From Oxyruncus cristatus (Eukaryota; Chordata; Aves; Passeriformes; Cotingidae), in contig VXAY01007011.1 of assembly GCA_013399855.1 (NCBI GenBank), positions 217,389 through 281,388 of the forward strand: a stretch of 64,000 nucleotides of DNA, written 5' to 3'. Positions 1 through 64,000 of this stretch are shown piece by piece (within the stretch, counting starts at the first letter, position 1; each line of letters opens with the position of its first letter). A program made the position numbers and the translations under genes. Under the pieces are notes generated by a model, which saw only the letters and a program-made list of their open reading frames with translations, was not told the origin of the DNA and ran no database searches.

Positions 1-2788
1 CCCCAGGCCAGCAGAGGCATAACTCTTCTTGTTTTTAGGGTAAGGGGATCGATGCTGATGGCATGGTGACAAAATAGCCACCTGGCATGTGGGCCAGCCA
101 CATGGCTAATGCCTCTCCGACAGAATCTTCTCCTCATACTGTACCATAAGGAAAGGAACAACTTTAGTTCGTTGATGAGGAGGAAAAGCTTTTTATTCAA
201 ATGGTGTCTCCAGGATCATCAAATCAGTGTGTTCAAAACTGCCACATCCAACTAAAACTAGTATCTGGTCCCCAAGGGTCTCAGAAACCTCCCCAAACAA
301 TTATTCATGGTAAGGGTAAAGGGTTGATGAAGGACGCCAGAGTGAACAGGGAAAGAGTTTGGGATGGCACAAGTTGGGGAAGGGGAGGTTACAGTTCTGT
401 CAGAGTAGATGAAATGGCTGGAAAAATAAACAACCTTTCAGCCAGGAGGCTCTTTGGGTTACTCTCATGAAATGTTAGGAGAGCATTTTTCCCCTGTGTT
501 GGCAAAACATTAAGAAACAGCATGGTCAGGAATTTGGACTTGATGCCAAAAATGCTGATTTAGCTTCTTCCTGAGAAGCTGCCCCACTGGAGAAGGACCC
601 AAACCTTCATGGAGCTATGTGGAGGCAGATGGGGGCCAGGGAAGTCAGCATCCCTCCAGTCAGCTCACAAAAGCATGTTCTGTGAAGCTTTTTTGTCAAA
701 TCAAAAGCATACCCACTTTCTACAATTTAAATTCACAAACAACTTAAAAGAATTGTTCAGTAAATAATTTCACATAACAAGTGAATCTGAGAAAACAGCA
801 ATCTGTTTTAGAATAATTTGTGAAGAGATAGGAAGAAAATTTTGTTGAATAAATTACCCATTATAAATTATTCTCCCACCTGCACTTCCAACCATCCTGC
901 TTCAGTTTCTGCTGTTACTTTCTCCCTGTTCTAAAGCACAAGGAATATTCAACTTTCATGTGCTCGGCAGTAGGCAGAATACAAAACTGTATAAATAATA
1001 CAAACGCAGCTCGTATTTTGTTCAGTGCTCAGTGGCTTTTTGCTTCCCCCTCCAATGTTTTTCTTTTTTTTTTTTTTTTTTTGGCAGGTTGAAATTCGTG
1101 ACCTCTGTCTCAACATATATGTTATATAGCAAGGAAAAGAATATAATAAAGAATACGAATGAAAAGATATCCTAACACTGACAACATGCAGCACTTGTCA
1201 TTTGTAGATTTTCAGTGATTTGCAAAGGCAGATGCATTTCATTATGCCCAGCTTCACAGTTGGAGGATCTAAGGAATTGCACATATGTATAAAACAAAAT
1301 CTTCCACTCACTTCAAATCCACCTCGGTTTTGCCCAAAGAGGTTAACGGTGCTTCCCAGTGTGAGAAAGGTGACAGCTCTGCCAGTGTGCAGAGCTCAGG
1401 GCAGGTAGCTCTGAACAGGCAGCACCTGAGCCACGTCAACCTGCTGCTGCACCTGTGCTTGTTAGAAGCACCACTAATTAGCTTGACACAGCAACATGCT
1501 GCCATACCTACATTGCTTCCAGGACCCAATTAGTATCTCTGCAAGGTACAGCACTAGATGATATAGACGCACAGCCGGTTCAGAGCTGCTCTGATACCTC
1601 CTGCCAGGATCAGCATTCACAGCCAGACACACCCAAGAATGGTCACTGTAGATCCTAAACCTCCAACATTTGTTCTTAAGTTCAGTTTACAGGATTATGA
1701 AGTTTTCCACCCCAAAGGAAGGATAGAGCATATTAAAAAGCACTTTTTTTTAAAATTCAAACAATAATCATAATCTCTGCAAATACACCCCACAAGGCAA
1801 TGCGTTTACTGTGGATGGGTTTACACACTTCAGTCACTTAATTTATCCCAAACATACCTTAGTAATCTGCAGTGAGCTGATATGGAGACATGTCAGTTGA
1901 AGCCAGAAAGCATAAAATCACCTTTTTCTGCCACCTTTTCACTGTGCAGTTGTGAAAAAAAAGTGAAAAAAAGGTTTACATCTGCCTGGGGAGAAGGATT
2001 CTGCAAGATGCACCTGGGTGAATAATACTGATCTGCTTTCTGATAAGAAACATTATACCAACATTACCTGAAGAGCCAAGTTTAGGATGAGGCCATGGAT
2101 GTTCACCAAGTATGAATTGGAAATGGTCTTGAGATTTTATCGATGGGGTCTGCCTGCCCTCACTTCTTGCTTTCCACGTGGTATCCTTGCAACAAACACT
2201 CTCATGACCAGTACAGGTCCCAGCCTTCACAAGAACATGGACAGCAGTCACTATGACTTCTTCAAGGGTAAGGGCAGTAATACTGTGGCTTGCAGATTCC
2301 TGAAGCTGGCTTTGTTTCAGGCCAGGCACCCTGCACAGACTCCATGGACCGCCAAACCCACGTCTGAGAAGAGAAATTTGCCAGGACAGAGTCATGGAAA
2401 TCCATTTGCTCTTTTTTTCCTAATTGGTCTGGTACCCAGACAAATGTGGGGGCCAGCTGCTACCGTTAACAGGCTAGAAGGAACTGGTGGAACAATCCAA
2501 GGCTTACATCAGGCAGAGCTTTGGGGCCTTTGTTGCACAAATGACAGTGGGCGCTTCAGCTTCAGTGTCCTCTGTGGTCTTCTTTCCCCTTCAGCTAGGA
2601 AATCACAGGGAGGAGGGGCCCTGCATTACCTACGTGATGAGTTCTAATGCAAAACCAGCTCTTGAGCTGCTCAGGAGCTGTGATTTGCCTTTACATCTCT
2701 TCATTACCTCTCAATTTAGCTTTTCAGAGTGAGCTGGTGTTCTGGGTGGCTGTTGTCTAAGGAGCTCCATATGTGATACTTAATCACA
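1..2788. other. Non-coding stretch, no gene recognised
   Basis: No known gene, RNA or clear mobile element is visible here. There is a T-run near 1.07 kb. Overlapping frames are open on both strands around 2.0-2.65 kb, the longer being 186 codons on the plus strand (2087-2647); neither product resembles a family I know. The composition is ordinary AT-rich vertebrate DNA. Confidence 0.6.
1064..1082. repeat. Poly(T) run, 19 nt
   Basis: An uninterrupted run of 19 T follows a short TTC. On the minus strand it reads as poly(A), so it could be the tail of an old retroposed copy, but no target duplication or element body is recognisable beside it. Confidence 0.9.
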
Positions 2789-2789
2789 A

Positions 2790-2965
2790 ATCATAGAATG
2801 GCTTGGGTTGGGTGGGACATTAAAGATCATCTTGTTCCCTGACGCGGGCAGGGACACCTTCCACTAGACCAGGTTGCTTAGACCGCCATCCAACCTGGTC
2901 TAGAACATCTGCCAGTGCCTCACCACCCTTACAGTAAAGCATTTCTTCCTAATATCTAATTAGAT
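2790..2965 (-). mobile_element. CR1: CR1 LINE fragment, 3' end
   Basis: Read on the plus strand this begins ATCATAGAATGGCTTGGGTT, continues through a GGGACATTAAAGATCATCTT block, then has ACACCTTCCACTAGACCAGG and a TGCCTCACCACCCTTACAGT block, and ends near TTCTTCCTAATATCTAAT. This is the order of the 3' end of avian CR1 in reverse orientation, so the element lies on the minus strand with its 3' terminus at the left. Only about 175 bp remain of a roughly 4.5-kb parent, the usual result of 5' truncation. Several small differences from the common avian CR1 pattern point to moderate age. Confidence 0.9.
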
Positions 2966-4350
2966 ATGTTTTCTTCTCTTTAAATTGTCTTTATGTGAAA
3001 AAATAGGACTTAAGGGAGAGTTTCATTGAGTGTTCTATTCTTACCAATGTTCATATTCAAATTGGAGAAGTCAGAGGGGGAATGCACATGTGGAACTGAG
3101 CACATCTGCAGTATTGGCTGGATCAGACCACTCGAGGGCTGAAAGACCTTTTCCATTTTCTCATGACAAGTGTGGAATCCTACAAGCCATTTCTGAGAGA
3201 GCTGTACAAGTGAAATAAATTTTGAAGTAATTAGATTTAAAACACAGTTCTCTATCATTTTCAGGCTAAAAACTACAAGTGAACTCATACCAACATTGTG
3301 TTGTCAATTTGGCTTCTTAATATGTGTTTTTACTGTTTACAAAAGCCTTTTCTCTTCACCTTTTAGAAACTTTCTCTAGATTCCATTTCCTTTTCTAATT
3401 ACAATCCCATTTCTGTAGTAAGTCCTTGAAAAAAGCTTCCCTCGTGCCTCTAATCATCTCTCCAGTTATAATCTTCAAAATTATGTTCCATTCAGTTTTC
3501 CATTTGGCAGTGTCCAAAGACAGATCTCCATGTGGTTAACAACCTTTCATTCGGTGCCAGTAAGGGCTGAGATTTTTGCTTCTTCTCTTTTGAAGCATCA
3601 CTAATGTACATGATGCTGTTTAATCCATCCTTCTTGAGCACACTTTTGTTAGGCAGTTGTTTGCTTTCTTATGGACTCCTGGGTTTTCATTTTTTGCTGG
3701 GTGCAAATTTATCCTTTACAGAATCCAATAATCTAGCCTTTTCTCTTTATTTCCTTCATACTTCTTCAAGGCCTGATTTGAGGCAGAAAGCATATTTTAT
3801 TTTTGTCTTGACACAAATACAAGAAAATACTTCTCCTTCTCTAGAATTTCTGCTGAAAATTAGGGTAGCAACACTAAAATTATCTAAACTGTGCTGACTT
3901 AATCTGCAAAGGGCTCTGGTCCTGTTAATACCATATGGAGACACTCAGCTTCCTGCTACATTTAAAAAGAGAGTTCCTGTCCAGACCCCCTTAGGATGTC
4001 ATGGGATCAGTGCCAGGGCTGTCTCCTGAACAGCTCTCCTCACTGGACCGCTCTCTTCAAGTTCATGAATAGAACCAGGAGCCTATGGCAGATATCTGCA
4101 TTCCCCATGGTGGCAGGGTACCTACCAGGTAGGTGTGACACAAAAAGCTGTGGGACTAGCAGATCCTTCTACAGAACTTGATGGTAGCTTTAGAGAGATA
4201 TGTTGGGACATAATGGAAATAGGAAGGGGCAAAACTTTTGGCAAGTATCAAGGAACAGAATTTCTCCCTTTCTTCCACCTCATCAAATTGTAATTTTAAG
4301 TAGTGTTTCTTTGCCCAGACAGTTTCTAAGTACATTATGTCAGTTTCAGA

Positions 4351-4384
4351 AGAAAGAAAAAAAAAAAAAAAAGAAAAAAAAAAG
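4351..4384. repeat. A-rich run (imperfect poly(A))
   Basis: A 34-nt run, nearly all A with three interrupting G. No retroposon body is evident upstream on either strand, so it is called only as a simple repeat. Confidence 0.9.
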
Positions 4385-7300
4385 GTGGACTGTCTCCTTT
4401 CTCTGGTCACTTAAAAACAAAACGCAAAGATGATTTTTTTTCATTTATTTCCCACAGAAAATTGCTGTGCCAGCTTTCTGGGAGTCACAGAATCCAGAGT
4501 AGGGTACGGACACTCCCTAAATGCCTCATACCATAAGATCTGTGGGGCAGTTCAGCTCTTTGGCTGCGGCCATGAAGTTGTAGCTTTCTCTAAGTCCATC
4601 CTATCACAGGTGGACTAACCTGCTTGGGTCCAGTGCTAGATAGACATGCCTGCTGTTGTCATGTAATGCTTAAGCTTATGCAGTGCCTAAAGCCCCTTTG
4701 GCAATATGCAGATGATCTTGTCCCAGGGGACAAAAGGCACTATCAAACATTTGCTATTTTATATGTATAAATACATTTGACAACTTCAGAACTGTGCGAG
4801 CAAGTAAGTGTCTGAAGTAGAGGGCAAATTCAGAGCAATTTTCTCTCCTTGAGTATCTTCCCATGGGAGGGAACTTTTTGAGAGGCTGTGTTCATTTTCC
4901 TGTGACTACAGAGAACAATAGAAACCAGAGTGATCTTAACAGAGCCCCCACCCCCTTCGTGGTGTTAGTTAGCATGCAGAGAGCTGCTCTGTGGACAGCA
5001 GAAAGACATACATAAAGAGTCCAAGGAGAGCTCCTGCTTTGCTCTTAGAAAATTACTGTTAAGAGCCCACGAGGTACATGACAGAAGGCATGAAGATGCC
5101 AAATACAGCCCTTCCATATATCTTTTAGCAGCAAGGACACAGATGTTCTTCTGCTCCCCTCCATCACTGGATTATGATTTTTTAATTTTCGGGTGGGGGC
5201 TGGAATATCTCCTTCTTGAACTGTAGATGAGAGTTGCAAAGTTTTTTTGCCACATTCAGAAGAAAAGAGAGTGGAGGTGAATGTTTCCATCTTCTCTTTG
5301 TTTTGTGGTACCTTTGTACCTTATTTGGGCACACAAATGAAGTGACAAGGAACTATATTATCACTACTATCACTATCTATCACAGTGAGAGTTGCTTTTC
5401 AGAGATCCCAGCATTGTTTTGTGTGAGGAAAAGATGTGTCCACTTCCCTCTCCTGGAAAAGGGCATACAAACTATTTCACTGTGATGAGGAAATCCACTT
5501 TGGTTAAAGAAGCATGACTGTAAGCACTAAGGGTCAATCTAGTTTCTCATGTAGGTGAAATTCTTTTTAAGGGATAGAATGTCATTAAAACACACGAAGG
5601 AACTTAAAACTATGACAGAAAGAAATGGAATTTAACCCATCTCTTGCAAAAAAATAGCTACTTTCATTTAATTATACAAACCAGAGGAGTAATATGGGTA
5701 AAGCAAAATAAATAGGTACACAGACAGACACCTATATATGTGTCTGCACAGACAGACTAAATGGCTCATATGCAAAAATTTCATGCACAACAACAGACTA
5801 GAATTTCTGTTGAGTTACTCAATGTTTTCCAGCACTGCTATATCATCTCCATAGGAGAAGTTTGCTTAGCTCCAACAAGTACTTCATAATAAATTCACTT
5901 GTTCCTTTCTCTGATTAGAAATTACAAATTGCACTCCAAGGTAAGAAATACCTACCTTTTTAAAAGTGTGCAATATCTATATGAAAAGCTGTGACCATTC
6001 TTATTTGCCGTAATTTAAAGAAAGAGCAATGTTACTAAAAAATTCTTCTCTATTTAGTGGCCATGATATAGGGTGCTTTTCTACATTACTAATCAGGAGT
6101 GAGTCAGAAAAGTGTTTCCTGTGTCTTCCTGCATTTCTGTAAATCAGAAGCAATGCCACTAAAACTGGTAGGTTAAAACCTGCCTGACAAAAGAGCAAAA
6201 TCCATTGATTTGAAGGCAAAACACCAATGACTGCATTTGCTTCATGGCTTAAAGAGACAGTCATAGATACTGGGAAAATTCTGTGCTCTTTTCCACCCAC
6301 AAAACACAGACGCTTTCCTTTCTGGGTTTATTTTTCCCCACTATTTTACCTGAGCTGTCGCTTCTGTTAAACTGTTCATTGTGAAAGTTAAGCTGTCTCT
6401 AGAGATGTATCCAGACTGCTGCCTTCTACAAGTTTCCCAAAGATAAAAAGAAAACTATGGGTACGGATTACTAATGCCTTCCAACCTCACAACAGTTGCT
6501 CCAAAACACAAAGGGCCACCTGAGTTGCTTTTAGTCATGTCCTTGTCATTTCTCAAGGACTTGGAGTTTAACTTTGCTGGATTTAAGCCCAGCTCAGATC
6601 GACAGTAAAGTCCGTGCCATTTCTCTCAAAATTTCTCCCAAAACTGACCTGTCTTAAAGTATATTTTGATCTCTTTGTTCTACTCCACCTCCCCTTTTCT
6701 CTCAGAACATGAAGTCCACTTCTGCAAATCTGCCTGCTCCAGATTTCCTGATCACACATCAGCTGGAGTCCAGGGAAGCTTTTCATCTTCTACCAACAAG
6801 AAGATCACTGTTGTTTTGATACCTTTCTGTCCAGTGTAAACCTGAAAAATACATCACTAATGTTAATTCTTCCTACTATTAATAATCTCATTGCAGATAA
6901 CAAGTCATAATTATAGCCGTATGTGCATAGCCACTCTGTGTCAGAGCTTATAATGTGAGGGGCCTTTTCTAAGACTATTAAAATTTCTCTGCCTTTTTCA
7001 ATTTCTCTCTCAAATTCGTAGGCAGAACTCCCAATCAGAGCCCTCCAGAGCATGTTACACTCCAAACTGATCAAGGATCAGTCACCTTCATTTTTATTCT
7101 CATTTCCAAAGGAAAAAAAAAAAAAAGAAGAAAAGAAAGTGACTACTTAAAGTACAACACATAGATCTACAATTATCAACCAGTATCCGAGTTGGCCTCC
7201 CTTAGTTCATGCTTCTTTGAGGCATCCCATGGTTTTACCCTCTCTGTGTCTCTGTTGGGCCCGTTCCAATGATGTTGCCTCACTCACAGGCTCCTTTTTG

Positions 7301-7472
7301 CTTGCTTTTAAGATTTGGTGTCCATCTCTTCCCGCCAAGGGAAGAAGTGCCTGCTCTTCGTCCAACAGATCCGTGTTTGCTCCGTAGTTGCCTCATCAGA
7401 AAGAGAACTCCTCATGACAGAGTCTTTTGTGCTATTAAATATATTAACTTCAAATGCTGTCTAGCTGTCTTT

Positions 7473-7491
7473 TGTTGTTGTTGTTGTTGTT
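7473..7491. repeat. (TGT)n microsatellite
   Basis: About six uninterrupted copies of the trinucleotide TGT (equally TTG). It is short, and no function is inferred. Confidence 0.9.
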
Positions 7492-8429
7492 CCCGCCATT
7501 CGTTAATACAGTACATTGTCTGTTTGATTTTTTTCACAGCAGTTAGACATCCTTCAATTTAACATCACTGACTGCACTATTGGATAGTCTTAATCTAAGT
7601 TTGCTGCTGAACATGTTTCAGTATCCAGAGCATTGCTCCAGAATTAAATAATTTGTAAATGGGATATGAGTGGAACTTAACAGATTATTAAGCCATCTTC
7701 CCACACTGCCATCAGACAGCGGGTATTCTGAATCAGAATTAATGTGTTTAAAACTCTATTGTAAAATGTTTAAATTCCTAACAACCTTATCATGGCCGTT
7801 ATCTAACATAACCATGGGGTGTGTGCTATGACAGACAAATACCGGCTTTGTAGGTGAGATCACACGATCAACAGATGACTTCTGCAGCAATGTTATTTCT
7901 GGATAACAGGGATAATGATCTGGAAAGAATGTGAATTTTTTGAACAGTAAATATAAATAAATTTCTTTCGACTGTGAAGCATGAATCTTAAGTTTCAAGA
8001 ACTACCATCATTGCTGTTTTTTTTAAATTTACCAATATTTCTGAAACTAACAGGTTTTTTTAATTCTTTGCTATTTCACCAATGCTGACCCATAGTTAAT
8101 ATTTATAAATGTAAAATAATATATTTTGCATTTTCTGCATGCATTCTGTTTAACAGCATTGGACTAAAACTTTCAGGAAGCACTTTAGCATGCTTAGAAA
8201 ATATACTTCATATTCTATAAAATTCTCATTCAAAATTGTTTAAGGATCAGCATGTGCTGTCCAGTTAGTCAGACTCGTAGCTTGTACTACCTTCTGCAAT
8301 GTTTGACCCAGTATTTTGGCTTTCTGCAGTGACAGGTCTCCACAGTGACATCCTGTTTGAGAAGAAAACAATTTCTTAACAATTTTTTTGCATGCACATA
8401 AGACTCTGTGTATGTACTACTTCAGTTCT

Positions 8430-9290
8430 ATTGAAAGCTCTGGACAGAATGCCTGCTCTGTGTAAGCCTTTTCCAGATTTCTATTTGAGTTGTTAATCAT
8501 ATTTTGCAATCTAGGAGACCTGCCTGCAAAACCCTTTCAGCAATTGTCACTATTGACTTGTGATCAGTTCCTGCTAGTGCTGGTATTCCATATAAAAACA
8601 ATGAATGTTTTTTGTATGCATGGACTACAGACAAAGCCTCCGATTCTTTTTGTGCATGCTGACATGCTGTTCCAGTTAGGTATCCAGAAGCATATGCCAT
8701 GGGTCTCCAGTGATCACCATTCCTTGTTAAAAGTGTTGCCCCAAGGCCTTGCTTAGAAGCATCAACCGCCAGCTTTGTTTGGTGCTTATTATCATACACT
8801 CTGAGGACAGGTTCCTTCTTTATCAACTATTTGAGATTCAGGAAGTCCCTGTTGTGATTACCAGTCCATGCCCATTATGCATTTTTAGACGCTCTAAAGA
8901 CCTTCAGACAGCAGTTTAAATGGTTTAGAGCTGTTTGAAAATAAAGTCCCCAACAAAATTTGCCTTTTCTTTAAGTTTCTGTATGTCTCTTTTATGTATG
9001 TATAAGGACATATTAGTAATCAGACCTATTTGCATCCCCTACTAAGCTTTTTTTTTTTTTCCCTGCTGCAGTTTCCTAAGTTGATTGTTTCTTTAACCTT
9101 GAACTCACATTTTTGTGTTCTGCATTTCAGTCTCCTAATTTGAATCCCTTCCAGGAGCCTACCAGAGCCTCCAATTGCAACATTTTTCTATTATTCTTCT
9201 CCTCATCTTGCCCCATGGTTTCCTTTCAATTATTTTGTATTTGTGGGAAATATTTGAGATTTTAAAAAGCATTTTCTAAATATTGTGGTA
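8430..9290 (-). mobile_element. Ty3/Gypsy-type pol remnant (RT end to RNase H)
   Basis: A degraded retrotransposon polymerase piece on the minus strand. The best part is an open frame at 8497-8826 (109 codons) with the Gypsy-family RNase H layout: PVLRVYD, then DASKQGLGA, WRPMAYAS, QKESEAL and TDHK. By family knowledge D22, E61 and D88 of this frame correspond to three acidic catalytic residues. Upstream, in another frame with several stops (8905-9030), is a segment containing NFVGDFI, like the RT-RNase H connection. Further up (about 9075-9117) is QKCEFKVKE, like the end of the RT palm/thumb. Weaker similarity reaches about 9290. Downstream of TDHK the frame shifts near 8540-8545 and continues in another frame to about 8430. 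The RT YxDD motif is not visible, and no gag, integrase or LTR is recognised. It is a dead fragment. Intact Ty3/Gypsy elements are scarce in birds, so an old amniote relic or a horizontally acquired copy are both open. Confidence 0.8.
8497..8826 (-). pseudogene. RNase H-domain open frame of the Gypsy remnant
   Basis: A 109-codon uninterrupted frame within the larger remnant. It covers the end of the connection region and most of the RNase H fold: first acidic residue in DASKQGLGA, second in the QKESEAL helix, third in TDHK. The ATG is only an internal methionine and not a plausible native start, because homologous sequence continues upstream beyond stops. The last 15 or so residues before the stop no longer resemble the family, because the reading frame shifts close to 8540. 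No promoter or splice sites suggest a domesticated gene, although an open frame of this length inside a decayed copy is worth noting. Confidence 0.7.
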
Positions 9291-9799
9291 AACTAAGGGC
9301 TTCTAAATGGTGCATTAAAATTGCACAGATGTGAGAGATGAGCCTTTTTTTTTTTCTAGGGGACCCTGTCAGTACAGAGTGGGTCAGTACATCCAGGGGT
9401 CCCCAGAAACAATTCCCCAGCTAGGGATTTGTGGGATTTGTTTCCCCTTTTTCCATGCTTTTTTCCTCAGACTGCCAGCCGCAGGGAAGTACTAATTTTT
9501 CTTTTCCGTAATTATTGTGGAATAAAGTAATTTTGGAACCTCTCTGTTAGTTTTCATTATATCCAACTTGGCCAGAATAATTCTTCCAATTTTTCATTTC
9601 AGCTCCAGAGAGAGATTTCTAGGAACATCTATGTCAGGACAACTGATTCAGTCATTCTTACTTTATGTTTTTGTTGGCTTTCTTTGGCAACATTTAAAAC
9701 ATCTGGAAAACAATCTGCCAACTTATGAGCTGCTGTCCTTCCAAGGAATGTACTCCCTGAACCGTCAGTAGGTCAGAGATATTTGCAACACGAGAGTAG

Positions 9800-9900
9800 G
9801 TACTCCATTTTTGGCAACAGTTATACAGTGTATGTGCTAAAGCTCCTGCTTACAAGAAGCTCACAGTGAAAGAAGCACAATTTCCTCATCTATGCAATAG
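9800..9900 (-). mobile_element. Old L2-like LINE 3' tail (weak)
   Basis: On the plus strand, TGTGCTAAAGCTCCTGCTTA followed by ACAAGAAGCTCACAGTGAAA resembles the reverse complement of the amniote LINE 3' tail whose plus-strand form reads TTGTAAGCTC, then GGGGCAGGGACTGTC, then TGTACAGC. The similarity is partial and was judged by eye only; it could be a MIR/L2-type terminal piece of either class. Confidence 0.35.
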
Positions 9901-9904
9901 AAGT

Positions 9905-12900
9905 TATATGTGTGTGCTTAAGATAACTAACATTTATTTTCACTTTCTTTTCTTTCATATCGTTTGCAATTATTTGTATGATTTCTCCCAAAGTCACCAT
10001 TAGAATTTTGTGGTGTATTCTTCCTGCTTTATTTTTCTCCACAACTGCATGTTGCTGTAGACTCACAGTTTGCAAAATAATTTTGCTCATTTTCATATTC
10101 TGAAGTCTGGTCTGGTTCTTTTCTGCAGTTAGGTAAAACACAAACAATTTTTCCAGCTTCATGTTGAGATCTTCTAGCCCGAGGTCTCTGATACCCACTG
10201 TCATCTTGTCCCAAGGCAAGGATAGCACACGCCTCCAAAACAGTATTTCTGATTCAATCTCAACTCTATTGAAAACACTTCAGGAGTATTACTCTTTTTA
10301 TTTACATGTTGCTAATCTCAGAAAGTTCATGCTTCCTGGGGTTTAAACTTCTTCATAAGGTCACTATTCCTAAATCAGCTCTCCTATTTTGCTGTATTGA
10401 ACACATAACAACGTTTTGGTCACCGTTCTCTTCCTCCTGCTATTATGAATTAGATTTATCTTTTTTTTTATCATTTCATTTTTGAGAGCATAAACTGTTC
10501 TGGAGTTCTTAGTTTCATATTAGCCTTTTGCTACCTTGTCTCCTCTTCCTTCTTCTGCTTTTCCTTCCCCTTTTGCTCCTCTTTTTCCTCCTTCTGTTTT
10601 TTCTTCCAAATTCTGTTCTGAGATGATGATTAACAAGGGACTCTGGGAGAGAACTTGTAAAATACCAGCCATTCATATGGTAGGTGAGCAACCATTATAG
10701 AGAAGGGCTTGAAAATGAAAAAGAGAGAGCTCTGCATCTTTCTTTGGCTGCTAATCAATGAACAACAGATGTGACATTTCAGCCTTTCATGCAGAAGCAA
10801 CTTCAGGGTTTGCTCTTTTAACGAAATAGTTGCCTGGAGATTCTTTTGCGCTGCTCTGAATTTCTGAGAAGACACAGCTTGCTGCAACATTTTTTATCTT
10901 CTGCTTATGAGTTTGCATTGTCTGTGCTTTGGAGAGGAACTGGCAAAAAATGTTTCTCTTCTTTATTCCAAGCCAATGATATACATGTACATAATAACTT
11001 AATGAAAAATAATTTTAATATTGAAATAGATAGTGAAGCTTTTAACTGCCATATATCTCCAGAAGATAAAAAAGAATATTTGTTGAGTCAAGGAACATCC
11101 CTATTAATAAATGGTGCTCTTTTTCTGGATTATGACCTTTTTTGATTGCCGCTCTATAGTGAAACATAACCTTATTGAATTTGTAAAACACCTCTGTAAC
11201 TACCATGACTCATTGGAGACCATGAAATCACTCTGTGACCTTCCAAGTCTCCCACAAATATGAAGAACAATAATTTCAAAATAGGCAGTGCAATAATTTT
11301 AAAGTACCGATTTGCAACATTCGGAATGAAAAACTGTGTGTGAAAACAGATACAAAAGGCTTCGGACGGCAGTAAACTACACAGCAAATCTGTCAGCTTT
11401 TGTTGCTGGATGATGAATTATTCTTCAACCTGTGTCTGTCAGTTCCTTCTGGGTTTTGTTCCATGCCTCTACTCTACATGCTGCGGGTTGCTTTTACTTT
11501 TCATTTGAAGTATATATTACTGGGCAGTAAACAATGAACTGTAAGTCCATATATTTAACTTTTTATTTTGAAACTTCAGCTGGTCAAAAATGTTGGCTGA
11601 AAAATAATTTTCTCTAAAGAATGAGGTTTTGTCAGAAAATGCTTTTTCATGGGAAAATAGAATTTAATCACCTTTTCCTTTTATTTTTCAGTGGCAAGGT
11701 CTATGAGGAAAGTAAGTGAAGTTTCAATTTCTGTTTCTTGTTTTGCTTCAACTTCAAATTCAAACTGTGTTTGTTTACTTTTAAATGTCTTGCAAAATAG
11801 TTTCTATAAAATTTCTCAACCGGTTTTATCTAAAAGGTAGGAGGTGCTGCGAGGATGGCAGTGGCACAGCATGTTTGGTTCTGTTCAAATACTGCTCCAG
11901 TTGGACAATTTCTTTAGCTCCATTGAATGGTGGCTTTAAATGAAGACCCATGAGATAGGGTAGAGGATATGCCCAGGAGAAGGCATTGGCTCTTAGAAAG
12001 AGGCAGACAGCAACTCTCAGGTAGGCAAAATCTCTGTGACAATAGCAGTGCAGTAAGCTGTGTTCACAGAGCTGCTGTGGGTGCTTGCCAGCACCAAAGG
12101 CAGCACTGCTGGTACTGTGGGACCACAGAAGGTCTGCTGAGACATCATGTGGCTGAAGTTGCTCTGGTTGGCTAAGTTGGTATACTTAATGCAGACAAAA
12201 GAACAAATACTGTGAAACTGGATAATGATTTCTATTAAAAATTTACATTTATCCCTGCTTCTTTAGAGTAAAGCTGACATTCAAGTCTCCTTGTCTGTCC
12301 TGTTCCTACAACATGAGGTGACTAATTTACCAATACATGGCATTCTTCCTCTGATCAGAGTGCCTTTCCTTCTTTCTCCCGTCTTACTAGAATCCCCAAG
12401 CCCAGTCAATCTTATGGTATTTTGTTGCTCAAGTGTCTTAAAAGCAGTGAGAAGGTTCTTCTACTGCTGGACACACATTTACAGTCTTCATTTGACCACC
12501 ACCTTCTCCTCTCCACCTAAAAGGCATAGCTCTCAGTCATGCTAATGTGAGACACACTTCAATGCTAATTAAAGAGAACATTAACCAGTGTCTATATTTG
12601 ACAGTACTAATCACATCCATCATGTACAGATGTGACAGTGCTATCAGTATCAGGGATCAGATACTCTCTTTAGTGTATCTTTTACATCTTTTTAGTGAAA
12701 TAAAGGTTCTTTTCACTGACAGCTTCCAGCGCTGATAGCATACTCTTCTAGATCCTAGAAGAGGAGTCATCTCTTCTATTCCAACTTTTAGAACACACAG
12801 TTTTGGCTATTAATAAGCATGTTGTATTTCTAACTATAGAAACTCAACTGCAATGCAATGAAGTCATTGCTCTGCTTGTTCTACTACTTGCTAGCCCTTT

Positions 12901-15900
12901 AAACAACTTCTTTTATTTAGCACAGGCCAACAACAGTTACTGGCCAGATCTATTTGGGCCAATGTCTAGTCTCAGTTAAAATACAAAGAGGCATTCACCA
13001 AGCAGAGAAAACATGTCTCAGATTGAGAAAACAAGGCTCTATTTGATGTCCTTATAAATTATTTTATTTTATAAATTTTCCACAAATTTTTGCCATATAG
13101 AAACACATGATTTGACCATTTCAGCACAAAATATCCGAAAGAGGGATTAGAAGGAAAAAAAACAAATTTTTGGACACCCCAGTTATATAGCATTAAATCC
13201 TCTGTGACTTCATCAGGATTTCTGGATCCTGGCAAAACACAAGTAAGACCTACTAAATATGAATAGGAGAAAGAAACGATGCTCTTATGCAGCCCAAAGT
13301 CGTAGGCAGTCCAGAACAACAGAGGCTTAAACCCTCAGGCTGTCTGGCTGCCTATCTGCCCACCTTTCTGTGAGAAACACAAATAGGACATGTGTGATTC
13401 CCGCCAAAATTGAAAAAAGCTGCAACAAATACCATTAAATTCTTACAACTTTGTGAAATTGAGAAGCTAGGGAAAGATAAAAAGGTCTTTTCAACCCTTC
13501 TGCTGATAGAGAGTAAGCAGAGCCTCTCCATTTTTTGTCTTATTTGGGAGCCAGTTTGTCCACTTGTGCCCTGCAGGCAATCCCTGTGCATCCTGCTGTA
13601 GCCCAACTAGTGGACCTGTCAAATCCTGCCCAGTCCCGAGAGGGTGGGAGGAAATATGGGATAGAAATGCAGACGATGTGGAAAGACTGGGTGGGAGAGA
13701 TTGCTTAAGACCATGGGTGGAAGGAAAGGAGACAAAGGATTTAGAATATTCTGGGAGGACCTAAAGCACTGATTGCAGTTAACAGTGGCAGAAGGGGCAC
13801 TGGAAGGACAACCAGGGTTGTTGCTAAGAGAGAGTGAGAATGACTGTTGAGAACAAATCCACAAGGACCCTCATCTTGATTAGCACCACAATCACAGAGC
13901 CACTTGTTTTAGTGTGATAAGGAAAGGAGGTGAGATAGAGAGCTACATGCACTGAAAGGATGGCTTAGGGAGAGTCCCCTCATTAAGCAGATGTTCAGAA
14001 GAGTACAACTATCTTCATTCAGCTTCAGTCAAAGGGAAATCATAAGCCTGTCCTGCTAGAACCAAGAGTATTTGGACTCAAAGTCCTCTTCCGTGCTACA
14101 GGCAGGCATTCAAACTCATAAGCAAGAATATGTGAAGGAATCCAACAAACCTTCCACGCCAAGGAAAAGGCAGTAGTTTGCCAGACGTGAAATACAAATA
14201 CAAGAAAACTCTGGAACTTCAGCTTCCTCCTAACCCATGCCATACCAGTGCTCTCTAAAGTACTGGTACCCAGTACCTGTGAGATTGCTTTTCATTAAAG
14301 ATTTGACTTTGAGTAGGAATAAAAGTCACCTTCAAAAATCTGTACTCATAGGATGATCATTTCCATTTTCTTCCAGAGGCACAACAAGTTCCCAGGAAAA
14401 TTAGAATATACAGCGCACCAAGTGGCATTTCCCCTGTGCAGCAGGCTGACACAGCCAATAAGACAATCAATAAACTACTGCCAGAACTGAATTTAGAGCT
14501 CAAGGATGCCCCATTGGCCTGACAACTCTGATTCACCTGCGGGTATACCTAATCCTGCTACTACACTGTATCTTCTGCCTTCACCCATCTGCCCTGCCTC
14601 TGCCTTCGGTATTTTTGCTGCCAGTGCATAGGTGAATCCTGTGCTCATGAAGCAGTATCTGAAGTGGAGCAGCACAGCTGCCATCTGATTTGTTTTTTCT
14701 CTAAATACTGTGCTTTAATATGCGAGAGTTCAGCTGATCCTGCTGGAGCAGCTGAGCCATCCCTGCAAGAGGAATGGGGCAGACATGCAGAAATGAAAGC
14801 AGCTATGTTGTGCTGGGGTGAATCATTTCTCACATCTATTTTAAATTGAACTGTCATAACTTATATGATACTTTACCAGACTCGATCGACGTTTATTTAC
14901 ATCATCTCCAAAATTTCTCTCCAATACAGAGGCCTGAATTCCCATTAAGAAGTATTAAAGCAACTTATTATAAGTTGCATTAACATTGCTTTCCAGTGGT
15001 TTTGTAAAATGGAAGGGAAGCACCACAGCTCAGCACAGCAGAATGTCTCCAGACAGAGTCCATCATACTTATTTACACTGCAACCTTCTAGGCATTTATC
15101 CAGAAAGAAACTCTATAGAAGAAGGCATGACTTAAAGACTCAGTAAAGATGTTTACTTCCATCTTGACTCATCAGCTGACATATTCCATATGCTCTGTTT
15201 TGCTTATTATTAATTTAACTAACAATAGAAAGCGTATTTAATGAATTATGATCCTGTGACAACAAATTAGCTAGACTAGTATGTAGAAAGGTCTCTCTTT
15301 AAACTTTAATTACTTTAGCAATGATGTGCCTGCTGCCTGTGTTTGTGTTTCAAGAAAACATGCAGCGGCTTAGAAGCATGATGCTTTGTATTTAACATAG
15401 AAAGTGTCTCGCAGTCCAGGCTTATTTATAAAGCAATTTTCTAATAATGATCTAGATTCAGTGGAGTTCAATCAGGGATGGAGTTACCCTGGCATATATA
15501 AAATGAATACATTAAACCACCTATCAAGCACCTGACTGCACAAATAAACATAAAGAAGAGGGGGTGGAAGGGAGAAGAGAGATGACTCTTGAATTAGATC
15601 TCTTTCCTGAAAACCCTCCCCTCTCCCTGCCCCTTACCCAAAGCTGGAGAAGACGTCAGGCTGCATCACTACAACACATGCTCATCCAGCCTTCCCTTGA
15701 GCATCCTGTGGGTTGTATACTTTGCTGCTTCCATAGATCTGAGTGCAAGAGGCACTGCTCATCACGCATCATGCAGCAAGTTCTCTGATGCTCTCCCAGC
15801 CTTCTCTCTGCCTCAGGGATTCCCAATGCCTCCTCCTCCTGCCTCCTCTCTCAGCCCTGTGTAGTACCCCATCCTTTAGCACATGCATGCCTTCCCCTCA

Positions 15901-16475
15901 TAGCACACTCCTTCCCTTGAGGACAAGGTGAGGAGGATGCACCACTACTCTCTCCTACTCTCCCTTTCCACATGGCAGTTTCCCCCCATTTGACATTGGC
16001 TCTTGAGACCCTTTTTCTCTCATTTTCCCGTGCCACCCATCTCTGTTTCCCAGCTCACATCCTTGTGCCCCTCATGCTTCCTCTCTCTGGCTCCATCTTC
16101 CACCTCTGTCCCAGGAGGACAAGCCCCAGGTCTGTCCCTAGGAAGACAAGGCATTTTTGTGAGAGTCCAGGATAAGCCAAAGCACCCTCCCTTTCTGGGC
16201 AAGTCCCTCTGCCACAAGCAGGAGGTGCCTGGGCACTACTGCAGAACAGCTGCTGTTTCTGGTGACATGAACTATGGTCTCTCTCCCTACCACACCCTTT
16301 TATACAGCTTTCAAACACGCATCTCTTCCTCCTACTAATGCGTGAGAAAACTTGTGCCAAATAATTTTTGCAGAAGTTCAGCAGCTCAACTTTGTCCATG
16401 GCCTAAGAAGAGCTTTGTTGTCCCAACAAACACAGGCTGGACCTTCAATGTTTGCAGTGACCTGAATCCAAGGCA
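9905..16475. other. Non-coding stretch, no certain gene
   Basis: About 6.6 kb of mainly unique sequence. It contains a possible microexon at 11692-11711 and a possible terminal exon at 14377-14522. A purine-rich segment lies near 13.62-13.85 kb and a pyrimidine-rich segment near 15.6-16.2 kb; both may be old, unclassifiable LINE-derived material. AT-rich, repeat-free DNA at 15.15-15.55 kb has a regulatory-element-like composition. No known protein was recognised. Confidence 0.55.
14377..14522 (+). other. Candidate terminal coding exon (hypothetical)
   Basis: A pyrimidine-rich tract ending TTCTTCCAG (to 14376) is followed by a phase-2 open frame of 47 codons, starting GCA at 14379 and ending at TGA 14520-14522. 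The composition is protein-like: the frame includes KIRIYSAPSGISPV and ends ELNLELKDAPLA. Upstream of the acceptor the same frame closes at TAG 14349-14351, so the segment would need splicing. I recognise no family, and no clear polyadenylation signal was found just downstream. It may be chance; the claim rests on the acceptor and the amino-acid composition alone. Confidence 0.2.
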
Positions 16476-16477
16476 TT

Positions 16478-16535
16478 AAATGTTTTATATGTTTTTATGT
16501 TTAAATGTTTTTATATGTTTAAAAGGTTTATATGG
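16478..16535. repeat. AT-rich imperfect tandem repeat
   Basis: Two to three imperfect copies of a unit like ATGTTTTTATATGTTTAA lie in succession. It sits directly beside a weak CR1-like 3' end, so it could be a degenerate CR1 terminal microsatellite or an independent simple repeat. Confidence 0.65.
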
Positions 16536-16539
16536 CTGA

Positions 16540-16610
16540 AAAGGTGGTTGGAAGGAAACTCCAGAAGTCATTGAAAACAACCTCCTCTGAAATCAGGAAT
16601 GTTGCCAACA
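16540..16610 (-). mobile_element. CR1: Possible old CR1 3' end (weak)
   Basis: The plus strand reads TTGGAAGGAAACTCCAGAAG, then TCATTGAAAACAACCTCC. This resembles the reverse complement of the CR1 3' end in which TTGGAAGGGA leads to a GTCATCTAGTCCAACCTCC-type block. Only about 70 bp are matched, with many differences, so the call is tentative. Confidence 0.35.
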
Positions 16611-17484
16611 TTAGATGAAGTAAATTCAGATTTCTACTGCTAATTCAAAGGAAGAGGTCTGAAAAATTTATGAAAGACACACAGGAGGTACAAGGCAAAT
16701 CTGTTATCTGTTGAAAGACCAGCCCGTGTTCTCTGTCTGCAGCTGGTGGCCACTGCTTACGCTTCACGTGACCTCATAACAAAGACAGAAGTTTAGTTCT
16801 TGTTCACTGTAAAATATCATAAACAGTTTTTGTTTAAAGTTCTCTGATTGCAGCCCTACACTTCAGAGTCATCAAAGCTTCCTTTTTATTAGTTCTTTAA
16901 AACAGCAAAGAGTACCAGCTGCTGATTAATTAACCACACACCAAATCAATAATTTTCTTACCACCATTTAAAAAGTCTCGCACATTTTTCAGGTCTTGTT
17001 CAAGGGTGTGATTCATCTGACTGAAATAGCTGCATAGTACTGTTTCAGAAGTTTCATCTACTCCTTTTTTCTCTCACAGAACTTCAAAAGCTTGAGAGGC
17101 ATCTATGCTCAGCAGGCAACTGCACTTGAATGACCAGAATCAGAAAGACATCTATATTGTCCCTCATGCAGCTGTATAGGAAAGACTAGTTATCTAGGTA
17201 CTTTTTGGGGGGTTTTTTGCCTGTCTTTAGTTCCATTTTCACCATCTCCATGGCAGGACCATGACTGCAGTAGCTGGGCACCTTCAGGAAATGAAACACA
17301 ACCCCCGGCACCCTCCTCCAATGTCTGACTGCTATGTAACAGCAGAAGGAAGGACGGTTAGCTTCAAGTCAAATCAGTTTAGTGTGGCAATGGAATAAAT
17401 CAGATGAGCACTGGAGGGACATAGAGGTAGGGCTCATGAGGTATAATTGGGGACACTATGCATAATGGGTGCTGGAGATCAATG

Positions 17485-18068
17485 AAATAGACTATTTCAA
17501 TTGGAAGTGACCTATAACAATTACTTAGTCCAACTGCCAGGCCACTTCAGAGCTGACCAAAAAAGAAAGCATGTTATTAAGGGCATTGTCTAAACCCCTC
17601 TTAAACATTGAGAGAGTCTTGGGGCCTCAGTCATCTCTCTAAGAAGCCTGTTCCAGTGTTTGACCACCCTCTTGGTAAAGAAAAGCTTCCTAATGTTCAG
17701 ACTAAACTTTCCCGGCACAGCTTTGAACCAGTCCCACTCATCACTGTATCCCAGAAAGGAATGCTCAGCACCTCCCTCTCCATTTTCCCTCTCAGCAACC
17801 TGAAGAGAGCAATACTAATACTCCTTTTCAAACCAGACAAGACCAAAGTCCTCAGCTGCTCCCTGTCAGACATTCCTTCCAGGCCTTTCACCAGCTTTAT
17901 TGCCCTCTTCTGGATGCATTCAAGGACCTTCCCATTCTTCTTAAATTGTGGGGTCCAGAACTGCACACAGTGCTGAAGTTGAGATTGCACCAGTACTGAA
18001 TACAGTGGGATAATCACCAGCTGATCAATGCTAAGTTTGAGGCACCTCAGGACATGTAGTCCAGGCAT
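17485..18068 (-). mobile_element. CR1: CR1 LINE fragment with RT C-terminal coding remnant
   Basis: A minus-strand CR1 copy of about 580 bp. At the left is the 3' end (plus strand TTGGAAGTGACCTATAACAA, then AGTCCAACTGCC); the block CTGTTCCAGTGTTTGACCAC follows. The minus strand at 17697-18068 is open for 123 codons and holds the C-terminal region of CR1 ORF2, with LYSVLVQSQLQHCVQFWTP and CIQKRAIKLVKGLE, a pattern typical of the end of CR1-clade reverse transcriptase. The catalytic core and endonuclease are absent through 5' truncation. Divergence from common avian copies looks considerable, so this is an older insertion. It is not a host gene. Confidence 0.9.
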
Positions 18069-18069
18069 G

Positions 18070-19650
18070 GGAATGGGAAAGTACAGTGAAGAGATGGAAT
18101 GAAAGAAGATAAATGCAGGTTAGGAAAATTTGGGAATAGAAACATTCATCTCTGTCTGTGCTGTCTCCATACTGTGAAGGAAGGAGTAGGAAGGCACTAC
18201 CTAGACACCACACTCCAAGACTAGCAGTCCACAGTTCAGGTCTCTCCCTCACCAGTGAAGCAATCAGTGTAAAATTTATCTCCCGTGTCAAAACTTGGGA
18301 TAGCGTTTAGGAAGGATCCTTCCACATGCTGTCAGTGTCACCATGATCTAGGTACATGTGAGGATCTTGACACCTAGGAAGAGGCAGCATAGTGCTTACC
18401 CTGAAGAAGTTCATCAGAACCACTAGAAAATAAAAAGAACAACTCATGCACTTAACCTATGGCCTAGGGTCCAGAATTGAACTGTGCACAGTATCTGCTT
18501 AAAAGCTCATTTCCCCAAATTAATAACATCTTTAATCCCGGTCTTAAAGCTGTGCAGAAACAACATAGCAAAACATGAGCCCAAGAATATCACAGGTAAA
18601 GGCTCCAATTTGTGGGCCACAGATCAATTTTGTGGACATAAAATCTAGCAAAAGTCCTATGCTCCAAGTGTGGCAGAGAGCATAAGCAAAATTAAAACAG
18701 AACTTACTGCTTAACACAGCAGACAGAGGAGAGGCACCTCAGTAAGGTGAATGAGCGGAGAGATTTCAGCATTTTCAGGCCATTTTAGGTGCACCATGTC
18801 TCACCTAACCACTTGCCCCACCACTTGCAGTAGGAGGTTTCTCCCAGGGAAGGCATCAGGGACACTGAGAGAGAAGTGGAAGTGCAGGCACCTACTCTGA
18901 GAATAGTAACTAACCTAATTTTGTCCTGAATGAATCTCACTCAAAATCACTAGATGAATTCCCTAAGCCCTGGCAACCTAAAAATGCTACAGTAAGATAT
19001 TGTATAAGTGTTTAATGGCCCCTAAAAGCACAAGAAAGGACTGTTTTGTTTGGTTTAGGTGGCTGGGAGTTTATATGAAGGCTGGGAGCTCAGTTTAAAT
19101 GCTAATTGACTCATAAACAAGCCTGAGTTAAATAAAAGAATCAACTAGCATCAGCTGAGCTAGATCAGTTTAAAAATTCAGGCTTCTGTTAATCAGAGGG
19201 AGTTTGTACTGGGATAGGCCAGGCATTGCTCCAAAAGCAGCATCAGATTAAACCTCCTACTCGAAAAACACTCATTAAAAAGCAAGTTCCATTGAAAAAG
19301 ATCCCACTTGTCGCTACCAGCCATTGTTAGGCAGTGAAACAGTGACAGATATTTTTGAAGACTATTATGGGGAAATAAATATTTATTTAGCTGTCTAAAG
19401 TAATTAATCCCCGCTGTTTCCTTTTTATGTAAGCACATAGAAGGCAAGACTGTCTTTGTACTTGAATTTTAGGAGACAAGTCTGTGTAGAGGCTCCCATG
19501 GTTTTTGAAGGCAGTAACAAATTCATGCCTAATACTTTTTATGCAACTCGAGAATGCAAACCATCAAGCAGCAATAATAGACTTTTCCTATCCTGATTCA
19601 GTGGCAGCAGGAAGGAGATATACTAAAGGGGAAGAACAGAGAGAAGAAAG
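18070..19650. other. Non-coding stretch, no gene recognised
   Basis: Unique sequence with short open frames of no recognisable family and no clear mobile element. Confidence 0.55.
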
Positions 19651-19689
19651 GTGAGAAAATAGAGTGACATGGAAGGCTGCAAGAAGCTG

Positions 19690-20290
19690 GCATGCTGCTG
19701 GTGTGGGATCTGATGAAGGAAATCGCTTTCATAGAGCATCAATTTGAGAATCAGGACAAAAAAAGGGGGGGAAATGAAGGAAGATTAAGCTGTAAAAGCA
19801 CAAGAAAAAGGATCAATAACCATCTTGGATGTATTTTCTGGGAAGCTGGCGTGGATAGCACAAAGATGTTTCTTAGTGAGTATGTTGGCACCCCTCCCAT
19901 TTACAAGTTATACAGCCAAAGTGCAATTAGCACATTCAGAGGAACAATAATTAAACAATTCCAAACGGGCAGTCCAAAGGCTAATTAAAGCATGCAGTAA
20001 AAATAAAGATATAGACCCCAGCTCAGTTCTTGTACAAGAGCCTCTCTGCCCTAAGAATCACTTGAATGAAGTATACCTACACTGTGGCATATGAGCTACG
20101 ATGATAACTACATGTGAGCTTGATAATATGCAGATTGTTTTTGCTTTTTAAATTTAAGCAGGTAAATGTCATTGCTACACATTTAAAATCAGAAGCAATT
20201 TTTTAAAAAGTAGCTCAAGTGCTAAGTTCCATATTTCTTTTTCCCCAGAAGTATTTTATTGCCGAGTAAAATGACAGATGCAATTAGATA
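19690..20290. promoter_or_regulatory. Candidate conserved regulatory block (AT-rich, unique)
   Basis: Repeat-free AT-rich DNA with many homeodomain-type words, for example ACAATAATTAAACAATTCC and GGCTAATTAAAGCATGC, and few simple repeats. This composition is typical of vertebrate conserved non-coding enhancers. It is only an inference from composition: no alignment was made, and short AT words occur by chance in AT-rich DNA. Confidence 0.25.
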
Positions 20291-20299
20291 ATGTTGAGC

Positions 20300-22330
20300 A
20301 GATTATAGTTTGAGAATGTTATGCTGTGTTACATATTCACGAGTGAACAATAGCAAGGGGGAAAAAAGAAAGATGGGTATCTTAGTACCTATTTTTAAAG
20401 TTGGACTAAGAAATACGTCCTTTCTAAGTAGGAAAATATTACTGGGCTCTATGAATTCATTTTTGTTATCTCTTCTCAGCTACATGAGGAAGCTCTCCTG
20501 ACTCAGTTTATCTTTACAAATCACTCTGGTATTACTAGAAAAAATTTAAAATGACCAAGAGCTGGATTTGTGGCCACACGACCACTGGGCTCAGACTCAC
20601 TGAGCTTGTTTTCTGTTGAAATGAAGTCATGCTTGCAAGCCTATGCACTTTACTTTGTTGACCTATGTCTCAACTTACCTAGCAATAGGAAAGATATATT
20701 CCTTAGACTGTGGACCTATCAACAAAAAGTATGGGATACAAAAGATTATTCCATTAAACTGAGCCCTTCTGAATATTTCTACCTTCCATAATAATGAAAC
20801 AGGGCAAGAACTCATCCTTATACATAATAATTGCATGTCTGTATAATGTCTATAATTCATCTAACTTTTATTCTTAGAAAATAGTTATCTAAATATGAGT
20901 CACTCTAGTCTATCTACCAATGGCAAGAAGGACTCAGCTTCACAGGGTGATTGGTTTTGCCCATCTTAGACAACCTATGAAGATGATATGCTTCATCTAA
21001 AAGAGAAAAGCACTCTCTAATTTCTTTCCATTGACTATAAAGGGAGCTCAGGATAACTTTCAGATCTGAGCAAACATCACTTTGAGATACCAAAGAGAGA
21101 TGTAATAAGTCTGATTCTGTGGGAAGAGCACAGAGGAAGCACATTATGCCTTTCCTTCTCATTTGTACCCACACAAGAGCCAGGTGCAGACTCCTTCTTT
21201 AAAAATTATTTTAGCCAGACGTGCAGTTTTACCCAGTTTTATCCTGAAGTCTAAAAGATCACACAAAGATAAAGGATCCTCCCCATCCTTTACAAAGGAG
21301 AGTGTGGGCTCCCCTGAAGCTCATCTTTTCCAGGCTTACACAGACATCCTGCGTGATTAGGCAGAATGAGCAGCCCGTTGCTTTCACCACCACTAAGAAA
21401 ACTATAATTTCACTTGCAAAGCATCCACTGTGACATTATGTTGTGCTAGAACTGCCCTGGCAAGTTGGAGTGAGATATTTGTGTTGATGGACACACCTGA
21501 GAGCAGACCAGAGAACCAGTTCCCTTGGAGATGGTTTTAATTTCATTCACAGTGAAAGTGCTCTGATTACAGTCAGAACACAAGGTCTGCATGCACAACT
21601 AGTCACGAGGCCGTGACACTCACCTGCCCAGTAAACAAATGGAATGGGCTTTGCTAACTAAGTATGGCAGCACTCTATCCCTTCCTTGCACAAGTCAGAG
21701 AATTGCTTTGCTCAGAGACTCAGAAACCCAGCTTTTGAGTCACTGAATAAAAACAGGAATACATTTCAATGATTTCTCTACCTTTAGGTTCACTCTTTTA
21801 TTCCCAAAATAATACGCATTTTAAGTAGCCGGTTCCCCACATTTGCTGCTGTCCCATTTCATTTTGCCTGTAAATCCATGTTCTTTCCATTAGCTGACTA
21901 GTCACTCACTCTGCCACCTGAATTAACGTGGCAGCCATTCAAATCTGTCACGTTCTATGGAGTCATTTGATGTTGCCCTTGTATTAGTAAACAGACCTTA
22001 TCAATATCCTTTAACAGGCAGAGTGTGCAAGGCATCTCATTTAAAACAAAGAACGATTAAAATAAATCTTACAGAAATTTTAAGGAATGCTGTGAATATG
22101 CCCAATCTTGAATTCATTTCAGTGTGGGAATGGAATACTTTGAATATGTCTAAAGAAAAATTACCTTCTAGTTACAGTGGATTTTATTCCTTATGTAATA
22201 GAATTTAACTTTAAAATGATGACCAAAAAGTATTTCATTGCCATCCACAGATTTTACATAAACACTTTACAAGCTCCACTCCACTCGGAATCTGAAAGGG
22301 ATGCACTTAGCCTTCAAGAAGAAAATTCAG
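20300..22330. other. Non-coding stretch, no gene recognised
   Basis: Unique sequence. Open frames are short and unrecognised. The 21.95-22.2 kb part is AT-rich and repeat-free, like the block at 19.7-20.3 kb. Confidence 0.55.
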
Positions 22331-22337
22331 TTATGTT

Positions 22338-22432
22338 TCAGCCTGTATAGCAAACCTGTGGCAAGTCCCTTTCTCCTCTTTAAATTTCAGTGTCCCCAGC
22401 TGCAAAATGCCAACAACATTACGTACTTATTG
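22338..22432 (+). mobile_element. MIR/CORE-SINE-like remnant
   Basis: The order GGCAAGTCCCTTTCTCCTCT, then TTTCAGTGTCCCCAGCTGCA, then AAATGCCAACAACATTACGT parallels the MIR core, in which GGCAAGTCACTT leads to CTCAGTTTCCTCATCTGTAAAATG and then an AATAATACCTAC-like end. MIR-type CORE-SINEs were active before amniotes diverged, so a bird copy should be this decayed. Assignment is by eye. Confidence 0.5.
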
Positions 22433-22849
22433 TTTAATTTCATCCTCTAATTAATTTGATTAAGCCCCTCAAAATAAGTAAAATTTATTCAGAATAACAC
22501 AGCCTTTATTTTGATCAGTTTTGATCTCTTTCAGCAGGTAATCCTTGATAATGTAATCACTGGGTATAGGAGGTTTCATTTAATAATGAAAGACAAAAAT
22601 TTTAAAAGAGAGAGACAGGAGGAAGCTACTGGAAGACTGGAGTGATAATAAAAGATGACTGCAACCCAAAGTTGCATTACTTAGAGATTATTATTGATAT
22701 TGCAAGAACTGCCATATGCTTTGCAAGCTGTGACAGTCACCCTTGTAGTCACATGGATGAAATGATCAACTGCTTTTTGCATTCAAAGTGATAGGAGCAA
22801 ACTTGATCCAAGTAAGAGAACCTGCTGTGTAACAAACAGCACAGGGGCA

Positions 22850-23110
22850 TTGTGTGACTTAATTACTGTTTGTGGGGGAAAGGTCCCTTGCTTTGTATGG
22901 GATCCTCAGTTGAAGGTTCATGCAGTAAATGCAATATATATTTACTAATGTATTGCAGAGGAAAAAGCTAAATGAGTTCAGGAAGTTACCATTTAATTAT
23001 TTCATGCAGTAATGCTTATGCATCACATCGCATGTTTGACACCATTAATGCCAGTGATGCACTGTCATGCCCCTAGCACACAAATTATGAGCCTGGTCTG
23101 AGCAGCAGAC
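22850..23110. promoter_or_regulatory. Candidate regulatory block rich in ATGC/GCAT words
   Basis: The 67 bp from 23004 to 23070 hold eight ATGC or GCAT words, including CTTATGCATCA (an octamer/POU-like half-palindrome) and nearby TAAT words. Flanking DNA is AT-rich and repeat-free. The clustering is visible directly; the regulatory role is inferred. Confidence 0.25.
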
Positions 23111-25505
23111 AGAACTAAAGTAAACTGCCCAGGCTTTCTCTGTGATATTTAAGATAGAGACCGGATGCTTGTGTAAATGGCTTTGTGTTCTTATAGCCTG
23201 GTACAACCTTCCTGCTGCACACTCTGCACCCTGTAGAATTTTGGGGATGAGGCGGCAAGACTGCTTCCGTATGGGATTTTTAATACCATCACAGTGGTCC
23301 TTGCTTGGCGATGGCATAACTATTTCAGGAGGTACCAGAGTGCATCAAACCTTGGCACACCTGAATGCACCCTCGACAGACCTTGAAGCATGGATCGAAG
23401 GGTATGCCTCAGAAATCTCCCACTGACCTCATTTTGGATTCAAACCTGACAGGATTTTAATCCTGCCTGCAATCACAATGGCTGTGTTCTCAGCAGAAGT
23501 AATACGCTCTCATTATTGGTGGACCTTCAGCTTCACAGACCATAACAGCATCGATCCTGTCACTGCACAGGCAAAAAGTCCATGCTGGGGAATCTCTGCA
23601 TAGACAGTAACTCGTGCTTAGTGTCAGTTCTGGGAAAACATGAGGCAAATATTGTTTGCTGTAGCATTTCTGATCCAGTTTCTCCTCCCTAAAAGGAAGA
23701 ATTATTTTGTGGTGGGCACAGGGAAAAGAGATTGAAAGTGGGGATATGCACATCCCCATGGCCTGACCCCATATGTAATGACATGTGCAGCAAACGTGGT
23801 CCTCCGAGAGCAGAGGAAGTGCTGGGCACCAGTCATTCCTTCCTCACCTGCTGGACCTTGTCGTAGCTGAAAACCATGGCAGTTCAGAGAGACTCCTCCT
23901 TTCATCTGTACCACAAAGCATGGGGGCTCAGGTAACTGGATATTTCTCCACTAAATCGGATTTCATACTTGCAATAGGAAGGGGTCAGTCCCATTCAAAA
24001 GAACACATCATATCTATTTTGGGAGCATAAAGTACATAAAGACTTTATTTAACAGTGCAATACATACAGGCTTGTCTTCTATTTACTCCTTTCTATATTT
24101 ATTTGCTCCTACATGAGGTCATTGAAGCTAGCAAGAACTTTACAAATAATTTCATACTTCTCCATTTCTTATTAATCATTAAGTAACAGCTGGAACTTCA
24201 CATAAATAGACCTACTTACCAATTGGAGTTGAAATGGGATTACATCAATATAGAAAAATAGGGAAACAGGTTTTAGCTTCCATCAATTTTGTCAGAGAAA
24301 GCAGCACCAAGAGTTTCATTTTGTTTATTCAAAATTTTCCTATATGATTCCTGTGCACCCTCAGTATTTTGCAGCACAGAAAAGCATTTTAAGGGGTTTT
24401 TTATTTTTATTAAATAAAAAAACCTTTCACTAAATTTAGTTGGGTTTTTTTCTTAAATGCTTGGTTTACTCTTGAATGTAATCTGAACTGGGGGACAAAC
24501 TGGACCTGACATAGTGCCTTTACATCACCTGCATCTTGAAAGAACCAACAGGGGAACTGATACAAAAAGCAGGCCAACTCTTTTTCTAAAAGTATAAATG
24601 TTCTTTTTTGTCAAGCTTGATCCCATGTGGAAGCTTCATTTAAATGTGACCTGCAAAACAAAAATGAAAAGTGAGCACAAATTTCTATACTGAATATCTC
24701 GAGGCTGTGGGGCGCAAGAAAACCCAGTACAGAAATAGCTGTATAGTATTTTTAGGGCACCGTTTTTTACGGGAGATTCCTGACAGAAAGCTTCTCAACC
24801 CGCTGCAGAGATCCAAGAATTCATGCTACATTGTTTCCAGATTGACTGTCTTGGTTAAAATAAGAATTTGTGGCATCATTTTCTGAATGTCCACAGTGTC
24901 ACATGCTGGGATTTTTTCAGTAATCTAAGCGCAAAAGGAAATTTCACCATGAAAAAGGAATTCAAAGTTATTTTAAAAAAATCTGTGATGAATGTCTTTT
25001 CCACTTTGTCTAACATGTGGTCTGGGAAACTCTGGGAGACCATGGACTACATGTGTGTGAGAGAAATGTAAGTAAAGCAAGACTACTGTCAGTATATTGA
25101 AATCCAGTACCCAAAGTCTGCATCTCAATTGGGGAGTGTATAGAAGCTTCTCAGCAGAAAAAGATCATAAAAGCCTTGGAACAGTTTCCTGCAGGTGTCA
25201 GCACCCAGTCAACAATGAAGAAGGAGCAGAACTTTCCATATCAGAGGGGAGCAACTTTTCCAGTTCCCGATGAAAAAAAAAAGGGCAAGCAGAATTGAGT
25301 AGCAGATGCTGTAGATAAAAGAAGAGAAATCCATAGAAATTGACAGGTATTGTCTGTTCTAAAGAAGGTGAGGGTACTTGTAAGAAGCAGAAAAAAATCC
25401 TGCTCATTTATGGCTTTGAGGTGGTGTTTTAAAACATTTGGGGCAAGACTGACAAAAGTAAGTAACGATGATTAGCTATTTAAATTTGTTTAAACAAATA
25501 ATTTA
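23110..25505. other. Non-coding stretch, no gene recognised
   Basis: Unique sequence without a recognisable gene or element. Several open frames of 60-95 codons overlap on both strands, as expected for non-coding DNA. Confidence 0.55.
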
Positions 25506-25509
25506 GGTA

Positions 25510-26058
25510 TTCCCTCTGTACTCAACACTGGTGATGCTTCAGCTTGAGTACTGCATCCAATTCCAGGCTCCTCGGTTCAAGAAAGACATTGAGGTGCTGT
25601 AGTGAATCCAGAGAAGGGCAACAAAGCTGGTGAATGGTCTAGAGGTTAAGTGCCATGAGGAGCTGCTGAGGGAACCGGGGCTGTTTAGCCTGAAGAACAG
25701 GAAACTCAAGGGTGACCTTATCACACTCTACAACCACCTGAATGGTGGTTGTAGCAAGGTGAGTATTGGCTTCTTCCTGAAGGCAATTAGAGATGAGAGG
25801 ACATAGCCTCAAGCTGAGCTCGGGAGGTTTGGGCTGGATGTTTCTTCATGGAGGAATTTCTCCATGGAAAGGGCTGTCAAACATCGGAACAAACTGCCCA
25901 GGGAGGTGATGGAGTCACGATCCCTGGTGGTGTTCAAGAAATGACAGGGTGTGACACTTTGTGCTGTGGTCTACTTGACGTAGTGATGATTGTCAAAGGT
26001 TGGACTCAATGATCTTTGAGGTATTTTCCAATCTACGTGATTCTGTGATTCTGTGATT
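25510..26058 (+). mobile_element. CR1: CR1 LINE fragment, complete 3' end
   Basis: A plus-strand CR1 copy of about 550 bp. It starts in the ORF2 C-terminal region (conceptual [16 protein letters not shown], then a stop) and runs through AGAAGGGCAACAAAGCTGGT and AACTGCCCAGGGAGGTGATG. It ends in the 3' untranslated block GGTTGGACTCAATGATCTTT and the terminal GATTCTGT repeat (GTGATTCTGTGATTCTGTGA). It is 5'-truncated and its frame is broken by a TAG and further stops. Near 25847-25866 there is a small palindrome not present in the usual CR1 pattern I know. It is better preserved than the 17.5-kb copy, so probably younger. Confidence 0.93.
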
Positions 26059-26059
26059 T

Positions 26060-28260
26060 TGTTATTAAACAGGTTGACACTCTGTATAAGTGCACCCTAC
26101 TCTGCCATTCAGTGCTTTCGAGGAGACCACTTGCACAAGTGTGATGTAGGAAAGGGATTTAATATCCGTGTCCTTGGGAGCAGTAAAGCAAGGGTTTACA
26201 TGAAGAGCAGTCCCTCCCTTTTTTCCCCACTGAAACCTGGCTCTCCCCTCCCCTACCCCAAAATCAGCATCTGCAGTGTACCTCCACTGAACATGTCTGT
26301 AGTATTCCCACCCATGTGTCATTTGCTGACACTAATTGAAAACAGGGACCTTGACAAAATGGTCTACATTGGGAGAAAGAAAATATTAGTGTCATTGTGA
26401 TGTTAATAGAGGATGCTATAGTTAGACTGGGAGGAAAGCAGGGGGAGAGGTTATGTGTATGCACGTCGTTCGATTTATCCATGGCACTTCCATACATTTT
26501 TCATTTATGGGAAAGAAAAATGGTCTTTTTTTTCAAATTACCTTGATAATGCCAAAAAAAGAAGAATCAGGCAAATGTTTCAGGCTTTCCACAGTTAAAA
26601 GAAAGCTGAATTGAAACTAAGGAAAAGTACAGGTTTTCTTATTTCAGCCTGTCCTTGAATCATTCTTTTAAAACACCAACTCATTATAGTCAAAAGTCCT
26701 AATTTTAAGAATGTCTCCATGGGGGATTCATCATCTCTTTGCTATTTATTTCATGAATGGTCTGGACCTTCTTTTTGATCAGCCAGGGTCTCCTGGGAAT
26801 GAACCTTGAGGTGAAGGTGGGCATACATTGTTTTTCTGCTATCGAGTTAGATTCCAAGCTGTCATAGTACATAAGAAGAAATTCCTGGAACAATCTGCCT
26901 GAGATATCCATAGGGAATACACATATGTGATTAACCCAACTGGCCACTGGGTGTGACCATTGCACCACACAAAAGCATCTGAGACTTTTCCAAAGACAGG
27001 TCTGGAAGTACTGGAGCTAGAAAAAAAACATAACCTTTTGAGGTAGGAGTAGACAACAGTAATGTCAAATAACTTTCTGTGCTCAGTTTTCATATGCTTT
27101 GTTACATAATGTAGAACCTCTCTCAAAAGTCAGACATGCAGCATTTAAAATTATAGTGTAAAAAAAATTCAGTGAAAATCACATTAGTGAGATTACCAGT
27201 GTCCCTTTTTCTTCTCCAAAGGAAAACTAACAAGTCTCTTAAAGCTGCAGGTGTTTGACTCTGTTCGCTGTTGCCACATTAATAGAATAAGCACATTCAC
27301 AGGCTGAATGGCTTAACAAGGCAGTATCCAAAACATTAGTTCTCGATCACCTGGTTTGCAGCCAAAAAGGTAATATCCACTAAGAAGAATAGAAAAAAAT
27401 AAAATCTGCAATAAATTATTGATACTTATTTTTCTTCAAGTCTGGGTTCTGTAAATATGAGACAAAAGAATTTTATCTAGAGGAACCCAGCCAGATATGT
27501 AGTTTGTGTCAGCCCCTTTCAAAGAGTTTCCCAATTTTATGTGCTATTTTACAGCATTTCCACTATTGAAAATGCCCGAAGTTTATCTTTTAGATCATAT
27601 ATACTCTTTTATATTCTCAGGGCAGGTATAGTTAGATATACACACCAATTTGCAAGATCTGTTTTCCTGACCACACTCAGATCCAGTAGTGAAACCTTTG
27701 CATATTCCCTTGAGTTAGGCTGAAGTTCAGTAGTATCAGACCCTGATCAAAGAGTCAATGGTAGAATAACACCACCTTGATCTCTGAAAAACCTGTCAGT
27801 CCTGAGATTGCTCAAGCTTACATTGGTTACAACTACCTTGACAGGCAATAACGGAACAAAAAAAAATCACCAAGAATATAACTGCACTTTGCCTTTCTTT
27901 CATCCTTGGGTTAATACCCAGTGTCCTGGTCAGTGGGTATCAACCATGATGAATGTTACAGGGTGGTTTTTACCAAAATGTGGTTTTTCCCATGCAGGAG
28001 GAATCTGAAGCTGTACTTCTGCAAAACATACAGAGCGAGGGGCTGAATTCAGATCTGCCTTTCAGATCATGTATGAATGGGAATGCCACTTCCCAGAAGC
28101 ACAAAGTACATCACTGACTTCTGACAGAATCTAATCTGTGCTGGTATTAAAGGGGAAAATACCAGTAGAGGAAGATAACCTCAGTTTCAGGATTCTCTCT
28201 GTACCTTTATGTCTGATTTTTAAAGGTATGTTTTAATAAAAAAAAAAAGTCATAACCAAC
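26060..28260. other. Non-coding stretch, no gene recognised
   Basis: Unique sequence after the CR1. Open frames reach 115 codons (26053-26400) but begin inside or beside the CR1 tail and match no family. Confidence 0.55.
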
Positions 28261-28267
28261 TGATAGT

Positions 28268-28320
28268 ACTAGTAGTAATAATAATAATATCAATAATATC
28301 AACAATATCAACAATATCAT
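28268..28320. repeat. (AAT)n / (AATATC)n simple repeat
   Basis: A run of AGT/AAT trinucleotides passes into imperfect AATATC-type hexamers (CAATAATATC, CAACAATATC, twice). On the minus strand it yields an artificial Ile/Leu-rich frame. Confidence 0.85.
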
Positions 28321-28968
28321 CTCAGTACCTAACAACTCACGCTGGAAATTATCCATACTTCTCAGACTGACTGTGTTTTTACACTGAGACATCTGGCATC
28401 TTACTGAATTTGTGATGAGCTGCCAATGTTTTAACAAGGGGCATTCAGCAAACACCACTTTGTCTATACATTTGTGCTAAACCTTAAACTAGGACTCCAT
28501 GAGTTAAGGGCTGTGGAAACTATTTATTTGTCTCCCCATTTAAACAAAAATATTTTCTCATAACCCTAGGCTAGGAAGGGGCAATTCTACTTGACAAATA
28601 AACAAAATGTTCTTGATGGAAAACTATACTCTGAAAGCAAATCTACACTGGCTATATTGCTGGCATAACGCACAGTTCAACTGCTGGGTAATTTGAATGT
28701 AAAAAGAGAGAAGGTCTTTAGAAAATTCCTCATCCTTGGTGAAATGTACTGTGTTGAAAAGGAGGGGGTGAAAGCACTCTCTTCTGAAGTATCTTTATGG
28801 TCTCAAGGGAGAATGTTCTTTATAAGACAGGAAGATTTAGCAGAATTCAGGAAGGAGAGCAAGCACCCTCAGAAGCAGAGAAAACATCTTCCCATCTTTC
28901 AGCTTGGCTATAAGGGACTCCTGACAACCCCGCAGCTGTTTCCTCAAGCACATCCTTACTGAAGAGCC

Positions 28969-29006
28969 TGTGTGTGTGTATGTGGGTGTGTGTGCGTGTG
29001 TGTGTA
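28969..29006. repeat. (TG)n microsatellite, interrupted
   Basis: About 38 nt of TG dinucleotides interrupted by TATG, GGG and CG. It can form Z-DNA in principle; no function is inferred. Confidence 0.9.
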
Positions 29007-29009
29007 AAA

Positions 29010-29970
29010 TAAATTCAAGATTTTTTTTGTCACCACAGCAAACAAGCAACAGAACCTCCTTTTGTCAACCTGTAGCATTGTTATACACTGGTCTGAGTCC
29101 CAGGTTGGGGACCAGCTGCTCTCTTCATGAGTGGCAGCACCACACAGTGTGACCACAGCCCAGAGAGGATCTCACCTACACAAGGGCAGTCCTGCTGCAG
29201 CACACAGCTACCCAGCTACGATTGCAGCTTCACAAAATAAGGTAAGAGGGAAATATGGACTGGCAAAATAACTGCTATCATATATTTTATGTGACTGAGA
29301 GAAAACTGGAACCCAAAGAGTGGCATCTGAGGTGCACCCTCTTGTCTGGTGAATCCCATCGCCCTCTCCCTGACCACGCCATCACAAGGCTCTTTATGGA
29401 CTAGGTTCAGAAGGTTCTCTCCTTATTCAGAGGCTAGTTTAGTAGTTTTCAAGGAAATTACATGCATGAATCCCATTTAATGGGTTTTGTATCTTCCAGA
29501 TACCACTACTTACTTAGTAGCTTATAAGAAAACATATACAATAGGCTGGATTTCAACAGAAAATAAAAGATTGTGTGTCTGACTGCCAGCTCTCAGGAGG
29601 TGCTCAGACTCCAGATTTTCTTTACCTGTATGTTTCAATCATTTCAACTAACTCATAGGATACCAGGGTCAAAAGCTTGGAAAAAGGGTGCAAAAAGTTG
29701 TGCTCACTGCATTTTCTCTCATCAGTTTCCATGGCACAAAATATAACAGACATTGGCAGGATTAATGTGCTAGTGATAAAGCAGTAGCCTAGAGACACAG
29801 TGATTCTGTAGTTATGCTATAGAAAATCAGAGTGTATAAAAAGATATCATCTACCAGAGACCTATTTTTGAGAACGGTTCAGTATTAGAATGGCTCGTGC
29901 ACAAGCAGTTCTTCTATCTTTTTGTTCAGTAAACTGATTTTATCTTGCCAAATATATGCCCAAAATGGAA
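29010..29970. other. Non-coding stretch, no gene recognised
   Basis: Unique sequence between the TG repeat and the A/C tract. No gene or element recognised. Confidence 0.55.
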
Positions 29971-29972
29971 GG

Positions 29973-30109
29973 TAAAAAAACCCCAAACAAACTAAAACCA
30001 CCCAAAAACAATTAAACAAACAACACACAATCACATACAAAAAATCCAAACAAATCTTTAAAACCAAAACACCCAAACCCCCCACAAATCCCAAATAAAC
30101 AAAAACCCT
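29973..30109. repeat. G-free A/C-rich low-complexity tract
   Basis: 137 consecutive plus-strand bases contain no G and few T; the tract is mostly A with runs of C (for example ACCCAAACCCCCCACAAATC). On the minus strand it is a T/G-rich stretch that gives a spurious hydrophobic 69-residue frame. It could be a decayed A/C-rich simple repeat or retroposon tail. Confidence 0.85.
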
Positions 30110-30114
30110 GACCT

Positions 30115-31645
30115 GGTTCTTCCCATTCTTTTAACATCTGTTCTATTTTGAATTGAGCTGTCTTATTTTACACCCTTCACCAGGATGTGATGGTTTTGAA
30201 CATTTTAAGGGTGGGTGTTGGGAGAGAAAACGATAATTCCAAAACAAACCTTTCAAAAAACTTTTACTCTCTGAATGATCATTCCAAATAAATTTTGAAT
30301 AGCTGCATGTAGAATCTATTCAGTACATGTCCTAATTTGGGGGAGATAAGATTTCATATCACCAGACTTTAATCTTTGAAAGACATCATTCAAATACAGA
30401 AGCTTCATATTTCATGCTGCAAATTCCGAAATATTTCCAGATGCGCTACTATGTCAGGTCCTTACAGCAAGAGTCTGTAACTTCAGGAAGGAACAAAGGT
30501 GGCAAAAAATTCTACACATCAACTCTATTTTATATGAATACATAGTATTACCCATGAATTAACATTTCAGTGCTTGAGAAGTTATTGTCTTCCCTATAAA
30601 ATGCTGTAGATGTTAAGGCTAGCATGTTAGCCATGAGATGAATAAACACACAAACCATTACAGTTAATTTCCATACAGAAAGAAAATTAGTTACCTAATG
30701 CAAGACTAAATAGCACATAAAAATCCTTTAGCCCTTTACCTTCAGAAGAAAAAGGGGGCAAACAACAGGCTGATGAGTTCACTGATTTGCAGTTAAATTT
30801 TCTGCTAGTATAGCTCCCATATAATTCTGTGAAGTTCTGTCATTGGAGAATTTCACATTGATGGAAAAGTTTTATTCAACAGAAAGAATTTATTCCTATT
30901 TCAGTCATCTGCAAGCATATAACTACAATCAGTTGAAGTGGGATCAAGTCTAAGGATAAGTGGAGGGAAACAAAATTTCACGATCCTCTATTGTCATAGG
31001 AAGATATTTCAGCCCCTAATTTTTCTGACATCCGCACATAAAGGATGAGGGATAGTGGAAGACATTTAGAAAATGTTCATCATCAGGTTTCCATCAGTCT
31101 GAAGGGAACAGAGTATATCTTGCTATGGTTGTGCCCAACCTGCAGCAAGCTGAACGCTACAGTGTTTCAAGAGAACCGTCTCCCGTAAAACACATAGGGG
31201 AAAAGAGTAAGACAATTATATTTGCAGTAGAGGCCCTTTATTATGTGTCATTTTGGTTTTGTTTTTGAAAAGAAAAAACAGAGGTTTCATCAATACTTGA
31301 GGACTGGTAGCAGTCCTCAAGCTCACACTTGGCAAAGCATTTAGTCATTCAGAAACCCCAGTTTGCAACTGATGCCATTGTCAGATGGCTGATCAGCCAT
31401 TTGGTTTCTTTCAACACGTGCTTTATTCCAAAAGTATCCTCGCAAGGTGTAGTTTCGAAGATTGCATTCCTTTTAAAACCTTTTTGTATTTTCATCTTTT
31501 CTGTAATTTGTTCATGTGTTATAAATTTCCTTTGCCATGTGTCTCAGCTGCTTCTGTTACCTTTCTCACATGGAATGACAATAAAAGAATGTAATAGCCC
31601 AGCTGAGAACATGCCGCCGATACCTACAGTAGTTTTACATTTCTC
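30115..31645. other. Non-coding stretch, no gene recognised
   Basis: AT-rich unique sequence. The largest frames (31329-31658, 109 codons; 31385-31594) overlap each other and match no known family. Confidence 0.55.
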
Positions 31646-31649
31646 TGTA

Positions 31650-31945
31650 TTGCTCTAATGTTCTACCTGCATTTCCAGCTCTCACATCACACTAAGCACA
31701 TATTTTACTGGGCTGTCTACGGTGATTCCCCACTCTTTTATTCAAGTGTTGCTCATGAATCCAGCACTTCTATAAGCATTTTGAATGTGCACTATCTTGC
31801 ATTTATCAACCCTGAAATTCAGCTGTTTCTCTTTTGATTACCTGCATATTTGTAAGGTCTCTGAATCATTCTCCTTTAATACAAACAGACATTAATATCT
31901 GCAGTATCTCTCAGTTTGATCACCTCACCATTGTTTCAGGTCAAT
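31650..31945 (-). mobile_element. Ancient CR1/L3-type LINE remnant
   Basis: The plus strand reads ATCTTGCATTTATCAACCCT, then GAAATTCAGCTGTTTCT, a GTAAGGTCTCTGAATCATTC block, and TTTGATCACCTCACCATTGT. The order corresponds to the reverse complement of old amniote CR1/L3 LINEs: TTGCACTTATCAAC, AATTTCATCTGCCATTTT, AGATCCCTCTG and GCCACCTCACTGTT blocks. It is strongly decayed, so it predates the other CR1 copies here. Confidence 0.5.
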
Positions 31946-32011
31946 TGCTTCATACAAGTCTCTAAGAAAAGAAAAATACCTGAAAATTGTGTGTGCAACT
32001 ATCTTTCTTTC

Positions 32012-32028
32012 TTTTTTTTTTTTTTTTT
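32012..32028. repeat. Poly(T) run
   Basis: A run of 17 T follows a CTTTCTTTC stretch, within generally T-rich sequence (32.0-32.09 kb). Confidence 0.9.
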
Positions 32029-32089
32029 ATCCTCTCCACTAGTTCTTTTTTCTTTCACCTTTACTTTTTTTTCACCTTTGCCCATTTAG

Positions 32090-33690
32090 GTTTAAAAAAG
32101 GTTTCCCAAATGTTTCACTGCTCCCCTTCAAAAGAGTCAAGGAAGAGAAGATCCAAGATCACAGAATAGGAAACACTTGACTCTGTATTAAATAAATCCA
32201 GCACATTACAACAATTTAAATTTTTTTCCTCTTTCATCTTATATGTCTCAGGTATTTGTGGTGTTCAGAGCTATGAGTCCTGAAGGTGCTGAGTACTTTG
32301 AATCTGATCTTTTTAAATAATAAAACTAATTATATGGTTAAGTTTATATATAAGAATGTTCGGTTACTTTGAATTTCCTACTCATCTATAACTGGGAAAA
32401 CTATGGAAAATTTAGAGCAAAATCTTTCTCTTGTTTTGGTTGAAAACTATACTATATAATGGCGATAAGTTATATAGTAAGTTTTAGGACAGAATAAACA
32501 AAAGCCTTGTAATCTATCTCACATTGTAGACAATGCAACAAAACATCTCAAAAAATAAGTCTTGAGGTATGTGATATTTGGAAATATTGTTCACTGAACT
32601 TGCCAAATGCCTTGAAATTAATTGTATTTGCACTATCACTAGTTTTGGAGAAACTTAGGGGCCTTACGAAAAGAACAAGCAAACAATTGCCCTGAGAAGG
32701 CCAGACACTTATTCCCAGAATCTGAACAACTTACACTTTTATCTCAAAGTGCACAGACCAAACCACAAATGACACTCAATTCATCTACAGCCCCACTGCC
32801 CTACTTGTTCAAACGCCACTGTATGTTACTCCAAATGAAAATAGGGTTTGCTTTAGAATCATAATAATGATCATTTATACAGCATTTTTCAACTAAGGAT
32901 GGCAGACCAACAGGACAAACTCAAAACTATTTATTGAGAAATTGCTTTACCACTATGTAATGCCACCAAAATGAAAGGTGATAGCCTTCAAACAACAGCT
33001 GGACAATTATTATCCAACATATATATTTTCTTAATTAATTTTTACCTTTTTTCTCAACTAATTTATTAGAGTAATTTTTCTTTTTGTAGCAATCAACCAG
33101 CTGCATAGCTCTGCAAATACTTCTCATAGAGTAAATCACTTGATGGATACTGATGATTTTCATAAAAACATTTACTTGGCAAATATTTTTTCAAATAATT
33201 GAGGAGCTCAGCTTTAAAAATCATGCAATAACATTGCATAGTCATATTAGACAGGCATTAAAAAAACCTTTAAGTGAAATTATAAGAAGAATTTTACACA
33301 GCAGGAAGTAATTAGCCAAATGGAAATATGGTTAAAATGGCGAGATTAAGACTTTTAACTGGTGAAAAGTTGTTCATGTTCTTTAATTGTTAGATATATG
33401 CTCTAAGATCTTGCCTTATATCTCATCAAAAGAATCTTTAACCAGGTCTATCTGTACTTCTGAAGAAACTCTGTCTTTTGAAAAGGCTTGGCTTGCACAA
33501 GACTTTAGCTGAACAAATCCCATTAACAGCAAAGAGAGTCACTCTGCTAAATCCCCCATGCCCCCGAACAGAAACAACTCTGTAAGTAATGTGCAAGTTT
33601 GTACTCCTCTGAAAATGGATATTCCTGAAATAGAAGGGAAACAGCTTCTTTTTTTTGCAGATACCTGATAATTTTTAAGTATAATGAACC
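32090..33690. other. Non-coding stretch, no gene recognised
   Basis: AT-rich unique sequence. A short inverted repeat (CTATATAA ... TTATATAG) lies near 32.45-32.48 kb. No gene or element recognised. Confidence 0.55.
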
Positions 33691-33698
33691 CTCTTGGA

Positions 33699-33846
33699 GG
33701 AGAGGGGAGGGAAGGGAAAGGAACGGAAAGGAAGGCAAGGCAAGGCATGGCAAGACAAGGCAAGGAAAGAGAAGGCAATGCAAGGGAAGGGAAGGGAAAA
33801 CTGAAAAGAGAAGGGAAGAAGGGCAAGAAAAAGGGACAAAACAGGG
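33699..33846. repeat. Purine tract, imperfect (GGGAAG/GGCAAGG)n
   Basis: About 150 bp almost entirely of A and G, made of GGGAAGGAAAGG-like and GGCAAGGCAAGG-like pieces. The 107-codon Lys/Glu/Gly-rich plus-strand frame and the Pro/Leu/Ser-rich minus-strand frames across it are by-products of the repeat. Such mirror-like purine tracts can form triplex DNA. Confidence 0.9.
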
Positions 33847-33849
33847 AAG

Positions 33850-35230
33850 CTAGATACAAAGGAAAAATAAAATTATACCAAAACAAAGGTCACCACCAAT
33901 ACCTTCTCTCAAATACACCTGCATTTTGTTTTCCAAAGGAATTCTCCAAGCTGCCTAGCCTCATCTTTTTTCTTTTGAATTTCCTTCTGGAATTGACTCT
34001 TATCTAAGCCGTTCACGCATCTCTGTTGAAATACTCAGAAACCGAGCAAGGTGTGAAGAGGAACAGAAGATTAAGCAAGGCTGCAGGAAATACTCACTTA
34101 TTCATCTTTCAAAGGCAGTAGAAAGGGAGTCGAGCACATCTTTATTCTTCTGTGAGAGGATGCTATTGTTCATCTTGTTCTAATTATGAAATTTGAACTT
34201 AAAAGGAAGAAAGAGAACACCCCTGTGACAGCGCACAGTACATATTTCCGGAAATAATTCTTATAGAGATATATGTCAACCCTATGTATCCAAGAATGAC
34301 CCAACAGTCACAAAGCAACACACAGAAATATTTGATACAATCTACAAAGCTGCACTTCTTGATCTATTTTTGTTCCAAACAGATTAGAGAACTGCATGGC
34401 AGAAGAAGAAAACACAGCTAATCTTTCATGACTGCTAGACAGTGCTGCAGAAATGTAATTGCAGAACCAGAAACTTCATGGAAAGAATGCCATGCTATTT
34501 ACCACAATTCAAAATTAATCTAATTATTCGTTAATCCTAAAGAGAATGTCCCTCTAGCACAAATAAAAAGAAAAATATAAAAATTTGGTCTCCACTAAAA
34601 ATCCATACAATTTGTAGAGTGGATCTTTTCTGAAAAAATGAACAATAATAAGGAATCACTGAGATTTTTCCACTCTGACAATCCATGGGTCTGCTAATAC
34701 TGTCATCTCCTCCTTCCATCCCTATCCAAAAAAAGCCTACTGTTAGAAAATGCAAACATTCCTTTAGGTCTAAGGCTTATAGGGAAAGAAAGGCCAATGT
34801 TGTATGAACATCTTGAGTAAGTCTGAGTTCATTGCTTTCCAAAGCACTACTCTGCAACTCTTTGATTCAGATATAAGTGGCACTTTCATCACTAGGTGAA
34901 GTGCTTGAAATGAGGAGAAATACAAAGGGGCTGGGAATGTTAGCTCAGAATAAGGTACTTCTCCTCTTCTGTCTACTAACTGACTGTGACATTGACAATT
35001 TTTCTGTAGATGTCTGAATTGGAAACAACAACATCTGTAGATTTTAAAAGCCATGAAATAAAGTTTTCATTAGCTATTGCACACTCAGCAATACCTCAGG
35101 ACACCATGCTTGTCTGGTCAGGCATTTCCAAAGTTTCCACAGATGCTGGATAGGTGGGAGTTTTTTCCTTTCTCTTTCTCTTCCCACCTCTGCACCCAAC
35201 CAGACTGGACTAAGAACTCTAACATCAGCT
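33850..35230. other. Non-coding stretch, no gene recognised
   Basis: Unique sequence without a recognised gene, RNA or mobile element. Confidence 0.55.
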
Positions 35231-35233
35231 GGG

Positions 35234-35890
35234 CTAAATAAGCAGGTCATAGATGTTATTACTTGCAGTTGAATGAAAATCAGTTTCTGATTTCTGTTCA
35301 CCAATTCCTAGCAGATTCTTAGGTGCATACTGCCCTCCAGGATTACATCTGTCTTGTTTTTGCACTGGGCTGCAACCCTTTTTATTTGCTCCTTCATTCA
35401 GAGATGTAATGTCATGCCCATGAAGAGTCAGATGCACAGAGGTGTATCCTGCTTCAATCCGGGGCTTTGTACCCTCCACTTGTGAGCATTGCACCCTCTT
35501 TTCCACAAGAATTCAGTTCACAGTAACAGAGAAGAATACAACCCTGGCTTTTAGTTTCATACAGTCAAAGCGTCTGTAGAGGAAGAGTCTTCTTCAATGA
35601 CTCTTCACCTGAAGGTTAGCAACATTAATCACCTTCTACTGACCATGTATGGCACAAGAGGAACAGTGGATAATAAACACCTCCATTGTTCTCTGTCTCC
35701 ATCTGATTCTGAATATCCTCCTCCAGAAAACCTGAATTGCAAGCTTGTTCCATCAGTCTTAGTTCAGAATCAATTTGTCTTCTACTGGGTTCATGTGATC
35801 CATATATATCTTCTTCCATAATCATCTTCTGCAGCCCCATTGAATTAGGACTTTGCCTATCAACTGTCTGAACAACACATTTTTACTCCC
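35234..35890 (-). other. Two coding-like minus-strand frames, unknown
   Basis: On the minus strand an open frame runs from about 35884 down to 35625 and contains EEDIYGSHEPSRRQIDSELR and LEEDIQNQMETENNG, charged and protein-like. About 120 bp further, a second frame (35506-35234) contains VEGTKPRIEAGYTSVHLTLH. Upstream of the first frame is a possible acceptor (GTGTTGTTCAG). I recognise neither as a family. They may be exons of an unknown gene, decayed element coding sequence, or chance. Confidence 0.2.
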
Positions 35891-36360
35891 ACAGGATAAG
35901 TTGAGATAAGTTAATTTGTTTTTCAAAAATGTGAGGCTCTATTATACCAGCTTTAGACAAAAGGTGCCTGGTAGCATTGGAGTCACTTTACAGTAGGAAC
36001 AATTTACATTTTATTGTTTAAATAAAGAAAACAACAGCACGGCAAAACTGGAAAAGAAGTTCTAATTCACTCAGTAGAATCCAAATGTGGAAGATTTTAT
36101 CTACATCTGGGTAGATAATGGTGCAACATAACTGGCTCCCTTCTATGATATGTGGGTGAAAAAATTAGCATTTTAATTGCTGCACAGCCCTTCTAACCTG
36201 TGTTTGTGCAGGACTGTAGCCCTCTTCCTAGCAGCCAGTCCTAGTTTTCCAAGTGACTGCCCTGCATGGATGTGTTGCAATATCGGGGTATGTTCAGTCT
36301 TTCAGGTCTCAGAAGAACTACTACCACAAAAAGCATGTTAGCCAAGTTACAGAGTATTTG

Positions 36361-36365
36361 GTGTA
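36361..36365. repeat. Target-site duplication, left copy
   Basis: GTGTA immediately before the LTR start TGTCGTGGG; it matches exactly the five bases after the LTR end. Confidence 0.8.
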
Positions 36366-36382
36366 TGTCGTGGGTTTACCAG

Positions 36383-36399
36383 CCCCCCCCCTCCCCCCC
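36383..36399. repeat. Poly(C) run with one T
   Basis: Eight C, one T and seven C near the start of the LTR. Confidence 0.85.
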
Positions 36400-36772
36400 G
36401 GGCTGAAAATAGTTAATTCCAGGTAGATTTCCGGAGCAAAGCCAATCACAAGTTTTAGGAATGCCTCTGGGAATTACATATTTAAGAAAAAACGGAAAAG
36501 AAACCTGTTGTGCAGAAGAAATTCCATCCCAGAGGACAGCAGAGGAGAACGAGAGATAGCAATGGAGCCTCCAAGGTCAGTGTAGCAGGAGGGGGGAGGA
36601 GAGGCCCAGGGGGGCCCCCTCTCCACCTCCAGCAGGGGAAAAGACTTAAAAACTAAAACCCCTGCCACCTGTGGAAGATTATTTGGAGTGAGGTCATGAA
36701 AGAGCCTGTGCTGGAGCAGAGGAGTGCACGGAGGAAGCTGTAACTCCGTGGGAGGCCTAAGATGAAACAGAG

Positions 36773-36902
36773 NNNNNNNNNNNNNNNNNNNNNNNNNNNN
36801 NNNNNNNNNNNNNNNNNNNNNNNNNNNNNNNNNNNNNNNNNNNNNNNNNNNNNNNNNNNNNNNNNNNNNNNNNNNNNNNNNNNNNNNNNNNNNNNNNNNN
36901 NN
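36773..36902. other. Assembly gap (130 N)
   Basis: 130 unresolved bases inside the solo LTR; the true length is unknown. Open frames spanning it are artefacts. Confidence 0.99.
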
Positions 36903-37074
36903 AACAGGGGATGGACTCAATGCCATTATCCCCTGTAACAGTGGTGAAGACCCTGGTGCAGCAAGTTGTCCCCTTGCAGTCCATGGAGGACCTCACAGGG
37001 CCCGAGTACCCCCCAGCCTCCGGTCCTGGCCCGGCAGGGAGGAGCAGGGACAGTGCTGAGGGCAACATTCAGCA

Positions 37075-37090
37075 GAGAGAGAGAGAGAGA
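37075..37090. repeat. (GA)n microsatellite in the LTR
   Basis: Eight GA dinucleotides inside the solo LTR, after a GC-rich part. Confidence 0.9.
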
Positions 37091-37324
37091 TTTCCAACTA
37101 TGGCCGATCGAAGTTGTCACCCTAGAGATAATAGAAGAAAACTTTAAAGTGCTGCAAATCTGATTTAGAGGAACTATAAACCCTGAAAGTAAAGACTTTT
37201 CTTCTCCTGGACTGATACAGGGGAGGGAGGGAGGGATAATTTTGTAAATACATAACATTTTCTTTATAATTTTACCTAGTTAGAATTGTTTTATATATTA
37301 TTCTTTAGTTTTTATCCTGCTAGT

Positions 37325-37330
37325 AATAAA
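37325..37330 (+). terminator. AATAAA polyadenylation signal of the solo LTR
   Basis: The hexamer AATAAA lies 112 nt before the LTR 3' end, in AT-rich sequence after a purine-rich GGGAGGGAGGG stretch. It is the likely poly(A) signal of the element, inferred from position and from the orientation of the LTR. Confidence 0.5.
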
Positions 37331-37442
37331 TTCAATATTATTCCCCCATGTCAAGTCTCTTTTTTCTGTATACAACTTCTCTCATCTTATAGCAATTGTG
37401 TAAAAGGTTCGAAAAAAATTATTCCAGAGTAAACCCATGACA

Positions 37443-37447
37443 GTGTA
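37443..37447. repeat. Target-site duplication, right copy
   Basis: GTGTA immediately after the LTR end ACCCATGACA, identical to the five bases before the LTR start. Confidence 0.8.
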
Positions 37448-37492
37448 TCACCCTTGTGACTGTTCAGGGAAAGTACTTGATCCCTACTGTTC

Positions 37493-37500
37493 TATAAAAA
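37493..37500 (+). promoter_or_regulatory. TATA box of the older LTR
   Basis: TATAAAAA lies 49 nt before an AATAAA, the promoter-to-polyadenylation spacing of a compact retroviral LTR R region. Activity is not shown. Confidence 0.5.
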
Positions 37501-37541
37501 GACTCACAAGCTGCTGATGCTAAGTAGCTGTTGTATCTGCT

Positions 37542-37547
37542 AATAAA
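37542..37547 (+). terminator. AATAAA signal of the older LTR
   Basis: AATAAA is followed by a T-rich GACTCTTTTTGTCC stretch, similar to the end of R in gammaretrovirus-like LTRs. Confidence 0.5.
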
Positions 37548-37689
37548 GACTCTTTTTGTCCTTACAGATTTGCCCCACCCCAGCAGGACCATGGTCCTTT
37601 CTGAAGTTCAGATTCCATTTTACTCCGGAGTAGAGAAGCCTTTTGTAGGAAGATTGTTTGTTGTCAGATAGTGCACCTGTAACAGGTAT

Positions 37690-40600
37690 CACTGGAGTTT
37701 CAGTTACATCCCTGCCCATGCAGCATAGCTGACCTCATATCAAAATCTCCTACTTTAAAATGAAAATTCCCTATTTACTTTGCAAATCACTGTTTCTTTT
37801 AGATGCTCATAAGAAGCTAATATAAAACATCTTAATGAGCTTTATGTCACCAACATAACCCCTTGTCTTCTGTAGGAATAATATCAAGTGTATCCCACAC
37901 ACAGCCTGAATTCAAAACAAAATTCTTGAATAATCAGTTGTATTGGAAACGATTTAAAAAAACATGAGGTATGTTTAATTATCTAGAATATCATAATGCC
38001 CAGAGGCCCTACCTGAGACCGGGATCTTGTTGTGTTATACTTTATAGAACGACATGGTAGGAGACAGTTGCCTCAGATTACAGTCTAGCTGAACAGGGTA
38101 GCAGAAACTGAAAATGTGAACAGACTAAATGATTTGACCCTCTTCAACAGCTCTGCACTAAACAGGACCCACCTCCCTTGATTCCTCTTTCAGCTGCTAC
38201 TCTTTGTCTCCCATTGTCTTTGCACTGCAAGAAGGGGCACACTGTCAGTAGGGATACATCCATAAGCATCTACACATGACCAAATTAGTCATGTATGTTA
38301 TGTGAGTGAATCTGTATACACTTACATGCACATACAATCTCAAAAATATTTTCTTGGACTACAGAAGAATTCAACATTTCTCTTGCTGTGGTAATCTGGT
38401 CAAATATCTTAAAAGGTGAAGGCTAATCAGGTTAGAACTAAATGGAAGAAAATATTATCAAAATCATATACAAACACAGAACACCTCGGGGAGCTTTCAA
38501 ACCCAAGGTCTTAAACAGAATGTGACACCAACACAGAAAATGAACTTTTCCAAATTTCATCATTAAGTTCCTATCCAAGGAATCCTATCCCAATCCATTT
38601 CTAGACAGCTAAACCTTTTCATTCTCAAACATGTGATTAGCCCAAATTCTAAAAGCAAGCATGTCTCAGAATGATATAAATAAAGCAATACAACAGTTAC
38701 TGGCCCACATAGCAGCTGGACCAGATGGCATCTCTATACATTTTTAAACAATACAGTGTAATGCTGTATTAACACATCTACTTGCATAAGTATATGTAGA
38801 GATACAAGACAATAACAATACTTGACACTGATCCTGAGTAAATCAGCATGGAAAATAACTAGCCTTCTAGAGGCTAGCAAGAATGCTCAACAGTGATAGT
38901 AAAATATTATTATATATATGTATGATAAAAGATTTCTACCTCTTTGTCTGACGTTATTCTCATTGACTTGCTAAGTATTACTTACCAGTATGCCACCAAC
39001 ATCAGTATTAAGGTCTTGTTAAATATTCTACATTATTTATAGTATGAAAATAGGAATAGCTTTTCAGTCTTGAATCCACTAAGCTCTATAGAGTCTACCT
39101 GAAGCATTTACATTACCCTTCAGGAGAGATAATACTTTGGTTTGGAGGTTGAACTCAGCTTTTTTCCAAGTACTTCAAAACTCCAGCTCTAGCTTGCTAC
39201 CTCCTCACGTCTGTTTTACTGGAGAGAGATGTCCAACAGCTTTCTCCTCCATGACATTGCCTTTGGAGCCAACCTCCTGGTGGCTCCAGCAGACCATCCT
39301 CTCGCAGGTCATCCCAAGTGAGGTTTTTCAGACATTTCTTCACTATTCTTCAGAAGAGACAACTGACAGGAATCTTCCTTGCACCAAGGGCATGCAGTTG
39401 TCCCTTGAGCATGCAACATTTTTGGACAAATTAAGTAAGTAAACACAGTGAGGGAATAAGGAAAGAGAGCTACACAATTTTGTTGCCTGTCTAAAGCCAG
39501 AGAAAAAGTACCTTTCATTATACTATGGTAGCCCAGTCAAATCAACCACACATAGTACTTTTTTCCAAATACATGTCAATGTCCAGTTGAATTCATAAAT
39601 CTCTGTCTTGTCTAATGAAGATTTCTGACATGCCAAACTTGGCAACTGGCTCAAAATATCTCACAAGACGATCAAATCCTATAGATTTTAAATGGAAAAT
39701 TATTTACAGCAGCTCCTCCACAAGCTGTCCTGCCCTCCCTCCGAGAGCCAGCTTCTCTCTAATGCCATAAAATCCTCTCCTGCCTTCGTCATATACCCCC
39801 TACCCTGCCCCTGAAGAACAGGACTTACGGAACTTAGCAGTGGCCGTAGGTGAGTTGAAGGTTTGATCTTGTAAACAAAATTTTTCAAGACAGAAAAAAA
39901 AAGAATAGAAATAAGTCAATCTCATCTGGTTTGCAGATTTAAGGTGTCAGGCCCTTCCTTCATCACATGTTTCAGGAGAACCCGGGGAACACCACTCACA
40001 CTCACACCAATAAAAAGCTGGAAACATAAACAAAATCAATTTCCCAAATCCCCAAACACTTAGTTCTCAGTTCAAAGGTTTGTTTGTTTACTTGCCTAAA
40101 TTGTGAGAAAATCTGAGTAAAAGGTGTTGGGTTTGAGGGGTTTGGGATGTTTTTTCAGCATTCTCTGTTGAAAATAATTTCTTTTTTCCAACCAATCCTG
40201 CCTGCCAACTAGGTGTGCCTTCAATTCAATGGCAAATTTGTGACAGACCATCTTGTTGAAATTTTGGCAGCACACTGCTACATGTGAGCATTCACAGAAC
40301 ACCAGCGTTTTCTAGGCTCCCTGCCAAATGAATGCTTTGGAAAATGTATGTATGTACTGTATTCCTACAGTCTTCAAAGGATTAGCTTTGAATTACGTGA
40401 ATTGTTTTGAGTTTGAGACATCATTAGTTTATATTAAATTACAAAATATGTAAAAATAAGAGCCTGTGCTTGCTTGAACTACCAACTCTGTCACTTTTAC
40501 CTTTGTGACTTTATCTGTGATGACATTTGCTTTTTTGTGCTCTTCTATTTAACAATTCTTCCAGGAGTTGCTTTTCTTTTTTCTCAGACTTGATTTTCAG

Positions 40601-40690
40601 CTCCACTGGTTTGCATTTTGCTTGGCTGCATAAAAGGTGCATACATCCCTTGCACTCTTTGTGAATGGGATTTTTCCCAAACATTGTTTA
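37690..40690. other. Non-coding stretch, no gene recognised
   Basis: Unique AT-rich sequence. A 101-codon frame (39137-39442) ends beside a GTAAGT donor-like word, but no convincing acceptor or family was found. Short TTTG repeats occur near 40.08 kb. Confidence 0.55.
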
Positions 40691-40699
40691 TATTAAATC

Positions 40700-42210
40700 T
40701 TCACAGCACTTTTTTAAGTCTTCTTTATCTTCCTTCTTTTTTAACCCAATTTATTTGCTCCCCCCCAAGAATGTCACCTCAGCCTCCTTCTTCTCTCCTT
40801 TCCATTTTTAGCCCTTTCGACCTATTCCCTCCATTTTCCCATTTATATTATCACCACCCTTTTTTAACACCAGCTTCTTGGACTATCATATCAATTTTAC
40901 CTCCGGGAATCTGAACTAAAACTACCAATAAATCAGTTTAAATATTTTATTTTTCTTGAATAGAGGCTGAGCCTACACAAGTACTCTGAAATGTTATCAA
41001 GCTGAAAACAGTATCAAACCAGAATGGTTTCTGTTGCCACAGAATCCAAACTGAAACTGAATTAAAAGATGCACTGGTTTAATTGCCTGCCCACAGACCC
41101 ATTTGCAGTGCTTGCCTACCCTCACTCCCCACTCTCGCAGGCCATCACTACTATTATTTTTTGCAATTCTGTCATCTGTCAACTCACATCTGTTGCTCTT
41201 CTCCCTCATCACCCTCAGCCACTGCTGTTCCTGGAGTGCATCTCCTCTTTATCCTCCAAACTTCAGTCCCTCTAATCATGACTCTCACACAGACAGGGAT
41301 GTCTCTGTCTGATGCTGCTTTGCCAACAGCCTCTCCCCCTTCAATCCTTGTGGGGATCCTATCTGTTTCCATTTCTAGCTGTCCCTCTTTTCCCACTCTT
41401 CCTCTTTTGAATGGGGCTGCAAGTGAGTTATTTTTGCTTCTGGTCCTCTATGTTTCTATCACCTGCATCAGTTTTCCCTCTCTGCCCAAGATTCCCCAAG
41501 CTCTGGTCTTGTTCTCTATCATTTCCAGGTCTCTTTCAACATCATCCACCAGTCCCTCAGAAATGCACCACTTTTTCCAGGACTTCCAATTCTTTTTCAG
41601 CCAGTGAGGAAACCTGTCAGCTGTGGCATACCTCTGAGCTCTTCTTCTCTTTTACTCAGACAGTACATTAACTCTGGCTGGGTTGTACATGGGTACAAAG
41701 CAATCATCTTACCAGCTTTCCCTTTTCATTAAAAAAGCAGAGCAGGTTTGTGATCTGAACCAGCTGTGTCACAGGAAACACTGGGCTACTTGGCTGGTGC
41801 CATCTGTCTGTCCACACAGCAGTTCTCCACGTTTTTTGACCAGTAAGTCCTATGACACTTTCCCTTCCTTTCCCTTTTCTTTTAGTATTTCCAAAAAGTA
41901 CATCTTCTTTTTCTTTAGCACTCCCATGTAACATTTGCTTCACTCATATCTATCCAGCATGATGCTTTAAAGGTCATTACTTTCATTTTTATAGGAATAT
42001 TCTTCATGAATTATCCTCAGGTCTTCTACCATCTCTTCTTACCCCGGACCAAGAGTAAGCCTCTTAAAAGGCTCCCACACAAAAACTCTTCTACTAGGCA
42101 GCTTGAAAGATTCTCAGAATAAATTTTCAAACACATTCATGCTTTGCTTTCCACTCTCACAAGTGCTCAGGAGCCACTCTATGTAAATTTCTACAAAACA
42201 ATTCATTATT
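40700..42210 (+). other. Pyrimidine-rich region, probably an old LINE body
   Basis: The plus strand is strongly rich in C and T. Its 174-codon frame (41083-41607) is Ser/Pro/Leu-rich, looks compositional and has no domain. The region leads directly into a recognisable L2-like LINE 3' tail in the same orientation, so it is probably the decayed upstream part of that element. The limits are uncertain. Confidence 0.35.
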
Positions 42211-42214
42211 TCCC

Positions 42215-42500
42215 TTCTACCTTCTCTTTAAAGCCCTCCATTTCTGGGCTGCCTACAAAAGACTTGACAACATTTAGACTTCTGGTATGCTGAGGTCACT
42301 GCCTATGATGCTGACTAATATTTTCTGTGTTTCCTGGTGTTCCTCCGTCTGCCTGTCTCCATCTGTTGTTTCCTTGCTCATCCTGGTAAGCTGATCGGAG
42401 GCGGGACTGACTTGCTGTTCCCCGCCGGTGCAGCTGCTGCAGCCTGCAGTCCCTGGCCAAGGCTTGTGCCCATAGGAGCTCTGCTCCCGTAGACCACATG
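42215..42500 (+). mobile_element. L2-like ancient LINE, 3' tail
   Basis: The order of blocks is characteristic of a common old amniote LINE tail known from turtle and bird sequences: CTGGGCTGCCTACAAAAGAC, TTGACAACATTTAGACT, ATGCTGAGGTCACTGCCTAT, GATGCTGACTAATATTTTCT, GTCTGCCTGTCTCCATCTGT, GTAAGCTGATCGGAGGCGGG (compare GTAAGCTCTTTGGGGCAGGG), then a GTGCAGCTGCTGCAGC block (compare GTACAGCACCTAGCAC). It lies on the plus strand. The local CpG cluster at 42.39-42.6 kb partly coincides with this tail. Clade assignment is by eye. Confidence 0.6.
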
Positions 42501-42504
42501 GGAT

Positions 42505-43180
42505 AACCAGGCCCATGCCTCGCTGAGGATCTGCCTGCCTGCTGTACTGGGAGCTTCGACCGGGCTGCTCTCAGGCTGACTGCTGGCGTAGGAGATCTTT
42601 TACCTCTGGTGCCTTATGTTCAAACATTTCTTACTGTCACCAGTGGAAGTTATTTCATTGACCTCACTTAGTCAATATCACAAAACACCAAACAATTTGG
42701 CAGAGCAAGGTTCCCTCTGTGGGACAGCTTCCCCACAGCATGTGTCTGTCTCAGGGCCAGCTTTGCTAGTCCATCCATTTAATTCACTCAGAAAATCACA
42801 TTGAGGCAGTAGGACATAAAGAGACCCATTTGCCCGTTGCACTAATCTAAGCCTTTTTATTTGCTGCAGTATAAGTAGGGACCAGCAAAGAAAGATGATT
42901 TAGCATTAAAACCTGCCCAGCATGCTGATATGAGAACTATGAATAGATCAGCGTTAGAGGCACAGGACAGGTCATGATAGTGTAATGGCTGTCAGAGAGG
43001 AGGCTGCAAATGCCTCAGCTGAACTAAAAGAATTCTCCCCAGGTCTCTCTTTGAAAAGTTAAAGACACAAACTAGAATTCTAGCAATAAATACAAAATTT
43101 GACCTGCCCATATCAGAGTGGATGGTGCAGGAGGATGGTAGCATGGATGCAAGCGAGAAAAGCACTAGGATGCACTGGTG
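42505..43180. other. Non-coding stretch, no gene recognised
   Basis: Unique sequence. The first 100 bp are relatively CpG-rich and may be a continuation of the flanking LINE tail or independent. Confidence 0.5.
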
Positions 43181-43185
43181 AAAGA

Positions 43186-43257
43186 GGGCAGAAACACACA
43201 GCTGGTGCTCCTTCTTCGGAAGGGCAGAAACACACAGCTGGTGCTCCTTCTTCGGAA
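43186..43257. repeat. Perfect 36-bp tandem duplication
   Basis: Two identical 36-bp units (43186-43221 and 43222-43257) begin GGGCAGAAACACACAGCTGG and end CTTCTTCGGAA. Because 36 is a multiple of three, the plus-strand frame across it repeats 12 residues (GQKHTAGAPSSE). Absence of any difference points to a recent event or an assembly duplication. Confidence 0.95.
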
Positions 43258-43450
43258 TGGCAAAGGCTGATTAAGTTTTGGCATCCTAAGTTGAATTATC
43301 AGAACATTATCATACAATATACTCCAAACATGAGCATATTGTACTAGTCTCCTAGCTTCTGCTGCTTTCAATGAAGGGAGAAAAGTTATTTAATTTTTTT
43401 GACCATTGGACTCCAGAAATCCTAGATATCTGAAGATGTGCAGCAGAGGA

Positions 43451-43487
43451 TCTCGTAGACAAGGACAGTATGTCCTTGTCTACAAGA
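43451..43487. repeat. Perfect hairpin, 13-bp stem
   Basis: GTAGACAAGGACA (43455-43467), loop GTA, then TGTCCTTGTCTAC (43471-43483). After one mismatch the pairing continues three more bases. It is too short for a typical microRNA precursor and has no flanking element. Confidence 0.9.
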
Positions 43488-43489
43488 AA

Positions 43490-44540
43490 ACTATAAAAAT
43501 ACAAGTAAATAAGCATTGACTGTGGGACCAATGAAACTCTACTCTCATCTCCTTTTAGCAGTGTTTGATAGCTTTCACGGTGCTCCGTCACCAATATGTA
43601 GCAATACCACAGCCATACAGCTTCCTACTTTATTCAAACTGAGCCTGCATCCATCCTGATGACATTTAAAACAGTATTTTTGATTACCATCTCATATGGC
43701 AAAATCTAATTTGCAGCTCACTAAATGCAATCTCTTTAACCTTATAAAGACAAGCACTATTCTGTTCCCATTCAAACCCTCCTTATGAATTCACTCCTTT
43801 GAGGCTTACACATTTAACAGGTGAAAAGTTACAAGAGAGAGAAAACAAAATGTATCACGGAACTCCTTTCTCTGAGTTTCTCATGGCATGTCAGAGAATA
43901 CCAGAAAATAAGATTCCAAAGGTCCTTGAGGGGACAGCAAATCCTTTGGCCCAATTGAGCTGCGTATTAAACTTCCTTCTTAAAATTTCCTCTTTGCAGT
44001 GCTTAGCTCTCAAGATACCAGAAAAAAATGTTCTGTCTTCTTGTTGCAGTGTTAGGGCTTTTTTCATTTTTATAGAGGGCAGAGTATAATTTAAGCCCAT
44101 GAAAATAGAGCTACCATCAGTAGATTCTCTAAGTATCTGTGCTTCCCAAGGGCTTCCTTTCTATTAGACTTTTTTCAATTTCATCATGATTTTTCTTCAA
44201 CGTTAACAAATACTTAGGTAGATACTAACACTTTTATCCCTTGAACTTGTTAAGACAGGGTTTTAGTCCTTCATCCATATTATTTTCAATCGGTATGCAA
44301 AAGTTTTCCAAATTTAGAAACATTTGGAAATGCAATTAATGCTACTTTCCCTTACTTCTAAATAGAGAAGACAAATGCTAAATAAGATCTAGATAAAACA
44401 GAACCCTTAATTCTCAGTTATTCTGTAGGTAATTCATAAATTTCTTAAAGCTACAGTTCAAGAATTTTAGAATATTGAGGGGTTTCTATTCTAAAGCTTC
44501 CCACTACATAAATTTTACAAGAGTACAGAGCTCTTCTAAA
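43490..44540. other. Non-coding stretch, no gene recognised
   Basis: Unique AT-rich sequence. No gene or element recognised. Confidence 0.55.
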
Positions 44541-44544
44541 CGTT

Positions 44545-44775
44545 TCAGGTCAGATGCCCCAAAATGGGGACACTGGAACAGGATCCCCAGAGAAGTGGTC
44601 ACAGCACCAAACCTGTTGGAGTTCAAGAAGCATTTGGACAAGCCGTCAGGCACATGGTGTGATTCTTGGAGTGTCCTGTACAGGGCCAGGAGTTGTACTC
44701 AATGATCCTGATGGGTCCCTTCCAACTCATTGGATTCAGTTGAATACAACTCAGTGTATTCTATGATTCTATGAA
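44545..44775 (+). mobile_element. CR1: CR1 LINE fragment, 3' end
   Basis: Plus-strand CR1 tail of about 230 bp: GGAACAGGATCCCCAGAGAA, GTGGTCACAGCACCAAACCT, GTTGGAGTTCAAGAAGCATT, CAATGATCCTGATGGGTCCC, ending ATTCTATGATTCTATGA, the CR1 terminal repeat. It is 5'-truncated. The terminal repeat type (ATTCTATG) differs from the copy at 25.5 kb (GATTCTGT), so they come from different subfamilies or ages. Confidence 0.92.
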
Positions 44776-44779
44776 GTGA

Positions 44780-45820
44780 ATACTTGTCACTACTGCTATA
44801 TTTTTAGGACCTTATGCCTTTAAATTATGTTAATAATTCAAATTCAAAAGCTTCTGCTAAGGGGCAGCAGTTCTATCAATCTAGGACAGAAGGTTTTTAA
44901 GGTATTCTGCAAGGAACTATTCAGGTGCTAAGACTAGGAGAAAACAAATAAAAGAATGAGAAAAAATGTCCAGTTGAACTCCTTCCTCTGGGTATCTTGT
45001 GCCATCTCGCACAGCTGAAGAAAATGATGCCATGTGTCGTCTTGGGAGAAAAGTTGGTCTAATGTACCCCTAGGAACTGCGGGACACAGGAAAGCTGATC
45101 TGTTATATTGTTGAAGTACAGTCAGGATCAGGATGCAAAACTGAATTCCTGGTCTTTGCATAGTTTGGTGTGGGATTGTTGTGTCTCTTCATCACACTGG
45201 TTTTATATTATTTTACAATGTACATTACTTCAATGTTAGCCCACACTGTTCACTAATATTCACAGTCCCAGCAGTCCCCTTCCTGGATTCTTGATTTTCT
45301 GTTCCTTTTTACCTTCTACCTCTTTCTTGGTGGCCAGAGAAACTTGAGCTCTTCTCCCCAGTGAAACTGGGGAGATGTCTGTGTTCCTAGAGCTCAGGGA
45401 ATACCTATTCAAACACATGGTCTCAGTTCCTCTTCCAGTTTTTCCAAGGAAGTTGGTGATTTAAGCATCAGTTCTGGCATTAGGCAAAGGGAATTTTAAG
45501 TGGCCTGAAAGGAAAGAAGGCAGCACTTCATTGAGACCAGCGAGCAAACACGTGCTCCCTGGAAGGCCTCCAGCCACCACTTATCCCAGAGCTGTTCCAA
45601 GAAGAGTGATGTCGGAACTCACATCCAGAGTTCAAACTGTATCTAATTATAATCAAGCAACATTATCGTGGGAAGTTTCTTCCAACTACATTTGGAAGAC
45701 TTGTGAGGTAGCCAAAGCCTCCCTGAAAGTCTTCAGAGAATTTTGGCTCAACAAGGGGGTCAAAAAACAAAACATTGTATAACAGCTCACCATCTGTTCT
45801 GCACTTTTAAATTCTGCCTC
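44780..45820. other. Non-coding stretch, no gene recognised
   Basis: Unique sequence. No gene, RNA or mobile element recognised. Confidence 0.55.
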
Positions 45821-45824
45821 AGCA

Positions 45825-45885
45825 CAGAGAGGGAAGTGACATAAAGAGATGAAGATTTGAACTCAGCCTCAGAGTACACCAGCAT
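45825..45885 (-). mobile_element. Possible MIR-like fragment (weak)
   Basis: AGCACAGAGAGGGAAGTGAC followed by AAGATTTGAACTCAGCCTC resembles the reverse complement of the MIR core (CACAGAGAGGTTAAGTGACTT, GATTTGAACCCAG). It is too short and diverged to be certain. Confidence 0.3.
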
Positions 45886-45889
45886 TTTT

Positions 45890-48470
45890 TTCTTGCTTGA
45901 TTGTGTACTAAAACTGCCTGTAAAGTCAATAACTTCCTATGGCTTCACAGCAAAGCTGAAAGATTAAAAAAGAGCCATTGTCCTTTGAAGATGTGGAAGG
46001 CAGTAAGCGAGCAGGCTGAATCCTCTTTGGATTTGAAAGTCTATGCAGTGCTAACAGTTCTGCTTTAAGGTGTCAAAATTGCCTTAAATCTTTACTTTTG
46101 TTATATCCTGCTGCTACAGACATGCAATAGAATAGGCCTGACTATTCCAAACCATTTAGACAGCATCATTTTTCTTCCTGCATTTTTCTGAAGCACATCT
46201 GATTAGCACCTTTTTTTAAAATTTTTTTTGGTTGTTTAATGCACACTTTTAATTACTTTAAGTAGAACAGCATGGTAATGTAATGTACATCATGTAACCC
46301 CGCTAGATTTTACTGTGGTTAGTAGCAACTCAGAAACATGAAGTTCCAAACCAAATACTTGGACATCTGTCCCTTCGTTAGGCTATAAACTTCCCACTAA
46401 ACTAAATGCAAAGTCAGGAGTCTAAGAAAGACTTAGGAGCAAGAATATTTTGCTGCTGTCTGTTGGGAAAACTAGGTTGGTGTATTTTAAAGGAATGAGG
46501 GAAAAACAGGAGGGAGAAGGAGGCATGGCATGGGGTGAGATCTATCCCATGACACCTTTGGCGGCGACCTGGCCAAGGCTTACACACTAACTCAGTGACC
46601 ACCACATTGAAATTCCTCCTCTGGGAGTTGGTGTTCTGTCCCCACTGTTGCAGCTCTTGGAGTTCCCAGGAACAAAGGGCAAAGCTGAAGCCCTGATGCA
46701 GCATAAGTGAACGGCCCAGACCAGTCTGAGAGTAGAGCAGAAAGCACCTTCTGAAATAGTTCCTCCCCCTCACCAGACTGGCTGCAAAGTCCAGTAGCTT
46801 AGTTAGGCCATAACAAAGGACCTAAAACAGCCTGTTAGATGTCAGGCTGAATAACAAGGAGTGTGAGATGGTAACTAATAGCTGAGGGGTGGCTTAAGGA
46901 GCCTTTCCATACTGCCTCCTTGCTGAGGAGGTGACTGCACTTCAGGCTGGACCAGAGGCCAGACAAGCATTTAGTCAAGTCAGTTTCTGGGCTCAGTACC
47001 AAGCCAAACAGGCACTACAGACATCATAGGCTTTTATCCCCTTGGGCATAATTTCTGCAGTGACAGCATCATCACCTTTCTCTCCCCCCTGTCTACTTCT
47101 TTGTTAGAGGTTTCACAGAGCCAGTGAGCAAGTTTTTAAACTACAGTAAGATAGTTGCTCTTAGCATTAATAAGAATCATTACTACACATTCATTTGTTA
47201 CTCTCCAAGAACAAAATGCATGGCCCCTTTCACTAAACCAGTCTCTTCCCATCACAGCCATCCCTGACCTAATGCTATGAATTTTTCAGCCTCCTACTGT
47301 GGCACCATAAAGAGCTATTCTGGGCTGCACAGACACATTTTTAGCATCAGGTATCTTCCTCAAGAAACCCCTGCTGTCTCATGGGGATTGTCGAATTAGT
47401 TTGAGGTATAGCTTGAGTGTTGCCCCTGAGAAGACTCCCATAAGTTTCTATCAGAGATTAAACTGTGCTTTAAGCTCCAGGCAGCTAACTTAATGGAGGG
47501 CAGGGTATGGTAGATTGAAGCTCAAGTGTAGGTGACCTTCCAGCTCATAAAACAGTGAAGACTTGACTATCCCGTGCTAATACAAACACTCCTGCTGACA
47601 GCACATGACCAGAGCTGCTGGCATAGAGCTGCAGAGGCAAGGGGTGGCTGGGCTTGGGGTGCTGACAGGGTCCCTGTCCCTGGCTGACCCTCCCAATCAC
47701 ACTGCACAGCCATCAGAGCTGCTCGGCCATCAGTTCCTGAGCCACCGTGGGTAAAGGTGCCCTTTCTGGGCTAAATCTTCAACAGTTTCAATTTGTCCTA
47801 AAGCATGAAGTTACTAGTTATTTCTATTAAGCCTTTCTTATTCATAGGGCTAAAATGTCCTGAAATGTTAGGGCTTCAGTTTGGCTTGAGTTTGCTAACT
47901 GGAGTCAGCACTGCAATGAATATGTTTCACACAGATACAGAGAATGTAACAGCCGTCATATAAATGTAACTATGTAACAATTACCATATAAACTTTTCTT
48001 TCTAACTTTTTTTAAGGGTTTCTTAAAGAAATAAGACTTATACCACTCACTGTAACTCTTCATCTGCCTGTCAGTCTGTTTCCCTTCCTCAGTAACTTTT
48101 AAACATACTGAGTAACTTCAAACAAATTTGAAAATTGCTCAAGTGTCCTTGGTATTTTTCAGACAAGTTAAGAGAGACCTTCTTGAAGTTCTAGCTGAGG
48201 AAGAGACTGAAATAAGGGTTCCATTTTAGATAAAAATCAGCAGAATCATGTGCAAATATCAGTAGGAATTCAAACTTCGTAACTTCTGCTTTTTATGGAA
48301 TTACTTGCTAGCATTACAAGTGACACACACTAGGATATGTCAGGAACGACGAACAAGAGTTAAGCATCTTCTTAAGCATATGGAGCTTGACAAAGCAGTG
48401 ATCAGGGGGCAGGATGTGATAACCATATGCAAGTATCTAAAGCATTCAAATAACAGTGCTGAAGAGAAAT
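45890..48470. other. Non-coding stretch, no gene recognised
   Basis: Unique sequence. A 119-codon minus-strand frame (46414-46773) has no family resemblance. No element recognised. Confidence 0.55.
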
Positions 48471-48472
48471 AA

Positions 48473-48905
48473 TAGAAGCACAGAATGATTTGGATTGGAA
48501 GTGACCTTAAAGATCATCTAATTACAACTCCCCTACCATGGGCAGGGTAACCTCCCACTAGGCCAGATTGCTTAAAGCCCCATCCAAATTGGCCTTAAAC
48601 ATTTTCAGGGGTAGGGCATCCACAGCTTCTCTGGGCAACCTCTTCCAGTGCCTCAGTACTTCCATTCTGAAAATTTCTTCCTAACATCTAATCTAAACCT
48701 ACTCTCTTTCAGTTTAAAGCTATCACCCCTTGTCCTATCACTACATTCCCTTGTAAAAGTCCATCTTCATCTTTCTTGTAGTCGCTTTTAGGTACTGGAA
48801 GGTGCTACGAGGTATACCTGGAGCCTTCTCTTCTCCATACTGAACAACCCCAATTCTCTCAGCCTGTCTTTAAAACCAATGTGGTTCAGGGCTGGCCAAG
48901 TTTGA
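48473..48905 (-). mobile_element. CR1: CR1 LINE fragment, 3' end
   Basis: A minus-strand CR1 of about 430 bp. The plus strand reads TTTGGATTGGAAGTGACCTT, AAAGATCATCTAATTACAAC, TACCATGGGCAGGGTAACCT, GGGGTAGGGCATCCACAGCT, TCTCTGGGCAACCTCTTCCA, CTTGTCCTATCACTACATTC, TTTTAGGTACTGGAAGGTGC, GGAGCCTTCTCTTCTCCATA, then AACAACCCCAATTCTCTCAG. This matches the usual avian CR1 3' region in reverse, block for block, with substitutions. It is truncated at its 5' side near 48.9 kb. Confidence 0.95.
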
Positions 48906-48909
48906 ACTC

Positions 48910-50060
48910 TAAATGGCAATCCACATAAACTTCTGCACCCCCCTGTGAAGCTGTTGGTCTCAGGAGGGAAGCACACTCATGTCATACAAGAAGGAGAGAA
49001 GCCCAGCATAACAGCTAGTGCCGGTACTAAAATTCACACCTGAAAGGGATCAGAATGACCAGAAACTGCACATTCTAGTCTAAAATCTGCTCACTCAGTA
49101 AGACATCTCTCCTTCACCCTAAAACCCTCACTTACAAAACAAAATCAATTTCACTCCTGAGACTGCTAGGAAAACCCAAGTAGTCAAATACCACACACAA
49201 ATGTGGTATAAAACCTTGCAAACATAGAAAGCAATGGCTTTAACCTTCCTAGTGTGTGGTGCCACCTTCCCTAAGCTTTGTGACTTACTCCCGAGATGTA
49301 AAGTGAAGCCTCTCAGTCCCTTTCTGAGTGCTAATTTTGATTCATAATGCACCTTCAATCCCAAAAACCAACATGTTGCACATCCAGTTTTCTCAGCAAC
49401 TTCCAATCCTCACCAGATTTATTCTCTTCAAATAGTTCTGACCGAGTTTCATTCCAGGCTTCTGCACACTGGTTCTGTTTTGTCTGCCCGAGGTTAACTT
49501 TCTTAGTACTCTCTAGTATTCCTTCAGTCCAGGAATACAATCCCCAAGGATTTCAAGATTTCTTTACTGTAGCGGCATTTCCAGTTTCTGACTGTGGAAG
49601 AAATATTGATGCGAGTTCCTTGAAACCCTTTCCCTATGAAGTGTCAATAATTACCATCTTGGCATACAAAAAGGAGATTTTGGCAGGTTGCCCAGTAACA
49701 TCAAACAGGTCTGGAACAGTCACAAGAGCTCAGCTTTCTGTAACAGTATCTGATATGGTTGTAAGAAATCACACAACTGACTTCTAGGAATTCGAAGAAA
49801 AGATATATTCCTTGATTAATTTTGATCAGCAACATAAGACCCATGCTTTTGATACTGGGTTAACAGAATTCAAACATAAACTAGGACTTCTTTCACTATG
49901 TATTTAAATTGCTGCTCCAGTTACATAAGCATGTTTTTCTTATTGGTTATGTTCACTAAAAAATGTCCTGACCAGAGCAGTCTTGATTTAATTTGGTAGC
50001 TCTGTGTGTTATGAGGTTTTAACTAAGGCTGTACAAAACTTTTCTTCAACTCAGATTTTT
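48910..50060. other. Non-coding stretch, no gene recognised
   Basis: A 146-codon plus-strand frame lies at 49347-49787; its second half looks protein-like (for example NRSGTVTRAQLSVTVSD) but it matches no family I know. Confidence 0.5.
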
Positions 50061-50067
50061 TTTCTGA

Positions 50068-50107
50068 TTTTTTTTTTTTTTTNNAAAAAAAAAAAAAAAA
50101 AAAAAAA
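50068..50107. other. T-run, NN gap, A-run (assembly junction)
   Basis: 15 T, two N, then 23 A. Facing homopolymers joined by a two-base gap suggest an assembly join or collapsed sequence rather than a real structure. Confidence 0.9.
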
Positions 50108-50109
50108 GC

Positions 50110-53100
50110 AAGAATTACAAACTTAGGGGGAAAAAAAAAGAAACTAAGAAAAAGAAAGAAAGATGTAACTATCAGCATTAAATCTGGTTATAAACCACAG
50201 GAATCATTAGATCCAAGCCATACCCGAATGGTGTAGGTCATTGTATGCCATTTGGCCCTAAGTTCCTTTGAGAAGCATAAGAATTTGAGTTAACCTGACC
50301 TTGTTAGAAGGGCCAAACAGATTTACATTCAGCAAACCTCACTTTTTATCTATGCACCCACTGAGGCCTGAATTTATTAGAAGTTCTTTAAACACCACCA
50401 GATTCACCATCCCAAGAGAAAGCAGTTTATCCCACTTATTTCAGCACCAATTCAGAGTAATCAGGTAAAAAAACAAAAATCCTCTGTTCAATCAATCCAT
50501 GTTCAAATAAAACTAATTAAATATACCCCAGGAACTAAATTCCTCAGTGTCATAGTGTCTCTGCTTTTCCTTTTGGTTTTGCCTTTACTTTCCCAATACA
50601 TTTTTCCATTTCTATTTTGATATTGCCAGTATATCTCTTTCTAAGATCATAACATAATCACTGAGCTCATAAAAATTATTTGAAACTCCAATACATGTCT
50701 GCAACTTCACCAATGTGTTAGAAAGGAGGCCATATAAAATGCCAGTAACACATACAGACAGGAGACGAAGTAAGAGGAGTTAACAAGAAATAGCTAACAA
50801 TAAATAAAATCATGTATGGCACTGAAATATTCAATGAGAAAGAGATCTGGCCATAACCCACTGCTCAACTGGAAGGACTTTTTTTCTATCTTAAGATCTT
50901 CCTAAGAGCAGCTAGAGAAACTGATGGAGAAAAAAATCATATTTTATAGACTGATCCATGAACTGTTCTGACTATATTATTTTTTATATTTTTTCTTTAT
51001 GGCTGTTATAGTAATTCTGTACAAAATCCCAAGATCCATTCAAACTCCACAAGCACACAAAAATTCCTGTTAGTAGCATTTAATCAGTCCTAAAATAGAC
51101 ATTATAAACCTACAGCTCAACTAGAGAAATCAGCAAGGAGGCAAAGAACTGCAAGAGAAAATTCTGTGAGAAAATGAAAGCAGAGCCAAAAACTGCTCTG
51201 TCGCCTCTCTGACACCCCCTCCCATGGCCTTTATCAAGTTACTTCTCTACTGCTTTTCCCAGTTTACACATCCTCCCATGTTCAGTAAACACAAAAAAGC
51301 CAAATATGTAAATGCAGAACAGAAAACAAAGGGCTACCAGGAAGTAAGAAATCACCAGCTGGCACAAATCACTATTGCTTGACGGAAATCGCTTTGCGCT
51401 GGTGGATGAGCCAATTCTATGTTTCTGCTCTGGCAGTCAAGTGGCCCTAGGATCCCACAACACTCTTCCTTATTTCTACTCATCTCATTGCTATCATATC
51501 TTTGTCAAACCCTTAAAAAAATCTGTTATTGTAAAACACTATTTAAAAACAATATCGAAATAAAAATGCCATAACAAAAGGACATTCAGGATATTCACTT
51601 TGTCACCAATCACTTTTTATGGGGTGGTAGGATGGATACACACTCACCATATCGACAGCCACCCTTATCAGCCCGCCATGAATGTTGTGCTACATGGCTC
51701 ACACAGACTCGTTAGTTAAACAGTTGTCAGTGAACCCCAGAGATCAAAACAGAAGATGCAAGAAATCTGTTTATGTAAATAAACCAGAGATCAGACACAC
51801 AGGACACTGCAAGAAAACTGGTTACCATCTAGTAGAGATGGATTTGAATTTGTTTGTGTTACAGAAGAGTTACAGAGATCTAAGAAAGGTATTACAGTAC
51901 ATACTAAAACCAGCAAACAACTCTTCTCTTTAAAATATTTTTTTAGGATGCTACAATCTTGCTCACTCTCCTGCATGCCCCCTCAGTTTCTACAAGGAAG
52001 ACTCTATCCCAGCCAAAAGGGAAATGTTTTGAATTAATGATTAGATATTTTCCCTTAAAGCAGTGAGAGTTAGCACAATTGATTGTGCATATATCAGGAT
52101 TGCTCAGCAGGAAGCTAAACTCTAAGAGCTTTCTGGTCAGAAGAAAGTCTCAGACTTTGATCTTTGCATTTCCCAGTCTATCTGAGACAACTCATATAAT
52201 ACAAAGGAAAAGGGATGTGCCAAACACCAGTTACTGTGATGAAGAATCAGAGACAAATTGAATGCCTATGCCAGGGCATGTAGAGCCTATGCATTTCTCC
52301 AGTTTTTATCTGGAGCTGGGACAAAACTTGCAGAGTGTGGTACAGCTGATTCCCATCCTTTCTGGGCAGTAGTTCCTAGTCTCAGTCCTAGAGACTTATG
52401 TTTTCAGACTCAAGAGTCATTATTTCCATCTTTAAAGTACATTTTTAGTGATGTTCTGGGCTGAAAGAGGGCTGGAAACTCAGAGGGAAGAAGTTTGTGT
52501 GGTTCATGACCTGAAATCTTTCTGAACACACTCATTTCTCTCTCTCTCTGAGGAGAGAATCTGCAAGGGAGACAATGTAAGTGACCTATTCACAAGCCCA
52601 GAAGCATGCTTTAAAACATTCACATTCAGAGAAAGACTTATTAATTAACTAATTAATTGAAGATTTGACATTAGAAATGGAGGCACTCTGCAGGATTTGG
52701 GTGCACTGTGGAACAAACAAACTTACAGTATGGCAGAAACACATGCACATATATCTAAACAATGGATCACATTGACCCCAACTGGGAGGCCACAAAATGA
52801 GAACATTTCTAGAGATAGACCCTACCATCAAACAGTTATCTGCCAAAAAGTAAGCTCCACCAAGACTCCCCAGCCAACTTCTACCCAAGCCACCCGCATC
52901 AGGCCTCATTTTATCCATCCAGCCATCACCCATTAACAATGTCACTGTCTCTCCTCAGAGCTGTCCCTGCCTTCTGTCCCTCTCTCTGACATGGTCCAGA
53001 AACTCCCCAGCATTTCAGTGTTGACCTCCAGTTTCATCTGTCATTTTGTTCATGAAGTGACTAGTGTTCTTAGGACTGATCTATTCACATGAGATGTATC

Positions 53101-55270
53101 TAAACTTTTATTTCTGTATCAGTTCATTTTTTATATTTTATTTCTACACAGTCCAACAACCTAGTCTTCATAAAATTCTACCAGGATAAAAAGTGCTTGT
53201 GTGGATTTTGGCTTATTCACATATCTTTATCTGCAGCTCTATTGTTATGCAAAACATAAATGGATGAATCCTTACTGCGGCAGGTATATTTTCTCTCACA
53301 ATATGGTCCTTCTTTAAAAAACTTCATTCATCCATTTCTTAAAAAAAAAAACCCACACCTTCTTGATATCAACTTCAGGTCACATCTGTTAATCCAGTTT
53401 CAACTCCATTATTGTCAATTACCTTACAAAAACTAGATTTTAAGATGAGAAATAGAAATATTCGTCATGTCATTTTATAACTCACCAAGTGCTTATTCAG
53501 ACTAAAGCATTGACTTCAAAATCACAGCAAGCAACTAAGACATAATTAAACTTTTATCCCTGCAGATTTTGAGAGATAAATATTTCCTGTAAAAAAATAA
53601 AATTAAACACAATAGTTTTCCATAGTGGGAAGTTTTAGTTTTATTTGATGTAAGAGCAGGAAAAAATATTTTCTTACAAGTACTAGACATGACAAAGAAG
53701 AAATTTAAGAAGGCAAGCAAGTTTTGGTTTAGGATTTTCACAGTCAATACTTTATTTTGCATAACACTTTGAGATTTTCCCATTCTTTTCTTCATTTTTC
53801 TACTTACTTCTATGTTAGAATATGAATAGAACTGATCTGCTTCAGCGTTAAAGAAAAATTTTCCATCTGGGACAAACTCAGCTAAATACATCTACCCCTT
53901 TTTCAGCACAGTGGTCAGCTGCATAAATACCATATTTTTATTGCTGAGCAACTTGTGACCCTTTCCATGGTGCAAACAACACCAGCTGGTGATACAAGCA
54001 CCTTGGATAATCATTTGAGACAATCACTTTGCCCTTATTTATAAGTGCACTTTTCTTGTCAAGATCCCTTAGCCTAGATCTCATGGAAAATGCGAACAGA
54101 AGCCAGGTACAAGGAAACTGCTTCAAGGGGGTCTATCAGGAGTATGTTACTAACCTGAGTCAAAGGCTTCCAAAGCCAGTTACAGGTACTTCCATTCTGC
54201 CGTTCACTGCCCCAGCTCTACTGATAATCTGCACTGGGTCATAAAATGCATGTGTTTTTTTTTCTTGATGCCGAGGTCTTGATACCTTACTGCAGCCTTT
54301 AAATGCAGAACCCAAGCAAACAAGGTCAATGGTGGCCTCTGCAAGTCCAAGCACCACTTATGGGAGGACAAACAGGATCTCTAAGTATAAACTAAATATT
54401 ACTATTCAACAGAAATTAACCATACTCAAACAGTGCTTATCCAGGGCACTACTCGTACAAAGTTCTTTCAGCTCGTGTGTACCAACACATAAAATCTCAC
54501 AACTCAGAATCACTGCTTGACTCCTCGCTCTGCAGAAATCCCAGGAGATAGCACAAGACCAGTGTCCTGGCACGCTGGCACTGCATATTCTGCTTCTGCA
54601 GGAGATAAACAGCCAGGTCTCAAGTCCAAAGTAGTGCCATCCCTGATAAAACTTTTTGCACATGAAAGTCATACCTACACCTGGCTGCTCCAGTTGTGCT
54701 CCCCATGGGCAAGGAACTAACTTGTTCACATGAAAAGTAAGTGTTGTCCCTCTGATTGAGCCACTGACCATCCTTGCAGTCGCTAACTGCTTGCAGACAT
54801 CATGGTTTAACCCAGCCCACTCCAAGCTCTGCAGACCTGTGTGTGTATATTGTCTTACCTACTTTTAAAAGACCATGGAGAAGGCTCCTTTGGAACTGAC
54901 TGCAGAGATGGACAATTAAGGAAAACAATTAGGTCAAGACAAGGCTATCACCTGCTGTGAGGACAGTCTGAACACACAGAAAAATGTGAGGCTCAGAGGA
55001 AATCTGAAACGCTTCATTCCAGGGAACAAGCTCCATCCTTTATAGCAGACACTGCCACAGGGAAGTGAATCAAATCCAAACCAGCTTGTGTTTATCCTCT
55101 TTCTTCCTAAGTCTTTATATACTGTTGTGTCTCATCACTTCTTCCTTCACTACCTAGCATGCCCTATTGTTCTTATTTGTCAAGCTATCTAATTACTTTG
55201 GGGCCAGATCAACAGATTACTCATGATAGGAGGCTAAGCAAATCACCTATGAATAAGTGTTTACTGGATC
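50110..55270. other. Non-coding stretch, no gene recognised
   Basis: AT-rich unique sequence with short simple repeats: a CT run at 52537-52549 and a TTAA-type run near 52639-52660. Open frames up to 139 codons on the minus strand (54406-54825) and 118 codons (53535-53891) have no family resemblance. Confidence 0.55.
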
Positions 55271-55274
55271 AATC

Positions 55275-55385
55275 CCTTAGACTGTCAGCTCTTCTGAGCA
55301 AAGACTGTGCTTTATTATTCCATGTAGAATAGTCTGTACACCAAGTGTGTTATATACATAATTCGTTTAAAAATAATAATGTTAC
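55275..55385 (+). mobile_element. L2-like ancient LINE 3' tail, second copy
   Basis: CTTAGACTGTCAGCTCTTCT, GAGCAAAGACTGTGCTTTAT, TAGTCTGTACACCAAGTGTG and a terminal AAAATAATAATG follow the same order as the L2-like tail at 42.2-42.5 kb (TTAGATTGTAAGCTCTTTGG, GCAGGGACTGTC, TGTACAGCACC, an A/T-rich end). It is more decayed. Confidence 0.5.
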
Positions 55386-55389
55386 ACTA

Positions 55390-58300
55390 AGAATGAATAA
55401 CATGCCAGCAGGAAAGTTCACTGACTGCACTACCATCAGGAACTCGGAACTGCTCACACACAGCCCAGGCTCAGAAAACCAGATGGATGATAAGGCAAAG
55501 GTTTAAGGCAAAGGACCAAGAGGAAGAAGAGCTGCAGTGCTACTCACAGAACTACCACAAAAAAAAATTTCCATGACAAATCTTCAGAACAATTTGTGCC
55601 CCAAATTCCCATTCTGAATAAATAATAATACCAAAGGGCTAAGTATTCTTCTACTCTTACTTGATATACTCGAGGGTAAACAAGGGCTTGGAAATAGGAG
55701 GACAACATAATGTATATTAAATATATGTAATACGTAATTGCATAATATCACACTATTCAATGTAAGACACCGTATTTGGTTTATTATTTATAGATGATAT
55801 CTCAAAGTCTACCACATAGCATATATTTAAAGGAAACAGACACTTCTGCATACCAGTGTGTGGGGTGTGTGTAACTGTCATGTGAGCTACACATTGACAC
55901 AGACAATTTACATTTACAGAATACAGACAGTACACTAGAAGACAAAATGTTTTATGTTAAAGTATAAATCTATGACATTGACCTTTCTGCTTCACCATTT
56001 AATCTGGCCCTGACCCTCAAGCAACTAAATATTCATGACTAGCATGACCTCCAGGCTTTTCTCTCATACCCAGTCATACCTAAGAGTCTGAGAATTAACC
56101 CTTTCACAAGCCAATGTTTTGGGGGAGTTGTCTCTTCCTCTAACTATTATGCCAGTGTCTTTTTGTTTTTCACTTTGCTATCTACAATAGCCTGGCTATC
56201 CTTCTTCCATATTTAAAAACCTTTATGCAAATCAAGCTGGTAGCACGGCAACCTAAAGTTCTTGCATTAATGTAGAGTATTATTCACATATAAAAACTCC
56301 ATTTAAATCCCATTAAGGTTATGACATAAATCCAAACAAACTAGAAATGCACAGTTAAGGTGGAAAACTGACATATGTCTTTGAGTCTCTTAGCAGAAGA
56401 AAGCAGAATAAGAAACCTATTAGTGTGTCACCCAGTTGGAGCAAGGCAGAGAAGCACATATGTTACCTCCCTGTCTTTTACCTGTTCATTCTATTGCATC
56501 TGGGATTCCTTTGCTTTATTTTCACTTAATGCCCATGTCCCAGTGTCAGGGGTCCTGGAAGACAATTTTTGTCTGTAAATACTTCTGGATAATATTCATT
56601 CTGAGGACAAGAGAGGTAGCCTACTATAAAACAGCAGTAAGCTGGGAAAAAATCAGATTAGCATTTTATATTTTTCTGGGGGTGTTTCTGGCAGATAGTA
56701 AAAACCAATGACACATATGACACTGTTTTGCAAGTGTCCCAATTAGCAGCACTACTGCTGCAATCTGTAGGCACTTACTTTTGTTCTCACATGTTCCTCT
56801 CTTTGAATTCCTGACACTTCATAGTAATGAACTACACTGCAAGGTCTCGAAAAAGACCAGAATTATCTTTCTGCAATACTTAAAACACTCTCAGTATGGC
56901 TGAGCTGAAGGAATGGGTGTAGGCAACACTGTCTTTTGGATGATCCACTACAGCTGCTGAGGATCTGGATAACAGCGGTAGCTCGTGCTGTGATTACCTG
57001 CATAAGTACATAGATCTCTCTGCCTATTATGTACAAATAAAGTTTGACCTTATGGCCCTGTAATAAGGATAAGGGGATAGGGGAAAGGGGACAGGTTGGC
57101 TGGAGTTTTAGCTGCATTAGTTGAGCTACAGATGCTATAGTTAGTTGTGAATTTTCGATCAGAATCAAGTCCAGAGTATGTGCTACTCCATATGTTTGTC
57201 ATACAGGCAAGTACTGCATAGTGGGCTGTTATTGGAAAGTGTGGGGTTTATACTTTAGAGTTGAATGGAACTTGATTGCAGTTTTTCTTCTTTTTGGGAG
57301 TGATAAATGTACAGAAACAAGCTGGTTCAGTCAGTGAAGCTGTTGTCTTGACTGGAATCCCAAGTTTGATTTGAATTAGCCATTCGTAAGACAGACATAC
57401 ATATGCACGCACATGGGCACATACACAAAGCTTTGAAAGAGGTTCCATCTGTTTTTTTGTAAGGCTGGGTGATAATTAGGAAAAGTGGAAATATTTCATG
57501 TTCTGTGTTTGTGACCTGACATGTCTTCCTTCATGTTGTCATTGAACACTTCCATCCTAAACAGAACTGGTATTAATTGGGGATTTAGTAGAGTTGAGGA
57601 TTAAGTTTTAGAGAGAGGGTGACTTTTTTCTCAATTTAGAATGTATTTTCTTTCTTCTCTGGCTTGAAGAAGTTATTTTTCCCTTCCTCTGTTCTAAGCA
57701 AACATTCTACAAATTATACTTTGAATAAGACACATCACAGACTTCCATGGAAACAGTAGTCAGCATGAGGAAAGAGTAGAAAGTGCTTAAGGTGACAAGA
57801 ATACCTTCTGCAGCACCATCACAAGATACAAGCTGAACCCTAGCAAGTACAGAAGAAGCTGACATGACAGTACAAAGCTAAGCAAGATCACAACATTTGG
57901 GAGAGAAGAAACATATGTGCCCAAAGCCATCCTTTCCTGCCAATTATTGAATCCTTGACAAATGACAAATATTCAGGGTCTATTTTGGATGAACCTTCAG
58001 GGAAGGTTGAGAGAACAGCTTAAATTGCCAATGTCTTCTTGGACACTTTACATTTCAGATTAATAAATAAATGCAATTAGACAAATACCTGTGAAGGATG
58101 AGAGGTGTCTACAGGTACATGTGCTAAAGTTCACAGGAGATGCTTCTAACTTTTATCCTCAGAGGCCTCTTTCAAATCATGTTGAACTGTTGTAGAAGTC
58201 AGGTCTTCATCAGGTTGTGAAGAAAAATGGTTGACGTGGCCAACACCAAAAAACAGAGAGATGAATTATATAAGTAGCCATCAACTTTGTAGACAGTTAT

Positions 58301-58430
58301 ATTCTCAAGAAGACTTTTCTAAAGAAGCCTGGTGTTTTTTACTATTATAGTATTCTTACTCTCTTCAACATTCAAGTGCTCACTCCTATTCCATCTTTCC
58401 TTTTCTCATTTCTAAATATTTATACAGTCT
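55390..58430. other. Non-coding stretch, no gene recognised
   Basis: AT-rich unique sequence. Minus-strand frames near 56.86-57.17 kb and plus-strand frames near 56.4-56.7 kb are unrecognised. Confidence 0.55.
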
Positions 58431-58439
58431 CACCCAGAG

Positions 58440-58790
58440 ACTTCCACAGAGCTCTGACGCTACAACATACTCTTCCACCTAGGATTCCCAGCAGTACTTT
58501 TCCTCAATTTCACCTTATTCACAGCTCAGCTGCTACAATTATCTATCCTGCTCCATGGCTCATGTCTTCCCATCATATATGTGCCTTCCTCATCAAATAC
58601 AAGATTGTCTTTCACAACTGTCGTTTCCACTGCTGCTTGTTCTCGGTGAGCATTTGCTACTGAAACAAAATACTTACTGCATTTGCTCCTGATGTTTACA
58701 ATCCTTCCTTCTGCACCCACTACTCTGCTCCTCACATTCACCCAAATATCCTCTTTTCTTTAAATCTTTTTTAAAAACAACATAGAGATG
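58440..58790 (+). other. Pyrimidine-rich segment, possibly LINE-derived
   Basis: A C/T-rich plus strand with a CACATTCACCCAAATATCCT-like end running into TTTAAATCTTTTTTAAAA. This resembles the pyrimidine-rich part upstream of the L2-like tail at 42.2 kb, but no tail follows it here. Confidence 0.25.
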
Positions 58791-58799
58791 GTGGCAACA

Positions 58800-59380
58800 G
58801 CCCACTTTTGACCTTTCATCAAGAAGAGTCAGTGTGTTTCAATCACACATCTCTAAAATTTTTAAGGGTATCAGTCTGCAGAGGCAAGAACTAGTATCCT
58901 CTAGTTTTCAATGCCAAACATGTAGCTCAGAGTCCAGAAATAAAAGGATTAAGGCAGTATGTCTTAATAGATCTCTCTAGGTACAGGTAGGATGATTTCA
59001 AAGGTTTGCAGCTCACTCTGCTCCAGCCTTGCTGATATCCATGCCATCTAATCAAATTTGTCACCCAGTCAGATATGGTACTTGAACTCATCTTGTGCTT
59101 TCTTCCAAATCTGAGTCAACCCAAAGAAACCAGGTAGCTTAAATACTGGGGTTCAGAGGTGGAGGGACTTTTAGGATGACTCATTTTGATATAAATGGAG
59201 GAAGAAATTCTTACCCAAAGAGCTCAGCCAGAAGATAAAGCAGAATAGGCTCCTCAGGAAGGGGGTATTGTTTGTACGGCCTAAGGTTTCAGTCCTACAC
59301 ACCTCCTCTGTATGTGTGAGTGGTTCTATTAACTTATCAAGTATTCAAGTGCAGGATTGATTTATTTTTTTTAAGCAAGT
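58800..59380. other. Non-coding stretch, no gene recognised
   Basis: Unique sequence without a recognised gene or element. Confidence 0.55.
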
Positions 59381-59384
59381 AAAA

Positions 59385-59450
59385 GGCTAAGTGATTTGAT
59401 CAAGGCCACAAATCACCATGCCAGAGACAGGATTATTATAACATGCTAGT
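59385..59450 (-). mobile_element. MIR/CORE-SINE-like remnant
   Basis: The plus strand reads GGCTAAGTGATTTGATCAAG, GCCACAAATCACCATGCCAG, AGACAGGATTATTATAACAT. This parallels the reverse complement of the MIR core: TTAAGTGACTTGCCCAAGG, TCACACAGCTAGTAAGTGGC, AGAGCCGGGATTTGAACCC. It is the best MIR-like match on the minus strand of the window. Confidence 0.5.
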
Positions 59451-59459
59451 AAGCTAGTC

Positions 59460-61620
59460 AGATTGAAAGCTTAAACTCTGGAGACAGGAGTCACCTTTTG
59501 TATATTTGAAGTGTGCCCAGCATAACAGAACTCAGTCAGTCCTCACTGATGTTTCTGAGTAGCAGCTTAATGCAGATAGCAAATGTCATGTAGACCAGTG
59601 AGCATAGGGCCTTCTACATGTTTTTTTTAAACTCTTGAGATCATAAAAACATCAAAGTTTGAACAGAATAAAGTGGGTATTCTCCTAAATGTCTCAAGCT
59701 ACTTTCCTGTATCAACCAAATAAAAACATATCCTGCTAAGAAAGCTTTTCCATATCAAAATTTTTCTTTCAGATTGTTCCCTTTATAACTGTCAGTGACA
59801 CCATAGAATTTGAAGCATAAGGAGGAAGTTATGCAGAGTATCTATTGTGAGAGGAAATAAATGTGGACAGAAGAAGAAAGTATCATGAATAAACTTAAGA
59901 GGTGTATGAAATCTCTTCATCTGTATGGACCCCAGAATTGTATTAATTATGAGGATTAACATGCTTCCTGAATATAACAATAGGTTATGTCAGCTGCTGG
60001 AGAGATATGGAGTACCCACTCAGACATTAAAGTGCAGCCTATAGATTGCTTACACATGGAATCATGAAATAAATGCAGGTGTCTTAACTGGCACAGAGAA
60101 AACACTAGTCTATCAGGAGGGAACCGGCATGAGGCAATATCTCATATCCAAGAATGTATCTAAAACCAAACATATATGCTCTCTGTAAGCTATAAGAGAA
60201 CCTTCATTTCTCTCACATCTGATCATCTTCAAAAATTGCATCAGTTAACCTTATTAGTTTCTGGATCAGCTGTTCCCATCCTCTCTACCACTTGCTTAAC
60301 AGATATAAAAATTTTGTGGAGAATTTGTAGGGTTTCAGTTCCTCCCAGACTACCTTCTACTTTGTTTACCTCAGTGAAGGATTGATGGAGTGATAAAAAG
60401 AGTCACATAAATATGCATACATTTCCTGGCAGAAAAAAAGCTTCACAAATAGGTTGGCAAACCCTGTTCACCCTTATCCTGTTGCCAGCTGTCCAAACAC
60501 CACTTCACTTCTGAAGGACTAAGTCTCTGTACTGTTTGCTGAAACTTAGCCCCAAACACATCAGAAAAAAGCCTCAGCAAATGAAATTCAGTGAACATTC
60601 TCCTGTTCTGATACTCTTTTAAGTAACACTGCCTCAGGATACATTAGTTTCATTATCTCTGTGTCTATAATAAGATCCTAGTGCATGACAGCCAAAGATT
60701 GCCATCTATCCTTCCTCAATGACATGTTTCATTTTGGTTGGTGGAAAGGGTATGTTTTTGAGCCACAGCCCCGTAATTCCTACTCAGCATCGTATCATGG
60801 ACATGACATTTGGCCCTGAATCCTTCCCATGAGAAGAGGGCTATTGTACTGATTCAGAATAAATATTGCTGGCTCCTCCAACAAATAAAAAGTTTCAATT
60901 TTAGCTGAACTGCTCTACACAGTAAATTTCTTAGGGGGGAAAAAAGCTTAAAGAAATATTTTGGAGAAAACCACATTTTTTAGTTTTCACTTTTGAGAAA
61001 CAGGTTTCCATACAGATGAGGGAACTCTTCTTAGAATTAAAACATATATTTTGCAATAAGAAAAGATAATTAAGCACCAGCTTATTGCTGTGCACCCAAT
61101 CTGGCTTGGTTGAAGCTTTAATCTTTATGACGAAGGCTTACAAATCTAGACTCAGTTTCTCCATCATTGGTTTCCACAACACTTATGAAGAGTACTAAAT
61201 GAAAAAGAGCAATAACCAGAGTGCCTACTCAAGATGTTTGTGTTAAGCATTACAGCACCTACAAATGGATATTTAGCCTCAGCTTTAATTAATCCAAAAT
61301 AAGCATCTCCACCCAGACAGGGAAGAGATATGGCCATCTCCAAAGAGATGCTCAGAAGCCTAGTGCTGAGTGGGGACTCAATAAAGTGGTCAGTAAGAAA
61401 CAGTGAGAAGAGGAGTATCTGCTCTTTGGTTGAGGACATTTGATGTATGATTTAAGACTTCTTCAATTATGTGCTTCCAGCTAGAATGTATCCAGACCTG
61501 AAAACTTCTCTAGGCACTCAGCAGTGGTGAAATTTAAGGATCACGACCTAGAAGTGGGAAATCTTCTAAGTAACTGCACTTTCTGATAACTCTTTACAAG
61601 CACCTGCACCTTCTGTGTGC
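59460..61620. other. Non-coding stretch, no gene recognised
   Basis: Unique AT-rich sequence. No gene, RNA or mobile element recognised. Confidence 0.55.
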
Positions 61621-61632
61621 CAAAAAAAAAAA

Positions 61633-61667
61633 NNNNNNNNNNNNNNNNNNNNNNNNNNNNNNNNNNN
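61633..61667. other. Assembly gap (35 N) after an A-run
   Basis: 35 unresolved bases directly follow a run of 11 A; the gap probably reflects a homopolymer that could not be read through. Confidence 0.99.
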
Positions 61668-62124
61668 AGAGAGATCATACTTTTAAGATGGAGATGGTTC
61701 TTTCTATAATGGAAAGATTAAAGTATGTGTTTTTCTGAGATTTCATTCAGTGATGCCGCAGACCCCTTCCTATTTAGATGGGGATTGTGCTTTCTGAGAC
61801 ACACTTAATATCAATAACATGGATAAATTTTAGTGTTTTAAAGTCTTTCCACCTCCTTAGTCTAGAGTACCACACACGTGAGCCATCTAGCTCAGCTTCA
61901 CTGTTGAAGGGTTTGTCTCAGCTGTCTGTATAGAGGCAGCTGCAGAAGATACAGCAAGAACACAATGAGATCCATATAAAGGGCAGTTGTCACTGAGGTT
62001 ATTCAGTGTACAGGACTGCTAGGGACTTTGAATATCTACTCTGATAGGTAGTCTGTGCTGAAATCTTTCTGAAAGTAATGTCTGTGAGTTACCATGTCTA
62101 TGGGAGACACTTTGGAGTGGCACT

Positions 62125-62290
62125 ATCAATCCCATTGACAGCACTATCCCACAAGTGTCACATCCACATGTTTTTTGAACACTTCCAGCGATGGTGATTC
62201 CACCACTTCCCTGAGCAGCACAGTATCTCCTGTGAGTTTATTTCAAAAATTTGAGTACCCTCATGCAAAACATACTGTGATGCCATAGCT
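62125..62290 (-). mobile_element. CR1: CR1 LINE fragment, older type
   Basis: The plus strand reads GTGTCACATCCACATGTTTT, TTGAACACTTCCAGCGATGG, TGATTCCACCACTTCCCTGA, GCAGCACAGTATCTCC and a decayed continuation. It matches the reverse complement of the CR1 3' region in an old subfamily (ACATCCACACGTTTCTTGAAC..., GACTCCACCACTTCCCTGGGC...). The 3' terminal repeat is not preserved. Confidence 0.75.
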
Positions 62291-62294
62291 GATG

Positions 62295-64000
62295 CAAGAT
62301 ACAATGAATAAAATGTTAACATCATTGGTGAGGGAAAGGGAAATATTCTTCTGATTAAACATCCCTGTAAGTGTAGTCACTTTTCCTGAACCTTATATTC
62401 ATTGATAAGAATGATAATTATGAGGACACAAATCATCTTATCTTACAGGTGACATCTAAAACCAGTAAAAGAATCTCTAAAAATGCCTTTTCCTCTCTGT
62501 AGAGTATAAAGGCATTCTATGGTGACTGTAATCCCTTAATGATTACCATATGAATATCTGAAGCTAGGTGGAGAGAAGCTCACCCTCTCTTTTAGCTCAG
62601 GTCAGCTAACCAGAATTTCAAGTAGCACTTTGACTCCCCTACATGACTTCACACAATTCTGTTCTCTTTCCACCAGTTCTTTGAGTGTCTGTAGAAATTT
62701 CCTTTAGTCAAGTCAAAAAAGAGCCTCTCTACAGCCCTTGATGCTTACATCTTTGCTTAGAAGTTCATCACGAAGTAGCGTAAAGTATCATACTTTATTT
62801 GCTTGATCGTTCATGAAATTGTGAAAGGACACAGCTGTGCTGGTACTTTATTATTGTATTACCCCTCAGGAGCAGGACCAGTAGGACTACCTTATACACA
62901 GTCCCTTCTGTCTATGCTACTTCCAATCATGCACTGGTCTTTTCACAGTTAGACTGTTTCTTCCTAAAGATTTACACTTCCTATTAGTTTGTTAACATAC
63001 TGCTGCAAAGCATTAGGTAAGAATCTATATAATAACAAATGCTTTGTTTCAGACACCTTGATTAAAATTTGTAAGATCATATTGATTACATTCCTAGTAA
63101 AAACTGACAGCATGGTTGAATTATATACAATGTGTTGTGTCAGATTGCCCATGCATTGGAAATAACAGAGAAAAAAAAATCTGGACAACTTGAATTTTCC
63201 CCCTCTGTATTTTCTTAAATTTTTATTGATTTAGATGTATTTTGTCTCATCAGAACATTATACCTCACAATCCTGAAATAAACATTGCTGGCTGATCTGT
63301 GCTTTCTCTCTTTTGGAAATGCAGGAGGATGAAGTGTACAAGAAGAGATCTGAGAGTCTCCAGGGAGCAATTCTACCCCCAGGAGAATGTCAGCAGCATC
63401 TGTCCCTTGGAGGACTGACACCCCCATGCTCAGCTCTGCTATGGCCCTCACCAAGGCCACTAGCTGTGAGCTAAGCTCTGGGCCATATGCAGGCATATGG
63501 CTTGTATTATCCAGCTCCCCTCCCCAGAATCACAGCTATCCCTGCTCATATCCTTTTCTTATTTTACCTCTGTATTTCCCATAATTTGCCAGACTGTTTC
63601 ATAGCTATATGCAGCTCCATCTCCCCTTCCCACCTTCCAGCAACTCACTGCTTTCTAGATCCAGGCTTCCTCAGCCTCTTAGTCACCCTCAGCCCAGTGG
63701 CAGTCTCTGTCTGTGCCTCCTCTCCTTCTCGATGTTTTTGTGCAGCCAGCAGAAATCATGTCAGTTTTATTCATCCAGCAATAACTAATTCTGCTTGTCC
63801 TGGACAAGGAGATTTTTCCCATCTTGCACTCCTCTCGGCATATAGTAAATATTTGCATAATATGTTAAGTATGTGGGGAAAGCTCAAGAGATTTGGTTCA
63901 ATGCCTTTTGGATAAGCACCTGAAAAGCTCAGCTGTTTGTGCAAACCTTAATCCAAACAATCTGATTCTTGAGTTAATGGGCTGGAAATCTTGTGAGAAA
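62295..64000. other. Non-coding stretch, no gene recognised
   Basis: Unique sequence, becoming pyrimidine-rich after 63.48 kb. A minus-strand frame at 63496-63215 starts with a protein-like stretch (LSSQLVALVRAIAELSMGVS), and a 142-codon plus-strand frame overlaps the pyrimidine-rich part. Neither matches a known family. Confidence 0.5.

What the first reader, a model, noticed from the sequence alone, without database searches (positions are those of the whole stretch)
8430..9290. Ty3/Gypsy-type pol remnant in an apparently avian genome
The minus strand carries the order RT end (QKCEFKVKE), connection (NFVGDFI), RNase H (DASKQGLGA, WRPMAYAS, QKESEAL, TDHK) over about 0.85 kb and in at least three frames, the pattern expected of a decayed Gypsy pol. 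Seen: motifs and their order. Known: Ty3/Gypsy elements are scarce in birds, whose LTR elements are mostly ERVs. Inferred: either an old amniote relic (like the Gypsy remnants of mammals) or a lineage-specific acquisition.
Basis: partly seen in the sequence, partly recalled or inferred. Interest (0 to 1): 0.75.

Follow-up and report, generated by a model that had tools for sequence, protein, structure and literature searches.

The report
Conserved Gypsy retrotransposon fossil in birds
A long-dead piece of a Gypsy-type jumping gene sits in this bird genome, and a stretch of about 144 bases inside it appears to have been kept almost unchanged in other genomes, probably other birds, as if the host reused it, perhaps as a gene switch.

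Summary
Window 8500-8826 (-) is a 109-codon open frame with a Ty3/Gypsy-type RNase H domain (Pfam E 8e-16 and 4e-15; nearest solved structure Ty3). RT-end and connection motifs lie upstream in two other frames; no profile supports those two pieces. The host is very probably a bird. The DNA search found no second copy; the protein search found six degenerate kin at 30-44% identity. That fits an old vertical relic, not a recent invader. Five protein clusters from unnamed contigs match it. They keep residues 11-58 (window 8653-8796) with 0-3 changes of 48; what could be aligned beyond is in other frames or differs at 18-41% of residues. A chance open frame 1.07 kb away, probably on the same contigs as one cluster, differs by 22-25%. 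I read this as an ancient Gypsy pol relic whose RNase H core was exapted, most likely as a conserved non-coding element, a kind of fossil described by Frith (2022) in human and reptiles. Protein-level use is not excluded, because the relatives' DNA could not be fetched. New member of a known kind.

The parts
8500..8826 (-). 109-codon open frame, Ty3/Gypsy-type RNase H domain
   Evidence: PF17919 E 7.9e-16, PF17917 E 4.4e-15; Ty3 in PDB E 0.0038
8653..8796 (-). conserved core (residues 11-58): 0-3 differences of 48 residues in each of five relatives; limits drawn after seeing the data
8587..8868 (-). full extent of the PF17919 profile match, crossing one in-frame stop
   Evidence: (C2059:225975-226256, 71.1 bits, 1 TAG), converted to window coordinates
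8827..8829 (-). in-frame TAG directly before the open frame; one sign that pol is dead
   Evidence: kin L002 reads LKDLIKEAPVL where the window reads LK*LIKKEPVL
8928..9038 (-). stop-free piece with the connection-like motif NFVGDFI (8940-8960), another frame
   Evidence: motif and position only; no PDB hit at E<=10
9026..9187 (-). stop-free piece with the RT-end-like motif QKCEFKVKE (9089-9115), third frame (coordinates include its stop codon)
   Evidence: motif and position only; no Pfam hit, no PDB hit
8430..8480 (-). possible end of RNase H (K-GK-LHRA-ILSRAF-like), in the frame of the connection piece
   Evidence: read by eye; relic L007 has a comparable ADTLSKL stretch (E 7, not significant)
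9893..10279 (-). chance 129-codon frame used as control for regional divergence; not claimed to belong to the element
   Evidence: no Pfam hit at E<=1; relatives P0006, P0007 at 73-76% identity over 59% and 48% of it

Best explanation
This is the remnant of one ancient Ty3/Gypsy insertion in the ancestry of birds. Shown: Gypsy-type RNase H; pol broken by frame changes and stops; no other DNA copy found in the genome; close relatives of this frame in other sequence sets; and residue differences concentrated outside a core of about 144 bp (8653-8796). Inferred: the relatives are the same locus in other birds, the copy was already dead in their common ancestor, and the core has since been held by purifying selection on the host, most likely as a conserved non-coding element such as an enhancer or other factor-binding platform. 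An RNase H enzyme is unlikely, because three of five relatives leave the frame before the TDHK part of the active site, each at a different place.
For: Identity. Age and copy number: the 1 match is the window itself; 6 other matches, 30-44% identity, each with 1-3 stops. Host: 1.037 Gb and 44 PF02422 keratin matches. Relatives: 5 matches among 8 candidates, the same 5 among 1632 candidates with a profile. Core against rest: differences in residues 11-58 are 2, 1, 3, 0 and 0 of 48 for P0001-P0005. Outside the core: 9 of 39, 7 of 39 and 6 of 15 for P0001-P0003. P0004 and P0005 leave the frame after residues 66 and 60, and the alignable parts of their tails differ at 7 of 19 and 7 of 17 from the window's other-frame translations (Fisher p 2.5e-5 and 2.2e-5 against 0 of 56 and 0 of 50 in frame). 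Window, P0001 and P0002 have no variable column in residues 11-48 although 12 of 87 columns vary (scan p 0.006). Control frame 1.07 kb away: 16 of 63 (P0007) and 16 of 74 plus 2 indels (P0006). P0007 (22 contigs, longest 10388) and P0002 (21 contigs, longest 10394) probably come from the same contigs, which would support orthology; P0002 core against P0007 flank p 0.0005. Precedent: Frith 2022 (PMC9004415; abstract, sections 8, 9 part 1 and 10, and passages read) reports 4 pre-tetrapod and 83 further pre-amniote Gypsy protein fossils in human, with strong conservation and often in gene deserts or large introns.
Against: The relatives' DNA could not be obtained, so silent changes were not counted, and species and orthology are inferred. 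Core limits were drawn after seeing the data. The tails are short, and their other-frame alignments were chosen by a local aligner; residues that did not align were left out of the counts. In P0002 alone, core against tail is only p 0.02. The five relatives are not independent of each other. The control frame also has a difference-free run of 21 residues (P0007), so slow patches occur nearby. Relic L009 too keeps its N-terminal half better than its C-terminal half to the eye (shown there as L004). Hits are found through shared five-residue words, which favours conserved copies, although that would hardly produce 0 differences in 50-56 residues beside 37-41% differences. No chromatin, expression or synteny evidence. 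The exon scans over 264 kb had no positive control, so they do not prove a gene desert.
Confidence: 0.6

Rival explanations
1. Protein-level exaptation: the N-terminal half of the RNase H is kept as an exon or small protein, for example as a nucleic-acid-binding or dominant-negative fragment.
For: The constrained stretch is measured in amino acids, and P0001 and P0002 stay in frame to residue 97. P0001 and P0003 begin where the window frame begins, compatible with a conserved start or boundary.
Against: P0003-P0005 leave the frame at different places after residues 60-73. An in-frame stop precedes the frame in the window. By eye there is no strong donor at the core's end, and the scans for splice-flanked coding exons listed 1 and 2 candidates in 264 kb, none of them inside the window.
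Confidence: 0.17
2. Plain neutral relic: the apparent core is chance plus ascertainment through the word-based search.
For: Few relatives, short tails, post hoc limits; a difference-free run of 21 residues also occurs in the control frame.
Against: 0 of 56 and 0 of 50 in-frame differences beside tails at 7 of 19 and 7 of 17 (p about 2e-5 each), and the scan test on three in-frame sequences p 0.006. The control frame, probably from the same contigs as P0002, differs by 25%.
Confidence: 0.18
3. Lineage-specific or horizontally acquired Gypsy element, inserted not long ago.
For: The RNase H still scores well, and Gypsy elements are said to be scarce in birds (recalled).
Against: No second DNA copy found in 1.04 Gb; other protein matches only at 30-44% identity, each with stops; close relatives in five clusters from other sequence sets, three leaving the frame at different places; no direct repeats of at least 30 bp in window 1-22000, though decayed LTRs would be missed.
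Confidence: 0.04
4. Endogenous retrovirus RNase H rather than Ty3/Gypsy.
For: PF17919 also rings on ERV-like loci in this genome, for example L010 with a 1223-codon frame (called ERV-like by eye).
Against: PF17917 hit, no PF00075 at E<=1, Ty3 the only retroelement among the 4 PDB matches at E<=1.
Confidence: 0.01

Closest known systems
Paleozoic Gypsy protein fossils of Frith 2022 (PMC9004415, tables 4 and 5)
   Same: Degraded Gypsy protein pieces (159-328 bp for the four in table 4), strongly conserved, taken as exapted, often in gene deserts or large introns; this frame is 327 bp.
   Different: Those were found in human and compared genomes such as alligator, turtle and frog; this one is in a bird and its age beyond birds is unknown. 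Of the four table 4 places: no protocadherin match (for PCDH19) and no FANCL match (FANCL as neighbour of VRK2 is recalled) lies on its contig, which does not exclude either place; RRAGC and URI1 were not tested.
Ty3/Gypsy RNase H (PF17917 / PF17919; Ty3 in PDB 4ol8 and 7q5b)
   Same: Domain motifs; significant profile match.
   Different: Frame breaks in the window and in three of five relatives; no active enzyme expected.
Domesticated Gypsy genes (e.g. SIRH/RTL and PNMA genes; recalled, not tested)
   Same: Gypsy-derived host sequence.
   Different: Those are intact coding genes; this has broken frames.

Membership tests
Ty3/Gypsy element (pol RNase H) | Gypsy-type RNase H domain | tested here: met
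   PF17919 8e-16, PF17917 4e-15; Ty3
Ty3/Gypsy element (pol RNase H) | Reverse transcriptase upstream in the same pol | tested here: inconclusive
   RT-end and connection motifs in order; no profile or PDB support for the pieces
Ty3/Gypsy element (pol RNase H) | Integrase downstream of RNase H | tested here: inconclusive
   the two downstream pieces scanned (8240-8416 and 7756-8001) have no Pfam hit at E<=1; genome-wide PF17921 search did not complete
Ty3/Gypsy element (pol RNase H) | Flanking LTRs | tested here: inconclusive
   no direct repeat of at least 30 bp found in window 1-22000; the tool misses pairs less than about 65% alike, as LTRs of an old relic would be
Endogenous retrovirus | Retroviral RNase H (PF00075) or env | tested here: not met
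   no PF00075 at E<=1; env was not searched for
Exapted Gypsy protein fossil (Frith type) | Derived from a TE protein, no longer a complete coding gene | tested here: met
   three frames, stops, frame breaks
Exapted Gypsy protein fossil (Frith type) | Orthologous presence in distant genomes | tested here: inconclusive
   relatives P0001-P0007; contig counts suggest P0002 and P0007 share contigs; species unknown
Exapted Gypsy protein fossil (Frith type) | Sequence conservation beyond neutral | tested here: inconclusive
   supported at protein level with post hoc core limits; DNA level not testable here
Exapted Gypsy protein fossil (Frith type) | Evidence of regulatory function | not testable with these tools
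   no chromatin or reporter data

The most novel reading that the evidence does not exclude
The 144-bp RNase H core is a bird (or archosaur or amniote) regulatory element or mini-exon made from a Gypsy polymerase. It would have been fixed before the split of the sampled birds and held nearly unchanged over 48 residues while the rest of the same domain decayed separately in several lineages.
Probability: 0.4. Interest if true: 0.55.

Novelty: new member of a known kind. Interest (0 to 1): 0.42.

Why it matters
Bird LTR retroelements are usually described as almost all ERVs (recalled). This locus, with the six weaker relics in the same genome, shows that Gypsy elements were once present in the ancestry of birds. 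It also gives a sharp test case for exaptation: the first half of an RNase H domain held nearly fixed while the second half decays. Public bird genome alignments could settle it quickly.

Tried and rejected
Direct repeats (at least 30 bp) in window 1-22000: none. Rfam (gathering threshold) and ARAGORN on the window: nothing. Relatives in viral contigs and genome contigs: 32 and 54 pattern stretches, none confirmed. NCBIfam: no hits at E<=1 for 3 of 3 proteins. Structure prediction of the frame with its five relatives: mean pLDDT 45, so no fold search was made. Home-made scans of the window plus 200 kb downstream: the list was headed by GC-rich islands; one search gave 1 and one search gave 2 exon candidates, without a positive control; the 217 kb upstream in the contig was not read. 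Synteny: none of the listed matches for protocadherins (15), FANCL (2) or homeodomains (109 listed, 150 of 199 candidates scored) lies on contig C2059; CCDC85 (PF10226) did not complete. Recent horizontal transfer and ERV origin were rejected as told under rivals. Papers touching Gypsy or LTR elements in birds (PMC5006616, PMC5486457, PMC9025612: passages only) showed nothing on this locus in the passages seen. Seven paper searches were answered; no title or abstract start that I saw in their listings describes a conserved Gypsy RNase H fossil in birds. Frith's supplement was not available.

Full report
What is there. The RNase H part is a single 109-codon open frame, 8500-8826, matching RT_RNaseH_2 (PF17919, E 7.9e-16) and RT_RNaseH (PF17917, E 4.4e-15), both well above Pfam's cut-offs. 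No classical RNase H family PF00075 appears at E<=1. Of 4 PDB matches at E<=1, the two retroelement ones are Ty3. In a whole-genome profile search the match extends to window 8587-8868, across an in-frame TAG. The RT-end and connection pieces have no profile or PDB support and rest on motif and spacing.

Host. The window lies in G000, 1.037 Gb in 2279 contigs, on C2059. The genome has 44 matches to the keratin family PF02422, which I recall as the feather-type keratins, and the window carries CR1-like frames (17700-18119 on minus, 44433-44702 on plus; recognised from memory). With that size, a bird is the likeliest host. No species name was available.

Copy number and kin. DNA 8400-9300 finds only itself in the genome (that search skips very common words). 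The protein finds 6 other places at 30-44% identity, each with 1-3 stops. I gave blast the straight frames of 7 loci; 6 matched over the RNase H: L002 (E 3e-18), L003 (9e-11), L009 (9e-9), L005 (3e-6), L006 (7e-6) and L007 (8e-5); L021 did not (E-values for this tiny set). These are deeply decayed relics; a recent invader would be expected to leave near-identical copies.

Relatives elsewhere. A search of 5.8 billion predicted proteins gave 8 candidates and 5 matches, P0001-P0005. A profile search with the six sequences gave the same 5 among 1632 candidates. They come from contigs whose longest are 1.5 to 10.4 kb, without names; I take them for bird DNA in metagenomes (inference). Residues 11-58 are nearly invariant: 2, 1, 3, 0 and 0 differences of 48 from the window for P0001 to P0005. 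Beyond that the picture changes. P0001 and P0002 stay in frame and differ at 9 of 39 and 7 of 39 (to residue 97). P0003 differs at 6 of 15 and then leaves the frame. P0004 and P0005 leave it after residues 66 and 60; the parts of their tails that align match other frames of the window with 7 of 19 and 7 of 17 differences. Left out of the counts: start residues written M, all residues of P0001 and P0002 beyond 97, the last five of P0003, and tail residues of P0004 and P0005 that did not align.

Control. To learn the regional rate I searched a chance 129-codon frame 1.07 kb away (9893-10279, minus; no Pfam hit). It gave 2 matches among 23 candidates: P0006 (73% identity over 59% of the query) and P0007 (76% over 48%; 22 contigs, longest 10388). 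P0002 has 21 contigs, longest 10394, so P0002 and P0007 probably lie on the same contigs, which would make that locus orthologous. Over the aligned parts P0007 differs at 16 of 63 and P0006 at 16 of 74 plus 2 indels; unaligned ends were left out. The core is slower than this flank (1 of 48 against 16 of 63, p 0.0005), while the tail of P0002 (7 of 39) is nearer to it.

Statistics and their limits. For window, P0001 and P0002, 12 of 87 columns vary and none lies in residues 11-48; a permutation scan gives p 0.006. For P0004 and P0005, in-frame part against tail gives p 2.5e-5 and 2.2e-5; for P0002, core against tail gives p 0.02. The core limits were set after seeing the data, the relatives are not independent, and the control frame itself has a 21-residue run without differences. 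I rate constraint on the core as likely but not proven. The open frame alone proves nothing: 28 frames of at least 109 codons exist in the window, a few through its N stretch, against a mean of 10.4 in simulations.

How it most likely works. The enzyme is very probably dead: the frame is stopped upstream in the window, and the later active-site part is lost in three of five relatives at different places. A constraint that ends within the domain, with separate frame breaks after it, fits selection on DNA (a conserved non-coding element) better than selection on a protein. Without the relatives' DNA this cannot be decided. Gene context stayed open: scans for splice-flanked coding exons in 264 kb listed 1 and 2 candidates (no positive control), and none of the listed protocadherin, FANCL or homeodomain matches lies on the contig.

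Known or new. Frith 2022 (PMC9004415; abstract, sections 8, 9 part 1 and 10, and passages read) describes Gypsy protein fossils predating tetrapods (4 in human) and amniotes (83 more), strongly conserved, often in gene deserts or large introns, and taken as exapted. The present locus is best filed as a probable bird member of that kind. I could not test whether it is orthologous to one of Frith's places, apart from finding no protocadherin and no FANCL match on its contig.

Noticed in passing
L010 (G000:C469:610143-613430): PF17919 match inside a 1223-codon open frame, ERV-like to the eye, elsewhere in this genome; not kin of the Gypsy relic.
   Followed up: no
L009 (G000:C271:427266-430529): Another Gypsy-type RNase H relic scoring higher on PF17919 (80.9 bits) than the window copy (71.1) despite two in-frame TAG stops; may be a second conserved fossil.
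   Followed up: no
window 10097-10177, minus strand: In the control frame, the stretch LEDLN...RLQN (27 residues) has one difference between window and P0007 and one between window and P0006, although both differ by 22-25% overall; possibly a second constrained patch.
   Followed up: partly
window 43185-43262: 36-bp unit repeated 2.2 times at 97% match, open in one frame on each strand.
   Followed up: no
window 17700-18119 (-) and 44433-44702 (+): CR1 LINE-like open frames (recognised from memory).
   Followed up: no
L031-L050, numbered on from the window's first base: about 204480-204750, 235760-236180 and 252600-253130: GC-rich islands downstream of the window that may mark gene starts.
   Followed up: no
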